Origin: Thomasclavelia spiroformis DSM 1552
Lineage (GTDB): Bacteria; Bacillota_I; Bacilli_A; Erysipelotrichales; Coprobacillaceae
DNA length: 64,000 nucleotides
Direction: 5' to 3'
NCBI RefSeq assembly: GCF_025149465.1
Contig: NZ_CP102275.1
Location: forward strand, 1,178,001 to 1,242,000
A program made the translations under genes and the position numbers. This document shows, in pieces, positions 1 to 64,000 of this stretch (its first letter is position 1; the number at the start of each line of letters is the position of its first letter). Below the pieces are notes generated by a model. The model did no database searches and was not told the DNA's origin. It worked only from the letters and a program-made list of their open reading frames with translations.

Positions 1-338
1 ATCTTGATGGTTTAAAAGCTTTAGCTAACTATGATAATCAGACAACTGCTTTAATTAGCAATGATGATTTAATCATTTCCTTACCAGATATGAATAAACT
101 TGGTAAACAAGTTATTGTAATTAGTTATGGCGATTTTAAAGCTGAGTTTGAAATTGAAATAACAGCTAAAGATACATCAATGGATAAAGAAGATAATAAG
201 GACAAAACTAACCAAGATAAAAATGTTGCAGTAAAAACAGGAGATAATAGTTTGACTAGTGTTTATACAACAATTGCATTATTAAGTGTAGCTAGTTTTA
301 CAATGCTTAGAAAAAAGGATTATTTAAATAAGCGTTAA
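1..338 (+). CDS. C-terminal end of a sortase-anchored surface protein (partial)
   Basis: The reading frame is already open at the first base, so only the last ~112 residues are seen and the true start lies outside the window. The visible part starts with a beta-rich stretch resembling the end of a bacterial Ig-like domain. A Lys/Asp/Asn-rich spacer follows, then the sorting-type sequence VKTGDNS, a hydrophobic helix (about TTIALLSVASFTML) and a basic tail RKKDYLNKR. This is the layout of an LPXTG-type wall anchor, with VKTGD replacing LPxTG, a variant I associate with Erysipelotrichia and Clostridia surface proteins. The ligand or function of the extracellular part cannot be judged. A strong terminator follows immediately. 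Confidence 0.75.
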   Translation, partial: LDGLKALANYDNQTTALISNDDLIISLPDMNKLGKQVIVISYGDFKAEFEIEITAKDTSMDKEDNKDKTNQDKNVAVKTGDNSLTSVYTTIALLSVASFTMLRKKDYLNKR

Positions 339-370
339 AAGGGATACTTTTGAGTATCCCTTTTAATTTT
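337..370 (+). terminator. Rho-independent terminator after the surface protein
   Basis: A 12-bp perfect stem (AAAAGGGATACT paired with AGTATCCCTTTT) with a four-base loop, followed by a T-rich run. It begins at the stop codon of the surface protein. Confidence 0.85.
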
Positions 371-391
371 AGAACTAAAAATAAAATAGCA

Positions 392-400
392 TGTTATAAT
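392..400 (+). promoter_or_regulatory. Extended -10 promoter for the HD-domain gene
   Basis: TGTTATAAT matches an extended -10 (TGnTATAAT), 33 bases before the start codon at 434. No good -35 is seen, as is usual for extended -10 promoters. It lies just downstream of the preceding terminator, so the HD gene should have its own transcript. Confidence 0.5.
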
Positions 401-433
401 AAATATAAAATAGTATTAAGGTAGGATAAAAAT

Positions 434-1027
434 ATGGATAAACAAAGATTTGAAAAACAAATAGCTTTTATTTTAGAAATTGACAAAGAAAAAAACATTC
501 TTCGTCAAACACATTTAAGTAATCACGGACGTCAAGAAAATGATGCTGAACATGCATGGCACATGGCAATCATGATTTATTTATTGAAAGAATATGCCAA
601 TGAACAGTTTGATATAGCTAGAGCAATGATGATGGCATTAATTCATGATATCGTAGAAATCGATGCAGGTGATACTTATGCATATGATATAATTGGTTTA
701 AAAACCCAAAAAGAACGTGAAAAAAGAGCTGCTGATCGTATTTTTGGAATTCTTCCTGATGATCAAAAAAAAGAATTGAAGAGTTTATTTGAAGAATTTG
801 AAGCATGTAAAACTGCTGAAGCAAAGTTTGCACATGCAATGGATAATTTTCAGCCATTACTTTTAAATAATTCTAATGATGGTAGTGATTGGATAAAACA
901 TAATGTAGATAAAAATCAAGTAATACAAAGACAGAAAAAAACAAAATTAGGATCGCTTGATATATGGGAATATATAAAAAAGATAATCGATATAAATGTA
1001 AAAAAAGGTAATATTAAAGATAAATAG
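434..1027 (+). CDS. HD-domain hydrolase, YfbR/HDDC2-like 5'-deoxynucleotidase family
   Basis: A 197-aa soluble protein with a metal-dependent HD fold. The ligand signature is visible in order: H near residue 31 (SNHGRQENDAEHAWH), the HD pair in ALIHDIVEIDAGD, and a later aspartate in AHAMDNFQP. This pattern and length fit the YfbR/HDDC2 group, which removes phosphate from deoxynucleoside monophosphates; substrate choice is inferred from the family. The ATG at 434 follows a GGTAGG-type ribosome site. It is monocistronic, with an extended -10 upstream and a separate leader before the next gene. Confidence 0.8.
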   Translation: MDKQRFEKQIAFILEIDKEKNILRQTHLSNHGRQENDAEHAWHMAIMIYLLKEYANEQFDIARAMMMALIHDIVEIDAGDTYAYDIIGLKTQKEREKRAADRIFGILPDDQKKELKSLFEEFEACKTAEAKFAHAMDNFQPLLLNNSNDGSDWIKHNVDKNQVIQRQKKTKLGSLDIWEYIKKIIDINVKKGNIKDK

Positions 1028-1129
1028 TGATAATTTATTATAGATGTGAAAAAGTGCATAAAATGTGAATAAAGATAGTTATAAAAACAAATATTTAAAT
1101 TATATAAATAATAAGTTAGGAGAAATATT

Positions 1130-2317
1130 GTGACAAATATAATTGATTATGTAAAATGGCGAGGTGATTTGAGTTTTCAAAATGATCCTTTTAATGATAT
1201 TGATGCTTTAGCATTAAGTTTACTTGTATACGTTGAGTTTAATAATGTTGTAATAAGTGAAAAATGTTATTTAAAAGATGTTGCTGATCAGTTTTTTAAA
1301 TTAAATGATGTAGAAAAATTGATGCAAGAATTTTCATTTACTAAAAATTCAATCATTTTATTAGAAATTATGGCAAAATCAAATCGTTACAAAGATATAT
1401 TATTATCTGATTACGTAAGTGAATTAGATTATAAAATTACTAAACAATTTGCTGCTATTACATTTTGGTTATCAGATGGGAGTATTTTTATTTCTTATCG
1501 TGGGACAGATGATACCATTTTAGGATGGAAAGAAGATTTTATGATGTCATATAAAACTTTGATTCCCTCACAAATTAGAGCTAAAGAATATTTAGAGATG
1601 ATTATTGGAAAAAAATATAAATATTCACTTAGTTTTTTAATTAAAAATAGAGATAAGCAAACTAGTGCTTTTAAAATACTTAAAGAATATCTTTATCAAT
1701 ATTTTTATGGTGTTAAAATTAGAATTGGTGGACATTCAAAGGGTGGTAATCTTGCAGTATATGCCGCTAGTAATAGTTATAAAAAATTAATTAATAGAAT
1801 AATATGTATATATAATCATGATGGACCAGGATTTGATTTACAAAATACAAAGTTAATAAATTATGATTTACTTATTTCTAAAATTAAAAAATATGCACCA
1901 GAAAATTGTATTTTTGGAATTATGCTTGATTCTTTAGAAGATGTAGTTATTGTTAAAAGTGACGCAAAAGGATTAATGCAACATGATGCTTTTTCTTGGC
2001 AGATTGAAGGTAAAAATTTTATTACATGCAGGGATTTTAATAAAGATAGTCAAGCAATGGATATTACTTTTAAATCATGGCTTAGTAAAGTTGATAAAGA
2101 TACTAGAAAACAGGCGATTGAAAGTATTTTTAATATTCTTGATGCAATAAAGATTGAAAAAGTTAATGATTTTTCACAAAAAGCTTTTATTCATTTAATT
2201 AAAGCTTTAAAACAGCTTAAAAATATGGATAGTGAATCAAGGGAAGCAATAATTTGCTTTTTTAAAACTTTATTAATTGAAAATAATAATAGTCGTAAAG
2301 AATATAAGAAAAAGTAA
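1130..2317 (+). CDS. DUF2974 (Mbeg1-like) alpha/beta-hydrolase, putative lipase
   Basis: A 395-aa protein starting with GTG behind an AGGAG site. The core resembles class 3 lipase-like DUF2974 proteins: FISYRGTDDTILGWKEDF carries the usual oxyanion-region pattern, and GHSKGG at residues 201-206 supplies the GxSxG nucleophile elbow (Ser203). Candidate acid and base residues lie further on (DSLEDVVIV and the MQHDAFSW region), as in the family. No signal peptide is present, so it is probably cytosolic. The substrate is unknown; members are often called lipase-like without proof. A short gap separates it from the zinc-ribbon gene, which may be co-transcribed. Confidence 0.75.
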   Translation: MTNIIDYVKWRGDLSFQNDPFNDIDALALSLLVYVEFNNVVISEKCYLKDVADQFFKLNDVEKLMQEFSFTKNSIILLEIMAKSNRYKDILLSDYVSELDYKITKQFAAITFWLSDGSIFISYRGTDDTILGWKEDFMMSYKTLIPSQIRAKEYLEMIIGKKYKYSLSFLIKNRDKQTSAFKILKEYLYQYFYGVKIRIGGHSKGGNLAVYAASNSYKKLINRIICIYNHDGPGFDLQNTKLINYDLLISKIKKYAPENCIFGIMLDSLEDVVIVKSDAKGLMQHDAFSWQIEGKNFITCRDFNKDSQAMDITFKSWLSKVDKDTRKQAIESIFNILDAIKIEKVNDFSQKAFIHLIKALKQLKNMDSESREAIICFFKTLLIENNNSRKEYKKK

Positions 2318-2376
2318 TAATAAATTCATAATTTATTAGTATTATTTTATTATCAAAGATGAAAAGAGGGAAAATA

Positions 2377-2781
2377 ATGGATAAATTTAAAAATTCTTTA
2401 ATAAAATTTATGAGTGGACGATACGGTAGTGATCAATTTAATGTTTTTTTAGTTGTTTTGGCACTTATATTGTTACTTTTATATGTATTTTTTATTAAAG
2501 AATCATTTTTAGTTCTAATTATCTGGTTGGTCTTGTTGTATTATTTATTTAGAACATATTCACGAAATATTTATCGACGTAGACAAGAAAATGAAAGATT
2601 TTTATCATTAATTCATCCAATAAAAAGAAGATATAATCTTATTAAAAATAATCAACAAGATAAAGAACATAAATATTTTTTATGTCCAAGTTGTAAACAA
2701 ATGGTAAGAGTACCAAGAAGACGTGGTAAAATTACGATTACATGTCCAAAATGTAAACATAAATTTGATAAAAAAAGCTAA
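2377..2781 (+). CDS. Small two-helix membrane protein with C-terminal zinc ribbon
   Basis: A 134-aa protein. The ATG at 2377 is chosen because GAGGG lies 7 bases upstream; an in-frame ATG at 2359 has no ribosome site. Residues ~21-55 form two hydrophobic segments, followed by a very basic stretch (RNIYRRRQENERF). The C-terminus has paired CPSC and CPKC motifs separated by RVPRRRGKITIT, a typical zinc ribbon on the cytosolic side. Similar small proteins occur in Clostridia without an assigned role. It ends in a shared bidirectional terminator. Confidence 0.7.
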   Translation: MDKFKNSLIKFMSGRYGSDQFNVFLVVLALILLLLYVFFIKESFLVLIIWLVLLYYLFRTYSRNIYRRRQENERFLSLIHPIKRRYNLIKNNQQDKEHKYFLCPSCKQMVRVPRRRGKITITCPKCKHKFDKKS

Positions 2782-2816
2782 AAGGTAAATTATGCTTAAA
2801 GCACAATTTACCTTTT
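2780..2816. terminator. Bidirectional terminator between convergent genes
   Basis: A 12-bp stem (AAAAGGTAAATT with AATTTACCTTTT) with A-rich and T-rich flanks, lying between the zinc-ribbon gene and the convergent msrC-like gene. Confidence 0.8.
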
Positions 2817-3261
2817 AACATTTAAATCGTTTTAAATGTTTAACTAAAGTAGCTACTAGCTTTTCTAAAATGATTTGATCATCTTTTTTAAAACGATTAA
2901 AACTAGTAGAATCGAGATCTAATACACCATATAAATCATCATCAATGATAATTGGTATTACAATTTCACTATTACTTGCACTATCGCAAGCAATATGTCC
3001 AGGAAATTCATGGACATTTTCAACACAAATAGTTTTTCTACTAGTTGCACAAGCACCGCATACGCCTTTATTAAAAGGAATTGAGGTACAAGCAATTAAT
3101 CCTTGAAATGGTCCTAAAATCAATTGTTTATTTTGATTTAAATAGAAGCCAGCCCAAGATACATCTTCAAATTCTTGTTTAATAAATGCACTTGTATTTG
3201 CAAGAATCGATATTTCATAATTAATATTCTCTAATAATGAATCTAGTTGTTTTTCTTTCAT
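2815..3261 (-). CDS. msrC: Free methionine-(R)-sulfoxide reductase, GAF domain
   Basis: A ~148-aa single GAF domain of the YebR/fRMsr family, which reduces free L-methionine-(R)-sulfoxide using cysteines recycled by thioredoxin. The expected cysteines are present: GVCGAC about residues 79-84 and HIACDSASNSEIV around residue 104, followed by the conserved VLDLDS. ATG at 3261 is preferred because GGTG lies 7 bases upstream; a GTG at 3270 would add only three residues. It is cytosolic and monocistronic, sharing a terminator with the gene opposite. Assignment to the family is strong; activity is inferred from conserved residues. Confidence 0.88.
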   Translation of the reverse strand: MKEKQLDSLLENINYEISILANTSAFIKQEFEDVSWAGFYLNQNKQLILGPFQGLIACTSIPFNKGVCGACATSRKTICVENVHEFPGHIACDSASNSEIVIPIIIDDDLYGVLDLDSTSFNRFKKDDQIILEKLVATLVKHLKRFKC

Positions 3262-3357
3262 TTTAATCACCGGTTATATTATACAATATTTTTTGGTTTA
3301 AAAAACTAATATCGGTTAAAAATAATAATATAAAATTATGATAAGGAGATTATATAA

Positions 3358-3900
3358 ATGAAAAAAGTAACTAAATACTTATTGTGTTTAACATTAGTAT
3401 GCACATTTTGTTTTACATTAGTAGGATGTAGTAAAGAAGATACTAGTGATACTAATCAATCCAATCAGACAGATCAAACTAATGATACAAACAATGACAC
3501 TACTGATAATGACTTAGAAAAAATCGATAAAGAAGTAACAAATAAATTTAATAATGATTATGAAGTAAATAAAACAGATGTAAGTGAAGCCGTGACTTAT
3601 ATTAATGAAAATCTTGATAATGTAAAAGATAAAGAAACTGCAAAAAAACTATATGAACATGCAAGTTATTTACAAGTGGCCGCAGATAAAGGACAAGTTG
3701 GAGATGAAGATACAATTAGAAATTTAGCTCATCAAACTAAAGAGTATGCTAAAGAAGTATATAATGCAAATGATGATGAATTAGATGATATTATAAATGG
3801 TGCTAAATATGATTTTGATGAATTTAGAACACAATTAGGTGACGATATTAATAATGCTGTTGATAATTTTATGAGTTTTTTTGAAACAAATAAAAGATAA
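3358..3900 (+). CDS. Asp/Asn-rich lipoprotein of unknown function
   Basis: A 180-aa secreted lipoprotein. The N-terminus is a lipoprotein signal (MKKVTKYLLC..., hydrophobic core, lipobox LVGC with the acylated Cys near residue 24). An unstructured Asp/Asn/Thr linker runs to about residue 60. The rest is a highly charged, mostly helical domain with no catalytic motif I recognise. AAGGAG lies upstream of the ATG. It stands alone and ends at a strong terminator. I do not recognise a family; an anchored cell-surface helper or scaffold is only a guess. Confidence 0.65.
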   Translation: MKKVTKYLLCLTLVCTFCFTLVGCSKEDTSDTNQSNQTDQTNDTNNDTTDNDLEKIDKEVTNKFNNDYEVNKTDVSEAVTYINENLDNVKDKETAKKLYEHASYLQVAADKGQVGDEDTIRNLAHQTKEYAKEVYNANDDELDDIINGAKYDFDEFRTQLGDDINNAVDNFMSFFETNKR

Positions 3901-3903
3901 TAA

Positions 3904-3933
3904 AATAATCGTACGATGATTCGTACGATTATT
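3904..3933. terminator. Bidirectional terminator, 13-bp perfect stem
   Basis: AATAATCGTACGA pairs with TCGTACGATTATT around a 4-base loop. It sits between the lipoprotein gene and the convergent amidohydrolase, whose stop lies inside the stem. Confidence 0.85.
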
Positions 3934-5239
3934 TGTGCAATAAATAATATGCAATACAGCTATAAACAGTAGTACCAGTTAATAGAACTTTTTCATCAAA
4001 ATCAAAAGCACAATTATGTGGAGAGGCACAAAGATTTGTTGTTAATTTCATATAAGTACCAATTCCACCATGGTCTTGAACTGTAGACATCATATAAGAA
4101 AAATCATCACTGCCATCTAAAGGACTCAAATAATTTGGGGCAACTTTGATTTCTTTTAAATTTTCACTACATACATGATTGATAATATCCATCATTTCCT
4201 TATCACAATCAAGAGAATAGGCTTTACCCATTTGCTTTATTTCAACAATCGTATCATGCATTAAAGCGGCTCCCCGAATAACATCACGCGCATATACTTC
4301 CATATAATTATTTAATTCAGTAGTTGCACCGCGCACTTCAATTTCTAATTTAGCAGTTTCTGGAACAACATTACGACTAGTACCGGCACTAATTGTACCA
4401 ACATTTATTCTAGTACAACCATCACTATTTCGAGGAATTGAATGTAAATTTAAAACACAAGATGATGCTGATAATAAAGCATTTTTTCCAAATTGAGGCA
4501 TTCCTGCTGCATGAGAAGAAACACCATGATAAATAACATCAAGTTTAGTTGTTGCAAAAGTTTCATTCATCCCAAGATAAATATCATAATCTTCATTTGC
4601 TTCTTGTTGCCAAATGTGTCCGGCAAAAATATAATCAACATCTTTTAAAATACCACTTTTACAAATACTTTTAGCACCTCTAACACCTTCTTCAGCAGGT
4701 TGAAAGATAAGCTTTATTGTTCCTTGAATACTATCTTTAATATTGCTTAAAATTTTAGCAACAGTTAAACCGATTGCTACATGGCCATCATGACCGCAAG
4801 CATGCATAGTACCTTGATTACATGAAATAAAACCAAATTTACCAGGATTATGATTAATAGAATCATCTTCTTCAATACACAATGCATCCATATCAAATCT
4901 AATAGCAACAACTGGACCACTACCATTTTTTAAAATACCAGCTACTGCTGTAAAACCATCTTTTACTTTTTTTATATAATAAGGGTCAGCACCTTGTAAG
5001 ATAGCTCGTTGATAATTACTTTCAAGCGTCTCTTGGTCAGGAACACCCATTCGATATTCCTCACACATTATCTCTTTTCCGATTAATACTTGATAACCTA
5101 GCTTTTCTAGTTTTTTTGCAACTAAAGAAGCAGTACGCATTTCTAACCAGCCTTGTTCAGGGTATTTATGTAAATCTCTTCTTATAGCAACTGTTTCAGG
5201 ATAATATTGCTTTGCCAATGATTTTATTTTTTCATACAT
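3929..5239 (-). CDS. M20-family amidohydrolase, AbgA-like
   Basis: A 436-aa metallopeptidase-fold hydrolase, the same length as E. coli AbgA (p-aminobenzoyl-glutamate hydrolase subunit A). It shares AbgA hallmarks: RMGVPDQETL at residues 63-72, GFISCNQGTMHACGHDGH ending at 153 (metal ligands H150 region and cysteine 148), and the catalytic PAEEG at 181-185. Members cleave N-acyl amino acids or folate breakdown products; the exact substrate cannot be read from sequence. No AbgB partner or AbgT transporter is adjacent, so it may act as a homomeric aminoacylase. A P-type ATPase gene lies 21 bases upstream on the same strand. Confidence 0.82.
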   Translation of the reverse strand: MYEKIKSLAKQYYPETVAIRRDLHKYPEQGWLEMRTASLVAKKLEKLGYQVLIGKEIMCEEYRMGVPDQETLESNYQRAILQGADPYYIKKVKDGFTAVAGILKNGSGPVVAIRFDMDALCIEEDDSINHNPGKFGFISCNQGTMHACGHDGHVAIGLTVAKILSNIKDSIQGTIKLIFQPAEEGVRGAKSICKSGILKDVDYIFAGHIWQQEANEDYDIYLGMNETFATTKLDVIYHGVSSHAAGMPQFGKNALLSASSCVLNLHSIPRNSDGCTRINVGTISAGTSRNVVPETAKLEIEVRGATTELNNYMEVYARDVIRGAALMHDTIVEIKQMGKAYSLDCDKEMMDIINHVCSENLKEIKVAPNYLSPLDGSDDFSYMMSTVQDHGGIGTYMKLTTNLCASPHNCAFDFDEKVLLTGTTVYSCIAYYLLHK

Positions 5240-5260
5240 AATCGTTCTCCTTTGATAATA

Positions 5261-7594
5261 TTATTTTGATTTTTTATGTTTATTATAAAATTTTTCCAAT
5301 TGTTTAAATAAATAGCTAGAAAAATCAATAAATAACGAAGAATATACAATTAAGGCTAATAAAACAACTAACCAATTAAAACTAATATCAGTTAACTCAA
5401 ATAATGGCTGTCCAATTAGCATTAAAGCAAAATAAAGTAGTTGAGTAAGATAAATAACAATTCTACGATATAATGTTAATGGGCGATAGATTTTTAATAA
5501 CGCAAGTAAATAATTCCATCCTGTAAATAAAATACAAATAGTTGCTAACATTAAAGGATCATATCCTAAATATAAACCAATATTAGTAATCGTGGCAGCA
5601 CCAATAGCAATTGTAAGGGCAAATGGAAATGATTTTTCTAAAACAGTCGTTAAAAAATTTCCTTTTACTTGCTCAAAATTAGCTTCATACGTCAAAAAGA
5701 ATGTTGGGATTCCAACGCCACAGGTACTAATCAAAGAAAGCTGAATTGGTTCAAATGGATAAGCTTGACCTAAAAAGATAGTTGCAATAGAAATTAAAAT
5801 AGAAAAAATAGTTTTAATTAAAAACATTGATGCAGACATAGTAATATTATTAATAACTCGTCTTCCTTCATTAACAATATGTGGCATAGCACTAAAATTA
5901 TTATCTAATAATACTAAATTAGCAACATCTTTAGCCACATCACTGCCTGCTGCCATTGCAATTGAACAATCAGCTTCTTTAAAAGCTAAAACATCATTAA
6001 CACCATCACCACTCATCGCTACAGTATGTCCTAAACGTTTTAAAGCTAAAACCATTTCTTTTTTTTGCTGTGGGGTTACACGTCCAAATACTGAATAACT
6101 TTTAAGTGCGTTTTCAAAATCTTGAGGTGTTTTTAAAGTAGATGCATCAATATAATGATTAGCATTTTTTAAACCAGCTTTTTTAGCAATTGCTCCAACG
6201 GTAAGCGGGTCATCACCAGAGATTACTTTTAAATCAACACCTTGTTTATCAAAATATGCAAGAATTTCTTTAGCATCTTTTCTAATTACATCGCTTAAAA
6301 CAATGATACCATATGGAGTTAAATCCAAAGCTAATTTATCGTCTTGTTTTACTTCACTACTATGAGCTAAAACTAAAATACGATAACCATCACTAGCATA
6401 TTTATTACATATTGTTTCTAACTCATCATTACCTTGGGGAAATAAAAATTGATATGCCCCTAAATAATAAGTTCCTTTTTGATAAAACGAAGCACCACTA
6501 TATTTACGATCAGAACTAAACGGAATATTATGGCATAATTTATAATTATTCGTTTTAGTATAATGCTTTTTTAGCGCATTAGAAGTAACATTTTCATCAG
6601 TTGATGAATTAATTAGATTACCAACAATCTCTTCAATATCAACATTACATATTTTAACATCAAATTCAACTTTCATCGTTCCTTCAGTAATTGTACCAGT
6701 TTTATCAAGACATAAAGTATCTACTCGAGCAAGAGTTTCAATACAAAATAATTCTTGGACTAAAGTTTTTTGCTTTGCAAGACGAAGAACACTGATAGTT
6801 AAGGCAACACTTGTAAGTAAAACTAGTCCCTCAGGAATCATTCCAATAATTGCTGCAACAGTACTAACAATTGCATCATTAAACCCTAAATTACCATATA
6901 AATATTGCTTTAAAAACAATAATATTCCTAATGGTACAATAATAATGCTAATATACTTTAAAATCATATTTAAACTTTGATTCAATTTAGATTCATGTTT
7001 TTTTAATTTCTTTGCTTCATTAGCAATCTTATTAGTATAATTATCATTACCTACATGAATAACTTTACATATCCCTTTACCAGAAGTAACAAAACTGCCA
7101 GAAAAAAGTTTATCACCAATCTGCTTTAAAATTGGATCTGATTCTCCAGTCAACAATGCTTCATTTGCCTCAACATAACCATCAACTAAAATACTATCTG
7201 ATGGTATTTGCATACCAGTATGTAAAATTAAATAATCATCTAAAACAATTTCATTGATTGCAATTGTTTTAGTTATACCATTACGAATAACATCAACTTT
7301 AGAAGAAACAATGATTTTAAGTTGATCTAAAGTAATTTTTGCTTTTATTTCCTGGTATATTCCAGCAATCGTATTAATAACAATGACTAAAATAAATAAA
7401 GTATTTTTATGAGAACCAACAAAGATAAGTAATGCTAACAAAGAAATATTGATCATATTAAAAAAAGTAATTGTATTATTGATAAATATTTCTTTATAAG
7501 ATTTAGTAATTTTGTTATCGACATTATTAACTTTTCCTTCATTAATTCTTTGGATAACTTCTTGATCACTCAAACCTGTAAATTTTTTTTCCAT
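5261..7594 (-). CDS. Cation-translocating P-type ATPase (Ca-type, CtpE-like)
   Basis: A 777-aa membrane pump. All the P-type signatures are present: TGES at 149-152 (actuator), PEGL at 254-257 in the transport helix, the phosphorylated Asp297 in DKTGT, and GDGVNDVLAFKEAD in the hinge. Six to eight hydrophobic segments are seen: two near 45-80, two near 210-265 and a C-terminal set after about 590. There is no N-terminal heavy-metal CxxC domain and no KdpB features. PEGL in place of CPC points to Ca, Mg or Mn rather than Cu/Zn. The CtpE-like label is from overall pattern. It is probably co-transcribed with the downstream amidohydrolase. Confidence 0.85.
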   Translation of the reverse strand: MEKKFTGLSDQEVIQRINEGKVNNVDNKITKSYKEIFINNTITFFNMINISLLALLIFVGSHKNTLFILVIVINTIAGIYQEIKAKITLDQLKIIVSSKVDVIRNGITKTIAINEIVLDDYLILHTGMQIPSDSILVDGYVEANEALLTGESDPILKQIGDKLFSGSFVTSGKGICKVIHVGNDNYTNKIANEAKKLKKHESKLNQSLNMILKYISIIIVPLGILLFLKQYLYGNLGFNDAIVSTVAAIIGMIPEGLVLLTSVALTISVLRLAKQKTLVQELFCIETLARVDTLCLDKTGTITEGTMKVEFDVKICNVDIEEIVGNLINSSTDENVTSNALKKHYTKTNNYKLCHNIPFSSDRKYSGASFYQKGTYYLGAYQFLFPQGNDELETICNKYASDGYRILVLAHSSEVKQDDKLALDLTPYGIIVLSDVIRKDAKEILAYFDKQGVDLKVISGDDPLTVGAIAKKAGLKNANHYIDASTLKTPQDFENALKSYSVFGRVTPQQKKEMVLALKRLGHTVAMSGDGVNDVLAFKEADCSIAMAAGSDVAKDVANLVLLDNNFSAMPHIVNEGRRVINNITMSASMFLIKTIFSILISIATIFLGQAYPFEPIQLSLISTCGVGIPTFFLTYEANFEQVKGNFLTTVLEKSFPFALTIAIGAATITNIGLYLGYDPLMLATICILFTGWNYLLALLKIYRPLTLYRRIVIYLTQLLYFALMLIGQPLFELTDISFNWLVVLLALIVYSSLFIDFSSYLFKQLEKFYNKHKKSK

Positions 7595-7716
7595 AATATC
7601 GCCTCTATATTAATTTTAGCTTAATTATTCTAATTAAACAACCTAAGTAATATAAATAATTATTAAAACAAGACAAGATTATTAATTAAAAACACGATGA
7701 TTAACTAATAATTAAA

Positions 7717-7725
7717 TGCTATAAT
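7717..7725 (+). promoter_or_regulatory. Extended -10 promoter for the methyltransferase gene
   Basis: TGCTATAAT fits TGnTATAAT, 34 bases before the ATG at 7759. No convincing -35 is seen. Confidence 0.5.
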
Positions 7726-7758
7726 ATATAAATAATTTAAAGACGAAAGGAAGTTATT

Positions 7759-8489
7759 ATGAAAGAAAATAAATATGATAATGAAGATTTTTTTATAAAT
7801 ATGGTCAATTGGAACAATCAAAAAAAGGGTTACAAGGAGTCGGTGAATGGCATGAATTAAAAAAATTTTTACCTGATTTTCAAGATAAAACCGTTTTAGA
7901 TTTAGGATGCGGGTATGGATGGCATTGTAAATACGCAATAGATAATGGAGCTAGATATGTTTTAGGAATAGATATTTCAAAAAAGATATTGGAAGTAGCA
8001 AAAAATAAAAATAATGATAAAAAAATCGATTATCGCTGTATAGCAATGGAAGATTTGTCTTTTTCAAAAAATATTTTTGATATAATTATAAGTTCACTTG
8101 TATTTCATTATGTAAAAGATTTTAAATCGTTAGTAAATAATATATCAATGTGGTTAAAAAGTGGAGAAAATCTTGTTTTTTCAGTTGAACATCCAATTTT
8201 TACTGCTAATGGAAATCAAGACAGGTATTATGATGAAAATGGTAATATTAAGCATTTTCCAGTTGATAATTATTTTTATGAAGGAAAGCGTGAAGCAATA
8301 TTTTTAAAAGAACCAGTAATCAAATATCATCGAACTTTAACAACTTATTTAAATACGTTACTTAAAAATGATTTTGAATTACAACATATTATTGAACCAC
8401 AGCCACCAAAAGAGATGATGAATTTACTTGGAATGAAAGATGAAATGAGACGTCCAATGATGTTACTTATAGCAGCTAGAAAAAAATAA
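7759..8489 (+). pseudogene. SAM-dependent class I methyltransferase, frameshifted near its N-terminus
   Basis: The downstream frame encodes a clear Rossmann methyltransferase: VLDLGCGYGWHC (motif I), then IIISSLVFHYVKDF and FSVEHPIF. The natural start, ATG at 7759 with AAAGGAAG upstream, is in another frame and stops after ~33 codons. Adding one T to the seven-T run at 7788-7794 restores a continuous product beginning MKENKYDNEDFFYKYGQLEQ, exactly the N-terminus expected for this family. Initiation from the TTG at 7809 would lose that N-terminal part and has no ribosome site. Either the gene is broken by a 1-base deletion, it switches by slippage, or the base is a sequencing error. The methyl acceptor is unknown. 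Confidence 0.7.
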
Positions 8490-8594
8490 TATAAATTCTA
8501 TAATAGAGGCTCTAGTTAACTTTAAATTAACATAGATTGTATACAATTATACTAAATAATGATATAATACATGTAAAGTTTAGGGGGTATATAT

Positions 8595-9935
8595 ATGAGT
8601 GAGTTTATAGAAGGATTTCTAGAAAAAGTTAGAAAAGATGAATATCGTATTGATAATGAACTCTATTCAAAATATGATGTTAAAAAAGGTCTAAGAAATG
8701 AAGATGGTACTGGAGTACTTGTCGGTCTCACCAAAATATCAGATGTCGTAGGTTATAAAAGAGTTGGTGGTAAAAAAGTTGACTGTAAAGGGGAGTTATA
8801 TTATCGGGGAATTAATGTTAGCGATATTATTAATAAAAGAAAACCGCATCAAAGATTTTTATTTGAAGAGACATGTTTTTTAATTTTGTTTGGATATTTA
8901 CCAAACGAAGATGAATTAAATAAATTTAAAGATGAGATGTCTAAATATTATGAATTACCACCAAATTATTTAGAGTCTAAAATATTAGGTTTTCCATCAA
9001 AGAATTTAATGAATAAATTACAGCAAGAAGTTTTGATGTTGTATTCATATGATGATGATCCTGATAACACTAGTCCTAAAGAAACAATGTATAAGGGATT
9101 AAATTTAATTGCTAAAATTCCACTGATTGTATGTTATGCTTATCGAAGCAAAGTACATTATTTTGATAAAGAAAGTTTATATATTCATCAAATTAGATAT
9201 GATTTGTCAATTGCTGAAAATATTTTATATCTACTTAGAGATAATAAACAATTCACTCAAAAAGAAGCAGAAGTTTTAGATATGTGCTTGGTATTACATG
9301 CTGATCATGGTGGGGGAAATAACTCTACTTTTACTAATGTTGTAATTAGTTCTACAGGAACTGATATTTATTCAAGCTTTGCTGGAGCAATTGGTTCATT
9401 AAAGGGACCTAAGCATGGTGGGGCTAACTTAGCAGTAATGCAACAGATGCTTCTTGCAATTGATGAAATAGGAATAGAAGCTACTGATCAAGAAATTGAA
9501 AATATTGTTGAAAAAATTTTAGATAAACAATTTAATGATAATAGTGGTTTAATTTATGGTATTGGTCATGCTGTATATACTGTTAGTGATCCTCGTTGTG
9601 TTATTTTAAGACAACAATGTAAGGAATTGGCTAAAGAAAAGGGACGAGATAAAGAGTTTGAATTTTATTATCGTTTTGAACAGGCAGCAATTAAGGCTAT
9701 AAAAAAACGAAAAGAAATTACTGTTTGTGCAAACGTTGATTTTTATAGTGGATTGATTTATGATATGTTATCAATTCCTCGTGAATTATATACATTGATG
9801 TTTGTTGTTGCACGTGCAGTAGGTTGGTTAGCTCATAATATTGAAAATAAATTATATTCTGGTAGAATTATTAGACCTGCCGCTAAATATGTTGGTGAAA
9901 CACACGAATATATTTCATTGGATAAAAGAAAATAA
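8595..9935 (+). CDS. gltA: Citrate synthase
   Basis: A 446-aa citrate/2-methylcitrate synthase that condenses oxaloacetate and acetyl-CoA. Catalytic-region motifs are intact: VLHADHGGGNNSTF, GSLKGPKHGGAN with the active-site His, and GIGHAVYTVSDPR with the third catalytic region. An N-terminal extension of ~60 residues before the core matches the clostridial form. RBS TTAGGGGG lies 8 bases upstream. No other TCA enzyme is adjacent, so in this fermenter it probably serves glutamate synthesis through a partial oxidative branch (inference). A terminator follows. Confidence 0.92.
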   Translation: MSEFIEGFLEKVRKDEYRIDNELYSKYDVKKGLRNEDGTGVLVGLTKISDVVGYKRVGGKKVDCKGELYYRGINVSDIINKRKPHQRFLFEETCFLILFGYLPNEDELNKFKDEMSKYYELPPNYLESKILGFPSKNLMNKLQQEVLMLYSYDDDPDNTSPKETMYKGLNLIAKIPLIVCYAYRSKVHYFDKESLYIHQIRYDLSIAENILYLLRDNKQFTQKEAEVLDMCLVLHADHGGGNNSTFTNVVISSTGTDIYSSFAGAIGSLKGPKHGGANLAVMQQMLLAIDEIGIEATDQEIENIVEKILDKQFNDNSGLIYGIGHAVYTVSDPRCVILRQQCKELAKEKGRDKEFEFYYRFEQAAIKAIKKRKEITVCANVDFYSGLIYDMLSIPRELYTLMFVVARAVGWLAHNIENKLYSGRIIRPAAKYVGETHEYISLDKRK

Positions 9936-9941
9936 CTACAA

Positions 9942-9966
9942 ACACTGGCAAAAGTCAGTGTTTTTT
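9942..9966 (+). terminator. Terminator of citrate synthase gene
   Basis: ACACTG pairs with CAGTGT around an 8-base loop, followed by six T's. Confidence 0.75.
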
Positions 9967-9977
9967 AACAAAAAAAA

Positions 9978-10010
9978 GCTAAAAACCTAATTTAGGAATT
10001 TAGCATTTTT
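9978..10010 (-). terminator. Terminator of ilvE
   Basis: GCTAAA and CCTA pair with TAGG and TTTAGC (two-base internal mismatch). On the minus strand the hairpin is followed by a T-rich run, just after the ilvE stop. Confidence 0.65.
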
Positions 10011-10012
10011 AT

Positions 10013-11077
10013 TTATTTAATATAACGAACCCAACCGTATTTATCTTCTAAACGTCCCCATTGAATACCAGTTAAAGTATCATATAATTTTTGTGTTAAT
10101 TCACCTGTTTTAAAATCATTAATAACGATTTCTTCACCTTTATAATATAACTGGCCAACTGGCGAAATAACTGCAGCAGTTCCTGTTCCAAAAGCTTCCT
10201 TAAGCTTACCATTGCGTCCAGCTTCCATTAATTCATCAATACTTAGTTCACGTTCTTCTACTTTATATCCCCAATCTTTAAGAATGTGAATGATTGAATC
10301 ACGAGTAACTCCTGGTAACACTGAACCTTCAAGCGGTGCGGTAACTACAGTATCATTAATTAAAAACATAACATTCATCGTTCCAACTTCTTCAACATAT
10401 TTACGATGAACACCATCTAACCATAATACTTGTGTATAACCATGAGATTCAGCTTTAACTTGAGCAGCAATACTAGCAGCATAGTTTCCACCACATTTTG
10501 TAAAACCAGTCCCACCTTTTACAGCACGAACATATTCATCTTCAACCCAAATTTTTACTGGATTTACACCTTCAGGATAATAACTACCAACTGGTGATAA
10601 AATGATGACAAATGTATAAGATTTAGCTGGGTGTACACCTACACTTGCTTCACTTGCAAACATAAACGGACGAATGTATAGAGATGTATCTTTTGCAGTT
10701 GGAATCCAGTCTTGTTCATATTTAACGATTGCTTCAACAGCTTCAACAAACATATCTTCAGGTAATTCTGCCATACAAATACGTTTATTGGAATTAATCA
10801 TTCTTCGAGCATTCATTTCAGGTCTAAATAATGTTATTTCTCCTTTAGGATTACGATATGCTTTCAATCCTTCAAATGTCTCTTGAGCATAATGTAATAC
10901 CATTGTTGCTGGATCCATAGCGATAGGAGCATATGGAACGATTCTAGCATCGTGCCAACCAATTCCTTCAGTATAATCCATCATAAACATATGATCAGTA
11001 AAATAAGTTCCAAAACCTAGATTATTTTGATCAGGTTTTTCTTTTAGTGTTTTAGCTCTTTCAATTTTAATTTCCAT
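10013..11077 (-). CDS. ilvE: Branched-chain amino acid aminotransferase
   Basis: A 354-aa fold-type IV PLP transaminase that interconverts Leu/Ile/Val with their 2-oxo acids. The Schiff-base lysine is K194 in GGTGFTKCGGNYAAS. Downstream are YVEEVGTMNVMF and GTGTAAVISPVG, phosphate-binding and substrate-gate signatures of the long (type II) BCAT branch. ATG at 11077 is chosen because AAGGGGG sits 9 bases upstream; a TTG six bases earlier is possible but poorer. It is monocistronic with its own terminator. No other ilv/leu genes are in view. Confidence 0.93.
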   Translation of the reverse strand: MEIKIERAKTLKEKPDQNNLGFGTYFTDHMFMMDYTEGIGWHDARIVPYAPIAMDPATMVLHYAQETFEGLKAYRNPKGEITLFRPEMNARRMINSNKRICMAELPEDMFVEAVEAIVKYEQDWIPTAKDTSLYIRPFMFASEASVGVHPAKSYTFVIILSPVGSYYPEGVNPVKIWVEDEYVRAVKGGTGFTKCGGNYAASIAAQVKAESHGYTQVLWLDGVHRKYVEEVGTMNVMFLINDTVVTAPLEGSVLPGVTRDSIIHILKDWGYKVEERELSIDELMEAGRNGKLKEAFGTGTAAVISPVGQLYYKGEEIVINDFKTGELTQKLYDTLTGIQWGRLEDKYGWVRYIK

Positions 11078-11146
11078 TATCAACTACCCCCTTTAAGTTA
11101 TCTATAAGTATACTCTTATTTCAGGTTTGTTACAAGATACAATTAA

Positions 11147-11665
11147 TTATTTTATTTCAATATGCAAATTTTTCATAATATCAAGAGCTTTTTGTTGTAA
11201 TGATAAATCATTACTAGCAATTCCTTTACTATCAACAATAATTTTAGTATTCGGTAAGGCAGTTTTAATAATTATAGCATTAGAAATAACACAAATATTA
11301 GAAACTACACCAACAATAGTAATTTCATCATAATCTTTATCCTTTAAATAATTTCCAAGTTCCAAAGAACCAAAAGTATTCTTTTTAATTTTTTTATCAT
11401 TACTAGCCAATGCATCGATCTTTCCATATAACTTCCATCCTTCGCTATTTTCAAGACAATGAACAATTGGTAAATTTTTCCCCTCATCAGTATTTAAATA
11501 ATCATCATAATGTGTATCATAAGTAAAAATAACATCATCATAATGATCGTGATACTTAGTAATTAATTCAACTAAATAATCTTCGATTTCTTTTGCTTGA
11601 TCAAAGCCTAAACTACCACTTACAAAATCATTTTGATAGTCAATTACAACTAATAATTTTTTCAT
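11147..11665 (-). CDS. Isochorismatase-fold cysteine hydrolase (nicotinamidase-like)
   Basis: A 172-aa single-domain hydrolase. The catalytic triad pattern of the family is visible: Asp in VVIDYQNDFVSGSLG near residue 10, a Lys in the ~90-95 region (KKIKKNTFGS), and the nucleophilic Cys in VGVVSNICVISNA. The metal-site DTHYDDY motif resembles the nicotinamidase D-x-H pattern. PncA-type activity (nicotinamide to nicotinate, NAD salvage) is plausible, but the family includes other amidases. It starts at ATG 11665 with AAGGAG upstream and is transcribed alone. Confidence 0.75.
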   Translation of the reverse strand: MKKLLVVIDYQNDFVSGSLGFDQAKEIEDYLVELITKYHDHYDDVIFTYDTHYDDYLNTDEGKNLPIVHCLENSEGWKLYGKIDALASNDKKIKKNTFGSLELGNYLKDKDYDEITIVGVVSNICVISNAIIIKTALPNTKIIVDSKGIASNDLSLQQKALDIMKNLHIEIK

Positions 11666-11856
11666 ATCAATACTCCTTTATAATAAATTAAAACTTTTAA
11701 TATATCTTTATATGTAATCACTTTATCATTATTTTTAAATGGTGTATACAAGATTGTGCTTTTATTATATATTATTATAAACAAAAAATAATTTGTTTGA
11801 TTAATTTAACTATAAAGTTTTGCTAATTTGTTGTATAATCTAGCGTGGAGGATTTT

Positions 11857-12657
11857 ATGGAAAAATTAATAGTGCTAGGAACTGGTAATGCAGGTGTTAA
11901 AAAGTGTTACAATACTTGCTTTGTTTTAAAAAATAAAAATGAATATTTACTTGTTGATGCCGGTGGTGGTAATGGTATTTTAAGACAGTTGGATTTAGCT
12001 AAAATTGATTTAAAAAAGATAAAATATATGATTGTAACGCATGGTCATAGTGATCATGTTTTAGGAACTGTTTGGATTTTTAGAATGATTGCTACAATGA
12101 TAAAAAATAAACAATATGATGGTAATTTTCAAATTTATTGTCATGATGAATTAGTTGATACGATTAAAACAATTATTAAATTGACATTACAAGAAAAGCT
12201 TTATAATTTAATTGGAAAACGAATTTTTATCAATGAGGTAAAAGATGGTCAATCTTTAACGATTTTAGGTCATATGATAACATTTTTTGATATTCATTCA
12301 ACAAAAATCAAACAGTTTGGCTTTAGTATAGCGTTAGAAGATGGAAAACTGACATGTTTAGGTGATGAACCGTATCATGAATCATGTTATCAATATGCAT
12401 ATAAAGCTAAATGGTTATTATGTGAGGCTTTTTGTTTAGATAAGCAAAAAGATATTTTTAAACCGTATGAAAAACATCATTCAACTGTTAAAGATGCAAG
12501 CTTGATAGCTAACTTATTAGAAGTTGAAAATTTGCTATTGTATCATAGTGAAGAAATGAATTTAGAAAAACGTAAACAATTATATACAAATGAAGCTAAA
12601 TTATATTTTAATGGAAATATTTATGTACCAGATGATTTAGAAATATTTAAGTTGTGA
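11857..12657 (+). CDS. Metallo-beta-lactamase-fold hydrolase, RNase Z-like
   Basis: A 266-aa protein starting at the ATG 6 bases after GGAGG (11847-11851); an upstream GTG is less likely. The zinc motif THGHSDHVLG (HxHxDH) is intact, and there are later ligands at LGDEPYHESC and the YHSEE region. The N-terminus LIVLGTGNAG is typical of the RNase Z/arylsulfatase branch of the MBL fold. Length and the absent exosite make a role as the main tRNA 3'-processing enzyme uncertain. Its stop overlaps the feoA leader, so it is probably in one transcript with feoA and feoB. Whether it is functionally linked to iron is not shown. Confidence 0.72.
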   Translation: MEKLIVLGTGNAGVKKCYNTCFVLKNKNEYLLVDAGGGNGILRQLDLAKIDLKKIKYMIVTHGHSDHVLGTVWIFRMIATMIKNKQYDGNFQIYCHDELVDTIKTIIKLTLQEKLYNLIGKRIFINEVKDGQSLTILGHMITFFDIHSTKIKQFGFSIALEDGKLTCLGDEPYHESCYQYAYKAKWLLCEAFCLDKQKDIFKPYEKHHSTVKDASLIANLLEVENLLLYHSEEMNLEKRKQLYTNEAKLYFNGNIYVPDDLEIFKL

Positions 12658-12668
12658 GGGGGTATTTT

Positions 12669-12905
12669 ATGACATTAGATAAATTAGAACCGGGGATGAG
12701 TGGAAAAATTACGGTAGTTCATGGTGAAGGATTGCTTAGAAGACGTTTATTAGAAATGGGATTGACACCTAAAACAATTGTTAAAGTACGTAAAGTTGCA
12801 CCTATGAAAGATCCAATTGAACTATATTTACGTAGTTATGTTTTAACGATTAGAAAAGATGATGCAGCAATGATTGAAGTTGAGGTGATTGACAATGGCA
12901 AATAA
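12669..12905 (+). CDS. feoA: FeoA, ferrous iron transport accessory protein
   Basis: A 78-aa SH3-like cytosolic protein. It shows the FeoA pattern: LDKLEPGMSGKI, then RRRLLEMGLTPKT and a final beta strand LRSYVLTIRKDDA. ATG at 12669 has GAGGGGG 8 bases upstream. It overlaps feoB by 11 bases, indicating translational coupling. FeoA is thought to bind FeoB and modulate Fe(II) uptake. Confidence 0.93.
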   Translation: MTLDKLEPGMSGKITVVHGEGLLRRRLLEMGLTPKTIVKVRKVAPMKDPIELYLRSYVLTIRKDDAAMIEVEVIDNGK

Positions 12906-14907
12906 AACAATTGCATTGATTGGTAACCAAAATTGTGGAAAAACAACGCTATTTAATGCTTTAACAGGTTCAAATCAGCATGTTGGAAACTTTCCTGGAG
13001 TTACAGTTGAACAGAAATCAGGAACAATTAAAAGACATCCAAATATTAAATTAGTTGATTTACCAGGTATTTATTCATTAACACCATATACTATGGAAGA
13101 AATCGTCTCAACTGATTTTTTAATTCGTGAAAAACCATCAATGATCATTAATATCATTGATGCTACAAGTATTGAAAGAAACTTATATTTAACGATGCAA
13201 TTATTGGAATTAAATATTCCAATGATTTTAGCGTTAAATATGATGGATGAAGTAATTAATAGCGGTAACTGTATTGATGTTGAAGGATTGCAAGATGCTT
13301 TAGGGATTAAAGTTGTTCCAATTTCTGCAAGTAAAAATGAAGGAATTGAAGCATTGATTGAAGCAATTGAAGAAACTTTAACAGAAAAAAACTGTTTTCA
13401 TTTAGATTTATGTAGTGGTGAAATTCATAAAGCAATTCACTCAATTAGTCATTTAATTGAGGAAAATATTAATAAAACTAATTTACCTAATCGTTTTGCT
13501 GTTACTAAGGTAATTGAGGGTAATGAAGATATTATAAAACAATTACAGCTTGATGATCATCAATTACATATTATTGATCATATTATTAAAGATATGGAAC
13601 AAAAAGAAGGTTTAGATAAAGATGCTGCATTAGTAGAAATGCGTTATCAAACAATTGAAAGTATCACTAGTAAAACAGTATTTAAAGAACAGGAAACAAA
13701 TAGTCAATTAAGATCTGAAAAAATTGATGCAATCTTAACTCATAAATATTTTGGAATACCAATTTTTATTTTAATAATGTTATTGATCTTTGTTTTAACA
13801 TTTAATGTAATTGGCGCTCCATTACAAACATTAATGGAAAATGGAATTGATTTTATTACAAATACAATTATTGACTTTTTAAAAAGTCAAGATGTTGCTA
13901 CTTGGTTGATTTCTTTATTACAAGATGGTGTATTTGCTGGGGTAGGAAGTGTTCTTTCGTTTTTACCATTAATAGTTGTATTATTTTTCTTTTTATCGAT
14001 GCTTGAAGACAGTGGTTATATGGCAAGAGTTGCCTTTGTTATGGATAAATTATTAAGAAAAATTGGTTTATCTGGCAAATCTTTTGTTCCAATGTTAATT
14101 GGTTTTGGCTGTTCAGTTCCTGCAATCATGGCATCTAGAACATTATCATCACAGCGAGATCGTAAAATGACAATTATTGTTACACCATTTATGTCATGCA
14201 GTGCTAAATTACCGATTTATGGAATGATCATTGCAGCTTTTTTTAGTGATAAAGCACCGCTAGTAATGATTACAATTTATTGTATTGGTATTTTAGTAGC
14301 AATTTGTTCGGCGTTATTATTAAAGGCTACGGTTTTTCCTGGTGATCCAATTCCTTTTATTATGGAGCTGCCAAGTTATCGTATACCTACTGCTAAAAAT
14401 GTTATTATGCATATGTGGGAAAAAGCTAAAGATTTCTTGAAAAAAGCTTTTACAATTATTTTTGTTGCTTCTTTATTAATTTGGTTTTTACAAAGTTTCA
14501 ATTTTAGATTTGAAATGGTAAGTGACAGTTCAAAAAGTATTTTAGCGTATATCGGTAGTAAATTAGCGTTTATCTTTGAACCATTAGGTTTTTCAGATTG
14601 GCGTTTGTCAACTTCACTTATAACAGGTATTACAGCTAAAGAATCAGTTGTTTCAACACTATCAGTTTTAACAAATTCAGCGACACCAGCTGCCCTATAT
14701 CGATCTTTACATATGTTATTGACACCAGCTAGTGCCTTTGCCTTTTTAACTTTTACTGTTTTGTATATGCCTTGTGTTGCAGCATTTGCAGCAACTAAAA
14801 GAGAATTAGGGTCTCTTTGTCAAGCAATCTTAACAGCCTTGTATCAAACAGGAGTTGCATATATAGTAGCTTTTATTGTTTATCGTATTGCCTTATTGAT
14901 TTCTTAG
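12895..14907 (+). CDS. feoB: FeoB, ferrous iron transporter with N-terminal GTPase domain
   Basis: A 670-aa inner-membrane Fe(II) transporter. The N-terminal G domain has G1 GNQNCGKT (10-17), G3 DLPGIYSL and G4 NMMDE. A helical linker spans ~150-270, followed by two Gate-type membrane halves including GFGCSVPAIMASRT and a second FTVLYMPCVAAFAATKRE, both with the conserved cysteine. ATG at 12895 lies behind GAGGTGAT. No Fur box or FeoC is visible. A consensus promoter within its last codons drives the next gene, so the feo transcript may end or read through there. Confidence 0.95.
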   Translation: MANKTIALIGNQNCGKTTLFNALTGSNQHVGNFPGVTVEQKSGTIKRHPNIKLVDLPGIYSLTPYTMEEIVSTDFLIREKPSMIINIIDATSIERNLYLTMQLLELNIPMILALNMMDEVINSGNCIDVEGLQDALGIKVVPISASKNEGIEALIEAIEETLTEKNCFHLDLCSGEIHKAIHSISHLIEENINKTNLPNRFAVTKVIEGNEDIIKQLQLDDHQLHIIDHIIKDMEQKEGLDKDAALVEMRYQTIESITSKTVFKEQETNSQLRSEKIDAILTHKYFGIPIFILIMLLIFVLTFNVIGAPLQTLMENGIDFITNTIIDFLKSQDVATWLISLLQDGVFAGVGSVLSFLPLIVVLFFFLSMLEDSGYMARVAFVMDKLLRKIGLSGKSFVPMLIGFGCSVPAIMASRTLSSQRDRKMTIIVTPFMSCSAKLPIYGMIIAAFFSDKAPLVMITIYCIGILVAICSALLLKATVFPGDPIPFIMELPSYRIPTAKNVIMHMWEKAKDFLKKAFTIIFVASLLIWFLQSFNFRFEMVSDSSKSILAYIGSKLAFIFEPLGFSDWRLSTSLITGITAKESVVSTLSVLTNSATPAALYRSLHMLLTPASAFAFLTFTVLYMPCVAAFAATKRELGSLCQAILTALYQTGVAYIVAFIVYRIALLIS

Positions 14908-14924
14908 TAAACAAAGAATATAAT
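14896..14924 (+). promoter_or_regulatory. Sigma-A promoter for the LUD-malQ operon, inside the end of feoB
   Basis: TTGATT, a 17-base spacer and a perfect TATAAT (14919-14924), 34 bases before the ATG at 14958. Confidence 0.75.
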
Positions 14925-14957
14925 AGTACTATAGATGTTTTGAAAGGACTTACAATT

Positions 14958-15599
14958 ATGGATAAAAATTTACAAGAAATTATAAGAATTAGAGAAGATA
15001 GAATGATTAAAGCATTTAATCAAAATAACATGCAAATTACTTTTGTTGAAAACTTTGAACAATTACATAACTATTTAAAAAGATATTTATCTAATCAAAA
15101 AACTGTTTCCCTTGGCGGATCAATGACTTTATTTGAAACTGGTGTTATTGACTTAATTAAAGAAAGTGATGTAGTATATAACGATCGTTATCAAGAAGGT
15201 TTAAGTAGAGAAGAATTAAATGATGTATTTAAAAAGGCGTTTACAAGTGATATTTTTATTACAAGTACTAATGCTTTAACAACAGATGGTCATCTATATA
15301 ATATAGATGGAACTGGTAATCGTGTTGCAGCAATGATTTATGGACCAAAAGAAGTAATCGTTGTAGCTGGAAAAAATAAAGTTTTTGAAACTGAAGCTGA
15401 AGCAATCAATCACATTAAAACAATTAGTGCCCCAGCTAATGCGGTCCGTTTAAATAAGAAAACACCTTGTGCAAAAACAGGTGAATGTAAAAACTGTTTA
15501 TCAGCTGATCGTATTTGTAGCAGTTATGTTAAATTAGGATATCAGGTTAATGCTGATCGTATTAAAGTAATCATTGTAAATGAAGATTTAGGGTATTAA
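14958..15599 (+). CDS. LUD-domain protein (LutC/YkgG-like)
   Basis: A 213-aa protein. ATG at 14958 is preferred: GAAAGGAC precedes it and the promoter lies immediately upstream, whereas longer frames would run into feoB. It belongs to the LUD (DUF162) superfamily, recognised by TVSLGGSMTLFETG, ITSTNALTTDGHLYNIDGTGNRVAAM and a C-terminal cysteine-containing segment (CAKTGECKNCLSADRIC). In LutC-type operons these proteins take part in lactate oxidation, but no LutA or LutB is here. The four-Cys tail suggests metal or Fe-S binding (inference). It is separated from malQ by one base. Confidence 0.75.
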   Translation: MDKNLQEIIRIREDRMIKAFNQNNMQITFVENFEQLHNYLKRYLSNQKTVSLGGSMTLFETGVIDLIKESDVVYNDRYQEGLSREELNDVFKKAFTSDIFITSTNALTTDGHLYNIDGTGNRVAAMIYGPKEVIVVAGKNKVFETEAEAINHIKTISAPANAVRLNKKTPCAKTGECKNCLSADRICSSYVKLGYQVNADRIKVIIVNEDLGY

Positions 15600-15600
15600 T

Positions 15601-17028
15601 ATGAAAGTAGGAGTATTATTTCCGTTATCGAGTTTTCCCTCTGACTTTGGAATCGGTGATTTTGGAAAAAATGCGTATCAAACTATCGATTTATTAAAAC
15701 AAAATGGAGCTGATTATTTACAAATTTTACCATTTCATCCTTCATATCAGGCTAATTCTCCTTACCGAGCAATTAGTACATATGCTGGTGATGAAATATA
15801 TATTGATTTAAATCAATTGGTAGATATGAATTTATTAGATGAAGTTGAGTTATTTTTAAGTGATAGTAATATAGTATATTATGATAAAGTCAGAGAATTT
15901 AAGCATAAATATTTATTAAAAGCATATAAAAATTTTAAGGAGAATGATGAATATCAAGAATTTTTAAAAATGTCTCCTTGGGTATTAAATTATGCAATCT
16001 TTTGTACATTTGCTTCAATAAATGGTACTTTTGATTGGGCCTCATGGAAAGATGAACATAAATATTATCCTAAATATTATCAAGTTAATCTTGAACAATA
16101 TCAAGATGAAATTGGCTATTATCAATTTGTTCAGTATATTTTTTATAAGCAATGGTTTGCATTAAAAAAATATGCCAATAAAAAAGGAATAAAAATCATT
16201 GGTGATATGCCATTTTATGTAGACCATGGTTCAGTAGAAGTGTGGATAGATAATTGTTCATTTTTACTTGATGAAGATGGCTATCCAACTGATGTTGCTG
16301 GTGTTCCGCCTGATTATTTTAGTGAAACTGGTCAATATTGGGGAAATCCAATTTATGATTGGGATTATTTAAAAGAACATGATTTTGATTTTTGGATCAA
16401 TCGGATTGGTTGGGCAAGTAAAATTTTTGATATTACGAGAATTGACCACTTTCGTGCATTTGATTCTTATTGGGATATTCCATCAAATTTTACAACTGCA
16501 GCTAATGGATATTGGCGTTATGCCCCTGGATATGAATTATTTGATTGTTTATATGATAAATTAGGGGATATTGAATTAGTTGCAGAAGATTTAGGATATT
16601 TAAGAAAAGAAGTTGTAGAGCTTAAAGATCATTATGGGTTAAAAGGAATGAAGGTTTTTCAATTTATGTCAATTGATGAACTGGAAGAACTTGGTGAATG
16701 TTTTTTCTATCCTGGTACTCATGATAATGAAACTCTTAAAGGCTGGATAGAAGGACTTGATGATTATCAAGTTGAAAGTTATAGAAATTATTTTAAAAAT
16801 AATTTGCCTTTAAATCAGGCAATTATTAGTTATTGTTTACATTCTAATGCTAGTGATGTAATTATCCCAATTTGGGATTTATTAGAAGTGAATAATGATC
16901 AAAGGTTTAATGTTCCAGGTGAAGTTAATGATATTAATTGGACGTATCGAGTACCTGAAATTGATTTGGTTAAAAAAGGATTAGATTTGTTTTTTAAGTT
17001 AAGAAAAGAGGATCAAGATGAGTTTTAA
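15601..17028 (+). CDS. malQ: 4-alpha-glucanotransferase (amylomaltase, GH77)
   Basis: A 475-aa GH77 enzyme that transfers alpha-1,4-glucan segments, feeding maltodextrin or glycogen breakdown. The catalytic regions are present: RIDHFRAFDSYW (nucleophile Asp), LVAEDLGYL (acid/base Glu) and FYPGTHDNET (transition-state Asp). The N-terminus GVLFPLSSFPSDFGIGDFG and DMPFYVDHGSVEVW are family typical. The gene is slightly shorter than the usual ~490-500 residues but looks complete. It is tightly packed between the LUD and flavin reductase genes, overlapping the latter by 11 bases. The link between the three is not obvious. Confidence 0.92.
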   Translation: MKVGVLFPLSSFPSDFGIGDFGKNAYQTIDLLKQNGADYLQILPFHPSYQANSPYRAISTYAGDEIYIDLNQLVDMNLLDEVELFLSDSNIVYYDKVREFKHKYLLKAYKNFKENDEYQEFLKMSPWVLNYAIFCTFASINGTFDWASWKDEHKYYPKYYQVNLEQYQDEIGYYQFVQYIFYKQWFALKKYANKKGIKIIGDMPFYVDHGSVEVWIDNCSFLLDEDGYPTDVAGVPPDYFSETGQYWGNPIYDWDYLKEHDFDFWINRIGWASKIFDITRIDHFRAFDSYWDIPSNFTTAANGYWRYAPGYELFDCLYDKLGDIELVAEDLGYLRKEVVELKDHYGLKGMKVFQFMSIDELEELGECFFYPGTHDNETLKGWIEGLDDYQVESYRNYFKNNLPLNQAIISYCLHSNASDVIIPIWDLLEVNNDQRFNVPGEVNDINWTYRVPEIDLVKKGLDLFFKLRKEDQDEF

Positions 17029-17527
17029 AAAAATAAATGTTGATGAAATTGTTTTAAATCCATTTAAAGCAATAGGAAAAGATTGGCTATTAATTAGTGC
17101 ATTAAATAGAGATAAAGTAAATACAATGACTGCTTCTTGGGGTGGTATTGGAGTTATTTGGAATAAAAATATAGTTACTGTTTATATTCGACCTCAACGT
17201 TATACAAGAGAATTTGTTGATGCAAGTGATCATTTTACATTAACTTTTTTTGAAGGTTATAAAAAGGAATTGGGCGTTTTAGGTAGTAAATCAGGCCGTG
17301 ATGTCAATAAGATTGATGAAGTTGGTTTTGATGTTGAAATGGTTGATAATCAACCAACTTTCAAACAAGGAAAAATGACTTTTGTTTGTAAAAAATTATA
17401 TAAAGGTAAGATAACACCAGAAGGCTTTATTGATGATAAATTAGATAATAACTATTATCCAGAAAAAGATTATCATTATGTGTATATTGGTGAAATTGAA
17501 AATGCTTATGTAAACGAAAAGGATTAG
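17018..17527 (+). CDS. Flavin reductase-like FMN-binding protein (flavoredoxin family)
   Basis: A 169-aa flavin-reductase-domain protein: NTMTASWGGIGVIWNKN carries the FMN phosphate-binding pattern, then VYIRPQRYTREFV and FEGYKKELGVLGSKSGRD. These proteins bind FMN and pass electrons from NAD(P)H or act as flavoredoxins; the partner is unknown. It overlaps the malQ end by 11 bases and closes the operon, with a strong terminator after it. Confidence 0.82.
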   Translation: MSFKKINVDEIVLNPFKAIGKDWLLISALNRDKVNTMTASWGGIGVIWNKNIVTVYIRPQRYTREFVDASDHFTLTFFEGYKKELGVLGSKSGRDVNKIDEVGFDVEMVDNQPTFKQGKMTFVCKKLYKGKITPEGFIDDKLDNNYYPEKDYHYVYIGEIENAYVNEKD

Positions 17528-17548
17528 AATCTTTTTCGTTTATTTTTT
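17512..17548 (+). terminator. Terminator after the malQ operon
   Basis: A 13-bp stem (AAACGAAAAGGAT with ATCTTTTTCGTTT) then ATTTTTTT; the stem overlaps the last codons of the flavin reductase gene. Confidence 0.85.
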
Positions 17549-17580
17549 TATAAAATAGACATACTAATTATGGTGATGTT

Positions 17581-18279
17581 ATGCAAATAATAGAGTATAT
17601 TCTTATGTCACTTTTTTCATTAGCAGTTTTGTTTGTTATTACTAAATTAATGGGATATCGACAAGTTACACAGTTAAATATGTATGACTATATTAATGGA
17701 ATAACAATAGGAAGTATTGCTAGCGAATTAGTTATGGCAGGAGCAGATAATATTTTACAGCCATTGATTGCAATGATTGTATATGCAATAGTCATTATTT
17801 GTTTATCTAAAATAACTGGGAAATCATTAAAGTTAAGAAAAATTATTGATGGTTACGCAGTTATTTTGTATGAAAATGATCAAATTTATTTTAATGAGTT
17901 AAAAAAAGCTAAAGTTGATCTTGATGAGTTTTTAATGCAATGCAGAATTGCAGGATATTTTAATTTAAATGAGTTACAAACAGTTGTATTAGAGAGTAAT
18001 GGACGGTTTAGTTTTTTTCCAAAAGAAAGATATCGACCATTAGTAGTTGAGGATATGCAAATAAAAGTTAATAAAGTAAAATTACCTACATTATTAGTTA
18101 AAGAAGGACATATTTATTTTGATAATTTAAAAAAGATAAATAAAGATGAAAAATGGCTAGAAAAAGAATTAAAGGTGCGTAATATTGAACTTTTGGATAT
18201 AATTTTAATGTATCAAGCTGATAATAATAGTTTAATCATTTATACACTAAATGAAATTGAAAGAAATTTTGATACATAA
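17581..18279 (+). CDS. DUF421/YetF-family membrane protein
   Basis: A 232-aa protein with three N-terminal transmembrane segments (about residues 5-22, 40-55 and 58-78), followed by a soluble domain. The pattern KLMGYRQVTQLNMYDYINGITIGSIAS and the later LNELQTVVLESNGRFSFFPK identify the YetF/DUF421 family. In Bacillus, YetF-type proteins are linked to germinant-receptor complexes or the envelope; here the role is unknown. ATG at 17581 follows GGTGAT. It is transcribed alone and ends in a bidirectional terminator with coaX opposite. Confidence 0.8.
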   Translation: MQIIEYILMSLFSLAVLFVITKLMGYRQVTQLNMYDYINGITIGSIASELVMAGADNILQPLIAMIVYAIVIICLSKITGKSLKLRKIIDGYAVILYENDQIYFNELKKAKVDLDEFLMQCRIAGYFNLNELQTVVLESNGRFSFFPKERYRPLVVEDMQIKVNKVKLPTLLVKEGHIYFDNLKKINKDEKWLEKELKVRNIELLDIILMYQADNNSLIIYTLNEIERNFDT

Positions 18280-18299
18280 ATAATTTATATATTTATACT

Positions 18300-18336
18300 A
18301 AAATAAAAAGACACATTAAGTGTCATTTTATTTTAG
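18300..18336. terminator. Bidirectional terminator between the yetF-like gene and coaX
   Basis: GACAC/GTGTC core extended by A-rich and T-rich arms with one mismatch, serving both convergent genes. Confidence 0.75.
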
Positions 18337-19101
18337 TTTTTTATATTTATCATAAATAATTTTTAAACCCTTAAAAGTTAGATCAGGATCGTAAACATCA
18401 ATCAAAGCAGTCTCATTGAAAATAATTCTACCTAAGCCTCCAGTAGAAATAACTTTAAGATTCTTACCATACTCTTTTTTTATTGTTCTAATAATATTTT
18501 CAGTCAAGCCAACATAACCATGAACAATTCCAGCTTGCATACTGCTAACAGTGTTTTTAGCAATAACATTTTTAGGTTTTTTAATTTCGATTTCTGGTAA
18601 TTTAGCAGCTTGGTTAGAAAGAGCATTAATACTAATTCCAATTCCTGGAGCTGTAGCCCCACCTAAAAAATCACCGTTTTCATCAACCACATCAAAAGTA
18701 GTAGCAGTTCCAAAATCAATAACCAAACAAGAACCACCATAAATATAGTAAGCTCCAGCAGCATCAACTAAACGGTCTGCACCTAATTCCTTTGGATTGT
18801 CGATTTTAATTCTAATTCCAGTTTTAATTCCTGGACCAATAATAATAGGTTCTTTATTAAAATATTTTTTAATAGAATTACTAAATGAATACATTATTTT
18901 AGGAACAACTGAAGCAATGATCACATCTTCAATTTCCTTAACATCAATATTTGATGCATTTAAAAAACTAAGTAGCATAAAACCATATTCATCAGAAGTT
19001 CTCTCCAATTTAGTTGTTAAACGATAATTATCAATTATTTCATTATTATCAACTAATCCCATTGTAATATTGGTATTACCAATATCAATAACTATTAACA
19101 C
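18328..19101 (-). CDS. coaX: Type III pantothenate kinase
   Basis: A 257-aa acetate/sugar-kinase-fold enzyme phosphorylating pantothenate, the first step of CoA synthesis. Motifs: VIDIGNTNITMGL (phosphate 1), GADRLVDAAGAYYIYG, VIDFGTATTFDVV and the GGATAPGIGIS region. It starts with GTG, overlapping the coaBC stop by one base (TAGTG), with AAGGAGG upstream. As last gene of the panT-coaBC-coaX operon it sits with uptake and the next two CoA steps. Type III kinases are typically not feedback-inhibited by CoA. Confidence 0.95.
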   Translation of the reverse strand: MLIVIDIGNTNITMGLVDNNEIIDNYRLTTKLERTSDEYGFMLLSFLNASNIDVKEIEDVIIASVVPKIMYSFSNSIKKYFNKEPIIIGPGIKTGIRIKIDNPKELGADRLVDAAGAYYIYGGSCLVIDFGTATTFDVVDENGDFLGGATAPGIGISINALSNQAAKLPEIEIKKPKNVIAKNTVSSMQAGIVHGYVGLTENIIRTIKKEYGKNLKVISTGGLGRIIFNETALIDVYDPDLTFKGLKIIYDKYKKLK

Positions 19102-20282
19102 TATTTTGCCTCCTTAATTTTAATTAATTTTCTTAAAATTAAATCACTTAACTCGCTTTTTGTCATTAATTCAATTTCTTCAATTTCATCTTTACTAATA
19201 AAAGTAACTTTATTAGTATCATTTTTAAATCCCGCCCCAGGATCTTTTAAGTTATTTGCTATTAATAGATCACAATTTTTATTAACAAATTTTTGTTTTG
19301 CAAATTCAACTAAATTATTAGTTTCCATGGCAAAACCACATAAAATTTGATTAGTTTTATGACTTCCTAAATAAGCTAAAATATCATCATTTTTAACTAA
19401 TTCAAGCTTTAAAACATCATCCGCTTTCTTTATTTTTTCACTAGCAATTTCCTTAACGCGATAATCACCAACTGCAGCAGCTTTAATAATAAAATCTTGT
19501 TTTTGATAATTATCTTTAACTGCTTTAAACATTTCTAAAGCTGATTTAACTTCAATAATTTTAATACCATAAGGATGTTTAAGTGTTGTTGGACCAGTAA
19601 CTAAAGTAACTTTAGCTCCCATTTCAAAAGCCCGTTTACAAAGGGCATAGCCCATTTTACCACTAGAATGATTAGTAATATATCTAACTGGATCCAATGG
19701 TTCTTGCGTAGGACCAGCAGTAATTAAGATTCGTTTGTTTTTTAATGGTTTATCGCTTAAACAATAATCAATCATTGTTAAAATATGATCTAAATCTGAT
19801 AATTTGCCACGACCAGTATCTCCGCAAGCAAGTAAACCATAGCCCGGTTCAACAAACTTAATCCCATATGTTTTACATCTTTCGATATTGCGTTGTGTAG
19901 CTAAATTATCATACATGTTAACATTCATTGCAGGTGCAATTAATTTAGGACAAGTTGCTGCAATAAATGTTGAAGTTAACACATCATCACAAATTCCATT
20001 AGCAATTTTGCCAATAATATTAGCTGTTGCAGGAACAATAACAAAACAATCAGCTTTTTTAGCATAACTGATATGTTTGATTTGGTAACCTTCATCATCA
20101 AAATCATCCACTAATACCGGTTTATTAATCAATGCTCCTAGTGTTAAAGGACTAATGAATTTGGTTGCATTATTTGTCATAATTACCTCAACATCATAAC
20201 CTTTTTTTATTAATGCTCTAACTACATCGCATGCTTTATACGCCGCAATGCTACCACTAATTCCTACAACTATTGTTTTCAT
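19101..20282 (-). CDS. coaBC: Bifunctional phosphopantothenoylcysteine decarboxylase / phosphopantothenate-cysteine ligase
   Basis: A 393-aa fusion for CoA steps two and three. The N-terminal flavoprotein half (about 1-180) starts VVGISGSIAAYKACDVV and has the catalytic-His segment ISYAKKADCFVIVPATANIIGKIANGI plus APAMNVNMYDN. The C-terminal ligase half starts RILITAGPTQEPLDPVRYITNHSSGKMG, the nucleotide-binding and dimer region, and includes the catalytic KAAAVGDYRV. Length is normal. Six bases separate it from panT. Confidence 0.96.
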   Translation of the reverse strand: MKTIVVGISGSIAAYKACDVVRALIKKGYDVEVIMTNNATKFISPLTLGALINKPVLVDDFDDEGYQIKHISYAKKADCFVIVPATANIIGKIANGICDDVLTSTFIAATCPKLIAPAMNVNMYDNLATQRNIERCKTYGIKFVEPGYGLLACGDTGRGKLSDLDHILTMIDYCLSDKPLKNKRILITAGPTQEPLDPVRYITNHSSGKMGYALCKRAFEMGAKVTLVTGPTTLKHPYGIKIIEVKSALEMFKAVKDNYQKQDFIIKAAAVGDYRVKEIASEKIKKADDVLKLELVKNDDILAYLGSHKTNQILCGFAMETNNLVEFAKQKFVNKNCDLLIANNLKDPGAGFKNDTNKVTFISKDEIEEIELMTKSELSDLILRKLIKIKEAK

Positions 20283-20288
20283 TTATAT

Positions 20289-20897
20289 CTACATTCCTTT
20301 CTTTGTATATACTAATAATGGTTTACATACCATTAGAGCAATAATTGTTCCTACAACTGCTTCTAAAATTCCACTACTAGTAATAATTCCAATCAAATAA
20401 GCCATTAATAAATTGAAATCCTGACCTATCGCTTGAGCATAACTTTGTCCAAAAATAAAATATATTCCAGCTAATACTAAAATCGTATTGGCTAAAGAAC
20501 CAGCTAACCCAGAAATTATTATTCCTACATATTGATTCCATTTATGTTTACAAAACTGCTCAAAAATACCCCCTGCAAAAAAGCCAATTAAAACTCTAGG
20601 AGCAATTGCAACTACGGCACTTAAAATACTACCACTAATAAATGGTGAAAAAACAAATGAAGTAACTGTTGGACTGATCGTATTATAAAATAAACTACTT
20701 AACCCAAAAACAAGTCCAATAATCATTCCGCCTTTTTTACCTAGAGTAATTCCTGCAATGATAACAGGAATATGTAGAGTAGTTGCACGTAAAGGCCCAA
20801 TTGGGATATATCCTAAAAAAGGAATGAATACAAGCAACATTTCAATTGCAATAAACATTGCATACAAAATAAGATCTTTAGTTTTTTTATTTTTCAT
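20289..20897 (-). CDS. panT: ECF transporter S component, probable pantothenate (PanT)
   Basis: A 202-aa membrane protein with about six helices. FIPFLGYIPIGPLRATTLHIPVIIAGI matches PanT-type S components, which bind the vitamin and dock with a shared EcfA/A'/T energising module (not in this window). The substrate is supported by its position as the first gene in the coaBC-coaX operon. ATG at 20897 is chosen because GGAGG lies 6 bases upstream; a GTG 12 bases earlier would bury the ribosome site. Confidence 0.87.
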   Translation of the reverse strand: MKNKKTKDLILYAMFIAIEMLLVFIPFLGYIPIGPLRATTLHIPVIIAGITLGKKGGMIIGLVFGLSSLFYNTISPTVTSFVFSPFISGSILSAVVAIAPRVLIGFFAGGIFEQFCKHKWNQYVGIIISGLAGSLANTILVLAGIYFIFGQSYAQAIGQDFNLLMAYLIGIITSSGILEAVVGTIIALMVCKPLLVYTKKGM

Positions 20898-21007
20898 TTT
20901 AACCTCCACTACCGTTCATTAGATACGGTGTTTATAATGTATTTGTTATCACACAGTAAATAGTTAATGTCTTGTCATTACTAAGTCTTTATGTTAATAA
21001 CACGCTC

Positions 21008-21036
21008 ATTATATTACTATACAATTCATTTTTCAA
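21008..21036 (-). promoter_or_regulatory. Sigma-A promoter for panT-coaBC-coaX
   Basis: On the minus strand: TTGAAA (21036-21031), a 17-base spacer, TATAAT (21013-21008). It leaves a leader of about 100 bases before panT. A short ACCGT/ACGGT dyad (20911-20929) lies just before the ribosome site; no known riboswitch is recognised. Confidence 0.75.
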
Positions 21037-21098
21037 TCATTGATAATGCAATTTAGCCAATTTAATGTTAGAATAGTGATATGCAAGGAGGAAACAAA

Positions 21099-21653
21099 AT
21101 GAAAAAAGTAGCTGTATTATTTCATGATGGATTTGAGGTGCTTGAAGCACTTTCAGTAGTAGATGTAATGACTCGTGCAAACGTTACATGTACAATGGTA
21201 GGAATGGATAAATTAGAAGTAGAAAGCTCACATCATATAAAAGTAGTTATGGATTGTTTATGTGATGAAAATATCGAAACATATGATGCTTTAGTAATTC
21301 CTGGAGGTTTACCAGGAGCAACAAATTTAAGAGATGATAAACGTGTTATTGATCTTGTTCAAAAATTTAATAACGCTAATAAAATAGTTGCTGCAATTTG
21401 TGCAGGTCCAATTGTTTTGGAAAAAGCCGGGGTAATTAAAGATAAAAAAGTAACTTGTTTCCCTGGGTTTGAAAAAGAATTAAATAGTGCGATTTATCAA
21501 GATACATTAGTTTATCAAGATGGAAATATAATTACTGGAAGAGGTCCTGCAGCATCATTAGCCTTTAGTTATTGTATTTTAGAAGCCTTAGGTATTGATA
21601 GTTCAAATATTCAAGAAGGAATGCAATATAAATTTTTAAAAGAAAATATTTAA
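21099..21653 (+). CDS. DJ-1/PfpI family protein
   Basis: A 184-aa DJ-1-fold protein starting at ATG 21099 behind AAGGAGG. The nucleophilic cysteine is in VAAICAGPIVLEKAG, with the conserved acidic residue in FEVLEALSVVDV near residue 17. DJ-1 relatives are reported to act as glyoxalases, deglycases or oxidative-stress sensors; this sequence fits the YajL/DJ-1 subgroup more than PfpI proteases. It is transcribed alone, divergently from the CoA operon, and ends in a clear terminator. Confidence 0.85.
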   Translation: MKKVAVLFHDGFEVLEALSVVDVMTRANVTCTMVGMDKLEVESSHHIKVVMDCLCDENIETYDALVIPGGLPGATNLRDDKRVIDLVQKFNNANKIVAAICAGPIVLEKAGVIKDKKVTCFPGFEKELNSAIYQDTLVYQDGNIITGRGPAASLAFSYCILEALGIDSSNIQEGMQYKFLKENI

Positions 21654-21665
21654 GTTTAAAATATG

Positions 21666-21710
21666 AAAAGATAATGTGTAGTTTTTCAAACTGTTCCATT
21701 ATCTTTTTTT
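21666..21710 (+). terminator. Terminator of the DJ-1 gene
   Basis: AAAAGATAATG pairs with CATTATCTTTT around a 20-base loop and is followed by a T run. Confidence 0.75.
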
Positions 21711-21982
21711 GATATAGTAAAAAACTTACTATTTATTATAGATTACAATTTTTATATCTTAGATTGTATTGAGTAAGTTAAAAATTATTATATGAAAGAT
21801 ATACAAAAACGCTAATAAAGAAGAATATTTATCACAAAAAATCAAATTTTATTTTATTTACAAAAAAATTACATATTCTTAATATCAAATTTTAATCATT
21901 TATAGCAACTTTTTTTAAAATAAATTATGATAATAATGTATATAAATTAATAAAATATGTAGAAAATGTACAAGGAGTAAAT
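21711..21982. other. AT-rich intergenic stretch with a long inverted repeat
   Basis: No gene is seen. AACTTACT (21723-21730) is repeated inverted as AGTAAGTT (21772-21779), with partly complementary ATTACAAT and ATTGTATT inside, so the transcript could form a long hairpin. The RBS AAGGAG of the downstream regulator is at its end. No clear -35/-10 pair. Confidence 0.4.
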
Positions 21983-22846
21983 ATGATAAATAAAGCTATT
22001 TTTAGAATAAAAATGATCTATAATATTTTAAGACCATCAGAGAAAAAAGTTGCTGATTACATTCTTAGTTTTAATGATGATTATGCAAAATTATCAATGA
22101 CATTAATAAGTAAAGAAGTAAGTGTTTCACAACCAACAATAATGCGTTTTGTTAAAGCGATTGGCTATAATAGTTTTAAAGAATTTAAATATGAATTATT
22201 AAAAAATCAAAAAAGTAATAATGTTGATATTTTATATGGTTATACATTAGGAAAAGAAGAATTAATTAAAGATATTCCAAGTAATATCGTTGCAAGAACA
22301 ATAACTATGTTAGAAGATTCACTTAAATCAATTTCTATTAAAAATTATGAAAACGCAATAAAAGCGATTCATAATAGTAATCATATAAGTATTTTTGCAG
22401 TTGAAAATTCATTAAGTGTAGCAAATGATTTAATGATCAAATTAATTTATTTAGGTAAACAAGTTGTATTATATGATGATGGTTATTTACAAAGCATTAA
22501 TGCCAGTAATTTAAACTCTAATAATTTAGCAATTGGAATTTCTTATTCCGGTAATTCTAAAGAAACAGTTGATGCATTAAAAATCGCTTATGAAAAGGGT
22601 GCTTTTACAATTGCGATAGTTAATTTTGAAAATACGATGTTAACCCAATATGCAAATATTGTTTTATCAACAAGTAACGATCAATTAATGTATGGAGATG
22701 CTATTTTTTCTCGAACTGTACAAACTGCTTTAGTTGATATGTTATACATGGGAGTTATTAAAAGTGATTATGATTATTATACTAAACAATTGGATTATAA
22801 TAGTAAGTTGATTAGTCATCGAGGTTATTTAAAAGAAGAGCAATGA
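21983..22846 (+). CDS. RpiR/MurR-family transcriptional regulator
   Basis: A 287-aa repressor/activator. The N-terminal HTH_6 domain (about 1-75) includes LRPSEKKVADYIL and SKEVSVSQPTIMRFVKAIGYNSFKEFK. A SIS domain (about 110-260) has HISIFAVENSLSVAND and LAIGISYSGNSKETVDALK, the sugar-phosphate-binding loop. RpiR proteins usually sense phosphosugars. Here it sits right before the 2-aminoethylphosphonate operon on the same strand, separated by a terminator. That makes it the likely regulator of this operon, with a phosphonate or phosphonoacetaldehyde as possible effector (inference). Confidence 0.85.
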   Translation: MINKAIFRIKMIYNILRPSEKKVADYILSFNDDYAKLSMTLISKEVSVSQPTIMRFVKAIGYNSFKEFKYELLKNQKSNNVDILYGYTLGKEELIKDIPSNIVARTITMLEDSLKSISIKNYENAIKAIHNSNHISIFAVENSLSVANDLMIKLIYLGKQVVLYDDGYLQSINASNLNSNNLAIGISYSGNSKETVDALKIAYEKGAFTIAIVNFENTMLTQYANIVLSTSNDQLMYGDAIFSRTVQTALVDMLYMGVIKSDYDYYTKQLDYNSKLISHRGYLKEEQ

Positions 22847-22880
22847 TGTAGAATTTCTACATTATCAGCTCTTCTTTTTT
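22833..22880 (+). terminator. Terminator between the RpiR regulator and the phosphonate operon
   Basis: AGAAGAGC pairs with GCTCTTCT, continuing inward through AATGATGTAGAA/TTCTACATTA, and is followed by seven T's. Confidence 0.85.
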
Positions 22881-22923
22881 TACATTGTCTTAACAAATTT
22901 TTAAAGAAAAATAAGTAGAAAGT

Positions 22924-22958
22924 AAGTGTTTGAAATAAGTATAATGCAAGTGTTCAAA
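22924..22958 (+). promoter_or_regulatory. Promoter -10 flanked by repeats, possible RpiR operator
   Basis: A TATAAT (22940-22945) lies 27 bases before the first phosphonate gene. It is flanked by direct repeats AAGTGTT (22924-22930 and 22948-22954) and an inverted pair TTTGAA/TTCAAA (22929-22934 and 22953-22958). Repressor binding over the -10 is plausible; no footprint consensus for this regulator is known to me. Confidence 0.4.
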
Positions 22959-22971
22959 GGAGGTAATATGA

Positions 22972-23721
22972 ATGTTAAAACTGGAACGGATAATTAAGTC
23001 GTTTGATGGAATTAAAATATTAGATGATTTAAATTTTGAAATACCGAAAGGACAAATTGTTTCAATTTTAGGACCATCAGGAAGCGGAAAAACAACTTTG
23101 CTAAATTTAATTTTAGGAATTAGTGAAGTTGATAGCGGAAAGATTATATTTGATGATGAAGATTTAACAAATGTTTCGATGGAAAAAAGAGGATTTAATA
23201 TCGTTTTTCAAGATTATGCATTATTTCCTAATTTAAATGCGTATGAAAATATTATATATGGATTAAAAAATAAAAAGAATATTTCTACTAAAGAAGAAGT
23301 AAATGATTTAATCCATTTGTTAGGTTTAGAAAAACATTTAGATAAAAAAATCGATCAATTATCTGGTGGACAAAAACAGCGTGTTGCTTTAGCAAGAACA
23401 ATGGTAATGAAACCCAAAATTCTTTTATTAGATGAACCATTGAGTGCATTAGATGGTGTAATTAAAGAATCAATCAAAGAAAGAATTAAATTGATTGCTA
23501 AAGAATATAACCTTACAACGATAATTGTTACTCATGATCCTGAAGAGGCTTTAACTTTATCGGATCAAGTATTGATTATTAATGAAGGAAAAATTGCACA
23601 ATTTGGTAAACCAGAAGAAATAATTAATGCACCGAGTTGTGATTTTGTTAAAAACTTTATCTTAAATCAATTAGAAATAAAGCGAAAGAATATTATATCG
23701 TTGTTTAGTGAGGTAAGCTAA
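22972..23721 (+). CDS. phnT: ABC transporter ATP-binding protein, 2-aminoethylphosphonate import (PhnT-like)
   Basis: A 249-aa ATPase: Walker A GPSGSGKTT, Q-loop VFQDYALFPNL, signature LSGGQKQR, Walker B ILLLDEP and the switch His in VTHDPEEAL. It is of the spermidine/iron/phosphonate (PotA/PhnT) class but lacks the usual long C-terminal TOBE domain. ATG at 22972 has AAGGAGG 8 bases upstream; an earlier ATG is out of frame. Its stop overlaps the permease start by one base. Confidence 0.85.
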   Translation: MLKLERIIKSFDGIKILDDLNFEIPKGQIVSILGPSGSGKTTLLNLILGISEVDSGKIIFDDEDLTNVSMEKRGFNIVFQDYALFPNLNAYENIIYGLKNKKNISTKEEVNDLIHLLGLEKHLDKKIDQLSGGQKQRVALARTMVMKPKILLLDEPLSALDGVIKESIKERIKLIAKEYNLTTIIVTHDPEEALTLSDQVLIINEGKIAQFGKPEEIINAPSCDFVKNFILNQLEIKRKNIISLFSEVS

Positions 23722-25337
23722 TGAAAAATAAAGAGATTAAATTTATCTATGGAATCATAATAGTACTCTTTGCTACGTTTTTAGTTATCCCTCTTGGCTC
23801 ATTATTATTACAATCATTTTATAATGGTAATGAATTTTCATTTATAAATTATATTAATACATATCAAACAACAGGCTTTGGTCATACATTAAAAAATAGT
23901 TTTATAGTATCGTTAACAAGTGCTTTTGTATCAGTCGTTTTAGCTTTTATTATTGCCTATAGTATTAACTATACGAGGATGTTTAAATGGTTAAAGAAAT
24001 TTGTTGTAAATATATCAATGTTACCAATGTTATTACCAACGATTACTTATGGTTTTGCAATAATTTATTCATTTGGTAAACAAGGATTATGGACAAAGGT
24101 ATTTGGTTTTCAGTTATTTGATATTTATGGATTTAATGGTCTATTGTTAGGATATGTAATTTATACTTTTCCAATTGCATTTATGCTAATTAATAATGCG
24201 ATGAGTTATATTGATAAGAAATTCATTATTGTATCAAAATTAATGAATGATAATTATTTTAAAACATTTAAAAATACATTAATGATCCCATTACTTGGCA
24301 CATTGGTAGCTGCTTTTATTCAGGCATTCTTTCTAAGTTTTACAGACTTTGGAATCCCAGCTTCAGTTGGTGGAAAATATGATGTTGTTGCAAGCTTATT
24401 GTACAATAAAATGTTAGGAAGTATTCCTGATTTTGCCGGTGGTGCAGTTGTAGCGATGACAATGCTGATTCCATCAATTGTATCAATTGCATTATTGCAT
24501 TATTTAGAAAAATACAATATTAGATATAATAAAATTTCAACAATTGAATTAAAGAAAAATTATGCTCGAGATGTTATATGGGGAAGTTTAAGTGTAATTA
24601 TTAATGTTATTATTATTGCTATTTTTGCAGTAATAATAATAGTTCCATTTGTTGGTGAATGGCCATATCGAATAACTTTTACATTTGAAAATTTTATAAG
24701 TGTTTTTCAAGATAATGCTTTATTAGGAGTAATTAAAAATTCATTGGTTGTTGCTATTTTAACAGCTTTATTGGGAACTTTGGTTGTTTATGGTGGGGCA
24801 TTAGTAACGGCTCGAAGTAATTTAGGTAAGGGATTAAAGAAAACAATTGAATCAATTGCTTTAATAACTAATACAATTCCAGGGATGGTATTAGGAATCG
24901 CTTATTTATTAATTTTTTCTGGTACACCAATACAAAATACGTATTTAATTATTATTTTATGTAATATCGTGCACTTTTTTTCATCACCATATTTAATGAT
25001 GAAAAATGCATTGGTAAAGATGAATGGATCGTTTGAAACAACAGCAAAACTAATGGGAGATAATTGGTTAAAAACAGTTACAAGAATTATTACCCCTAAT
25101 GCACTGATATCATTATTTGAAGTATTTAGTTATTATTTTATTAATGCAATGGTAACGGTTAGTGCAGTAATCTTTATTGCTGGAGCAAGAACAATGGTTA
25201 TGACGACCAAAATCAAAGAGTTACAGCATTTTGCAAAATTTAATGAAATATTTGTATTATCAATATTAATTTTATTAATTAATTTAATTGCTAAAGGAGT
25301 ATTTAAATATATTATTAAGAAAAAGGAAGGAAAATAA
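23721..25337 (+). CDS. Fused ABC permease for 2-aminoethylphosphonate (PhnU-PhnV-like)
   Basis: A 538-aa permease with about twelve transmembrane helices in two homologous halves, each with its own MetI-like coupling loop (SKLMNDNYFKTFKNTLMIPLL about 175-195, and AKLMGDNWLKTVTRIITPNA about 440-460). In Salmonella the two halves are separate PhnU and PhnV; here they are one chain. The surrounding phnW and phnX identify the substrate class. Stop and start codons are nearly contiguous with its neighbours. Confidence 0.85.
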   Translation: MKNKEIKFIYGIIIVLFATFLVIPLGSLLLQSFYNGNEFSFINYINTYQTTGFGHTLKNSFIVSLTSAFVSVVLAFIIAYSINYTRMFKWLKKFVVNISMLPMLLPTITYGFAIIYSFGKQGLWTKVFGFQLFDIYGFNGLLLGYVIYTFPIAFMLINNAMSYIDKKFIIVSKLMNDNYFKTFKNTLMIPLLGTLVAAFIQAFFLSFTDFGIPASVGGKYDVVASLLYNKMLGSIPDFAGGAVVAMTMLIPSIVSIALLHYLEKYNIRYNKISTIELKKNYARDVIWGSLSVIINVIIIAIFAVIIIVPFVGEWPYRITFTFENFISVFQDNALLGVIKNSLVVAILTALLGTLVVYGGALVTARSNLGKGLKKTIESIALITNTIPGMVLGIAYLLIFSGTPIQNTYLIIILCNIVHFFSSPYLMMKNALVKMNGSFETTAKLMGDNWLKTVTRIITPNALISLFEVFSYYFINAMVTVSAVIFIAGARTMVMTTKIKELQHFAKFNEIFVLSILILLINLIAKGVFKYIIKKKEGK

Positions 25338-25339
25338 AA

Positions 25340-26323
25340 ATGAAAAAGAAATTTATTAAAGGATTATTAGCTAGTGCCATGATTTGTAGTTCACTAGCAC
25401 TTGGAGGATGTTCATCAACTGATGATCAAGTAATTATTTATTCTAATGCTGATGATGAAGCTGTAACAGCAATGAAAAACGCATTAGATAACAATGGTTT
25501 TGAAGGAGAATACATCTTTCAAACTTTTGGAACATCAGAATTAGGTGGAAAACTTATCGCTGAAGGTAGCGACATAGAAGCAGATCTAGTTACAATGAGT
25601 TCATTTTATTTAGATAGTGCTCAAAATGAAAATAAAATGTTTGTAGACTTAACTTTTAACCCTAAAACATTGACAGAATTTCCAAGTTTTTATATACCAA
25701 TTACTTCTCAAGAAGGAGCAATTATTGTAAATACAGAAGAATTAAAAGCTAATAATTTGCCAACACCTACATGTTTAAAAGATTTGGCTGATCCTGTGTA
25801 TAAAGATATGGTATCAGTAACAGATATTGCATCTTCATCAACAGCTTGGTTATTAATTCAAGCATTGATTAGTGAATATGGTGAAGACGGAGCTAAAGAA
25901 GTTTTGACTGGTATTTACCAAAATGCTGGGGCTCATATTGAAGATTCTGGTTCTGGACCAATTAAAAAAGTTCGAGCCGGTGAAGTTGCTATTGGATTTG
26001 GTTTGCGTCATCAAGCGGTGCGTGATAAAGAGGATGGTTTACCAATTGATTTTATTGATCCTACTGAAGGGAATTTTAGTTTGACAGAATCAATTGCAGT
26101 TGTAAAAAAAGAAGACAGTAAACGTCAAGATAAAGCTATGGAGATGGCTAAATGCATTATTGAAAAAGGACGTAAAGAATTGCTAGAAACTTATCCTAAT
26201 CCATTATATGAAGGTGAAACTAGTGATAATGCAAATAAATCTACATATCCAAAAATATTTGCAGAACCATTAACTGCAGAATTATTAGAAAAACATCAAA
26301 AATTATCTGAGCAATGTAAGTAA
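25340..26323 (+). CDS. 2-aminoethylphosphonate-binding lipoprotein (PhnS-like)
   Basis: A 327-aa extracellular solute-binding lipoprotein. It has a signal peptide with lipobox LGGC (Cys24), then a class II periplasmic-binding fold starting VIIYSNADDEAVTAM. The TDIASSSTAWLLIQAL and AGAHIEDSGSGPIKKVRAGEVAIGFGLRHQA segments match the iron/AEP-binding cluster. It delivers substrate to the fused permease. Located between the permease and phnW. Confidence 0.84.
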   Translation: MKKKFIKGLLASAMICSSLALGGCSSTDDQVIIYSNADDEAVTAMKNALDNNGFEGEYIFQTFGTSELGGKLIAEGSDIEADLVTMSSFYLDSAQNENKMFVDLTFNPKTLTEFPSFYIPITSQEGAIIVNTEELKANNLPTPTCLKDLADPVYKDMVSVTDIASSSTAWLLIQALISEYGEDGAKEVLTGIYQNAGAHIEDSGSGPIKKVRAGEVAIGFGLRHQAVRDKEDGLPIDFIDPTEGNFSLTESIAVVKKEDSKRQDKAMEMAKCIIEKGRKELLETYPNPLYEGETSDNANKSTYPKIFAEPLTAELLEKHQKLSEQCK

Positions 26324-26338
26324 AGGAGATTATAAATC

Positions 26339-27433
26339 ATGAAAAATTATAAACTATTGACACCTGGGCCACTTACAACCACTGCTTCTGTAAAACAAGA
26401 AATGTTATTTGATCATTGTACATGGGACGATGATTATAAAAAAATCACTCAAAAAATTAGAAAACAACTATTAGAATTAGCACATGTAAATGATGATGAA
26501 TATACTGTTGTTTTAATGCAAGGAAGTGGAACGTTTGGAGTGGAATCAGTTCTTACAAGTGTTGTAGGAGAAAATGAAAAACTGTTAATTATTGCAAATG
26601 GTGCCTATGGTCAAAGAATGGCAAATATTTGTCAACATGCTAAAGTTAATTATGAAGTAATTGAATTTGCTGAAAATGAAAATCCATCAGCAAAAGTAAT
26701 TGCTGAAAAATTAAATGAAGATGTTGCTATAACTCATGTTGCAATGGTACATAGTGAAACAACTTCAGGAATTTTAAATGATATTGCAAGTGTTGCCAAA
26801 GTAGTTAAAGAACGTAATAGGATATTTATTGTTGATGCAATGAGTAGTTTTGGTGGTGTGGATATTGAAGTAGGGAAATTAGGAATTGATTTTACTATTA
26901 GTAGTGCCAATAAATGTATTCAAGGTGTGCCAGGGTTTTCATTTATTATCGCAAATAAACAATTATTAATTGCTTGTAAAGGCAAAGCTAGAAGTTTATC
27001 ATTGGATTTATATGATCAATGGGAGACAATGGATAAAGACGGTAAGTGGCGTTTTACATCACCAACTCATGTAGTCCTTGCTTTTTCTAAAGCAATCGAC
27101 GAATTGCTTGAAGAAGGTGGGATAGAAAAACGTAGTGAGCGTTATTATGCCAATAATCGCTTATTAATTAAAAAAATGAAAGAAATGGGGATGGATAGTT
27201 ATGTTGATTTAGCCTATCAAGGGCCGATTATTACAACTTTCTATTATCCAAACGATAAATATTTTGAATTTAATGAAATGTATAATTATATAAAAAATCG
27301 TGGATATGCAATTTATCCTGGTAAATTAACTACAGCTCAAACATTTAGAATTGGAAATATTGGAGAAATTTATGAGGCTGATATATTGAATTTATGTTCA
27401 ATTATTAAAGATTTTTTAGCGGAGGTAGCATAA
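26339..27433 (+). CDS. phnW: 2-aminoethylphosphonate:pyruvate aminotransferase
   Basis: A 364-aa fold-type I PLP enzyme that converts 2-aminoethylphosphonate and pyruvate to phosphonoacetaldehyde and alanine. The N-terminus LLTPGPLTTTASVKQ and DHCTWDDDY are characteristic. GSGTFGVESV contacts PLP phosphate, DAMSSFGGVDI holds the pyridine-binding Asp, and SSANKCIQGVPGFSF carries the Schiff-base Lys. AAAGGAG lies 13 bases upstream of the ATG. Stop overlaps the phnX start (TAATG). Confidence 0.95.
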   Translation: MKNYKLLTPGPLTTTASVKQEMLFDHCTWDDDYKKITQKIRKQLLELAHVNDDEYTVVLMQGSGTFGVESVLTSVVGENEKLLIIANGAYGQRMANICQHAKVNYEVIEFAENENPSAKVIAEKLNEDVAITHVAMVHSETTSGILNDIASVAKVVKERNRIFIVDAMSSFGGVDIEVGKLGIDFTISSANKCIQGVPGFSFIIANKQLLIACKGKARSLSLDLYDQWETMDKDGKWRFTSPTHVVLAFSKAIDELLEEGGIEKRSERYYANNRLLIKKMKEMGMDSYVDLAYQGPIITTFYYPNDKYFEFNEMYNYIKNRGYAIYPGKLTTAQTFRIGNIGEIYEADILNLCSIIKDFLAEVA

Positions 27434-28212
27434 TGAGTAGAATTGAAGCAGTAATTTTTGATTGGGCAGGAACAACTGTTGATTATGGTTGTTTTGCACC
27501 TGTACAAGCATTTAAAGATGCTTTTAATGCTTATGGAATTGATCCAACTTTTGATCAAATCAGAGAACCAATGGGAATGTTGAAAATTGATCATATTAAA
27601 AGGATGTTGGAAATGCCAACAATTAATGAAGTCTTTAAAACAAAATATAATCGTAATTATGATAAAAAAGATATTGATAAAATTTATGAATTATTTGAAG
27701 CATCATTAATGGCTGGAATTACTAAACATACTGGTATTAAGCCATATGTTATAGAAATAGTAAATAAACTCAAGGAAATGAAAATTAAAATTGGTTCAAC
27801 TACTGGATATACTGATATGATGATGGAACCTGTTTTAAAAAGTGCTAAAGAACAAGGATATTGTCCAGATTGTTGGTATTCTCCTGATGCAACCAATCAT
27901 TTAGGCCGTCCTTATCCATATATGATTTTTAAAAATATTCAAACTTTAAATGTTACAAGTGTTAAAAATGTAATTAAAGTTGGTGATACAGTTTCTGATA
28001 TAGAAGAGGGTTTAAACGCTGGTGTAATTACAATTGGGGTAATTGAGGGAAGTTCAACTCTAGGATTAAATGAAGAAGAATTTAATAATTTAGATAAAAT
28101 TAAAAAAACTGAATTAGTTGAAAAAGTTAAACAAATATATTTAGATGCTGGCGCTGATTATGTGATTAATAATTTAAGTGAATTGATTGATATTATTAAT
28201 AAATATAATTAA
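27433..28212 (+). CDS. phnX: Phosphonoacetaldehyde hydrolase (phosphonatase)
   Basis: A 259-aa HAD enzyme that cleaves the C-P bond of phosphonoacetaldehyde, giving acetaldehyde and phosphate. The nucleophile Asp is in AVIFDWAGTTVDYG, the Schiff-base Lys is in REPMGMLKIDHI in the cap, and IKVGDTVSDIEEG is the Mg-binding motif III. With PhnW it completes the phosphonatase route and yields usable phosphate and nitrogen. Last gene in the operon. Confidence 0.95.
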   Translation: MSRIEAVIFDWAGTTVDYGCFAPVQAFKDAFNAYGIDPTFDQIREPMGMLKIDHIKRMLEMPTINEVFKTKYNRNYDKKDIDKIYELFEASLMAGITKHTGIKPYVIEIVNKLKEMKIKIGSTTGYTDMMMEPVLKSAKEQGYCPDCWYSPDATNHLGRPYPYMIFKNIQTLNVTSVKNVIKVGDTVSDIEEGLNAGVITIGVIEGSSTLGLNEEEFNNLDKIKKTELVEKVKQIYLDAGADYVINNLSELIDIINKYN

Positions 28213-28264
28213 AAAAATTAGTAGTTTAAATATATTAAGTTTTTAAAACAAAAAATATGATTCT

Positions 28265-28310
28265 AAAAATAGATACGGAAATATGTTCTATAAAAGAATC
28301 GTATTTTTTA
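28265..28310 (+). terminator. Probable terminator of the phosphonate operon
   Basis: AAAAATAG-ATACG pairs with CGTATTTTTT with a two-base bulge and a long loop; a T run follows. Weaker than the others. Confidence 0.45.
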
Positions 28311-28342
28311 GTAAAGTAAATATTTTTGAAAAAAGAAGTACA

Positions 28343-28371
28343 TTGACATTAGTATAAATTATCACTATAAT
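28343..28371 (+). promoter_or_regulatory. Consensus sigma-A promoter of the rrf2 gene
   Basis: Perfect TTGACA, 17-base spacer, perfect TATAAT, ending 28 bases before the ATG. The strongest promoter match in the window; an autoregulator-type gene would fit. Confidence 0.85.
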
Positions 28372-28399
28372 CAATTAAGCAGGAAAGTGAGGGATAATC

Positions 28400-28840
28400 A
28401 TGCAAATTTCAAGCCGTTTTACAATTGCAGTTCATATATTTGCGTGTATTGATACTTTTAAAGATGATTATAAAATTACAAGTGATTTTTTAGCAGCTAG
28501 TGTAAATGTTAATCCAGTTATCATTAGAAAAATTTTATCACAACTAAAAAATGCTGGACTTGTTGAAGTAAAACGTGGAAGCGGTGGGGCAACTATCGCA
28601 AAAGAACTTGAACAAATTAATTTTTATGATATATATAGTGCTGTAGAATGTATAGAAAATGGAGAACTTTTTCATTTTCATGAAAATCCTAATAGTCAGT
28701 GTCCAGTAGGAAGAAATATTCATAATATTTTAGATGGGAAGTTAGTACAAGTACAAAATGCATTGGAAAACGAACTAAAAAAGATAACATTAGCTGATGT
28801 TATAAAAGATACAAAATATTATATTTCTAAAGATAAATAA
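28400..28840 (+). CDS. Rrf2-family transcriptional regulator
   Basis: A 146-aa winged-helix regulator: MQISSRFTIAVHIFACI start, recognition helix in VNVNPVIIRKILSQLKNAGLVEVKRGSGG. Only one cysteine (NSQCPVG) lies in the region where Fe-S Rrf2 members have three, so it resembles the YwnA/SaiR-like branch rather than IscR or NsrR. Target and signal are unknown. Its strong promoter overlaps no visible operator, and no gene it might control is adjacent on the same strand. Confidence 0.85.
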   Translation: MQISSRFTIAVHIFACIDTFKDDYKITSDFLAASVNVNPVIIRKILSQLKNAGLVEVKRGSGGATIAKELEQINFYDIYSAVECIENGELFHFHENPNSQCPVGRNIHNILDGKLVQVQNALENELKKITLADVIKDTKYYISKDK

Positions 28841-28847
28841 TAAATAT

Positions 28848-28876
28848 AAACACGCTGAAAAGATTACAGCGTGTTT
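28848..28876. terminator. Bidirectional terminator
   Basis: AAACACGCTG pairs with CAGCGTGTTT, between the rrf2 gene and the convergent membrane-protein gene, whose last codons lie in the stem. Confidence 0.8.
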
Positions 28877-29382
28877 TCAATTTTATTTAAAATAAATAAA
28901 ATGGTAAAAATGGTAAATAACTCAATAATAGTATTAATGCTTCCAAACATGATAATAAGCATTATTAAAATTGTAATTAAACGATGATAAATTATATTTA
29001 TTTGGTTATAAGCATTATAATCAATTGGAATTAAGCGATTGATAATGATTTGAATTATTATTAAATATGATAATGAAGCGATGCTTGAAAGAACAATATG
29101 TAAAGTTGATAAAATATTTGTATTATTAGGATCGTACGGTAAATAACTACCTAATAAAATACAAATTAAGTTAAAACTAATTAATAATTTATCTAATCCA
29201 GTAATATAACTATAATTTAAAAGCTTAATTGTTTTAATCAATAAAAATATTGAAACAACACTAATCCAGATAAGAAAATAAATACGCAAAGTAGGTTGAT
29301 ATGATAAGTAAGTAAAGTTATTATAGATCCAAGAAGTTTTTAAAGATAAAATAAAAGTAAAAAAAGTAATAATATAATACAT
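28864..29382 (-). CDS. Polytopic membrane protein of unknown function
   Basis: A ~172-aa very hydrophobic protein with five or six transmembrane helices and short loops, rich in Ile and Leu. ATG at 29382 is chosen because GGAGG lies 6 bases upstream; a TTG 12 bases earlier is in the ribosome site. I see no catalytic or binding motif and do not recognise a family. Divergent from the small gene at 29482. Confidence 0.55.
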   Translation of the reverse strand: MYYIITFFTFILSLKTSWIYNNFTYLSYQPTLRIYFLIWISVVSIFLLIKTIKLLNYSYITGLDKLLISFNLICILLGSYLPYDPNNTNILSTLHIVLSSIASLSYLIIIQIIINRLIPIDYNAYNQINIIYHRLITILIMLIIMFGSINTIIELFTIFTILFILNKIENTL

Positions 29383-29481
29383 AAATACCTCCAATGTTAT
29401 TTTAATAAAAGGGTAAAAAGATGTAAATAAAAAAAGAAAAAATGCTTTTACATATGTATAAGATATTAAGGAGGAAAAAAG

Positions 29482-29799
29482 ATGAAAGCAAAATTAATAA
29501 ATATTAATGCAAATGAAATAAGTAAAGTGAAAAAGACACGATTTGAAAATGTAAAAGCAAAAATTAAAGTAAGTTATGATTATGATAAAAATAATTTATT
29601 AAATTTGAATTATTTGATTAAAGTAGGGGATAATAATTATGATTATTTAATTACAAAATGTCAGTATGAAATAAGTGAATACAATTATAGCTTAGATGAA
29701 AAAATAGTTTTAAATCAGGCAATTGATTTGTTGCATGAACGTATTGAAATGTTGTTAAGCTTATTAACTGAAGAGATGGGAATAAAGCTACAAGATTGA
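29482..29799 (+). CDS. Small hypothetical protein, 105 aa
   Basis: A charged soluble protein (MKAKLININANEISKVKKT start, Tyr/Asn/Asp-rich middle, helical C-terminus with DLLHERIEMLLSLLTEEMG). A good AAGGAGG site precedes the ATG. It lies 60 bases upstream of the dpaA start with the sigma-K-like promoter between, so it may be separate from dpaAB. I do not recognise a family. Confidence 0.5.
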   Translation: MKAKLININANEISKVKKTRFENVKAKIKVSYDYDKNNLLNLNYLIKVGDNNYDYLITKCQYEISEYNYSLDEKIVLNQAIDLLHERIEMLLSLLTEEMGIKLQD

Positions 29800-29815
29800 T
29801 TTTTATCGGGCTTGT

Positions 29816-29843
29816 CACAAACCTAAATAATTATCATATTTTA
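29816..29843 (+). promoter_or_regulatory. Possible sigma-K promoter of dpaA-dpaB
   Basis: CAC (29816-29818), a 16-base spacer, then CATATTTTA (29835-29843) matches the Bacillus sigma-K pattern AC-N16-CATAnnnTA. The start of dpaA is 16 bases further on. In Bacillus this operon is transcribed in the mother cell by sigma-K. A short match in AT-rich DNA can occur by chance. Confidence 0.4.
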
Positions 29844-29858
29844 TATTAGAGGTGGAAT

Positions 29859-30608
29859 ATGTTAGTTTATATTAATCAAATAGATAATCGGTGTAAATAC
29901 TTAGCCAAATTAATGACTAGAGATGGTTATGAAGTAGTGGATAATCAAGATAAATTACCTTCATGTATGATTGTTTATTTAGGTGTAGATGGTAAGGATT
30001 GTAAGCAAGATGATTTTGCTTTTGGCAGTGTTGTATTTACACTGCTTAAAAATCAGCGTTTAGAGTATTTAAGTAAAATTAAGGGTTTTAAGTATCATTA
30101 TTTATATAGTGATCAAACTTTTGTTTTAGAAAATAGTTATATCAGTGATGAAGCATTAATTGCATATATGATTATTGATAATGCGATTAGTTTGAATGAT
30201 TCTAATATTTTAATTTTAGGTTATGGTAATTGTGGAAAAGATTTAGCTAGTAAATTGATGCGGTTTAATGCTCATATTTCTGTTTCAACGCGTGAAAAAC
30301 ATTATCGTAATGAAATTATTTTAAGTGGTTATCGATATCTTTGTTTAGAAGAATTATCATTAAATGGATTTGATTTTATTATCAATACCGTGCCTGACAA
30401 TATTATTAATGAAAAAATGATGAATACTAAAGATAAAGATTGTCAAATATATGATATTGCATCTAAACCATATGGTTTGAGTAGTGCATTAAGAGATGTT
30501 AATTATCATTTATTAAAACAACTTCCAACAAAATATGCTTATCAAAGTAGTGCGTTAGCTTTATATAAAGCAATTAAACGGGCAGTTGATAGTCATGTTG
30601 AAAAATAA
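29859..30608 (+). CDS. dpaA: Dipicolinate synthase subunit A
   Basis: A 249-aa NAD(P)-binding protein. The Rossmann motif ILGYGNCG is at 119-126, with CDIASKPYGLSSALRDV-like substrate-site residues near 205 and an N-terminal SpoVFA domain. With DpaB it oxidises the lysine-pathway intermediate dihydrodipicolinate/HTPA to dipicolinic acid, which accumulates with Ca in the spore core. Overlap of about 14 bases with dpaB implies coupling. Strong evidence that the organism forms endospores. Confidence 0.88.
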   Translation: MLVYINQIDNRCKYLAKLMTRDGYEVVDNQDKLPSCMIVYLGVDGKDCKQDDFAFGSVVFTLLKNQRLEYLSKIKGFKYHYLYSDQTFVLENSYISDEALIAYMIIDNAISLNDSNILILGYGNCGKDLASKLMRFNAHISVSTREKHYRNEIILSGYRYLCLEELSLNGFDFIINTVPDNIINEKMMNTKDKDCQIYDIASKPYGLSSALRDVNYHLLKQLPTKYAYQSSALALYKAIKRAVDSHVEK

Positions 30609-31182
30609 AAAGATTGGAATTGGAATCACTGGATCGTTTTGTTCATTGAAAAAAACAATGTATGTTTTAAATGAACTCGTGAAACAAAAATGCGATATTT
30701 ATGTATTTGTAAGTGAAAAAATAGAAAATTGTGATACACGATTTGACCGAGCAAAAGAGTTAATTGCAGAAATTGAAAAAGTGATTAATCGTAAAGTCAT
30801 TGACGATGTTGTAAGTGCAGAGGTATTTGGGCCTAAAACGCCTTTGGATATCATGTTAGTAATGCCTTGTAGTGGTAATACACTTGCAAAACTAACTTAT
30901 GGTATTAATGATAATGCAGTAACAATGGCTTGTAAATCAACTTTACGAAATGAAAAAAATGTTGTTTTAGCAATTGCAACTAATGATGCTTTAAGTAATT
31001 CAGGTAAAAATATCATGCAAATTTTAAATACAAAACATTTTTATTTAGTTCCAATGTATCAAGATGATTGTATAAAAAAACCTAATAGTATGTTATTTGA
31101 TGAAAATCTAGTTATTCAAACTTTAGTAAATGCTCTAAATTATAAACAGCTACAACCAGTTTTTGAAGGGTGTAAGGATTAA
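30595..31182 (+). CDS. dpaB: Dipicolinate synthase subunit B
   Basis: A 195-aa flavoprotein-like (UbiX/CoaC-fold) subunit: KIGIGITGSFCSLKKTM start and VMPCSGNTLAKLTYGINDNAVTMACKSTLR, matching SpoVFB. ATG at 30595 overlaps dpaA; TTG at 30598 is an alternative, and neither has a strong ribosome site, so translation probably depends on dpaA. Followed by a terminator. Confidence 0.87.
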   Translation: MLKNKKIGIGITGSFCSLKKTMYVLNELVKQKCDIYVFVSEKIENCDTRFDRAKELIAEIEKVINRKVIDDVVSAEVFGPKTPLDIMLVMPCSGNTLAKLTYGINDNAVTMACKSTLRNEKNVVLAIATNDALSNSGKNIMQILNTKHFYLVPMYQDDCIKKPNSMLFDENLVIQTLVNALNYKQLQPVFEGCKD

Positions 31183-31201
31183 AAAATTAAATAAATTGAT
31201 T

Positions 31202-31227
31202 GAGAAATATTAATTTATTTCTCTTTT
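31202..31227 (+). terminator. Terminator of dpaAB
   Basis: GAGAAATA pairs with TATTTCTC, then TTTTC. Confidence 0.6.
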
Positions 31228-31333
31228 CATTTATTTTTTGTTACAATGTTTTTAGAAAGTATTAGCCATGGATACTTTGATGTGTTAATATATTAAGGAC
31301 TGTTTTTTGGACATAATAATAATGGAGGAAAAA

Positions 31334-33028
31334 ATGAGAAAAGATATTGTAAAGATTTTACCGCTTGGTGGGCAAGCTGAAATGGGTAAAAGTATGTACT
31401 GTATTGAAATAAAAGATAAAATTTTTATTTTAGATGCAGGATTTAGATTTCCTGAAATTAATAAGTTAGGGATAGATATAATTATTCCTAGTTTTGATTA
31501 TTTAAAGGAAAATGCAAGTCGTGTAGTAGCAATTATTATTACACATGGTCATGATGATGTTATGGGGGCATTACCATATTTATTAGAAGCTGTAAATGCA
31601 CCAATATATGCTCCTGCATTAACTGCTGATTTAATTGATCAAATGTTAAAACGTCATAAAAAACATAATAATTTTAAAATTAATTATCAATTAAATCGTG
31701 TTAAACGTAATGATTCAATTGAAATTGAAGGGGTACCAGTAGAGTTTTTCCCTGTAACTCATTCAATTCCAGGCAGTGTTGGTGTTGCTTTGTGGACTAG
31801 AGATGGCTATATCGTGTATTGTGGTGAATTTATCATTGATTTTGGAGCACCAGAAGGTTTTAGATGTGATATTCAAAAGATGATGGAAATTGGCAAAAAA
31901 GGAGTTTTAGCACTGTTATGTGAATCTTCTTATTCTAAAAATTCTGGTTATACTTCGCCTAAACATAAGTTGACTGATAAAATTGATAATATATTTGAAG
32001 ATAGTGAAGGAAGAATTATTATTTCATCATATGCGCAAAACATTTTTAGAACTAAGGAAATAGTTGAGTTAACTAAAAAATATAATCGTAAAATTGTATT
32101 TTATGGACGTGATAAGTACGATAGTACAAATAGTATTGTAAGAATTGGTCAACGTTTGAAAAAAGCTGTAATTAATATTCCAAAAGAGATAATTGCTTTT
32201 TCTACTGATATTGGCAAAAAAGGAATTGATGATGATTTAGTAGTTTTATTAAGTGGAACGCCACAAAGAATTTATCATGATATCAATGATATTATTGATG
32301 GGGGCGATGAATATTTAAAACTTAATGAAAATGATACATTTATTGTTGCTTCACCAGTGGTACCAGGAACAGAAAAGATAGCTAATCGAGCAATCAATGA
32401 ATTATATAAAACCGATTCGAATATTCATGTTTTAAAAAATAAAGAACTTACTTCTATGCATGCTAGTCAAGAAGATGTTAAAGTAATTATCCAAATCTTT
32501 AATCCAACGTATTTTATTCCAATTAAAGGGGAATATCAGCATTTTATTTCAAATATGGAAGTAGCTATGAGTATGCAGGTTTTACAAGAAAATATTCCAA
32601 TTATAGATAATGGCGAAATTTTAACATTTAAAAATGGTGTTTTGGAAGATTATCGTGATACAATTGAAGTTGAAGATGTTATGATTGATGGAATTGGTGT
32701 TGGTGATGTTGGTGATAAGGTTATTGATGATCGAATCCAGCTTTCTAATGATGGTGTTGTTGTAATTGGGGTAACGATTGATAGTAAAAAACGTGAAATA
32801 ATCGCTAATACTGATGTACAATCAAGAGGATTTGTTTATTTAAAGGATTCTGAACATATCATTAAAGGTGTAATTGATATTGCTGAAAAATGTGTAGCTC
32901 AAATGAAAGGTGATTATACTTTAGAGGCAATTGAAGTACGCCAAGAAATAAAAGATAAAGCTAGTAAATATATTGCCAAAGAAACAGGTAAAAGACCGGT
33001 TATTTTACCAATTATTATTGAAGTGTAA
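31334..33028 (+). CDS. rnjB: RNase J paralogue with degenerate active site (RNase J2-like)
   Basis: A 564-aa MBL/beta-CASP protein, full length with the C-terminal domain and the family ending RPVILPIIIEV. ATG at 31334 lies behind GGAGG. The zinc motif is changed: HGHDDV (71-76) has Val where the HxHxDH histidine should be; the TGDF aspartate is Glu165 (YCGEF); HASGH is shortened to HASQE (376-380); and the HGEYR histidine is Lys398 (IKGEY). H71, H73, D75 and H143 remain. Bacillus RNase J2 is similarly altered and works as partner of RNase J1, so this is most likely a structural J2-type subunit with weak or no nuclease activity. The J1 gene is not in the window. Confidence 0.82.
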   Translation: MRKDIVKILPLGGQAEMGKSMYCIEIKDKIFILDAGFRFPEINKLGIDIIIPSFDYLKENASRVVAIIITHGHDDVMGALPYLLEAVNAPIYAPALTADLIDQMLKRHKKHNNFKINYQLNRVKRNDSIEIEGVPVEFFPVTHSIPGSVGVALWTRDGYIVYCGEFIIDFGAPEGFRCDIQKMMEIGKKGVLALLCESSYSKNSGYTSPKHKLTDKIDNIFEDSEGRIIISSYAQNIFRTKEIVELTKKYNRKIVFYGRDKYDSTNSIVRIGQRLKKAVINIPKEIIAFSTDIGKKGIDDDLVVLLSGTPQRIYHDINDIIDGGDEYLKLNENDTFIVASPVVPGTEKIANRAINELYKTDSNIHVLKNKELTSMHASQEDVKVIIQIFNPTYFIPIKGEYQHFISNMEVAMSMQVLQENIPIIDNGEILTFKNGVLEDYRDTIEVEDVMIDGIGVGDVGDKVIDDRIQLSNDGVVVIGVTIDSKKREIIANTDVQSRGFVYLKDSEHIIKGVIDIAEKCVAQMKGDYTLEAIEVRQEIKDKASKYIAKETGKRPVILPIIIEV

Positions 33029-33060
33029 GATTGAATGTAATCATTCAATCTTTTACTTTT
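33027..33060 (+). terminator. Terminator of the RNase J-like gene
   Basis: AAGATTGAATG pairs with CATTCAATCTT around TAAT, then a T-rich tail; it overlaps the stop codon. Confidence 0.85.
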
Positions 33061-33077
33061 ATTAGAATACATTATTA

Positions 33078-33086
33078 TGCTATAAT
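33078..33086 (+). promoter_or_regulatory. Extended -10 promoter of ftsK
   Basis: TGCTATAAT, 28 bases before the ATG of the ftsK gene; no clear -35. Confidence 0.55.
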
Positions 33087-33114
33087 AGTTGAGTTAGGAT
33101 AGGGAGTGTGAGAT

Positions 33115-35358
33115 ATGGCTAAAACAAAGCGATCAAAAAAATCAAAGCAAGAACAGCTAAGCGAAGCTTTACAATTCAGAATCATAACAGCTGTTTGTTT
33201 GTTTTTAGTTATTGTAGCTACGTTGCGTTTAGGTCCAATTGGTGAATATTTAAATTATATGTGCACATATATATTAGGCAATTTTGTAGGAATTGGATAC
33301 GTAGTTTTAATCGTTTTAGCAATATACGCTATTTATCATGCAAAATTACCGCGTTTAAATGGTCCAAATGCGGTTGGCTGTTATTTGTTGATAGCATCAA
33401 TTTTAACATTTATGTCAGCATTAAACGACGATAATATGACGGGCATAAAAGTTATTAATCAATATTTTAATCAAGCCCCATGTAATCGTGGTGGTATGCT
33501 AGGCGCAATATTTTATGGTTTTTTAAGTGCTTTATTTGATAAAACAGGAGCATTAATTGCAGCTGGATTTATTTTAATTATTGCTATTGCAATATTGAGT
33601 AGTAAATATTATGTAACTCATCGTAAAAAAAGACCTCAGAAAAAATCTTCAAAAAAAGAAGTTAAGCAAAGTGGGAAATTTATTGATTTTTTCACAAAGA
33701 AAAAAGATGCTTTCTTTTTTCCTGATGAAGTATTTGAAAATAAGATAGAACCAGAAATAAAAGATACTACAAGAATTCATACAGTTCATTTACAAGAAGA
33801 TGATAATGCTTCTTCAACTATGGAATTTGATGAAAAATCAATGACTTTAGAGATAAAAGAAAAAGAACCTAAAATTCATGATGAAACTTCAAAAACAAAA
33901 CAAAAGATCAATAAAAATTATCGTTTACCTGCATTATCATTATTAAAAAATCCAGTTACAAAAAAATCTGGTGATAATAAAGGAAATGCTTTAAAAAAAG
34001 CTGATGCTTTAACTACAGTGCTTAGAGAATTTGGAGTAATTGCATCTATTAGTGATATTTTTATTGGACCATCTGTTACAAAATATGAATTAAAATTAGA
34101 AACAGGAACAAGAGTTAACAAAATTATTCAATTACAAGACGATATTAAATTAGCTTTAGCTGCTAAAGACATTCGAATTGAAGCCCCGATACCAGGTAAG
34201 GCTGCAGTTGGAGTAGAAATTCCTAATAGTGTTGCTTCAATGGTTACTTTTAAAGAAGTAATTAAAGACATTCCTAAAGAATTACAAGAAAATAAATTAT
34301 TAGTGCCTTTAGGTAAAGATGTTAGTGGAAAAACAATCTGTGCTCAACTTAACAAAATGCCTCATTTATTAATTGCTGGAGCAACTGGGAGTGGAAAATC
34401 AGTGTGTGTAAATACTATCATTTGTAGTATTTTAATGCGTGCAAGACCAGATGAAGTTAAATTTATTTTAGTTGATCCCAAAAAAGTAGAATTAACTAAT
34501 TACAATGGAATTCCACATTTACTTACACCAGTTGTAACAGATCCTAAAAAGGCAGCAGCTGTATTACAAGAAGTCGTTGTTGAAATGGAGCGAAGATATG
34601 ATTTATTTGCAAAGGCTAATGTTAGAAATATCGAAAGTTATAATAATTATGTAATGAAAAAAAATGAGGATATGCCATTAGATGAACAACTTGAAGTATT
34701 GCCATTTCATGTTGTGATATTAGATGAGGTTGCTGATTTAATAATGGTAGCAAGTAAACAGGTGGAAGATTGCATCATGCGTATTGCTCAAATGGCTAGA
34801 GCAGCAGGAATTCATTTAATTGTAGCAACACAAAGACCTTCTACAGATATCATTACTGGGGTTATTAAAGCAAATATTCCTTCAAGAATTGCTTTTGCGG
34901 TATCATCTGGGGTTGATTCAAGAACTATTTTAGATACTACTGGTGCTGAAAAGTTATTAGGAAAAGGAGATATGCTTTTTTCGCCAATGGGTTCGAGTTC
35001 ACCAATTCGTGTTCAAGGAGCATTTGTATCTGATGAGGAAGTTATGGCAATTTGTCATCATACAATTAGTCAACAAGGAGCTAATTATGATGAAAAATAT
35101 ATGAATGTTAAATTAAATACATCTACTTCTAGTACTCTTTCAAAAGAGGATGAAGAGGACGAAGAGTATGAAATGTGTCGTAGTTTTGTTATTGAAGTTC
35201 AAAAGGCAAGTACATCTTTATTGCAAAGAAAATTTAGAATTGGATATAATAAGGCTGCAAGAATTATTGATCAGTTAGAAGCTGATGGTGTAATAGGACC
35301 ACAAATTGGTTCTAAACCACGTGAAGTATATATTCGCGGTTATCAAGAAGATGTTTAA
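33115..35358 (+). CDS. ftsK: DNA translocase FtsK/SpoIIIE
   Basis: A 747-aa septal DNA pump. The N-terminus is basic, then about four transmembrane segments (~22-165) anchor it. A charged linker spans ~170-290. The motor has the alpha/beta domain with Walker A GATGSGKS at about 422-429, Walker B VVILDEVADL, and a C-terminal gamma winged helix (SFVIEVQKASTSLLQRKFRIGYNKAARIID) that reads KOPS/SRS-type sequences. It moves chromosome DNA through the closing septum in division or sporulation. From size and a single copy in view, I cannot say which of the two roles dominates. Confidence 0.94.
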   Translation: MAKTKRSKKSKQEQLSEALQFRIITAVCLFLVIVATLRLGPIGEYLNYMCTYILGNFVGIGYVVLIVLAIYAIYHAKLPRLNGPNAVGCYLLIASILTFMSALNDDNMTGIKVINQYFNQAPCNRGGMLGAIFYGFLSALFDKTGALIAAGFILIIAIAILSSKYYVTHRKKRPQKKSSKKEVKQSGKFIDFFTKKKDAFFFPDEVFENKIEPEIKDTTRIHTVHLQEDDNASSTMEFDEKSMTLEIKEKEPKIHDETSKTKQKINKNYRLPALSLLKNPVTKKSGDNKGNALKKADALTTVLREFGVIASISDIFIGPSVTKYELKLETGTRVNKIIQLQDDIKLALAAKDIRIEAPIPGKAAVGVEIPNSVASMVTFKEVIKDIPKELQENKLLVPLGKDVSGKTICAQLNKMPHLLIAGATGSGKSVCVNTIICSILMRARPDEVKFILVDPKKVELTNYNGIPHLLTPVVTDPKKAAAVLQEVVVEMERRYDLFAKANVRNIESYNNYVMKKNEDMPLDEQLEVLPFHVVILDEVADLIMVASKQVEDCIMRIAQMARAAGIHLIVATQRPSTDIITGVIKANIPSRIAFAVSSGVDSRTILDTTGAEKLLGKGDMLFSPMGSSSPIRVQGAFVSDEEVMAICHHTISQQGANYDEKYMNVKLNTSTSSTLSKEDEEDEEYEMCRSFVIEVQKASTSLLQRKFRIGYNKAARIIDQLEADGVIGPQIGSKPREVYIRGYQEDV

Positions 35359-35384
35359 TAGATATCTTTTTATATATTTTTGAT

Positions 35385-35420
35385 AATTAAGTGAATTTGT
35401 GTAAATATAATCACTTAATT
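35385..35420 (+). terminator. Hairpin after ftsK, probable terminator
   Basis: A 10-bp perfect stem AATTAAGTGA/TCACTTAATT with a 16-base loop; the tail (AGGTTTT) is only weakly T-rich. Confidence 0.5.
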
Positions 35421-35485
35421 AGGTTTTGATTTACTTAAGATGACAATTAGTCTATAATATTTAGGTAATAAGGAGGCAAGGAAAT

Positions 35486-37579
35486 ATGTTGAATTTTCGT
35501 AACAATATCCATAAAATTAAATTTTATGGAGCCTTAGAACAAGCAAAAGAAAAAAAGAATCAACAAGGTAATATTCTTACAAGACGATTAATTATTTTAC
35601 TTTGTATAGTAGTTACAATTTCATCAGTAATGGCTACACGACTTGCATATATTCAATTTAGTGCAGCTGATGAATTAGCAGTTAAACTTGAAAAATATGG
35701 AACTGCAACATATACAACAGATGCTCCACGAGGAGAAATTGTTGATCGTAATTATACAAAATTAGTTCAAAATGTTAATGTGATTTGTGCTACATATTAT
35801 GCACCTAAAAAAATAACAAATAATCAATTAAAAAAGTCAGCAAGATTTTTAGCAGATACGATTAACTTTGATACTTCAACAATATCAAAACGTAATAAAA
35901 AGGATTATTTTATTATTGCATATCCAAAATTAGCAGATGATTTAGTTAGTGATGAAGAAAAAAGTAAACTTCAAAATCAAGATAATTATGATGATGCGCT
36001 TTTAAAATTACAAATCGAACGTATTAGTGATGAAATGTTGGAAAAATATATGGATGAAGATACTTTAAAATATACACATTTTTATTATTTAATGCGAAGT
36101 TGTACTAGTGGTTCATCAATTTTAGCAGAAGGACTAACAGAACAAGAAGCAAGTATTATTGGTGAAAATGCAGATATTTTACCCGGAATCAAAATAACTA
36201 CTGATTGGTCACGTCAGTATGTTTATAATAATGAATTTAGTCAAGTTTTAGGTAAAGTAACAACTAAAAAACAAGGTCTACCAGCTGAACAAAAAGATGA
36301 ATTGTTAGCGTTAGGATATCAAAATGATTCACGTATTGGAGTATCTGGTTTAGAAGCACAATATGAAGATATTTTAAGAGGTAGTGATAGTAGTTATACA
36401 TTAAACTACGATGAAAATGGTAATCCAATTGTTACTAGTTCAAAATCAGGTATTGCGGGGTCAAATATCCGTTTAACAATTGATTGGCAGTTACAGCAAT
36501 TTGCTGATCAATTAATAGAAAATGAATTAAAGACAATGAATGGTCAAAATAAATTCTTTAATAAAATGTTCTTTACCATGATTGATCCTTATACTGGAGA
36601 AATTTTAGTAATGTCTGGTAAAATGATTGATAAAGAGACTGGTGAGGTAACTGATTATGCTGCTGGAAATTATTTAGATGCCAATTTGATTGGTTCTACT
36701 ATTAAAGGTGGAACATTATATACAGGATTTAAAGAAGGTCTTATTACACCAGGAACGGTGTTTGTAGATGAGCCAATTAAAATTAAAGGAACTGAACCAA
36801 AAAAATCATATCGTAATATGGGTGCTATCGATGAAGTTGATGCAATGGCATATTCATCAAACGTTTATATGTTTAGAATTGCAATGCTTTTAGGTGGTGC
36901 TAACTATGTATATGATGGACCATTAAAAATAAATGATGAAGCTTTTGATATTTTAAGAAGAGATTTGGGTGAACTTGGTTTAGGCGTGAAAACTGGACTT
37001 GATGTTCCATATGAAGAATTAGGAGTTCATCGTGATCGAAATAGAACCGGAGGTTTTTTACTAGATGCTTCAATTGGACAGTATGATACATATACAAATA
37101 TTCAATTAGCTCAATATGCAGCTACTTTAGCTAATGGTGGAAAAAGAATTAAACCACATTTATTATTAGATTCATACACTACTGATTCAGATGGAATAGC
37201 TAATGCTAATTATGTTGCTAAAACTGAAGTCTTAGATGATGTATCAGCTCAAACTACTGCGTTTAATCAAATAAAACAAGGAATGCGTGCTTGTGTAACC
37301 CGCAGTAATGGTACATCTAATAAGTATTGGTCTAGCAAACCGTATATTACATATGCAAAAACCGGGACAGCTGAAGATTATACAGGAACTGGAAAAACCG
37401 ATTATCCAAACCACTTACAAATTGGATATATTCAAGCTGATGAAAATTCTGAACCAATCGTTGCTTTTGCTTGTGTTGCGATTCGTCAAACTGTTGCTTC
37501 TGATAATTCTTCAAGCTCTGCACCATATATTTCACAAGCAATTGTTGATGAATATGTAAAAAAGTATGGCTTAAATTGA
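35486..37579 (+). CDS. Class B penicillin-binding protein (transpeptidase)
   Basis: A 697-aa bitopic PBP that cross-links peptidoglycan. A cytosolic N-tail (1-31) is followed by one transmembrane helix (~33-53), a PBP dimerisation domain (from APRGEIVDRN), and the transpeptidase domain. Active-site motifs: S404TIK (SxxK), S457SN and K625TG. The residues before SxxK (NLIGSTIKG) differ from the common PGSTFK. No PASTA domain is present, which argues against a full SpoVD/PBP2x; it is closer to PBP2B/FtsI. Preceded by AAGGAGGCAAGGA, no neighbours in the operon. Confidence 0.87.
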   Translation: MLNFRNNIHKIKFYGALEQAKEKKNQQGNILTRRLIILLCIVVTISSVMATRLAYIQFSAADELAVKLEKYGTATYTTDAPRGEIVDRNYTKLVQNVNVICATYYAPKKITNNQLKKSARFLADTINFDTSTISKRNKKDYFIIAYPKLADDLVSDEEKSKLQNQDNYDDALLKLQIERISDEMLEKYMDEDTLKYTHFYYLMRSCTSGSSILAEGLTEQEASIIGENADILPGIKITTDWSRQYVYNNEFSQVLGKVTTKKQGLPAEQKDELLALGYQNDSRIGVSGLEAQYEDILRGSDSSYTLNYDENGNPIVTSSKSGIAGSNIRLTIDWQLQQFADQLIENELKTMNGQNKFFNKMFFTMIDPYTGEILVMSGKMIDKETGEVTDYAAGNYLDANLIGSTIKGGTLYTGFKEGLITPGTVFVDEPIKIKGTEPKKSYRNMGAIDEVDAMAYSSNVYMFRIAMLLGGANYVYDGPLKINDEAFDILRRDLGELGLGVKTGLDVPYEELGVHRDRNRTGGFLLDASIGQYDTYTNIQLAQYAATLANGGKRIKPHLLLDSYTTDSDGIANANYVAKTEVLDDVSAQTTAFNQIKQGMRACVTRSNGTSNKYWSSKPYITYAKTGTAEDYTGTGKTDYPNHLQIGYIQADENSEPIVAFACVAIRQTVASDNSSSSAPYISQAIVDEYVKKYGLN

Positions 37580-37650
37580 AAAAAAGCTAGTAATTAGAAT
37601 AAGACTGTGTTAATATATTTAACGGAAGTTTACAAATGGAGGTGTAACTA

Positions 37651-37800
37651 ATGAGAGAAAATATAATTCTTAAATGTACTGAATGCGGTGAAGAAAATTA
37701 CATTAATACAAAAAATAAAAGAAATCATCCAGATAGAATGGAAGTTAATAAATATTGTCCAAGATGTAATAAAAAAACTGTACATAAAGAAAAAAAATAA
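37651..37800 (+). CDS. rpmG: 50S ribosomal protein L33
   Basis: A 49-aa zinc-type L33: [18 protein letters not shown], and the second pair [16 protein letters not shown]. Both CxxC pairs are intact (C+ form). GGAGGTG precedes the ATG by 9 bases. A compact terminator directly follows the stop. It is short enough to be missed by automatic calling. Confidence 0.95.
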
Positions 37801-37820
37801 GCCTAACGGCTTTTTTTCTT
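37799..37820 (+). terminator. Terminator of rpmG
   Basis: AAGCC-TAAC-GGCTT hairpin followed by a run of T's. Confidence 0.85.
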
Positions 37821-37836
37821 TATAGGAGGATAGATT

Positions 37837-38445
37837 ATGAAGGTAAAGACTTTATTATTAGGAAATATGCAAACAAATTGTTATATTGTCAGTGATGATG
37901 ATCATCATTGTTTTATTGTTGATCCTGGCGATAATGGTAAAAAGGTAATTAAATTTTTAAACGATAACGAATTAATTTTAGATGCAATTTTATTAACACA
38001 TGGACATTTTGATCATATCGGAGCAGTTGATTATATATATGAACATTGTCATTGTCCTATTTATATTCATCAAGAAGATATTGCATTGTTGCATGATGCA
38101 AAAGCAAACCTTTCAATTTTTGAAGTACCATTTGTAGTTAATGCACCAGTAATAGCTAGTAATGAAAAAATGAAAATTGGAAATTTTGAAATTAACTGGT
38201 TACATTTACCAGGACATTGTCCTGGTTCTTCAATGATTTATTTACCTAAAGAAAGTGTTATTTTTTCTGGTGATGTGTTGTTTAATGGTTCAATTGGAAG
38301 ATTTGATTTTCCAAATTCATCAAAGCATGATACAAGTACGTCTTTAAATAAGATTAAAGAATATGATTTTGATGCAATTGTTTATCCAGGACATGGTCCT
38401 GCAACCTCATTAAAACAAGAACAAGCAAGTAATCCTTATTTATAA
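37837..38445 (+). CDS. MBL-fold hydrolase, YqgX/glyoxalase II-like
   Basis: A 202-aa hydroxyacylglutathione-hydrolase-like protein. All metal ligands are seen: THGHFDHIG (HxHxDH), LPGHCPGS, FSGDVLFNGSIGR and YPGHGPAT. It is the short single-domain form common in Firmicutes, lacking the C-terminal glutathione-binding domain of true glyoxalase II, so the physiological substrate is open. AGGAGG lies 7 bases before the ATG. Confidence 0.85.
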   Translation: MKVKTLLLGNMQTNCYIVSDDDHHCFIVDPGDNGKKVIKFLNDNELILDAILLTHGHFDHIGAVDYIYEHCHCPIYIHQEDIALLHDAKANLSIFEVPFVVNAPVIASNEKMKIGNFEINWLHLPGHCPGSSMIYLPKESVIFSGDVLFNGSIGRFDFPNSSKHDTSTSLNKIKEYDFDAIVYPGHGPATSLKQEQASNPYL

Positions 38446-38508
38446 GAAATATTTAGCATATTAGTGATTGTTTATGATATAATTATTAATGTATCTGGAG
38501 GAATTGAG

Positions 38509-38856
38509 ATGGAACTATACAATAAAGAGTTATTAAAAAAATTAAAAGATGAAATTGGTGCAACTAATTATTATATGCCAAAAAAATTATTTGAAAATGC
38601 AATGTTTAGAAACATTCGTTTAGAAACTAAATTGGCTTATGTTGCAATATTGGATGTTTTATTAAAGAAACCTACTTATAATCAAGAAAATAAAGCTTTA
38701 TTAAAAGTGGATAATCCTATGATTGTAAAAACGTTAGCTATTTTAGCTAATAAAGAAGTTGATCAAAATAAAATTAATAAATATTTAGATGAATTAATGG
38801 AAGCAAATTTAATTGAAATGAATAAACAAGATATTTTTGTTTATTGTTTAAGCTAA
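38509..38856 (+). CDS. Small winged-helix protein resembling the RepA_N replication-initiator domain
   Basis: A 115-aa protein. ATG at 38509 has GGAGG 7 bases upstream. NYYMPKKLFENAMFRNIRLETKLAYVAILDVLL closely follows the start of RepA_N (replication initiator A) domains, in which this segment forms a winged helix. The rest (DQNKINKYLDELMEANLIEM) fits the last helix and wing. No plasmid genes surround it, and the C-terminal part of a real initiator is missing. It may be a stand-alone chromosomal DNA-binding protein. It abuts the CDF gene by one base. Confidence 0.55.
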   Translation: MELYNKELLKKLKDEIGATNYYMPKKLFENAMFRNIRLETKLAYVAILDVLLKKPTYNQENKALLKVDNPMIVKTLAILANKEVDQNKINKYLDELMEANLIEMNKQDIFVYCLS

Positions 38857-38857
38857 G

Positions 38858-40024
38858 ATGTTTAAAATATTAATAAAAAAATGGATTAAGAATTATAATG
38901 ATGTAAATAATTCGCAAGTAAGAGAAAAATATGGGACACTTTGTTCAACTTTATCAATAATATGTAATATAATATTGGTAATTTTTAAATTTACAATCGG
39001 GGTTATTACTAATAGTATTGCAATTCAAGCTGATGGGTTAAATAATTTATCTGATGTAGGTAGTAATTTAGCTTCGTTATTTGGTTTTAAGTTAGCAAAT
39101 AAACATCCTGATGAAACTCATCCTTATGGTCATGGAAGAGTTGAATATGTTGCAGGATTGATTATTGCTTTTCTTATTTTATTAGTAGGTATTCAATCAT
39201 TAAAAGATTCGATTATAAAAATTATAGAACCACAAAAAGTTACATTTACTTTTGTAGCTGTAATTATTTTAATTGTTTCAATTTTAATTAAATTGTGGAT
39301 GGCATCATTTAATCGTTATGCTTCAAAGAAAATTAATTCTGCAACATTATTGGCAGCTAGTCAAGATAGTTTAAATGATGTTATTGCTACTTTAGCTACT
39401 TTAATTTCTTTGATTTTATCGTTATATACAGATTTTGCAATTGATGGCATAATGGGAGCAATTGTATCGCTTATTGTTTTAAAAGCGGGAATTGAAATAT
39501 TTAAAGATACCGTTAATCCACTACTAGGAATGGCGCCAGATAAAGATTTAATTAAAGATATTGAAAATTATATTTTATCGTTTCCAACTGTACTTGGAAT
39601 TCATGATTTAATGATGCATGATTATGGTCCGGGTAGGAGATTTTTAACATTACATGTTGAAGTTGATAGCGATAATGATATTATGCTAGTTCATGATGAG
39701 ATGGATGTAATTGAAAGAGCTATTTTGGATAAATATCATATCTTAACAACAATTCATATGGACCCAATTGATTCAAATGATATTTTAACTAATGAATTAA
39801 AACAAATTGTTTTAAAAGTTGTTAAAAATATAAATAAACAATATAGCATACATGATTTTAGAATTGTAACTGGGCCTACTCATACAAATTTGATTTTTGA
39901 TGTTTTAATCCCATCAAATGATCAAATAAAACACGATCTTTTAAAAGAACAAATTAATGAAAAACTACAAAATATAAATCCGAATTATCAAACTGTAATG
40001 CAAATAGAACACAGTTTTGTATAA
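38858..40024 (+). CDS. Cation diffusion facilitator (CDF) transporter
   Basis: A 388-aa efflux pump for divalent metals driven by proton exchange. There are six transmembrane helices in the first ~220 residues. The metal-site pattern is present: AIQADGLNNLSDVGSN in TM2, DETHPYGHGRVEYVAG between TM2 and TM3, and AASQDSLNDVIAT in TM5. A cytosolic ZT-dimer domain follows, with an extra ~80-residue C-terminal extension. The DxxxD-type sites permit Zn, Mn or Fe; the metal cannot be fixed. It starts one base after the RepA_N-like stop. Confidence 0.88.
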   Translation: MFKILIKKWIKNYNDVNNSQVREKYGTLCSTLSIICNIILVIFKFTIGVITNSIAIQADGLNNLSDVGSNLASLFGFKLANKHPDETHPYGHGRVEYVAGLIIAFLILLVGIQSLKDSIIKIIEPQKVTFTFVAVIILIVSILIKLWMASFNRYASKKINSATLLAASQDSLNDVIATLATLISLILSLYTDFAIDGIMGAIVSLIVLKAGIEIFKDTVNPLLGMAPDKDLIKDIENYILSFPTVLGIHDLMMHDYGPGRRFLTLHVEVDSDNDIMLVHDEMDVIERAILDKYHILTTIHMDPIDSNDILTNELKQIVLKVVKNINKQYSIHDFRIVTGPTHTNLIFDVLIPSNDQIKHDLLKEQINEKLQNINPNYQTVMQIEHSFV

Positions 40025-40027
40025 ATA

Positions 40028-40080
40028 AAAAAGAGGTTTTACGAATTAACTTTAAAAAGTTATTCGTTTAAACCTCTTTT
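40028..40080. terminator. Long bidirectional terminator
   Basis: AAAAGAGGTTT pairs with AAACCTCTTTT, and CGAATAACTTT/AAAGTTATTCG-type inner pairing continues it; it separates the CDF gene from natB. Confidence 0.75.
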
Positions 40081-41251
40081 ATGCTCTAAAAATTATTTCT
40101 TCTTTTTCATACATCATTTTAGCACCAATCATGGCAATAATAACATAAACTACTGACCAACCTATTGTCATATATAAATGTGTATAATTTAACTGATTAA
40201 AAATAATCTCCTTAATTACAACAACTACATTTAAGATAGGAATATTCATCATTGTCGTTGAAACAGCGCTTGGTTCCATGTACATTGTAATAACAGAAAG
40301 TAATACAGGAACTAAAGTTACTGGTGTTAAATATGTATTTGCTTCTTTTAGTGATCGAGCATAAGTCGATACTAACAACATGACAGCAGAAATAAATATT
40401 ACATATAGCACCGCTAATAAGATAATCAAAAGCATTCCTTGAATTGATAAATCAATTGAAAAAGCCATCATATCACTTAATCCAAATTTAAATGCTAATA
40501 ATAATCCAACAGCAGATAGAATTGACGTTATTGTTCCAAATGTTGCTGTAACAATTAGTTTTCCAATTAGAATTGAACTTCTTGAAACCGATGTAGAAAG
40601 CAATGGTTCTAATGTTCCGCGTTCTTTTTCCCCAGCTCCTAAATCAGTCGCAATTGGAACAATTCCAGAACCAGAATAACCGATGATCATCATTGGGATT
40701 AGCATTCCTAGCATCATTAATGATACACTATCAGCTTCACTATCTTTAGCATGTTCATTGTAAGTAAATGGTTTTAAAATATCACTAGATAAATTATTCT
40801 GCTCTAAATAAGTTGCCAAATAATTATTTTGGTAGTTACTGAACATTGTTTGTACTGTACTAATTGCTGTTAAAGCACGTTGTGAAGTTGTATCATAATA
40901 TAGATCAACTTCAGGAGTTTTGCCTTGAAGTAATAATTCATTGATATCATTGGCAATCACATATGCCGTTATTTTGCCATCATAAGCATCATTGATTGGA
41001 TCATTACTTTTAACTAATTCATAAATATTAGATTCATTAAAAAGAGTTGATATTTCTGGATTATTAGTTTCTAAAACAATTTTATATTTATTATCTTCAC
41101 TAGGTGAAGCTAAATCACTAACTGATGAAAAGATGAAAGTAAATAATAATGGCATAATAATAATTGGAATAACAAATGTCATTAACAATGTTTTTCGATC
41201 TCTTAAAATATCTTTAAATTCTTTTTTTACAATAGTCATTATATTACTCAT
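40079..41251 (-). CDS. natB: ABC-2 type permease (NatB-like)
   Basis: A ~390-aa export permease. One N-terminal helix (FVIPIIIMPLLFTFIFS) is followed by a ~150-residue external domain and five C-terminal helices, the NatB/YhaP layout. GAGEKERGTLEPLLSTSVSR is the conserved coupling segment. ATG at 41251 overlaps natA by 8 bases and uses the GGAGG within natA. With NatA it probably exports Na+ or a toxic compound; specificity is inferred from resemblance only. Confidence 0.83.
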   Translation of the reverse strand: MSNIMTIVKKEFKDILRDRKTLLMTFVIPIIIMPLLFTFIFSSVSDLASPSEDNKYKIVLETNNPEISTLFNESNIYELVKSNDPINDAYDGKITAYVIANDINELLLQGKTPEVDLYYDTTSQRALTAISTVQTMFSNYQNNYLATYLEQNNLSSDILKPFTYNEHAKDSEADSVSLMMLGMLIPMMIIGYSGSGIVPIATDLGAGEKERGTLEPLLSTSVSRSSILIGKLIVTATFGTITSILSAVGLLLAFKFGLSDMMAFSIDLSIQGMLLIILLAVLYVIFISAVMLLVSTYARSLKEANTYLTPVTLVPVLLSVITMYMEPSAVSTTMMNIPILNVVVVIKEIIFNQLNYTHLYMTIGWSVVYVIIAMIGAKMMYEKEEIIFRA

Positions 41252-41975
41252 CTTGCATCCCTCCAATACATTCAATAAATAAATCTTCAAGACTATCTTT
41301 TTGATAATCTTTTTTCAATTGTTCGATTGTCCCACTAGCAACAATTTTACCTTTATGAATAATAATAATTCGATCACATAGCTTTTCTGTTTCATACATA
41401 TTATGACTAGAAAAAACAATTGCTTTGTTGTCTTTTTTACATTTTAAAATAAAATCATGGATAAGCTTACTTGATAAAACATCTAGACCAGTAGACGGTT
41501 CATCAAATAACATTACATCAGGTTGATGAATGATACTTCTTGCCAGTGATACTTTTTGTTTCATTCCACGACTATACTTTCCTACTGGGCGATCAATATA
41601 ATCGCTCATTTCTAGTTCACTTGCAATTTTATTAACAGCTTGATTTGCTTCTAAATCACTCATCCCATTTAATTTTGCAAAATAAATCATATTTTCTCTT
41701 CCGGTTAAACGATCATATAAAGCCACATCACCACCAAATAAAATTCCAATTCTTTCTCTAATTTTATTAGGATTATCAATAATATTATAACCATCAATCG
41801 TAGCATTTCCAGAAGTTGGTTTTAACATTGTTGCTAACATTCTTAAAGTAGTTGTTTTACCAGCGCCATTTTCTCCTAACAATCCAATAATTTCACCTGG
41901 ATTTACTTCAAAAGAAACATTGTCAACCGCAGTTACTTTTTTGAACTTTTTTGTTAAATTTTCGACTCTTAACAT
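41244..41975 (-). CDS. natA: ABC transporter ATP-binding protein (NatA-like)
   Basis: A 243-aa ATPase: Walker A GENGAGKTT, signature YSRGMKQK, Walker B VMLFDEPSTGLD and the switch His in VFSSHNMYE. AAAGGGGG precedes the ATG. First gene of the two-gene natAB operon, read divergently from the methionine uptake operon. Confidence 0.87.
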   Translation of the reverse strand: MLRVENLTKKFKKVTAVDNVSFEVNPGEIIGLLGENGAGKTTTLRMLATMLKPTSGNATIDGYNIIDNPNKIRERIGILFGGDVALYDRLTGRENMIYFAKLNGMSDLEANQAVNKIASELEMSDYIDRPVGKYSRGMKQKVSLARSIIHQPDVMLFDEPSTGLDVLSSKLIHDFILKCKKDNKAIVFSSHNMYETEKLCDRIIIIHKGKIVASGTIEQLKKDYQKDSLEDLFIECIGGMQDE

Positions 41976-42075
41976 ATTTATCCCCCTTTATAGTATATAA
42001 TTATTCTAAACTAAAAAAGTCATATTATCAAAGCATTTAGTAACTTTTAAATGTATTACTTTAATAAAATAGTAC

Positions 42076-42104
42076 TTGACTTTTAAAAAAGTTTTAGTTA
42101 ATAT
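42076..42104 (+). promoter_or_regulatory. Promoter of the T-box/metNIQ transcript
   Basis: TTGACT, 17-base spacer, TAATAT. It is placed just before the start of the T-box leader. Confidence 0.65.
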
Positions 42105-42109
42105 TATGT

Positions 42110-42356
42110 CAACGACGATGAAAAGAAGAGTAGTTTACATCTCCTTTGTAGAGAGTCCTTGTTTGGTGAAAAAGGGTAAGTGGCTGTAAATGAAGATGGT
42201 CTTGGAGTTTTATAGGCGATATTTAGTCTATAGCGGGTGCGCCCGTTAGAGCGCTAGAGTATGATGGTACTCGATGAGGTTATTATTGTGAGATAATAAT
42301 GAATTAAGGTGGTAACACGGGTTAGAACTCGTCCTTTGTCAAGGGCGAGTTTTTAT
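42110..42356 (+). promoter_or_regulatory. T-box leader, probably reading tRNA-Met
   Basis: A ~245-base leader with the layout of T-box riboswitches: a long stem I (GATGAAAAGAAGAGTAG start, then AGAGAG), and the T-box sequence AAGGTGGTAACACGGG at 42306-42321 that pairs with the tRNA acceptor end. A terminator hairpin follows (42326-42356). The likely specifier codon is AUG at 42196-42198 (GAAG-AUG-GUC), so uncharged tRNA-Met would permit read-through into metNIQ. This agrees with the genes downstream. A nearby AUG at 42190 is an alternative position for the same codon. Confidence 0.9.
42326..42356 (+). terminator. T-box regulated terminator
   Basis: AACTCGTCCTT pairs with AAGGGCGAGTT around TGTC and is followed by TTTT; its 5' arm competes with the antiterminator formed by the T-box sequence. 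Confidence 0.88.
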
Positions 42357-42372
42357 ATTATAAGGAGGATTT

Positions 42373-43377
42373 ATGATTGAAATAAAAGAAGTGAGTAAAA
42401 TTTATGATTTAAAAAATCGTAAAGTAGTAGCCGTTGATAATGTTTCATTATCAATTAATGATGGTGATATTTTTGGAATAATTGGTTATAGTGGAGCAGG
42501 AAAATCAACACTTGTAAGAATGATCAATCAATTAGAAAGACAAGATAAGGGAAAGATTTTGATTGATGGACATGAATTAAATAAATTGTCACCTAAACAA
42601 CTTAGACAATTACGAACTAAAATTGGAATGATTTTTCAACATTTTAATTTATTATGGTCAAGAACAGTTAGTGAAAATATTGAATTAGCTTTACAAATTG
42701 CTGGAATCAAAGAAAAACATAAACGCCAACAAAGAGTTAAAGAATTAGTTGATCTAGTGGGATTGACAGGTCGTGAAAATGCTTATCCAAGTGAATTATC
42801 AGGAGGACAAAAACAAAGGGTAGGGATTGCAAGGGCCCTAGCTAATGATCCTAAAATTTTACTATGTGATGAAGCTACTAGCGCTTTAGATCCTGATACA
42901 ACTAAATCAATTTTAGATTTACTATTAGAAATTAATCGTAAATTAGAAATTACAATTGTGATGATCACTCATCAAATGGAAGTAGTCCAAAAAATTTGTA
43001 ATCGTGTAGCAGTAATGTCTGAAGGTAAGGTTGTTGAAGAAGGTAATGTAAAAAAAATATTTACTATGCCAAAACATTCTGTAACTAAAAGTTTTATACG
43101 TGATATTAAAAATAATAATGAATTTGATTTAGATGTGTTAAAAAACATTTATTCAAATGGTAAGTTATTAAAAGTTATTTTTAATGAAAATACTAGTAGA
43201 ACACCAATTTTAACTAATGTAATTAGACAATGTGATTCATTTATTAATGTAATTGAAGCTAATTTGACGAATACAATTGATAGTTCATTTGGAATTATGA
43301 TTTTAGAAGTTACAGGTGATTATGAAAAAGTAATTGAATTATTTAATAAATATCATGTTGAAGTGGAGGTGATGTAA
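42373..43377 (+). CDS. metN: Methionine ABC importer, ATP-binding protein
   Basis: A 334-aa ATPase for D/L-methionine import. P-loop GYSGAGKST at 38-46, Q-loop IFQHFNLLWSRTV, signature LSGGQKQR, Walker B ILLCDEATSALD. The C-terminal ~90 residues form the NIL domain that binds methionine and causes trans-inhibition. AAGGAGG 7 bases upstream. Adjacent to metI with no gap. Expression is governed by the T-box leader. Confidence 0.95.
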   Translation: MIEIKEVSKIYDLKNRKVVAVDNVSLSINDGDIFGIIGYSGAGKSTLVRMINQLERQDKGKILIDGHELNKLSPKQLRQLRTKIGMIFQHFNLLWSRTVSENIELALQIAGIKEKHKRQQRVKELVDLVGLTGRENAYPSELSGGQKQRVGIARALANDPKILLCDEATSALDPDTTKSILDLLLEINRKLEITIVMITHQMEVVQKICNRVAVMSEGKVVEEGNVKKIFTMPKHSVTKSFIRDIKNNNEFDLDVLKNIYSNGKLLKVIFNENTSRTPILTNVIRQCDSFINVIEANLTNTIDSSFGIMILEVTGDYEKVIELFNKYHVEVEVM

Positions 43378-44043
43378 ATGAATGATATTTTAGAAAATAT
43401 CGATATAGATGCAATGATTAATGCCTTAGGTGAAACATTATTTATGACAGTTGTTTCTTTGATTTTTGCAGTAATTATTGGATTAATTTTAGGAATAGCT
43501 ATTTATTTAACACAAGAAGATAGTTTATACCCTAATAAACCTGTTAATAAAGTTTTGAATTTAATCGTTAATATTTTAAGAGCGATTCCGTATATTATTT
43601 TATTGATGATTATTGTACCATTAACTACTGCTTTAGTAGGTTCAATGATAGGAGCCAAAGCAGCTTTACCTTCATTGATTTTATCAAGTGCACCATTTTA
43701 TGGAAGAATGGTTATGATCGCTTTAAATGAAGTAGATAGTGGTACAATCGAAGCAAGTAAAGCAATGGGAGCTAGTAATTTCCAAATTATTACTAAAGTA
43801 CTAATTCCTGAAGCAAAACCTGCTTTAATTTCTTCAGTTACTGTAATGGCAATTTCATTAGTTGGTTATACAGCTATGGCTGGAGCCATTGGTGCTGGTG
43901 GGTTAGGTAATTTAGCATATTTATATGGAATGGCTAGAAATAATAATTATATTATGTATACAGCAACTATTTTGATATTGATTATTGTATTTATTATACA
44001 AATTATTGGTGATTATTTTGTAAGAAAGTTAGATAAGAGGTAG
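43378..44043 (+). CDS. metI: Methionine ABC importer, permease
   Basis: A 221-aa permease with five transmembrane helices and the MetI coupling motif around SKAMGASNFQIITKVLIPEAKPAL. AMAGAIGAGGLGNLAYLYG is the family's conserved end. GGAGGTGA lies before the ATG. Confidence 0.95.
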   Translation: MNDILENIDIDAMINALGETLFMTVVSLIFAVIIGLILGIAIYLTQEDSLYPNKPVNKVLNLIVNILRAIPYIILLMIIVPLTTALVGSMIGAKAALPSLILSSAPFYGRMVMIALNEVDSGTIEASKAMGASNFQIITKVLIPEAKPALISSVTVMAISLVGYTAMAGAIGAGGLGNLAYLYGMARNNNYIMYTATILILIIVFIIQIIGDYFVRKLDKR

Positions 44044-44048
44044 AAAAG

Positions 44049-44867
44049 ATGAAAAAATGGTTATTAACAATTATAAGTTTAGTATTAGCAGTTACATTAA
44101 CTGCTTGTGGTGGTAATGCAAGTGATGAAAATACTTTAGTAGTAGGGGCCACATCAAAACCACATGGCGATATTTTAGAAGAAGCTAAAAATATTTTAAA
44201 GGATGAATATGACATTGATTTAGAAATTAAAATTTTTGATGATTATTTTATTTTTAATCGTGCTTTAGATGCTGGAGATCTTGATGCAAATTATTTTCAA
44301 CATCAACCTTTTTTTGAAGATTCTGTAGAAACTAATGGTTATGATCTCGTTAATTTAGGTGGTATTCACATTGAACCATTTGGATTTTATTCTAAACAAA
44401 TCAAAAGTATTGATGAACTAAAAAAAGATGATGTAATTATTATTTCGAATTCTGCTGCTGATTATGGCCGTGTACTTTCTATTTTAGATAAAGCCGGAGT
44501 AATTGAATTAGATAAAAATGTAAAAGTTCAAAATTCAACAACTAAAGACATTGTATCAAATCCTTTAAATTTAGAATTTAAAGAAATCAAGCCAGAAATC
44601 TTAACTAGTGCCTATGAAAATAACGAAGGTGCATTAGTTGCAATTAATGGAAACTTCGCAATTGATGCTGGTTTAAACCCAACAAAAGATGCAGTTCTTT
44701 TAGAATCTGCAAGTCAAGATAATCCATATGTAAATATTGTTGCTTGTAAAAAAGGTAGTGAAAACGATAAAAAAATCAAAGCTTTAATGGAAGTATTAAA
44801 ATCTGATCAAATTAAAGAATTTATTACTTCAACATATAGTGATGGTTCAGTAATCCCAGTAAATTAA
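44049..44867 (+). CDS. metQ: Methionine-binding lipoprotein
   Basis: A 272-aa NlpA-family lipoprotein. The lipobox is LTAC (Cys20). LVVGATSKPHGDILEEAK and ALDAGDLDANYFQHQPFFED are typical of MetQ ligand binding. It captures methionine and passes it to MetI. Six bases after metI. Confidence 0.94.
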   Translation: MKKWLLTIISLVLAVTLTACGGNASDENTLVVGATSKPHGDILEEAKNILKDEYDIDLEIKIFDDYFIFNRALDAGDLDANYFQHQPFFEDSVETNGYDLVNLGGIHIEPFGFYSKQIKSIDELKKDDVIIISNSAADYGRVLSILDKAGVIELDKNVKVQNSTTKDIVSNPLNLEFKEIKPEILTSAYENNEGALVAINGNFAIDAGLNPTKDAVLLESASQDNPYVNIVACKKGSENDKKIKALMEVLKSDQIKEFITSTYSDGSVIPVN

Positions 44868-44882
44868 AAATGGAGGCAAAAA

Positions 44883-45659
44883 ATGAAACGTAAATTTTTC
44901 TTTTTTGATATTGATGGAACATTAGCAGTAGGCGTACCTGGAAAACAATATATTCCTGATTCAACAAAATTAGCATTAAAAAAATTAAAAGAAGCAGGTC
45001 ACTTTTTAGCAATTGCTACCGGTAGAAGTTATGCTATGGCAGTTGATCATATGAAAGCATTAGGCTTTGAAAATATGGTTAGCGATGGTGGTAATGGGAT
45101 AACAATTAATGGGCAATTATTAGAAATCAAACCATTAGATTACAATAAATGTCTTAAATTAATAGATGAATGTAAAGAAAAAGGTTTTATTTGGGCCATT
45201 TCACCAGATAACGAAATAAGAAGATTAGCCCCTGATAATCGTTTTTATGATTTTACTCATGATATTTATATGAATACAGTTGTTCAACCAGGTTTAGATC
45301 CTCGTGATTTTGATGAAATATATAAAGTTTATATTGCTTGTTTTAGCCCCGAAGAACAAAAACTAGAAACATTAAAAGAATTACCTTGGTGTCGTTTTCA
45401 TAAAGAATATTTATTCGTAGAACCTGGTGATAAATCAGTTGGAATAAAAAAGATCGTTGATCATTTTAATGGTGATTATCAAGATGTGGTTGTTTTTGGG
45501 GATGAAAAAAATGATTTAAGCATGTTTAGTGATGAATGGACAAGTATTGCAATGGGGAATGCGATTGATGAATTAAAACAAAAAGCAACATATATAACTG
45601 ATTCGTGTGATAAAGATGGAATATATAATGCCTGTAAACATTTTGGATGGATTGAATAA
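44883..45659 (+). CDS. Cof-type HAD phosphatase
   Basis: A 258-aa HAD hydrolase with a C2B cap. Motif I FFFDIDGTLA, motif II IATGRS, motif III Lys in the GDKSVGIKK segment, and motif IV VVFGDEKNDLSMF. Family members dephosphorylate sugar phosphates or flavin and PLP-type compounds; the substrate is unknown. It is in the same transcript as metNIQ (16-base gap), so its expression should also respond to methionine starvation. Ends in a terminator. Confidence 0.85.
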   Translation: MKRKFFFFDIDGTLAVGVPGKQYIPDSTKLALKKLKEAGHFLAIATGRSYAMAVDHMKALGFENMVSDGGNGITINGQLLEIKPLDYNKCLKLIDECKEKGFIWAISPDNEIRRLAPDNRFYDFTHDIYMNTVVQPGLDPRDFDEIYKVYIACFSPEEQKLETLKELPWCRFHKEYLFVEPGDKSVGIKKIVDHFNGDYQDVVVFGDEKNDLSMFSDEWTSIAMGNAIDELKQKATYITDSCDKDGIYNACKHFGWIE

Positions 45660-45660
45660 T

Positions 45661-45707
45661 AAAAATGTCTGATAAGTTTTAATAACTTTTTCAGACATTT
45701 TTTATTA
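45661..45707. terminator. Bidirectional terminator at the end of the met operon
   Basis: AAAAATGTCTGA pairs with TCAGACATTTTT, and the stem holds the stop codon of the convergent acetyltransferase gene. Confidence 0.85.
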
Positions 45708-46254
45708 TTTTTGCAGGTACACCACCTACAACAGTATTAGCAGGAACATCTTTTGTTACAACTGCGCCTGCTGCAACTATCGCATTATCTCCAATTGTTA
45801 CGCCAGGAAGAATTGTTGCATGTGACCCAATCCAAACTTTCTTTCCAATATGAATAGCAGATGGAATATTATCTGTTCTTTGTTCTGGAAACAGACCATG
45901 ATTAATGGTAGCAAGGACAACATGAGATCCAATTAAAACATCATCATCTATATAAATTCCCCCATGGTCTTGAAAATGACAACAGCAATTAATAAAAACA
46001 TTTTTTCCAATATAAATATTTTTACCACATTCACTATAAAATGGTGGAAATATTGCAAAAGTATCGTCAACTGGTTTGCCAATTATTTCAGAGAATAATT
46101 GACGTCTTATTTTTGCATCATGATAAGAATTATTTAATTGTGCAGTTTTTAACATCGCATCTTCTGCTAAATAATGCATCAGTTCATGTTCGTGAGAACC
46201 CCCAGTGATAGCTTTACCTGATTTTAAATCTTCTAAAAATTTTTCAATCTCCAT
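45691..46254 (-). CDS. Maltose/galactoside O-acetyltransferase family (left-handed beta-helix)
   Basis: A 187-aa hexapeptide-repeat enzyme using acetyl-CoA. N-terminal Mac domain (about 1-55), then [33 protein letters not shown] repeats, the catalytic histidine in ATINHGL, and the CoA-binding loop [32 protein letters not shown]. Acceptor sugar is not determined. Starts at ATG 46254 behind AAAGGAG. Transcribed alone. Confidence 0.88.
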
Positions 46255-46740
46255 AAATATATTTCTCCTTTAAAAATCAACTTTAATATAATAATCTTTT
46301 AAATTATAATACTTAAACTAAACTATATGTCAATAATTAAAGCATATTATTGCTGAATGTCACAATTTCACAATTAATTCACAAAATAATTTATTTAATA
46401 TTATTAAATAAATAAAAAATGTTATAATTTATGAAAAAGCTAAGAATATTTTAACTAGTAAAAATGATTAATTACTGTTACTAAACATTTGATTTTAAAA
46501 ATTAAATTTAAAGTCACATAGAAATAATATAAAGAAATTATTTGTTATTTTAGTGAATATATTTTTTAATATTACAAAAAATACTAAAAATAGATATATA
46601 ATTTGGAAATAATCTATTTTTATATATTTATTTGTCACAAAGTCACAAGATATTTACATTGTGAATATCTTTATTAAATATCTGTACAAAAATTAAAATA
46701 AGTACTAAACTTATTTATATCTTAAATAAAGGAGAAGAAA
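46255..46740. promoter_or_regulatory. Long regulatory intergenic region upstream of the dehydrogenase gene
   Basis: No gene is seen in 486 bases. It carries five TCACAA elements (46360, 46368, 46379, 46635, 46643), one inverted copy TTGTGA (46659-46664), and a dyad TCACAA-N10-TTGTGA at 46643-46664. There is also a 10-bp inverted repeat TTATTTAATA/TATTAAATAA (46391-46411), an extended -10 TGTTATAAT (46420-46428), and AAATAAGT/ACTTATTT (46696-46716) just before the ribosome site. TTGTGA/TCACAA half-sites resemble Rex operators of Firmicutes, which would suit a fermentative dehydrogenase (inference). Confidence 0.5.
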
Positions 46741-47724
46741 ATGAAAATAGCTGTGTATAACTATCGTGAATTCGATGAAGGAAATTTTTTTGAAGAATTT
46801 AGTAAAAAATATGATCTGCAAATTATAAAATGTTACGAAAAACCAAGTATAGATAATGTAAATTTAGCTAAGGGCTGTTATGGAATTAGTGTAATTACTA
46901 CACCCATTACTAGAGATATTATTAAAGCTTGGGCTAATCTTGGAATTAAACATATTTCTACTCGTACAATTGGATATGATCATATTGATATTGAAGCAGC
47001 AATTGAATTTGGAATTGAAGTAAGTAATGTTACTTATTCAACAGCTAGTGTTGCTAATTATACAATTATGATCATGTTAATGGCTCTTAGAAAGATGAAA
47101 ATGATTTTAAAAAGAGCCGAGGGCTTTGATTTTTCATTACAAGAAAGTATGGGCTTAGAATTAGAGAATATGACTGTTGGGGTAATTGGAACAGGAGCAA
47201 TTGGTAAAAATGTAATTAAAAATTTAACTGGTTTTAACTGCAATATTTTAGCTTATGATCCTTTTATAAATGAAGAAGTAAAAAAATATGCAAAGTATGT
47301 ATCATTAGATAAGGTTTTAAGTCAAAGTGATATCTTAACCCTTCACATTCCTGCAACTAAAGATACTTATCATTTAATTAGAAAAGAAACTATTAATAAA
47401 ATGAAAGGTGGAGTTATTATTATCAATACTGCAAGAGGCAGTATTATTGATACCGCTGATTTAATTGAAGCCCTTGAAAGTGGTAAAATAAGTGCATGTG
47501 CACTGGATGTAATTGAAAATGAATTAGGTTTATATTATAACGATTATAAATACAAAACAATTAAAAATCATTACCTATCAATTTTAAAAGAAATGCCTAA
47601 TGTTTTATTGACACCACATATGGCTTTTTATACTAAACAGGCAGTAAGTGATATGGTTGAAAATTCTTTATTAAGTATTGTTACTTCAAAGAAGGGAAAA
47701 GAAAATAAATTTAGGATTTGTTAA
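46741..47724 (+). CDS. D-2-hydroxyacid dehydrogenase, D-lactate dehydrogenase/VanH-like
   Basis: A 327-aa NAD-dependent enzyme: Rossmann motif VGVIGTGAIGKNV, catalytic Arg in NTARGSIID, Glu in DVIENELGLYYN, and His in LTPHMAFYT. The N-terminus MKIAVYNYREFDEGNFF and the HMAFYT context favour D-lactate dehydrogenase of the VanH/LdhA branch, reducing pyruvate to D-lactate. AAAGGAG is 6 bases before the ATG. Its large upstream region suggests tight redox or nutrient control. Immediate neighbours are the hydrogenase maturation genes, also redox related. Confidence 0.84.
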   Translation: MKIAVYNYREFDEGNFFEEFSKKYDLQIIKCYEKPSIDNVNLAKGCYGISVITTPITRDIIKAWANLGIKHISTRTIGYDHIDIEAAIEFGIEVSNVTYSTASVANYTIMIMLMALRKMKMILKRAEGFDFSLQESMGLELENMTVGVIGTGAIGKNVIKNLTGFNCNILAYDPFINEEVKKYAKYVSLDKVLSQSDILTLHIPATKDTYHLIRKETINKMKGGVIIINTARGSIIDTADLIEALESGKISACALDVIENELGLYYNDYKYKTIKNHYLSILKEMPNVLLTPHMAFYTKQAVSDMVENSLLSIVTSKKGKENKFRIC

Positions 47725-47738
47725 AAATATTTATCATA

Positions 47739-47752
47739 TGATAACGTTTTCA
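47739..47752 (+). promoter_or_regulatory. Possible catabolite-responsive element (cre)
   Basis: TGATAACGTTTTCA matches the CcpA cre consensus TGWAANCGNTNWCA at all but one fixed position. It lies between the dehydrogenase and the hydrogenase maturation operon. Confidence 0.45.
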
Positions 47753-47784
47753 TCGTTAAATGTGTTAAAATAAATGTATTACAG

Positions 47785-47857
47785 CTAATGATAAGGATTG
47801 ATCTAAGTCAAAGGGCAAATACATAAAAAGTCATTAGTTTGTATTAATGACTTTTTC
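47785..47857 (+). promoter_or_regulatory. Candidate transcription attenuator before the hydrogenase maturation operon
   Basis: CTAATGA (47785-47791) is perfectly complementary to TCATTAG (47831-47837). The latter is also in the 5' arm of a 12-bp terminator-like hairpin AAAAAGTCATTA/TAATGACTTTTT (47825-47856). The two pairings exclude each other. Between them is TTGAT-CTAA-GTCAA (47798-47811), which could be a small hairpin or an FNR/CRP-like DNA dyad. The ribosome site of the first gene begins 4-5 bases after the hairpin, so any promoter must lie upstream of it. Confidence 0.45.
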
Positions 47858-47872
47858 ATTTAAGGAGGTAAG

Positions 47873-48118
47873 ATGGAAACTAGAATTGCAATAATTGGAA
47901 TATTTGTTTATAAAATAGAAAGTGCATACAAAATAAATGAATTATTACATGAATATAACCAATATATTATTGGTCGAATGGGAATTCCTTATAAAGATAA
48001 ACAAGTATCGGTTATTTCGATAATCGTTGATGGACCTAATGATATAATTGGAGCACTTTCAGGAAAACTAGGGATGGTAGAAGGGGTTAGTGTTAAAGCA
48101 CTATATTCTAAAAAATAA
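47873..48118 (+). CDS. Iron-only hydrogenase system regulator, TM1266-like
   Basis: An 81-aa ACT-like protein: RIAIIGIFVYKIESAYKINELLHEY, IIGRMGIPYKDKQVSVISIIVDGPNDIIGALSGKLG. This matches the small putative regulator (TM1266 family) found next to hydE, hydF and hydG in many anaerobes. Its role is presumed ligand sensing; it has no DNA-binding domain. TAAGGAGG precedes the ATG by 6 bases. It is followed by hydE after one base. Confidence 0.85.
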   Translation: METRIAIIGIFVYKIESAYKINELLHEYNQYIIGRMGIPYKDKQVSVISIIVDGPNDIIGALSGKLGMVEGVSVKALYSKK

Positions 48119-48119
48119 A

Positions 48120-49178
48120 ATGAATAACCAACAATTAATTGATAAATTAGAACTTGATGGTATTTTAAGTTTTAATGAATTTAAGCAGTTATTATCTACT
48201 TATAGCTATCAAGACTTTAATTATGCTAAAAAACGTGCAAATAAAATAACAAAACAAATTTTTAGTAATAAGATATATATTAGAGGCTTGATTGAAATTA
48301 GTAGTTATTGTAAAAATGACTGTTATTATTGTGGACTTAGAAAAAGCAATTTAAAAGCGTTACGTTATCGCTTAAACAAAGAAGAAATATTGCTTTGCTG
48401 TAATGAAGGTTATAAATTAGGCTTTCGAACTTTTGTATTACAAGGTGGGGAAGATTTGTATTATGATGATGATTTAATGGTTGATATCATTAAATCAATT
48501 AGAAATTTATATCCAGATTGTGCAATTACATTATCACTTGGTGAAAAAAGTAAAGAGACGTATCAAAAATATTATGATGCAGGAGCTAATCGTTATTTAT
48601 TAAGAGAAGAAACTTATAATGAAGAGCATTATTATATGTTGCATCCTCGTGAAATGTCGTTTAAAAAAAGAATCAAGTGTTTATTTAATTTAAAAGAAAT
48701 AGGGTTTCAAACTGGTTGTGGTTTTATGGTTGGTAGCTATCTACAAACAATCGATCATCTAGTTAATGATTTATTGTTTATAAAAGAGTTACAGCCAGAA
48801 ATGGTTGGAATTGGACCATTTTTAGTTCATCAAGATACCCCATTTAAAAATCAAAAAAATGGTGATTTAAATTTGACTTTATTTTTATTGAGTATCATTA
48901 GAATTATGACTAAAGATGTACTTTTACCAGCAACTACTGCTCTAGCTACTTTAGATCCTAATGGACGAATTGAAGGAATAAAGCATGGATGTAATGTTGT
49001 AATGCCTAATTTATCACCTAATGAAGTTAGAAAAAAATACTTACTTTATGATAATAAGGCGTCTAGTGGTCAAGAAGCTAGTGAAGGCCTTAATGAATTA
49101 GCTGATACATTGAAAAAAGAAGGTTATCAAATAGTATATCAGCGTGGAGATTATTGTAAATTTGATTACAAGGGATAA
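48120..49178 (+). CDS. hydE: [FeFe]-hydrogenase H-cluster maturase HydE
   Basis: A 352-aa radical SAM enzyme acting in the synthesis of the diiron subcluster of the H-cluster. The SAM [4Fe-4S] motif is C64-x3-C68-x2-C71 (CKNDCYYC), followed by FRTFVLQGGEDLYYDD and YLLREETYNEEHYYMLHP, characteristic of HydE. ATG at 48120 comes one base after the previous stop; a TTG 30 bases earlier would overlap that gene without need. Operon order: regulator, hydE, hydG, hydF. Confidence 0.94.
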   Translation: MNNQQLIDKLELDGILSFNEFKQLLSTYSYQDFNYAKKRANKITKQIFSNKIYIRGLIEISSYCKNDCYYCGLRKSNLKALRYRLNKEEILLCCNEGYKLGFRTFVLQGGEDLYYDDDLMVDIIKSIRNLYPDCAITLSLGEKSKETYQKYYDAGANRYLLREETYNEEHYYMLHPREMSFKKRIKCLFNLKEIGFQTGCGFMVGSYLQTIDHLVNDLLFIKELQPEMVGIGPFLVHQDTPFKNQKNGDLNLTLFLLSIIRIMTKDVLLPATTALATLDPNGRIEGIKHGCNVVMPNLSPNEVRKKYLLYDNKASSGQEASEGLNELADTLKKEGYQIVYQRGDYCKFDYKG

Positions 49179-49205
49179 TTCCTAAGTAAAAGAAGGAGAA
49201 TGAAT

Positions 49206-50627
49206 ATGTATAATGTAAAATCTAATAAGGCAGAAGAATTTATAGATGATCAAGAAATATTAGATACAATTGAATATGCAAAGAAAAATAAAAATAATCG
49301 AGAATTAATTTTTTCGTTGATTGAAAGAGCAAAAGATTGCAAAGGTTTAACACATCGTGAAGCAATGCTGCTTTTAGAATGTGATATTCCTGAAGCAATC
49401 AGGGAAATGGAAAAAGTTGCAAAAATGATTAAAGATAAATTATATGGAAATCGAATTGTTTTATTTGCACCATTATATTTATCAAATTACTGTGTTAATG
49501 GTTGTGTGTATTGTTCATATCATCAAAAAAATAAGCATATTGCAAGAAAAAAACTTACTCAAGAAGAAATAAAAAAAGAAGTAATTGCACTTCAGGATAT
49601 GGGGCATAAACGTTTAGCTCTTGAAACCGGTGAAGATCCAATCAACAATCCAATTGAATATGTTTTAGAAAGCATTAAAACAATTTATTCAATTAAACAT
49701 AAAAATGGCGCAATTCGTCGTGTAAATGTAAATATTGCAGCAACTACAGTAGAAAACTATCGTAAATTAAAAGAAGCCGGAATTGGAACTTACATTCTTT
49801 TCCAAGAAACATACAACAAAAAAAATTATGAAGCTTTACATCCAACAGGACCAAAACATAATTATGCATATCATACTGAAGCAATGGATCGAGCAATGGA
49901 AGGTGGTATTGATGATGTAGGAATTGGTGTGTTATTTGGTTTAGAGATGTATCGTTATGATTTTGTGGGGTTATTGATGCATGCTGAACACTTAGAAGCA
50001 GTTCATGGAGTTGGACCGCATACTATTAGTGTGCCAAGAATTTGTCCAGCTGACGATATTGATAAAGATGATTTTACCAATGCAATAAGTGATGAAATCT
50101 TTGAAAAAATAGTTATGGTTATTAGAATGGCAGTACCATATACCGGAATGATTATTTCTACTCGAGAATCAAAAAGAGTTAGAGAAAGAGTATTAGAATT
50201 AGGAGTATCACAAATTAGTGGTGGCTCTAAAACAAGTGTTGGTGGATATGAAAAACCTGAAACTGAAGATGAAACAACATCTGCTCAATTTGATACAAGC
50301 GATAAACGAAGTTTAGATGAAATTGTTAATTGGCTTTGTTCATTAAATTTTATCCCAAGTTTTTGTACTGCATGTTATCGAGAAGGCAGAACAGGGGATC
50401 GTTTTATGCAGCTTTGTAAATCTGGTCAAATTTCAAACTGTTGTCATCCAAATGCTTTATTAACTTTAAAAGAATATATTCAAGACTATGCAAGTGAAGA
50501 TACAAAAATAAAAGCTAATAAATTAATTGATAAAGAAATAAATAATATTACTAGTGCTAAAGTTAAAGAAATTTGTAAAAAACGTTTATCAATGATTGAA
50601 CAAGGAAAGCGAGATTTTAGGTTTTAA
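49206..50627 (+). CDS. hydG: [FeFe]-hydrogenase maturase HydG (tyrosine lyase)
   Basis: A 473-aa radical SAM enzyme that splits tyrosine to give the CO and CN ligands of the H-cluster. N-terminal cluster motif C96-x3-C100-x2-C103 (CVNGCVYC). A second cluster site near the C-terminus is CTACYREGRTGDRFMQLCKSG with CxxC and a distant Cys, as in HydG but not ThiH. ATG at 49206 is preferred (AAGGAG 7 bases upstream) over an ATG at 49200. It is followed directly by hydF. Confidence 0.95.
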   Translation: MYNVKSNKAEEFIDDQEILDTIEYAKKNKNNRELIFSLIERAKDCKGLTHREAMLLLECDIPEAIREMEKVAKMIKDKLYGNRIVLFAPLYLSNYCVNGCVYCSYHQKNKHIARKKLTQEEIKKEVIALQDMGHKRLALETGEDPINNPIEYVLESIKTIYSIKHKNGAIRRVNVNIAATTVENYRKLKEAGIGTYILFQETYNKKNYEALHPTGPKHNYAYHTEAMDRAMEGGIDDVGIGVLFGLEMYRYDFVGLLMHAEHLEAVHGVGPHTISVPRICPADDIDKDDFTNAISDEIFEKIVMVIRMAVPYTGMIISTRESKRVRERVLELGVSQISGGSKTSVGGYEKPETEDETTSAQFDTSDKRSLDEIVNWLCSLNFIPSFCTACYREGRTGDRFMQLCKSGQISNCCHPNALLTLKEYIQDYASEDTKIKANKLIDKEINNITSAKVKEICKKRLSMIEQGKRDFRF

Positions 50628-51818
50628 ATGAGTAATTTAAATCAAACACCTAGTGCAAATCGCATTCATATTGGTTTTTTTGGTAAACGTAACAGTGGAA
50701 AATCATCATTGATCAATGCATTTGTAAATCAAGAAGTATCAATTGTATCAAATGTGGCTGGTACAACAACTGATCCTGTTTATAAGGCAATGGAAATTCA
50801 AGGGATTGGTCCCTGTGTATTAATTGATACAGCTGGCTTTGACGATGTAGGCGATTTAGGAAATTTAAGAAATAGAAAAACTAAAAAAACAAGTGAAAAA
50901 ATCGATTTAGCGATTATCATATTTAGTGATGATATCTCTGAAGAATTAGCTTGGTATCAATATTTTAAAAATAAACATATCACTATAATTCCTGTAATTA
51001 ATAAAATCGATTTAGAAATAGAAGAAGAAATAATTAATAATGTAGAAAAAAACATTCAATGCAAACCAATTTTAGTAAGTACAAAAACAAAACAAGGAAT
51101 TACAGAATTAAAAAACAAAATAATTCAAAATATACCTAATGATTATGAAAAAGAAAGTATCCTTGGAACTTTAGTTAAATCTGGTGATTTAGTTTTATTA
51201 GTAATGCCCCAGGACATTCAAGCTCCTAAAGGGAGATTGATTTTACCACAAGTCCAAGTTATAAGAGAGTTACTAGATAAAAAATGTATTCCTGTAGCTA
51301 CAACTACAGATACATTGCAAGAAACATTAGCTAAATTAAATCAAGAGCCTGATTTAATCATTACAGATTCCCAAGTATTTAAGTATGTTTATCAAAATAT
51401 TCCTAAAAATTGTAAATTAACATCTTTTTCAGTTTTAATGGCCGGATATAAAGGTGATTTAAGCTATTATATCGAAAGTGTAAACAAGCTTAGTAATCTC
51501 AACAAAAATGCTAAAATATTAATAGCTGAATGTTGTAGTCATGTACCTGTAAATGAAGATATTGGCAGAGTTAAAATTCCAAGAATGTTAAAGCAACGTT
51601 ATTCAATTACAAATATCGATTTTGTAAATGGTAATGATTTCCCTGATGATTTAACAAAATATGATTTAATTATTATATGTGGAGGTTGTATGTTCAATCG
51701 CCGCCATATCATGTCACGTGTTGAACAAGCAAAAAAACAAAATGTTCCAATGACAAATTATGGTATTTTACTTGCATATGTAAATGATATCTTAGATAAA
51801 ATAGTATATGTAAAATAG
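50628..51818 (+). CDS. hydF: [FeFe]-hydrogenase maturase HydF (GTPase scaffold)
   Basis: A 396-aa GTPase that carries the diiron precursor and delivers it to HydA. P-loop GKRNSGKSS at 19-27, LIDTAGFDDVG (G3), VINKID (G4). The cluster-binding C-terminal part has C303-x-H305-x45-C351-x2-C354 (CSH ... CGGC). Start codon follows the hydG stop directly. The hydrogenase itself is not in the window. Terminator follows. Confidence 0.95.
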   Translation: MSNLNQTPSANRIHIGFFGKRNSGKSSLINAFVNQEVSIVSNVAGTTTDPVYKAMEIQGIGPCVLIDTAGFDDVGDLGNLRNRKTKKTSEKIDLAIIIFSDDISEELAWYQYFKNKHITIIPVINKIDLEIEEEIINNVEKNIQCKPILVSTKTKQGITELKNKIIQNIPNDYEKESILGTLVKSGDLVLLVMPQDIQAPKGRLILPQVQVIRELLDKKCIPVATTTDTLQETLAKLNQEPDLIITDSQVFKYVYQNIPKNCKLTSFSVLMAGYKGDLSYYIESVNKLSNLNKNAKILIAECCSHVPVNEDIGRVKIPRMLKQRYSITNIDFVNGNDFPDDLTKYDLIIICGGCMFNRRHIMSRVEQAKKQNVPMTNYGILLAYVNDILDKIVYVK

Positions 51819-51824
51819 TTATAT

Positions 51825-51860
51825 AATCCAAGTTGTTTAATTAAATGGCTTGGATTTTTA
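51825..51860 (+). terminator. Terminator of the hyd operon
   Basis: AATCCAAG pairs with CTTGGATT, then TTTT. Confidence 0.75.
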
Positions 51861-51938
51861 AATATTATTATTTTAAATTAACATATATTTAACCAAGAAA
51901 TAGTTAAATCATGATATAGTTATATTAGAGGTGGCAAT

Positions 51939-53048
51939 ATGTTAAAAGTTAAACATTTAGAAAAAAGAATTTTTGGAAAATATCGATGCATTGTAATTAG
52001 TGATATTCATAGTCATTTAGATCGATTTAAAGAATTATTAAAAAAAGTAAATTATAATAAAAATGATTACTTAGTTATTTTAGGAGATTTTATTGAAAAG
52101 GGAAATCAAGCGATTGAAACAATTGAATATTTACAAGAATTACAAAAAAATAGCGATCGTGTATATGTAATTTTAGGGAACTGCGAATATGCTTTAGAAG
52201 AAATGATCTGTAATCAAAAATATGTAAAACAAGTAATTAATTATTTAAATCGTATAGGTAAAAGTGGGATGATTAAACAAGCTCTTAATAAATTATCAAT
52301 GGATATAAAAAAAGATGCTCCTGAATTAATTCAAGCTAAAGTAAAAGAATATCTACAACCTTATTTTGATTATTTTAATACGTTACCAACAACATTGCAT
52401 TTAAATAACTTTATTTTTGTTCATGCTGGTATTGAAAATCGTAAAGATTGGAAAAACTCTAAGCTTTCTTCATTAATTGAAATGAAAACATTTTTTCAAG
52501 ATGGTCATTGTTTAAATGATTATGTTGTTGTTGGACATTTACCTACTTCTAATCAACATAGTCATGCAATTAATAATGATATTATTATTGATAACAAAAA
52601 AAGAATTATAAGCATAGATGGTGGAACAGGGGTGAAATTTGTTAATCAATTAAATGCTTTAATAATTAATGGTGATAACGATAGATTTTATTTCGAAAAA
52701 GTTTATGTTCAACCACTTCCTTTATATCAGGCAATTGTTGATGTACATACAGAAAAAAAGAAATATCATAAAATTGCATGGCCAAATTATGAAGTTAATC
52801 TTATCAAACCTGGTAAAATATTTTCTAAATGTTTACAAACTAATACTAATTGTGTGTTAAAAATTAAAAATGAATTTTTATATAAGAATAAAGAGAAATT
52901 ATATTGTTTAGATGATTATGTTGATAATTTTATTGAAGTTGAAAAAGGTGATGTAGTTAAATTAATTGGAGTTTATGGCATATATGCCTATGTTATTAAA
53001 GATAATAATGTAGGATGGATAAAATTTCGTTATTTAAAAAAATATTGA
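51939..53048 (+). CDS. Calcineurin-like metallophosphoesterase with SH3-like C-terminus
   Basis: A 369-aa protein. Metal ligands in order: ISDIHSH (DxH), ILGDFIEKG (GD), LGNCE (GNxE, Cys in place of the usual His), FVHAGIE and VVGHLPTS. The fold is of the PPP/ApaH type up to about residue 245. The last ~80 residues (FIEVEKGDVVKLIGVYGIYAYVIKDNNVGWIKF) look like an SH3-like beta domain. Substrate unknown: protein phosphate or dinucleoside polyphosphate are options. AGAGGTGG precedes the ATG; transcribed alone. Confidence 0.78.
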   Translation: MLKVKHLEKRIFGKYRCIVISDIHSHLDRFKELLKKVNYNKNDYLVILGDFIEKGNQAIETIEYLQELQKNSDRVYVILGNCEYALEEMICNQKYVKQVINYLNRIGKSGMIKQALNKLSMDIKKDAPELIQAKVKEYLQPYFDYFNTLPTTLHLNNFIFVHAGIENRKDWKNSKLSSLIEMKTFFQDGHCLNDYVVVGHLPTSNQHSHAINNDIIIDNKKRIISIDGGTGVKFVNQLNALIINGDNDRFYFEKVYVQPLPLYQAIVDVHTEKKKYHKIAWPNYEVNLIKPGKIFSKCLQTNTNCVLKIKNEFLYKNKEKLYCLDDYVDNFIEVEKGDVVKLIGVYGIYAYVIKDNNVGWIKFRYLKKY

Positions 53049-53198
53049 GAATTATAAAAATTAATCTAATTTTTTATAGTTTCCCATAAATAATGTACAA
53101 ATATATATCGTATACATAAAAAATACTAAATGTTAATTAAGTAAAAATATAAATAGTGTCAAGCAAATTTGAAAATGTCCCAAAAAATTTTAAACATT

Positions 53199-53222
53199 AG
53201 CACCAGATCGGTGCTTTTGTTT
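53199..53222. terminator. Hairpin near the IS remnant
   Basis: AGCACC-AGATC-GGTGCT followed by TTTGTTTT; probably belongs to the IS element's end. Confidence 0.6.
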
Positions 53223-53263
53223 TGCAAGAAAATTTAAGTAGGAAGCCTGTTTCCAAGGATGAT

Positions 53264-54123
53264 TTATCGGTGGAATATATTTTTTCTTGGTTTAGCTTCT
53301 TTTTTTACTTCGTCAAATTCTTTTGAATACAATTCATGTTTTGGAATTTCCTGCATGATATATATGTGATCAAGTACATTGACATACAGATTCCCATCAA
53401 ATGCTTCAATAACCATACAATCTGTTCTGTTCTTTAAATAAACGGGTGTTCCATTCTCTGTCACGGGCAAATACAGCCTGTTTTGAAATCTGATACTATG
53501 CCCTGAATCAATTTTTCTAGGAGAAAGAACAGCTAAAGTATGATTGATCTTTTCAATTGATGGTTGCGTTTCAAATACTGATTTGGTAGTATTGAGATGT
53601 AGAGCAAACCTGTCATTGAATTTTTTTAGGTAGGATTTTAAAAATTTATTGGCTGACTCTATATCGGTTATATGAGCACGTCTGAGTTCAATAGGTAAAC
53701 GAGATTGGAAGGTTTGGTTCATTCTTTCGATTCTGCCTTTAGCTTGGGCGATGCTCGTTGTTTTAATATCAACGCCAAGATTATGACATGCATAGGAAAA
53801 TTGAGTGAAAGTGTCATCATCATCAAAAGTGTTGTTTTTCTTTTTATATTCAAAAACAGTACGTCTATCGGTATAAAACATAGCAGGGATACCATAATTG
53901 GTCAAAATCTGATAGAGGACATTATAATAACCATTTAGTGTTTCCTGAGTATCAAAATAAGCACCGACGACCTCACCAGTAGCATCATCAACAGCCAAAT
54001 GAAGATGCCAGATATGACCATCGATCCATTCAAAGCTGGAAGCATCCATCTGGATCATTTCACCCATATACTTGCATCTGGGTCTTCTAGGATGAGCATT
54101 TTTACTGTCAATGATAGAAATAG
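53264..54123 (-). pseudogene. Truncated IS1202-like (ISNCY) transposase
   Basis: The DDE integrase core is present: MIQMDASSFEWIDGHIWHLHLAVDDATGEVVGAYFDTQETLNGYY, with D(x)D and a later Glu in AKGRIERMNQTFQSRLP. The open frame continues upstream of the ATG at 54067 (visible as ...ISIIDSKNAHPRRPRCKYMGEM) and runs to about 54130. The normal N-terminal HTH (~130-150 residues) is absent: the frame is cut where the inverted-repeat segment starts. So it is an inactive remnant. GC and codon use differ from the host genes. A TGTCAAG end-like sequence lies at 53157. Confidence 0.78.
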
Positions 54124-54149
54124 TGGTACTATGTCAAGAAAAAGTGCCA
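54124..54149 (+). repeat. Left 26-bp inverted repeat
   Basis: TGGTACTATGTCAAG... matches the right copy (54970-54995) in inverse orientation at 25 of 26 bases. Each copy can also fold on itself (TGGTACT/AGTACCA ends). Confidence 0.85.
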
Positions 54150-54391
54150 TCAATAATTCTTGGAGTTGTGCTATTTTTTCTTATTTCGTTTTATAGTATT
54201 TAGTGACTATTCCAACAATCATATGATTAATTGTTTTCTTTAAAGATCTTTGTTTATATGATGAAAAAGCTTTTGGAAAATAAAAAAATTGAATAACAAC
54301 CTAGTTTATTAGTACATTTAATAAATAATTCGAGAAATAAAGAATAACAATTCATAAAATAAAACATATTATGGTAATGAGGAGGGATAAA

Positions 54392-54901
54392 ATGTATCTC
54401 AATTATTATAATATGTGCACTCCATATAACCAAGATTATGAAATTAATGACAGAAATAGTGAATTACAACTAGATAGTGAAGAAATTATTACACTAAATC
54501 AAGCGATTTCTTTAATTAAGCAGTCTATTGGAAATGAAAAAGAAGATGAGATGTTTTACAATGTTTTAATTAAACAAGCACCAACAAATGAGGAGAAAGA
54601 GATCATAAAAAGTATCAGGAATGATGAAAGAAAACATAACCGGATATTAAGAAGATTATACTATGAATTTACAGGACAAATTTTGCCGGAGAGTACGTTA
54701 TCAAATAATTCAGAAATTAATATGGACTATAAATCAAATCTAAAGCTGGCATTATTTGGTGAATTAAATGCAGTTGCTAAGTATAGAAAAATTTTGGGAA
54801 CAATGCCAAGCGGAAATAGTTATACATTACTTATGTCTATAATGACAGACGAATTAAGACATGCAAGTAAGTATAATTTTTTAATCAGTAATGCAAAATA
54901 A
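54392..54901 (+). CDS. Ferritin-like (rubrerythrin-family) diiron protein
   Basis: A 170-aa helical protein with repeated diiron ligands: Glu in IGNEKEDEMFY, the ExxH in RNDERKHNRILR, a Glu in LALFGELNAVAKY, and a second ExxH in MTDELRHASKYNF. It resembles the rubrerythrin domain without rubredoxin. ATG at 54392 is chosen (AGGAGGG 7 bases upstream) over an ATG 21 bases earlier. It may protect against oxygen or peroxide; its partners are unknown. It lies between inverted repeats (see mobile element). Confidence 0.75.
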   Translation: MYLNYYNMCTPYNQDYEINDRNSELQLDSEEIITLNQAISLIKQSIGNEKEDEMFYNVLIKQAPTNEEKEIIKSIRNDERKHNRILRRLYYEFTGQILPESTLSNNSEINMDYKSNLKLALFGELNAVAKYRKILGTMPSGNSYTLLMSIMTDELRHASKYNFLISNAK

Positions 54902-54943
54902 GACAAACTTTTAGCTTAGAATCAGAATTTTTCAAATGTCGAA

Positions 54944-54980
54944 GTTAAATAGAAAAATTTCTATTTAACTGGTACTTTTT
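54944..54980 (+). terminator. Terminator of the ferritin-like gene
   Basis: A perfect 12-bp stem GTTAAATAGAAA/TTTCTATTTAAC with a two-base loop; a short T run lies shortly after. Confidence 0.7.
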
Positions 54981-54995
54981 CTTGACATAGTACCA
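54970..54995 (-). repeat. Right 26-bp inverted repeat
   Basis: Inverse copy of 54124-54149, one mismatch; begins right at the foot of the ferritin-gene terminator. Confidence 0.85.
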
Positions 54996-55103
54996 TTTAC
55001 ACAAAATAATTTACAGGCTCTCCTCCAAAAAGCGACAGATATTTTAAAGGGTTCCTAATTATTTAGAGCACCAAATAGTTTAAAAACTGTTCATTTAGTC
55101 TTT

Positions 55104-56339
55104 TTATTTTATGATTTTATATTTTTTTAATAATGAAATACGTTTATTACCTAATTCAATTGCTTTTTTCATATCTAGATCAGTTTCTTTTTTACTGCGT
55201 TTATACCGATTAATAAAGCCTTTCATTCGTTTTATCCATACATATGGAAGTAGATATGGTTTATCATATAAAATAGGATAACCAGCTCTTAAATTTTTAG
55301 CTGATGGAAAAATAAGGGATATAAGTGATGTTTTTTTGTTTTGCTCATTTAAAACTCTTCTAGTCATCAAATTACTATAAACTCTTTCTTTAGTTGAAAG
55401 ACCAAATACACCACTATCAAAAATATCATCTAAAAAATCAGTATAATCTAATTTATCAATTAAATGTTTAGGATAATTGATATCACTCATTTTAACGTTA
55501 TAAAAATCTTCAAGTACACTATATATACAATGAATAAATATACTTATATTAAATTCATTTGCAAAATTAAATAATTTATCCCAATCAACAAATTCATAAT
55601 TTTTTATACTATACATCCCAATATCCATCAATTGTCTTAATCCAACTCCATTATTAATAAAATGTTTAAAACAATGACAAATCAAATAAAATAACTGATC
55701 AAATTCATTCATTACCTGGATTGAAACACCATCAATTTCAATATTTTTACTATTAACAAAAATAGCTTCAAAATACTTATTCAAAAAACCTAAATAAGAA
55801 TCATTGCCAAATAACTGTAAATGTAATTCAATACTTAAAGTAGAAACAGGATCAATAAATGTAGTAACTTGTACATTATCATTAATAACTTCATTAACTA
55901 CTTGATAATGATTATCAAGTAGTATGTGACACACTTTATTAAAATCTTCTTTTTTTATAATAATATCTTCATCACCAGATACTCGCCATTCTTTTTTATT
56001 ATAAAGTTCTCTTAAGACAATTCCTTTTGTAACAATACAATCAATATTATTATTTTTTATTTTTTGATAGATGTTTAAAAAAGCATCACTAAGTTGTATC
56101 TGTTTAACAACTAATGATGTACTTTCGTCTTGCCATTTATGTTTAAATTCTTCATCTGTTTTTAAAAATGATTCATTGGTTTTAATGGTTTCATATGCAA
56201 CTGGGAGTAATGAATGAATTTTTGAAAGTTCATATAGTTCTTGCCAATTTTCTTTAGTTAATTGATTGGATAGTTGAAAATCTGTATCATGCATAAAACA
56301 AGATATTATATGCATAAGAATTGTTTGTACTTGCTTCAT
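55104..56339 (-). CDS. Nucleotidyltransferase family protein (NTP_transf_5-like)
   Basis: A 411-aa protein. The nucleotidyltransferase core is visible at about 95-175: CIVTKGIVLRELYNKKEWRVSGDEDIII with acidic metal ligands D123 and D125, and later IELHL with the Glu. The C-terminal half is helical. In published lasso-peptide clusters related proteins act with an HPr-kinase-like enzyme as tailoring partners. Here it is divergent from the pqqD-rSAM operon and separated from it by a decayed regulator. Target unknown: a peptide or a glycan is possible. GGAGAA precedes the ATG. Confidence 0.7.
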   Translation of the reverse strand: MKQVQTILMHIISCFMHDTDFQLSNQLTKENWQELYELSKIHSLLPVAYETIKTNESFLKTDEEFKHKWQDESTSLVVKQIQLSDAFLNIYQKIKNNNIDCIVTKGIVLRELYNKKEWRVSGDEDIIIKKEDFNKVCHILLDNHYQVVNEVINDNVQVTTFIDPVSTLSIELHLQLFGNDSYLGFLNKYFEAIFVNSKNIEIDGVSIQVMNEFDQLFYLICHCFKHFINNGVGLRQLMDIGMYSIKNYEFVDWDKLFNFANEFNISIFIHCIYSVLEDFYNVKMSDINYPKHLIDKLDYTDFLDDIFDSGVFGLSTKERVYSNLMTRRVLNEQNKKTSLISLIFPSAKNLRAGYPILYDKPYLLPYVWIKRMKGFINRYKRSKKETDLDMKKAIELGNKRISLLKKYKIIK

Positions 56340-56376
56340 AAGTTTCTCCTATAAATTGTAAGTTAATGATTTTAAT

Positions 56377-56983
56377 TTATTTTTTATATTTAAATATTTT
56401 TTGACTAACTGGAATAGTAATCCCATTAATAAGTTTTATTTGGTATCTTTTTATTGATTTTATATAGTAGTTATTTACTAAATATCTTTTATGAACATGT
56501 AATAAAAATGAAACATATTTTGAAATATTATTTGTGGAACTTCTTATATTTATGCTATCACCAAAAGTATAAATAGTACATATTTTATCGTTTGATTAAA
56601 TATAAATAATCTCAAAGGGTAAAAGATAATGCGTTGTACTATTGAGATCTTAGAATTGGATTCGTTTATCTTTAGTATCATTGAAATCAATTGCTCTAAG
56701 ATATTGAAACCAAGATGTATATTCATTAATATTTGGAGTTTGATAAACACTATCAAATTCTAAAGGTATATCACGAGCATGAGAACTATGAATGTGTAAA
56801 AGAGTCCATGAATCTTTTTTCTTTTCCATAAATGTACATAAATTCAAAAGCACCGACCCACATAAAATTATCATCTATTAAATCGAAATATTTATTAGTA
56901 TCTTGATTATAAAAATCTTTAATAAATTGTCTACTTAATTCAACACATTCATTACTTAATAATTCTTTGTTTGCAAGCATCAT
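56377..56983 (-). pseudogene. Decayed LytTR-type regulator with SnoaL-like N-terminus
   Basis: Translated in pieces on the minus strand. First piece (56983 to ~56835): LANKELLSNECVELSRQFIKDFYNQ, SnoaL/NTF2-like. A frame change, perhaps with an internal deletion, lies in an A-rich stretch near 56826-56842. The second frame then runs through KDSWTLLHIHSSHARDIPLE and ends in a LytTR DNA-binding domain (HKRYLVNNYYIKSIKRY, then NGITIPVSQK). It is cut by two in-frame TAA codons, at 56650-56652 and 56596-56598, each explainable by one base change. So at least three lesions. An intact protein would likely have controlled the neighbouring operon. Confidence 0.72.
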
Positions 56984-57079
56984 ATCCTTAATTATATTCT
57001 ATCAAATAATATATATTTTTTTAAATATAATGCTTTAAATGTATTCTTGACGAGCAATTTTTCTATTTCACGAAAAAAT

Positions 57080-57109
57080 TTGACAAATAAACAATGCATG
57101 GACTACAAT
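57080..57109 (+). promoter_or_regulatory. Promoter of the peptide-modification operon
   Basis: TTGACA, an 18-base spacer and TACAAT; the pqqD-like start is about 58 bases further on. Confidence 0.65.
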
Positions 57110-57167
57110 AGAATATATAAGGATATTTAATCTTATATTTATTGATTTAATAAAAGGAGGGATGCAA

Positions 57168-57482
57168 TTGAAATTAAAAAGTGATTTAATTTTACGTGAA
57201 GTTGCAGATCAACACGTAATTGTTCCAGTTGGAAAAAGAGTACAAGAAGTCACTTCAATTGTTTATATTTCATCTTCAGCTGCATACTTATGGGAGTATA
57301 TGAAAAATAACGAATTTGAAATTGATGATCTTGTTAAAATGATAGTGGAACATTACGATGGAGTAAGTGAGGAAACTGCTCGTAAAGATGTTGAAGGCTA
57401 TATCAAACTATTAACAGATAATTATATTATCGATGATGGAAGGGTTCGAGGAAGCGTATATGTACGTGTCCCTAAAAAATAA
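57168..57482 (+). CDS. PqqD-family peptide-binding protein (RRE)
   Basis: A ~104-aa PqqD-like protein. Residues KSDLILREVADQHVIVPVGKR, then SSSAAYLWEYMKNNEFEIDDLVKMI and DVEGYIKLLTDNYII give the winged-helix RiPP recognition element, which binds leader peptides and presents them to the radical SAM enzyme. The start is probably the TTG at 57168 because AAAGGAGGG lies 8 bases upstream; the ATG at 57162 is only 1-2 bases away from that site. The stop overlaps the next start (TAATG). Confidence 0.87.
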   Translation: MKLKSDLILREVADQHVIVPVGKRVQEVTSIVYISSSAAYLWEYMKNNEFEIDDLVKMIVEHYDGVSEETARKDVEGYIKLLTDNYIIDDGRVRGSVYVRVPKK

Positions 57483-58543
57483 TGGCATATAAATTTGAAC
57501 CAGCATGTAATCGTATGGAATGGCTTGATCCATTTTATAAACAAGTATGGCAAAAAGCTTTCGATGATGCGATACCAATATCTGGAACTTTTGAACTAAC
57601 ACCAAGATGTAATTTTAATTGTAAAATGTGTTATGTTCATTTATCAGAAAAAGATATTCCAAAATATGGAAAAGAATTATCTGCAAAAAAATGGATTGAT
57701 ATTGCAAAACAAGCAAAAGAGGCAGGAACAACATGGTTATGTATTACTGGTGGAGAACCATTACTACATCCTGAATTTGGAAAAATATATACACAGTTAT
57801 CAAAAATGGGATTTTTTATTACTTTGCAAACAAATGCATCGCTAATTCCTAAATATCAAAAACTATTTGAAAACTATCCACCTAGATTGATAAAAATAAC
57901 ATTATATGGTTCAAGCAACGAAACATATAAAAAAGTATGTCAAATAGATAATGGCTTTACAAAAGTTCACCAAAGTATTCAATTACTAAAAAAGATGAAT
58001 ATACCAATTCAATTAGTAAGTACAATCACAAAACAAAATCTTGATGACATAAAAAAGATGGCTTTCTATGCCTATATTAATCAATTACCTTGGGTATCAA
58101 CCGGTGGTATAAAAAATTCTTTTAGAAATGAAAAAATAAATCTAGATGAAATAGTCGTCCAAGATAAAATTGATCAATATAAAAAAGAAGAAATCAAACA
58201 TTACTTAAATAATCCTATTAATATAGAAAGAAAACCATGTACGTATTGTCAAGATTATCGTTTAGGATATTGGATTACTTGGGATGGTAAAATGGGATTT
58301 TGTAGTTTTTTAACAGAACCAAATATCTCAATTGAAACATTAAGTTTTAATGAAGCGTGGGGGCAATTAATAGAATATGAAGATAACCTAGATTGGCCTC
58401 AAGAATGTAAAGCATGTAAGGTATCTAGTGTATGTTTTAAATGTGCTGCAACACTTGCAACACATTCTGGAAGCGTTAATAAAATAAATAATGAATATTG
58501 TCAAAAATTAAAGGGATATTATAAAGAAGTTAAGGAGGAATAA
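57482..58543 (+). CDS. Radical SAM/SPASM peptide maturase
   Basis: A 353-aa enzyme. The SAM cluster motif is C43-x3-C47-x2-C50 (CNFNCKMC), with ITGGEPLLHPEF at 88-99. A SPASM region follows with cysteines at 253, 256, 274, 309, 312, 318, 321 and 340, enough for two auxiliary [4Fe-4S] clusters. This is the pattern of RiPP enzymes that make thioether, C-C or C-O crosslinks, or epimers. Which of these is not readable. It sits in one operon with the PqqD-like protein and the next gene, with 1-3 base spacing. Confidence 0.88.
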   Translation: MAYKFEPACNRMEWLDPFYKQVWQKAFDDAIPISGTFELTPRCNFNCKMCYVHLSEKDIPKYGKELSAKKWIDIAKQAKEAGTTWLCITGGEPLLHPEFGKIYTQLSKMGFFITLQTNASLIPKYQKLFENYPPRLIKITLYGSSNETYKKVCQIDNGFTKVHQSIQLLKKMNIPIQLVSTITKQNLDDIKKMAFYAYINQLPWVSTGGIKNSFRNEKINLDEIVVQDKIDQYKKEEIKHYLNNPINIERKPCTYCQDYRLGYWITWDGKMGFCSFLTEPNISIETLSFNEAWGQLIEYEDNLDWPQECKACKVSSVCFKCAATLATHSGSVNKINNEYCQKLKGYYKEVKEE

Positions 58544-58546
58544 AAT

Positions 58547-58960
58547 ATGGCAACTGAAACAAACTATGTTAAAGTACCTCAATCAAATCAATATGATGGA
58601 GTAAGTGGGCACTCAGTATCAACTAGTGCAAATTCAATTCCATCTGGTGCAACTACCGTAGAAGGTTACTTTTTTCATTGGACCCCTGATGGTGGATTTA
58701 TAGGAACTGGCTGGTATAGTGGTTTTTCTGGTTCTCCTGTAAATGTATTTAATGGAGGAGTATATGCAAATAATGATGATGCATTCCAACAATATGTGAA
58801 CGGACTAGGAGAAAATCCAAATCTTAACAATGTATTTTCACAATGGCAACAATACCTTGAGCAATTAGAATCGCAAACAACAGGATTAGGTGCTAATTTA
58901 ATTTCGCGTCTAGTTATAGATATACAATCTAAAGAAATGAGTTGTGTTACAAAAGCATAA
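58547..58960 (+). CDS. 137-aa Gly/aromatic-rich protein, candidate substrate of the radical SAM enzyme
   Basis: Not recognised. It begins 3 bases after the maturase stop with AAGGAGG ahead of the ATG. Residues 1-38 are Ser/Thr/Asn-rich; 39-73 are dense in Gly, Tyr, Trp and Phe (GYFFHW, GGFIGTGWYSGF, NGGVY); 77-127 look helical; the C-terminus is KEMSCVTKA with the only Cys at 133. No signal peptide and no catalytic motif. Its place between the maturase and kinase/exporter genes makes it the best candidate for the modified peptide, though it is longer than most RiPP precursors. It could instead be an accessory protein. Confidence 0.6.
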   Translation: MATETNYVKVPQSNQYDGVSGHSVSTSANSIPSGATTVEGYFFHWTPDGGFIGTGWYSGFSGSPVNVFNGGVYANNDDAFQQYVNGLGENPNLNNVFSQWQQYLEQLESQTTGLGANLISRLVIDIQSKEMSCVTKA

Positions 58961-59072
58961 AATATAGTATACATTAGATTGAACGATCACAATATAAGTA
59001 TATTATATGTTTACATTTTTAATTATAAATTTTATATAATTTTGAATGATAAAAATCAATAACTAAAAAATT
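58961..59072. other. Short AT-rich gap
   Basis: No gene or clear terminator in 112 bases. A second short precursor was looked for and not found. Confidence 0.5.
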
Positions 59073-59864
59073 ATGAATAAATATAAAATTATCAATTTTG
59101 ACTTATATATAAAATACCCTTATCAAAAAAATTGCTGGAGAAAATTTAATGATTTTAATTTAGATAATTTTGATATAAAGATTTTTCTTTATCGTGGGTA
59201 TGATTTTTTTAATGGTCTACAGTATGTCGATCTTCAAGATACTAATACACATCTTATTATGAATGGTAATGATTTTATGGTTGTAAATGAAGATTGGAGC
59301 AAAGCAAATATTATAAAAATGAATCAGTCCGAAAGTTTTGATGCTTTTACAATGCAGTTGTTTTACACTCATGCTGTGCAAAAACATATAATACAAATTC
59401 ATAGTTCATTAGTTGAATATAAAGGTAAAGGAATTATGTTTTTAGGGCCATCTGGTATTGGTAAAACAACTCAGGCAGAGTTATGGAATAAATATTTAGA
59501 TGCACTTATTATTAATGGTGATTGTGTATTTGTTGAAGATAAAAGTAATGAGTTTATTGGATGGGGAACCCCATGGTGTGGTTCATCTCCATATTGTGAA
59601 AATAGAAATGTTCCTGTTTTAGGCTTAGTTGTTTTAAAACAAGGAAATGAAAATAGGATTAGGAAATTAGATGGTTTTGAAAAAGTGAGTGAAGTTAGTA
59701 ATAACATTATTTATCCTATGTGGTTAGAAAATGGGATGGATTTATGTTTAGATACTTTAGATCATTTGTTGAGAAATGTTCCTGTTTATGAGCTAACAAA
59801 TAAAGCTGACAAAGAGTCAGTTGAGTTAGTTAAGCAGGTGATATTTATAGATGAAAAGAATTAA
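59073..59864 (+). CDS. HPr-kinase-like P-loop protein
   Basis: A 263-aa protein. The Walker A motif GPSGIGKTT is at 125-133, followed by INGDCVFVEDKSNEFIGWGTPWCGSS and CENRNVPVLGLVVL, resembling the C-terminal kinase domain of HPr kinase. The HPr-binding N-terminal domain is replaced by ~110 unrelated residues. Related HprK-like proteins in lasso clusters phosphorylate the precursor peptide. A weak ribosome site precedes the ATG. It overlaps the ABC transporter gene by 14 bases, so they are probably coupled. Confidence 0.8.
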   Translation: MNKYKIINFDLYIKYPYQKNCWRKFNDFNLDNFDIKIFLYRGYDFFNGLQYVDLQDTNTHLIMNGNDFMVVNEDWSKANIIKMNQSESFDAFTMQLFYTHAVQKHIIQIHSSLVEYKGKGIMFLGPSGIGKTTQAELWNKYLDALIINGDCVFVEDKSNEFIGWGTPWCGSSPYCENRNVPVLGLVVLKQGNENRIRKLDGFEKVSEVSNNIIYPMWLENGMDLCLDTLDHLLRNVPVYELTNKADKESVELVKQVIFIDEKN

Positions 59865-61614
59865 GCATATTATTAAGAGGATTAAAGAAGGACGTTTAAA
59901 TGAATTGTTTGATCAATTGCTCTGGTTGAGTACTTATGTAAAGAGATATTGGATATTGATTGCAATTTATACGTTTTTGATGACATCAGGATCATTGTTA
60001 GGATTAGGAACAACAGTTGTTTCTAGAGATCTTGTTGATGTTGTAACTGGAGAGAGTTCTAAAAATCTTGTTTATGTAATTGGTATGTACGTTGGTACAG
60101 GTGTTGGTCAAATTTTTATTAATGTGATTAGAACACGGATATCGCTAAGAATTCAATTAAAGATTCAAACTGAAATTCGAGAAGATATTTTTAAACAGAT
60201 TATACAAACAGATTGGGAATATCTTTTGGATTATCGTACTGGAGATTTATTGTATCGAATTAATGGAGATGCAGGAATGGTAGCAAACAGTATTTTAACT
60301 TTTATCCCAACTGTCATCTCTGTTTTTATAAGTTTTTTTAGTGCATTTTGGATTATGATGAAAAATGATCCAATAATGGCATTAATTGCTTTGATGGGAG
60401 CACCTATTACATTATTTACATCAAGATATACAATGCGTAAAATGCGTGAGTTTACTAAGAAAAATCAAGATTTTTCAAGTAATAAAATGGCTTTTGATCA
60501 GGAAACATTTCAAAATCTGCAAATGATTAAAGCTTTTGGTCTAGTACCTAAATTTATTAATGATTTTCATGATGTACAACAAAAATCAATGAAAATATCA
60601 TTAGATCAAAACAAATATCAAACATTTGGTACAATTATCACTTCATTAGTTGGCCAAGTCATTGGTTATGCTTGTTATGGATACGCGCTATTTCGTTTAG
60701 CTAGTGGAGCAATTAGTTATGGAACGATGACAATGTTTGTAGGAATGGCGGGATCACTTAGAGGATCTTTTAGTTCAATTGTCAATCTTGTTCCAACATT
60801 GGTCAGAGCTTGTATTAATGCTCAACGAATCATTGAAATTATTGATCTTCCTAGAGAAGAAGTAAAAGATGATAAAGAAGCTCGTTTGATTTTAAATGAA
60901 GCTAGTAAATATGGTGTTGAGATTTATATGAATAATGTAAGTTTTTGGTACAAAGAAGGAAAACCAGTTTATGAAAACTCTTCTTTATATGCTCATCCAG
61001 GGGAAATAATAGGGTTGTTAGGACCTAGTGGACAAGGGAAAACTACGACATTGAATTTATTATTAGGACTATTTCATCCTCGTAAAGGTAGTTTAAAAGT
61101 TGGTAATCCTAATGGTTTAATGATTGATATTTCTTCAGCAACCCGCTGTTTATTTAGTTATATTCCTCAAGAAAACACAATGTTTTCAGGAACAATTGCT
61201 GATAATATTAAAATGCTAAAGCCTGAGGCAACAGAACAAGAAATTATTCAAGTTTTAAAAATGTCTTGCGCATGGGAATTTATTAAGGAATTAACTGAGG
61301 GAATCAATACCCCAGTAAGAGAACTTGGACGTCGTTTTTCACAGGGACAAAAACAAAGATTATCGATTGCTCGAGCCCTACTGGTTAGTACCCCAATTTT
61401 ATTATTAGATGAAGCTACAAGTGCTTTAGACATAGCTACAGAAAAGAAAGTATTAAAGAATATTTTAGAACATGACCCTCTAAGAATAATAATCGTAGCA
61501 GCGCATCGCCCTAGTGTTTTTTCAATGTGTCATCGTGTTTATAAGATTTCTAATGGTTCTATTCATGAAGCAAATCAAGAAGAAGTAACACGTTTTTTAA
61601 AGGGAGATGATTAG
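59851..61614 (+). CDS. ABC exporter (fused permease-ATPase)
   Basis: A 587-aa half transporter. Six transmembrane helices lie in the first ~320 residues. Then come Walker A GPSGQGKTT at 391-399, signature FSQGQ at 496-500 (a variant of LSGGQ), Walker B ILLLDEATSALD and a His switch in AAHRPSVF. No N-terminal C39 peptidase domain is present, so a leader, if any, would need another protease. It likely exports the product of the modification genes as a homodimer. Confidence 0.87.
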   Translation: MKRIKHIIKRIKEGRLNELFDQLLWLSTYVKRYWILIAIYTFLMTSGSLLGLGTTVVSRDLVDVVTGESSKNLVYVIGMYVGTGVGQIFINVIRTRISLRIQLKIQTEIREDIFKQIIQTDWEYLLDYRTGDLLYRINGDAGMVANSILTFIPTVISVFISFFSAFWIMMKNDPIMALIALMGAPITLFTSRYTMRKMREFTKKNQDFSSNKMAFDQETFQNLQMIKAFGLVPKFINDFHDVQQKSMKISLDQNKYQTFGTIITSLVGQVIGYACYGYALFRLASGAISYGTMTMFVGMAGSLRGSFSSIVNLVPTLVRACINAQRIIEIIDLPREEVKDDKEARLILNEASKYGVEIYMNNVSFWYKEGKPVYENSSLYAHPGEIIGLLGPSGQGKTTTLNLLLGLFHPRKGSLKVGNPNGLMIDISSATRCLFSYIPQENTMFSGTIADNIKMLKPEATEQEIIQVLKMSCAWEFIKELTEGINTPVRELGRRFSQGQKQRLSIARALLVSTPILLLDEATSALDIATEKKVLKNILEHDPLRIIIVAAHRPSVFSMCHRVYKISNGSIHEANQEEVTRFLKGDD

Positions 61615-61666
61615 TGAAATTGGATATTTAGATTTTTTAAAGATTTTTAATGCAAGGAGGATGTAC

Positions 61667-62485
61667 ATGAGGATTTTAAAACGTACAGTTATTGTAATAT
61701 TTTGCGTATCTTTATTAATTTTTATTATTGCAGTTGTAAAAGAATTAATAAGTAGTGATTCATCTATACCAGAAATAACAAGTGATCGTGATGTTTTAGA
61801 GGTTCCATGTAACTATACAGAAAGTCAGCTTTTAGAAGGATTAAGTGCTTATGATCAAGATGATGGTGATTTAACAAGTAAAATTGTAGTAGGAAGCATG
61901 TCAAGATTTATTAATCCTGGTGTTTGTAATGTTACTTATGTTGTCTTTGATTCTTCTAATCATTCAGCTAGCTATACACGAAAGGTGCATTTTAGTGATT
62001 ATCATGCACCAAGATTTAATACTAGTGAGCCATTAGTATTTACTGAAAGAGAAGGTAATTCAACCCTTCTTAAAGAAAGAATTATTGCAAATGATATAAT
62101 CGATGGAGAAATAAATGAATCAATTATAAATACAAGTAACGATATCAACTATTCAGTTGCGGGAACTTATCATAGTGTTTATGAAGTTTCTAATAGTTTT
62201 GGTGATACATCAACAATTGAGTTACCTGTTCATATTATTAAAAGCGAAAACAATCAAATTGACATTAAATTAACACAGGGAATTATTTATATAAATCCTG
62301 GTGAAACAATCGATGCTGCTGATTATATTGAAAGTGTTACAAGTGCTCAAGGTAGAACACTACATCGTGTTGTTAAAATTGAATCAAATGTTGATAATAC
62401 TACACCTGGTATTTATGAAATTCATTATCGTGCTAGTTATTCAGGAACAAGTGGTGAAACATGGTTAACTGTAGTTGTACAATAA
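61667..62485 (+). CDS. Membrane-anchored protein with Ig-like (DUF5011-type) domains
   Basis: A 272-aa protein. The chosen ATG at 61667 lies 6 bases after AAGGAGG; an ATG at 61661 is too close and longer frames overlap the ABC gene. One transmembrane helix (about 6-27) is followed by repeated beta domains (LLEGLSAYDQDDGDLTSKIVVG ... NPGVCNVTYVVFDSSNHSA, again IIANDIIDGEINESI ... AGTYHSVYEVSNSFGD, then a third). These DUF5011-like repeats are surface domains. It is in the same reading direction as the polysaccharide genes. Exact role unknown. Confidence 0.7.
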   Translation: MRILKRTVIVIFCVSLLIFIIAVVKELISSDSSIPEITSDRDVLEVPCNYTESQLLEGLSAYDQDDGDLTSKIVVGSMSRFINPGVCNVTYVVFDSSNHSASYTRKVHFSDYHAPRFNTSEPLVFTEREGNSTLLKERIIANDIIDGEINESIINTSNDINYSVAGTYHSVYEVSNSFGDTSTIELPVHIIKSENNQIDIKLTQGIIYINPGETIDAADYIESVTSAQGRTLHRVVKIESNVDNTTPGIYEIHYRASYSGTSGETWLTVVVQ

Positions 62486-62512
62486 TTTCAAAGAAAGGGG
62501 GCAATCATAAAT

Positions 62513-63910
62513 ATGAATCAAGATGAAATTAATTTAGATTCAATCAACTATCGAGGTATTATTAGGGATTTATTAAAAAATTGGTGGATAATTGTCCTTA
62601 TCGTAATTTCTTTGTATCTAGCAGCTACAGGAATTGGAAAATTAGTTTATATCCCTGAATATACAGTTTCTACAACTTTAGTAGTAAATGCTCAAGGAAC
62701 TAGTGATACATATACTTCACTAGCAATGGCTAATGAAATGGCTGATATTATTAAAGAAGTTTTTCAAAGTGATGTTTTATTAGAATTAGTGGAAAATGAA
62801 ATTGGGAAAACTAATCAAGGAACGATTACATGCAATCAAATTCAAGAAACTAATTTATTAGTATTAAATGTTACTTCTAAAGATCCTCAAAATGCTTACC
62901 AATTTATGAATTCAGCATTAAAACATTATGATGAAGTTTCTGATTATGTGTTTACTAATGCTACATTACAAGTATTACAAGAACCTTCAATTCCAACTAC
63001 ACCATCAAATAGTTCAAGATTGATCAATTATCGTAACTATATCGCATTATTAGGTGGAGTAGCTGTCGCTGGAATTATTGTTTGTCTATATTTATTTCGT
63101 CATACACTTAAAAGTAGTGAAAACGCTACAAAATTATTAGATGGTCGAGTTGTTGGTGTGATTCCTTATGAAAAGAAAAAAAGAAATAAACATTTAAAAA
63201 AATCCAAACAATCATTGCTTATCAGTTCTCCTATTGCAAGCATGAATTTTGTTGAAGCAAATGGAAGAATGTCATCAAGAATCGAACATAATTTTGATAA
63301 ACATAATTTTAAAGTACTTTTAGTTACTGGAACTGGCGAAAATGAAGGTAAATCAACAGTTGCAGCTAATATTTGTTTATCATTTGTTGAAAAAAATAAA
63401 AAAGTATTATTGATAGATGGTGATTTTAGAAAACCAGCACAATATAAAATATTTGATAAAGAAGTTTTAGATACTAATCCTTTACAAGATGTTATAACAG
63501 GAAAAGCCACTTTAAAAGAAAGCATATATTTCAATAAAAAAAGCAATATCTACGAATTGTTTCTTTACCATGCTGTTGATGATCCCTCAAAATTAATGGA
63601 CGTTATTACTTTAAAAAAAATAATAGACCAGTTAAAAGAGCAATTTGATTATATTATAATTGACTGTTCACCTATATCTGTTTCCGTAGATGCAGAAGTA
63701 TGGATGGAAGTTGTTGACAGTACAATTTTACTTGTGCGTCAAGATTGGACAGATATTAGAATTATAAATGATACTGTTGATTTAATTTGGCAAAGCGACT
63801 GTGATTTTATAGGGTTTGCTTTAAATATGTTTATAGATGATGAAATTCGTCATAATGACTATGGTTATAGTTATTATGATTATAAAACCCATAGACATGA
63901 AAGTAGGTGA
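62513..63910 (+). CDS. Polysaccharide co-polymerase/BY-kinase fusion (CpsC-CpsD-like)
   Basis: A 465-aa protein combining a Wzz domain (two transmembrane helices at ~23-43 and ~175-195 bounding an external loop) with a cytosolic bacterial tyrosine kinase. The kinase has Walker A GTGENEGKS (273-281), Walker A' LLIDGDFRKP and Walker B IIIDCSP. The end is a tyrosine-rich tail (YGYSYYDYK) for autophosphorylation. It controls chain length and export of exopolysaccharide. AAAGGGGG lies before the ATG. Confidence 0.88.
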   Translation: MNQDEINLDSINYRGIIRDLLKNWWIIVLIVISLYLAATGIGKLVYIPEYTVSTTLVVNAQGTSDTYTSLAMANEMADIIKEVFQSDVLLELVENEIGKTNQGTITCNQIQETNLLVLNVTSKDPQNAYQFMNSALKHYDEVSDYVFTNATLQVLQEPSIPTTPSNSSRLINYRNYIALLGGVAVAGIIVCLYLFRHTLKSSENATKLLDGRVVGVIPYEKKKRNKHLKKSKQSLLISSPIASMNFVEANGRMSSRIEHNFDKHNFKVLLVTGTGENEGKSTVAANICLSFVEKNKKVLLIDGDFRKPAQYKIFDKEVLDTNPLQDVITGKATLKESIYFNKKSNIYELFLYHAVDDPSKLMDVITLKKIIDQLKEQFDYIIIDCSPISVSVDAEVWMEVVDSTILLVRQDWTDIRIINDTVDLIWQSDCDFIGFALNMFIDDEIRHNDYGYSYYDYKTHRHESR

Positions 63911-63915
63911 TATCA

Positions 63916-64000
63916 TGGATGAACAAAGATTAAAAGAATCAATGATGGAAGACGATAGCATTGAAATTGATTTAAGTGAACTAATTCATGATTTTTTAAA
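63916..64000 (+). CDS. Start of a second Wzz-type chain-length protein (partial)
   Basis: Only 28 codons are visible: MDEQRLKESMMEDDSIEI, then DLSELIHDFLK. The acidic, DLxxLxxxFLK-type start is what precedes the first helix in Wzz proteins, fitting the exopolysaccharide context. GTAGGTGA precedes the ATG. The rest is beyond the window. Confidence 0.5.

Follow-up and report, generated by a model that had tools for sequence, protein, structure and literature searches.

The window analysed here, a stretch of 64,000 nucleotides from Thomasclavelia spiroformis DSM 1552, carries near its end a run of forward-strand genes for a PqqD-like protein, a radical SAM/SPASM enzyme, a 137-aa protein, an HprK-like protein and an ABC exporter, preceded by a divergent gene for a nucleotidyltransferase-like protein (Table 1). 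All six had been listed in an initial annotation made from the sequence alone, and all six were recovered in place. Its TTG start at 57168 for the PqqD-like gene was likewise retained in preference to the ATG at 57162, because a Shine-Dalgarno sequence abuts the latter. The tight operon that it described between 57168 and 61614 stands for most joints (a 1-base overlap, a 3-base gap and a 14-base overlap), but 112 bases separate the gene of the 137-aa protein from that of the HprK-like protein. What is more, the run does not end at 61614: it goes on through the Ig-like and Wzz genes and past the window, where position 63910 is followed by a second Wzz/BY-kinase, a CpsB phosphatase (PF19567) and an LCP ligase (PF03816), a capsule-gene continuation that had been missed. 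In this genome the downstream block contains no glycosyltransferase before unrelated genes begin. Promoter and terminator scans of the region remained at chance level, the best promoter-like match on the + strand lying at 57080-57109, just 5' of the PqqD-like gene, and no Rfam match was found over 54-64 kb.

Table 1. Features of the cassette, of its candidate precursor and of the adjoining genes; positions are those of the window.
Feature	Position	Strand	Remarks
NTP_transf_5 nucleotidyltransferase-like protein, 411 aa	55104..56339	-	PF14907, Pfam E 4.2e-46; divergent accessory gene
Decayed regulator-like remnant	56380..56983	-	SnoaL-like start, LytTR-like end, frame broken; assigned by eye
PqqD-like discrete RiPP recognition element (RRE)	57168..57482	+	TTG start; PF05402 1.5e-10
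Radical SAM/SPASM maturase, 353 aa	57482..58543	+	PF04055 (Radical_SAM) 6.5e-22
Candidate precursor, 137 aa	58547..58960	+	20-member family; beside PqqD in every member, beside radical SAM in all but one
Y16-D-G-V-S-G, candidate RRE-binding motif	58592..58609	+	Y-x-x-[VLIA]; alternative Y7-V-K-V
S33-G34, candidate kinase acceptor	58643..58648	+	17 residues after Y16
W45 ... G49-G-F-I-G-T-G-W56	58679..58714	+	Conserved aromatic/glycine segment; candidate radical-modification region
C133	58943..58945	+	Sole Cys of the 137-aa protein, fifth residue counted from its C-terminus
HprK-like peptide kinase candidate, 263 aa	59073..59864	+	HPrK/PEPCK fold (modelled)
MsbA-like ABC exporter	59851..61614	+	PF00664 and PF00005; closest NCBIfam TIGR02204 MsbA_rel
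Membrane-anchored Ig-like surface protein	61607..62485	+	PF16403 2.5e-18; true start probably downstream of 61607
Wzz/BY-kinase-type capsule regulator	62513..63910	+	PF02706, PF13614, TIGR01007

As had been noted from the outset, no lasso cyclase, B protease or C39 peptidase occurs among the ORFs and domains of the window's cassette. Namely, a lasso peptide was rejected since neither a macrolactam cyclase nor a B2 protease is encoded there, and C39/double-glycine export since Pfam finds no C39 domain on the exporter. An anti-phage system was discarded as well, the PADLOC matches being generic radical SAM (pVip), ABC and P-loop ones only.

The arrangement is not confined to this genome. The PqqD-radical SAM-precursor-HprK(-ABC) cassette occurs at 17 further loci (18 in all; individual loci are designated below by L and a number) in Erysipelotrichales, Lachnospirales, Oscillospirales and Actinomycetota, that is, in two phyla, a recurrence far above chance. 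PqqD is part of every one of them. When the family profile of the 137-aa protein was used alone, it led to five new genomes, and in each of them the gene was situated between radical SAM and HprK. Weak precursor matches in the same order at L003 and L005-L008 (E 4e-4 to 8e-3) were dismissed as chance, with no cassette genes alongside, and a plasmid search with the precursor returned no match. The initial annotation had staked its proposal on recurrence of the set and on continued linkage of the 137-aa gene to the maturase; since the set recurs, and since the family lies beside PqqD always and beside radical SAM in all members but one, the proposal survives this test of its own. The one odd case, L111, is a PqqD-precursor pair in a single genome with no radical SAM on the same contig. 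Homologues of the nucleotidyltransferase (PF14907), which had been named with the cluster and is indeed present and divergent in the window, occur in just 10 of the 18 loci, the window included, and directly 5' of PqqD in three; for this reason we regard it as accessory rather than essential. The cassette is absent from the eight other genomes listed of the window's genus, and in the maturase tree Olsenella is nested with Oscillospiraceae. In other words, the cassette is horizontally mobile, patchily distributed and has passed between phyla.

Neither Pfam nor NCBIfam has a family to which the 137-aa protein could be assigned. Its own family comprises 20 members, the window's included, over which all motif counts given here were made. 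Its members are about 100 to 140 aa long, share for the most part just 20-30% identity with the protein of the window, and diverge faster than their neighbours (32% identity, as against 67-76% for the enzymes). Against this background of rapid change, a few features persist. A Cys lies 3-9 residues from the C-terminus in 20/20 members and is the sole Cys in 15; an N-terminal Y-x-x-[VLIA] motif is common to all; and [S/T]-G follows at Y+16 to Y+19 in 18/20, a count reached in 0 of 20,000 shuffles (shuffle mean 2.7). Would our reading be different if the protein were an ordinary folded surface protein, with PqqD and the radical SAM enzyme acting on another substrate? Its length would fit such a role, as would low-confidence helices in the C-terminal half of an AlphaFold model that is itself too poor to interpret (pLDDT 51). 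The exclusive linkage to PqqD, the near-exclusive linkage to radical SAM over the 20 members, the spacing of the motifs and the small Cys-bearing ORFs that fill the same slot in sister clades nevertheless make this very improbable.

In the radical SAM enzyme, the CxxxCxxC motif (C43/C47/C50) and seven SPASM Cys are conserved, and the enzymes linked to the precursor family form one clade (95/87). The nearest solved relative is SkfB (3e-13). Like the sactipeptide and ranthipeptide systems (SkfB, CteB), the cassette thus combines a full-SPASM radical SAM enzyme with a Cys-bearing precursor; unlike them, it has one conserved near-C-terminal Cys, a long precursor and a separate kinase-like gene, and a thioether is a candidate link only. 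One could imagine a secreted antimicrobial of this kind, released by the exporter, with the fast change of the precursor reflecting conflict among gut bacteria. The kinship with SkfB, the patchy distribution and the transfer between phyla are in keeping with this, and yet no immunity gene was recognised, C39 is missing, the precursor is long and conserves one Cys, not several, and capsule genes follow almost constantly downstream; on balance, we consider antagonism unlikely. The SynChlorMet cassette, to go by NCBIfam model names, consists of the HprK-like ScmC, the PqqD-like ScmD and the SPASM enzymes ScmE and ScmF. It is therefore similar in bringing HprK-like, PqqD-like and SPASM proteins together, but it has two maturases where there is one here, and the matches of the window's cassette (ScmC 2e-4, ScmE 4e-17, ScmF 1e-16) all fall far below the NCBIfam cut-offs.

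For the HprK-like protein, the Pfam match (9e-4) stays under the gathering score, but its model is a confident one (pLDDT 91) and, with PEPCK and HPr kinase as the Foldseek matches listed, confirms the HPrK/PEPCK fold; the P-loop is present as well. H110, the P-loop residues G128/G130/K131/T133 and D150 are invariant among these proteins, while the catalytic Asp-Asp of HPrK reads Gly-Asp in 51 of the 64 HprK-like ORFs scored. Lasso-type peptide kinases carry a conserved His-Lys-Asp-Asp (PMC9266682); here His, Lys and one Asp are invariant, but the Asp-Asp pair, presumably the same two Asp as in HPrK, aligns with Gly-Asp. Because of this replacement, phosphorylation is not to be assumed. The paeninodin and pseudomycoidin lasso peptides (PadeK, PsmK, PsmN; PMC9266682) share with the cassette an HprK-like kinase, a nucleotidyltransferase-like enzyme and a discrete RRE; unlike them, it lacks the macrolactam cyclase, the B2 protease and, on precursors of the window clade, a conserved C-terminal Ser.

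A closer parallel is offered by the linear polyphosphorylated peptides (LPPs; Popov et al. 2026, PMC13381572), whose loci combine an RRE, an HprK-like kinase, an NTP-transferase, an SpI peptidase and an MsbA-like exporter with no lasso cyclase, lie in capsule loci, are patchily distributed and encode precursors of 35-200 aa. The original description of the present cluster as unfamiliar was consequently too strong. The cassette resembles LPPs in its discrete RRE, HprK-like kinase, exporter and missing cyclase, in its capsule-locus setting and distribution and in the length range of its precursors; an NTP-transferase accompanies it at 10/18 loci. Its [S/T]-G also corresponds, by position only, to the phosphoserine at Y+18 of the published YxxPxV motif (PMC13381572). 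It differs in the radical SAM maturase (the word 'radical' is absent from the LPP paper, PMC13381572), in the conserved near-C-terminal Cys and in HprK 'GD' for 'DD'. The listed ORFs of the cassettes include no SpI or other peptidase, while SpI homologues occur somewhere in 9 of the 18 host genomes; and none of the 20 precursors has the P of YxxP. As SpI is absent, YxxP is replaced and 'DD' reads 'GD', we regard the cassette as a variant and not as an LPP system. The window genome also carries an LPP-like locus. Nor is the combination of PqqD, radical SAM and HprK-like genes peculiar to this locus: it is widespread in related clades, with short, Cys-bearing YxKP precursors, most of them Ser-terminated, and some of these loci keep SpI and the exporter, i.e. 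the LPP core plus radical SAM. Among openly licensed papers, none came up that describes a cassette of PqqD, radical SAM and HprK.

Taken together, we think it probable that this is a horizontally mobile, LPP-related RiPP-type cassette with an added radical SAM maturase, whose product is exported near the capsule machinery. The RiPP-like system first proposed is borne out in part, in that genes for a radical enzyme, an exporter, a discrete recognition element and a protein resembling peptide kinases are all present and recur together. Recurrence over two phyla, the profile result in five of five genomes, the single maturase clade, the fast-changing precursor and its motifs, the related clades, the LPP precedent and the kinase fold with its active-site residues argue for this reading; the missing cassette peptidase, SpI in only half of the genomes, the lack of YxxP, Gly-Asp, the long precursor and L111 argue against it. 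The PqqD-like element would bind the precursor at Y-x-x-[V] near its N-terminus and hand it over to the radical SAM/SPASM maturase, most likely for a thioether or C-C link involving the W...GGFxGxGW segment and/or the Cys near the C-terminus. Phosphorylation, or some other phosphoryl tailoring, of the [S/T]-G 16-19 residues past the motif may fall to the HprK-like protein, and the PF14907 enzyme, where present, may add a decoration to this phosphate, a step already suggested for PsmN. After any leader cleavage, the exporter would move the product out. Because the cassette usually heads a block of Ig-like, Wzz, BY-kinase and CpsB (and LCP) genes, the product may act at the cell surface or be regulated with it.

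In particular, Ig-like genes (with Wzz/BY-kinase) come next after the cassette in 13 of the 15 loci with room, CpsB being next in several, and LCP genes adjoin it in the window genome and at L010, L012, L112 and L114. One could go further and see the modified protein as part or regulator of capsule or cell-wall assembly rather than a free natural product. The HprK-like protein and BY-kinase/CpsB would then share a single circuit of phospho-control, and the peptide would stay at the surface or be attached by LCP to wall glycan. This conservation of neighbours would agree with such a role, as would the lack of a dedicated leader peptidase and of a glycosyltransferase in the window genome's own block. 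That said, the Ig/Wzz block is missing at L088 and L112, and genes reading as ordinary capsule glycosyltransferases lie near L010, L013 and L115, so the co-location may be mere co-regulation; capsule loci likewise house the LPP and paeninodin clusters, whose authors leave the role open. We therefore hold direct capsule control to be possible, if somewhat doubtful. A histidine kinase and a response regulator lie immediately 5' of the cassette at L012, L113, L114, L116 and L117, and a regulator alone at L016; the remnant at 56380-56983 is possibly of similar type. A signalling peptide sensed by such two-component systems (pairs of a GHKL kinase and a LytTR regulator, or similar ones) could tie capsule expression to cell density, but most other cassettes have no sensor pair, the two sensor types (GHKL and His_kinase) are unrelated, which suggests replaceable regulators, and no AgrB-like enzyme was seen, making this improbable.

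Returning to the RiPP-type reading, a bolder version of it, which we offer as speculation at rather long odds, would be a class of RiPPs whose product, a phospho-tailored peptide crosslinked by radical SAM, serves as a cell-surface component, exported beside BY-kinase/CpsB and joined by LCP to a wall or capsule polymer via the tailored Ser, the step from Asp-Asp to Gly-Asp marking a kinase with changed acceptor or chemistry. More generally, the cassette carries the LPP/paeninodin branch of RiPPs into radical SAM chemistry, and it does so with a defined precursor family whose residues S33, W45/W56 and C133 are sharply testable. Because gut bacteria from two phyla keep this peptide-modifying cassette next to capsule genes, the role of LPP-type peptides at capsule loci becomes directly testable.

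The cassette is real and recurring. A scan with the window's radical SAM enzyme as query gave 76 loci. The close loci among them, in Lachnospiraceae, Oscillospiraceae and Olsenella (Actinomycetota), keep the order PqqD, radical SAM, small gene, HprK; ABC comes next unless the contig ends first, apart from a few exceptions. L087 and L088 were contributed by two genomes from the same family as the window. Searched alone against 392 genomes from the order of Lachnoclostridium sp. An181, the small-gene alignment (A1) matched five new genomes, all five with the gene between radical SAM and HprK, while the other groups searched gave no precursor-family members beyond those already known. The run PqqD-radical SAM-precursor-HprK is found in 17 of 18 loci, the remaining one (L017) being truncated by a contig end, and the ABC exporter in 15/16 loci with room for it, the Ig-like protein in 13/15 and the nucleotidyltransferase in 10/18, all genome counts being drawn from samples of each order and from draft assemblies. 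The exception L111 has a PqqD-precursor pair (8174-8839) with neither radical SAM nor HprK on its 14-kb contig; lying near Wzz/Ig/CpsB genes, it may be an orphan or decayed cassette. L015 (2361-8113) carries two complete four-gene sets in tandem with a single shared exporter downstream, the first set forming a divergent sub-clade with L032. At L087, a NusG-domain protein (7822-8325) about 155 bases upstream of the cassette could exert LoaP-like processive antitermination control.

ORF inspection and family profile searches of the window recovered all six genes of the initial annotation, in the families it named. For PqqD, the TTG start at 57168 is preferred over ATG 57162, since a Shine-Dalgarno sequence directly abuts the latter. 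The tight joints described earlier hold for PqqD/radical SAM (1-base overlap), radical SAM/precursor (3 bases) and HprK/ABC (14-base overlap), but the precursor and HprK genes are 112 bases apart. Moreover, the cluster does not end at 61614, as had been proposed; the run extends into Ig-like and Wzz genes, and Ig-like, Wzz, Wzz likewise continue downstream in most close loci of the scan. The Ig/Wzz block is missing at L088 and L112, the latter with an LCP gene immediately upstream: the link to capsule genes is consistent, not universal. No glycosyltransferase was found in the window genome's run between the cassette and the unrelated genes past the LCP ligase. Another CpsB lies at C1:766390 of this genome, with neighbours of its own.

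Features in and beside the window
Feature	Position	Remark
HydG + HydF pair	49200-51818	adjacent [FeFe]-hydrogenase maturases, by eye
Transposase-like ORF	53264-54067	apparently incomplete; few kb from cassette; would fit mobility
Nucleotidyltransferase	55104-56339 (-)	divergent
PqqD	57168-57482	
Radical SAM/SPASM	57482-58543	
Candidate precursor	58547-58960	137 aa
HprK-like	59073-59864	
ABC exporter	59851-61614	
Ig-like surface protein	61607-62485	downstream of exporter
Wzz	62513-63910	after Ig-like gene
Second Wzz/BY-kinase	outside window	downstream of first Wzz
CpsB phosphatase	outside window, downstream	PF19567, 1.5e-61
LCP ligase	outside window, after CpsB	PF03816, 1.2e-35

The window's candidate precursor shares about 20-30% identity with most relatives, and its AlphaFold model is uninformative (pLDDT 51). 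Precursors usually diverge faster than their neighbours (window versus L087, 32% identity against 67-76%), an effect not seen for the pair L010/L012. Two features are common to all 20 members: an N-terminal Y-x-x-[VLIA] motif and, within 3-9 residues of the C-end, a Cys (the sole one in 15). Most also share a W plus G-[FYIL]-x-[GN]...W segment. In 18/20, [S/T]-G stands 16-19 residues past the Tyr; shuffling the 27 residues after the Tyr leads one to expect 2.7, and 0 of 20,000 shuffles were as high, for members that are related and with the Tyr of a few picked by eye.

The radical SAM triad of the maturase is C43/C47/C50, and its SPASM cysteines are C256, C274, C309, C312, C318, C321 and C340; SkfB is its nearest solved relative. 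The maturases that accompany this precursor family fall into a single clade (19 rows, support 95/87). Within it Olsenella and Gemmiger group together, and the two relatives from the window's family stand apart from one another, so the simplest reading is a mobile cassette moving by horizontal transfer.

Model prediction and structure comparison give the HprK-like protein an HPrK/PEPCK fold, with His110, P-loop and Asp150 kept and Gly-Asp aligned with the HPrK Asp-Asp pair; N-G-D occurs in 51/64 HprK-like ORFs scored. Lasso peptide kinases reportedly require a His-Lys-Asp-Asp set (PMC9266682), and the missing Asp would be one of its two. Among the loci compared, N-G-D is near-universal in radical SAM-linked kinases where HPrK has A-D-D; L060, L065 and the window genome's rSAM-less locus have N-D-D or N-E-D, the last of these N-D-D.

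The nearest published system is that of linear polyphosphorylated peptides (LPP), whose kinase puts one to four phosphates on a Ser 18 residues past the motif Tyr, whose leader is cleaved by the SpI peptidase, whose NTP-transferase had no visible effect in a heterologous host and whose clusters often lie within capsule loci; "radical" is absent from the paper's text (PMC13381572). The window cassette has most LPP parts and the same Tyr-Ser spacing. However, SpI and the YxxP precursor motif are missing and the kinase motif differs, and for these reasons we do not file it as LPP. HprK-like, PqqD-like and SPASM proteins are already grouped in the SynChlorMet NCBIfam models, but the window proteins score far under their cut-offs.

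More distant loci combine PqqD, radical SAM and HprK with short precursors having a YxKP leader, a Cys-bearing core and mostly a C-terminal Ser. L018, L045, L060 and L065 keep the exporter and a SpI-like peptidase (assigned by eye from its GxSMxPxL region), which amounts to an LPP core with radical SAM added. With L024, whose cluster likewise runs from PqqD to ABC with such a YxKP, Cys-bearing precursor, they are apparently LPP-like systems with radical SAM, and possibly link LPP to the window clade. Other distant loci have HprK-rSAM-PqqD ahead of CpsB/Ig/Wzz. The order HprK-rSAM-PqqD marks a clade (L051, L053, L059, L061, L044, L056, L062) whose precursors are Cys-rich, 78-90 aa long and end in Ser; some of its loci adjoin CpsB/Ig/Wzz genes and genes for surface proteins of very large size.

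The second locus of the window genome (L090:4714-12107, C1:528713-536106) has nucleotidyltransferase, HprK, PqqD, SpI-like and ABC genes, radical SAM being absent, and a 44-aa candidate precursor with YETPKI (YxxP) and Ser-Gly at Y+19. It looks like an LPP cluster, and one host carries two such systems. For the window cassette, gene content, recurrence, linkage, maturase clade, motif statistics and kinase fold are established; from its parts and motifs we infer that it would work like LPP plus a radical step, in modification, leader cleavage, export and function.
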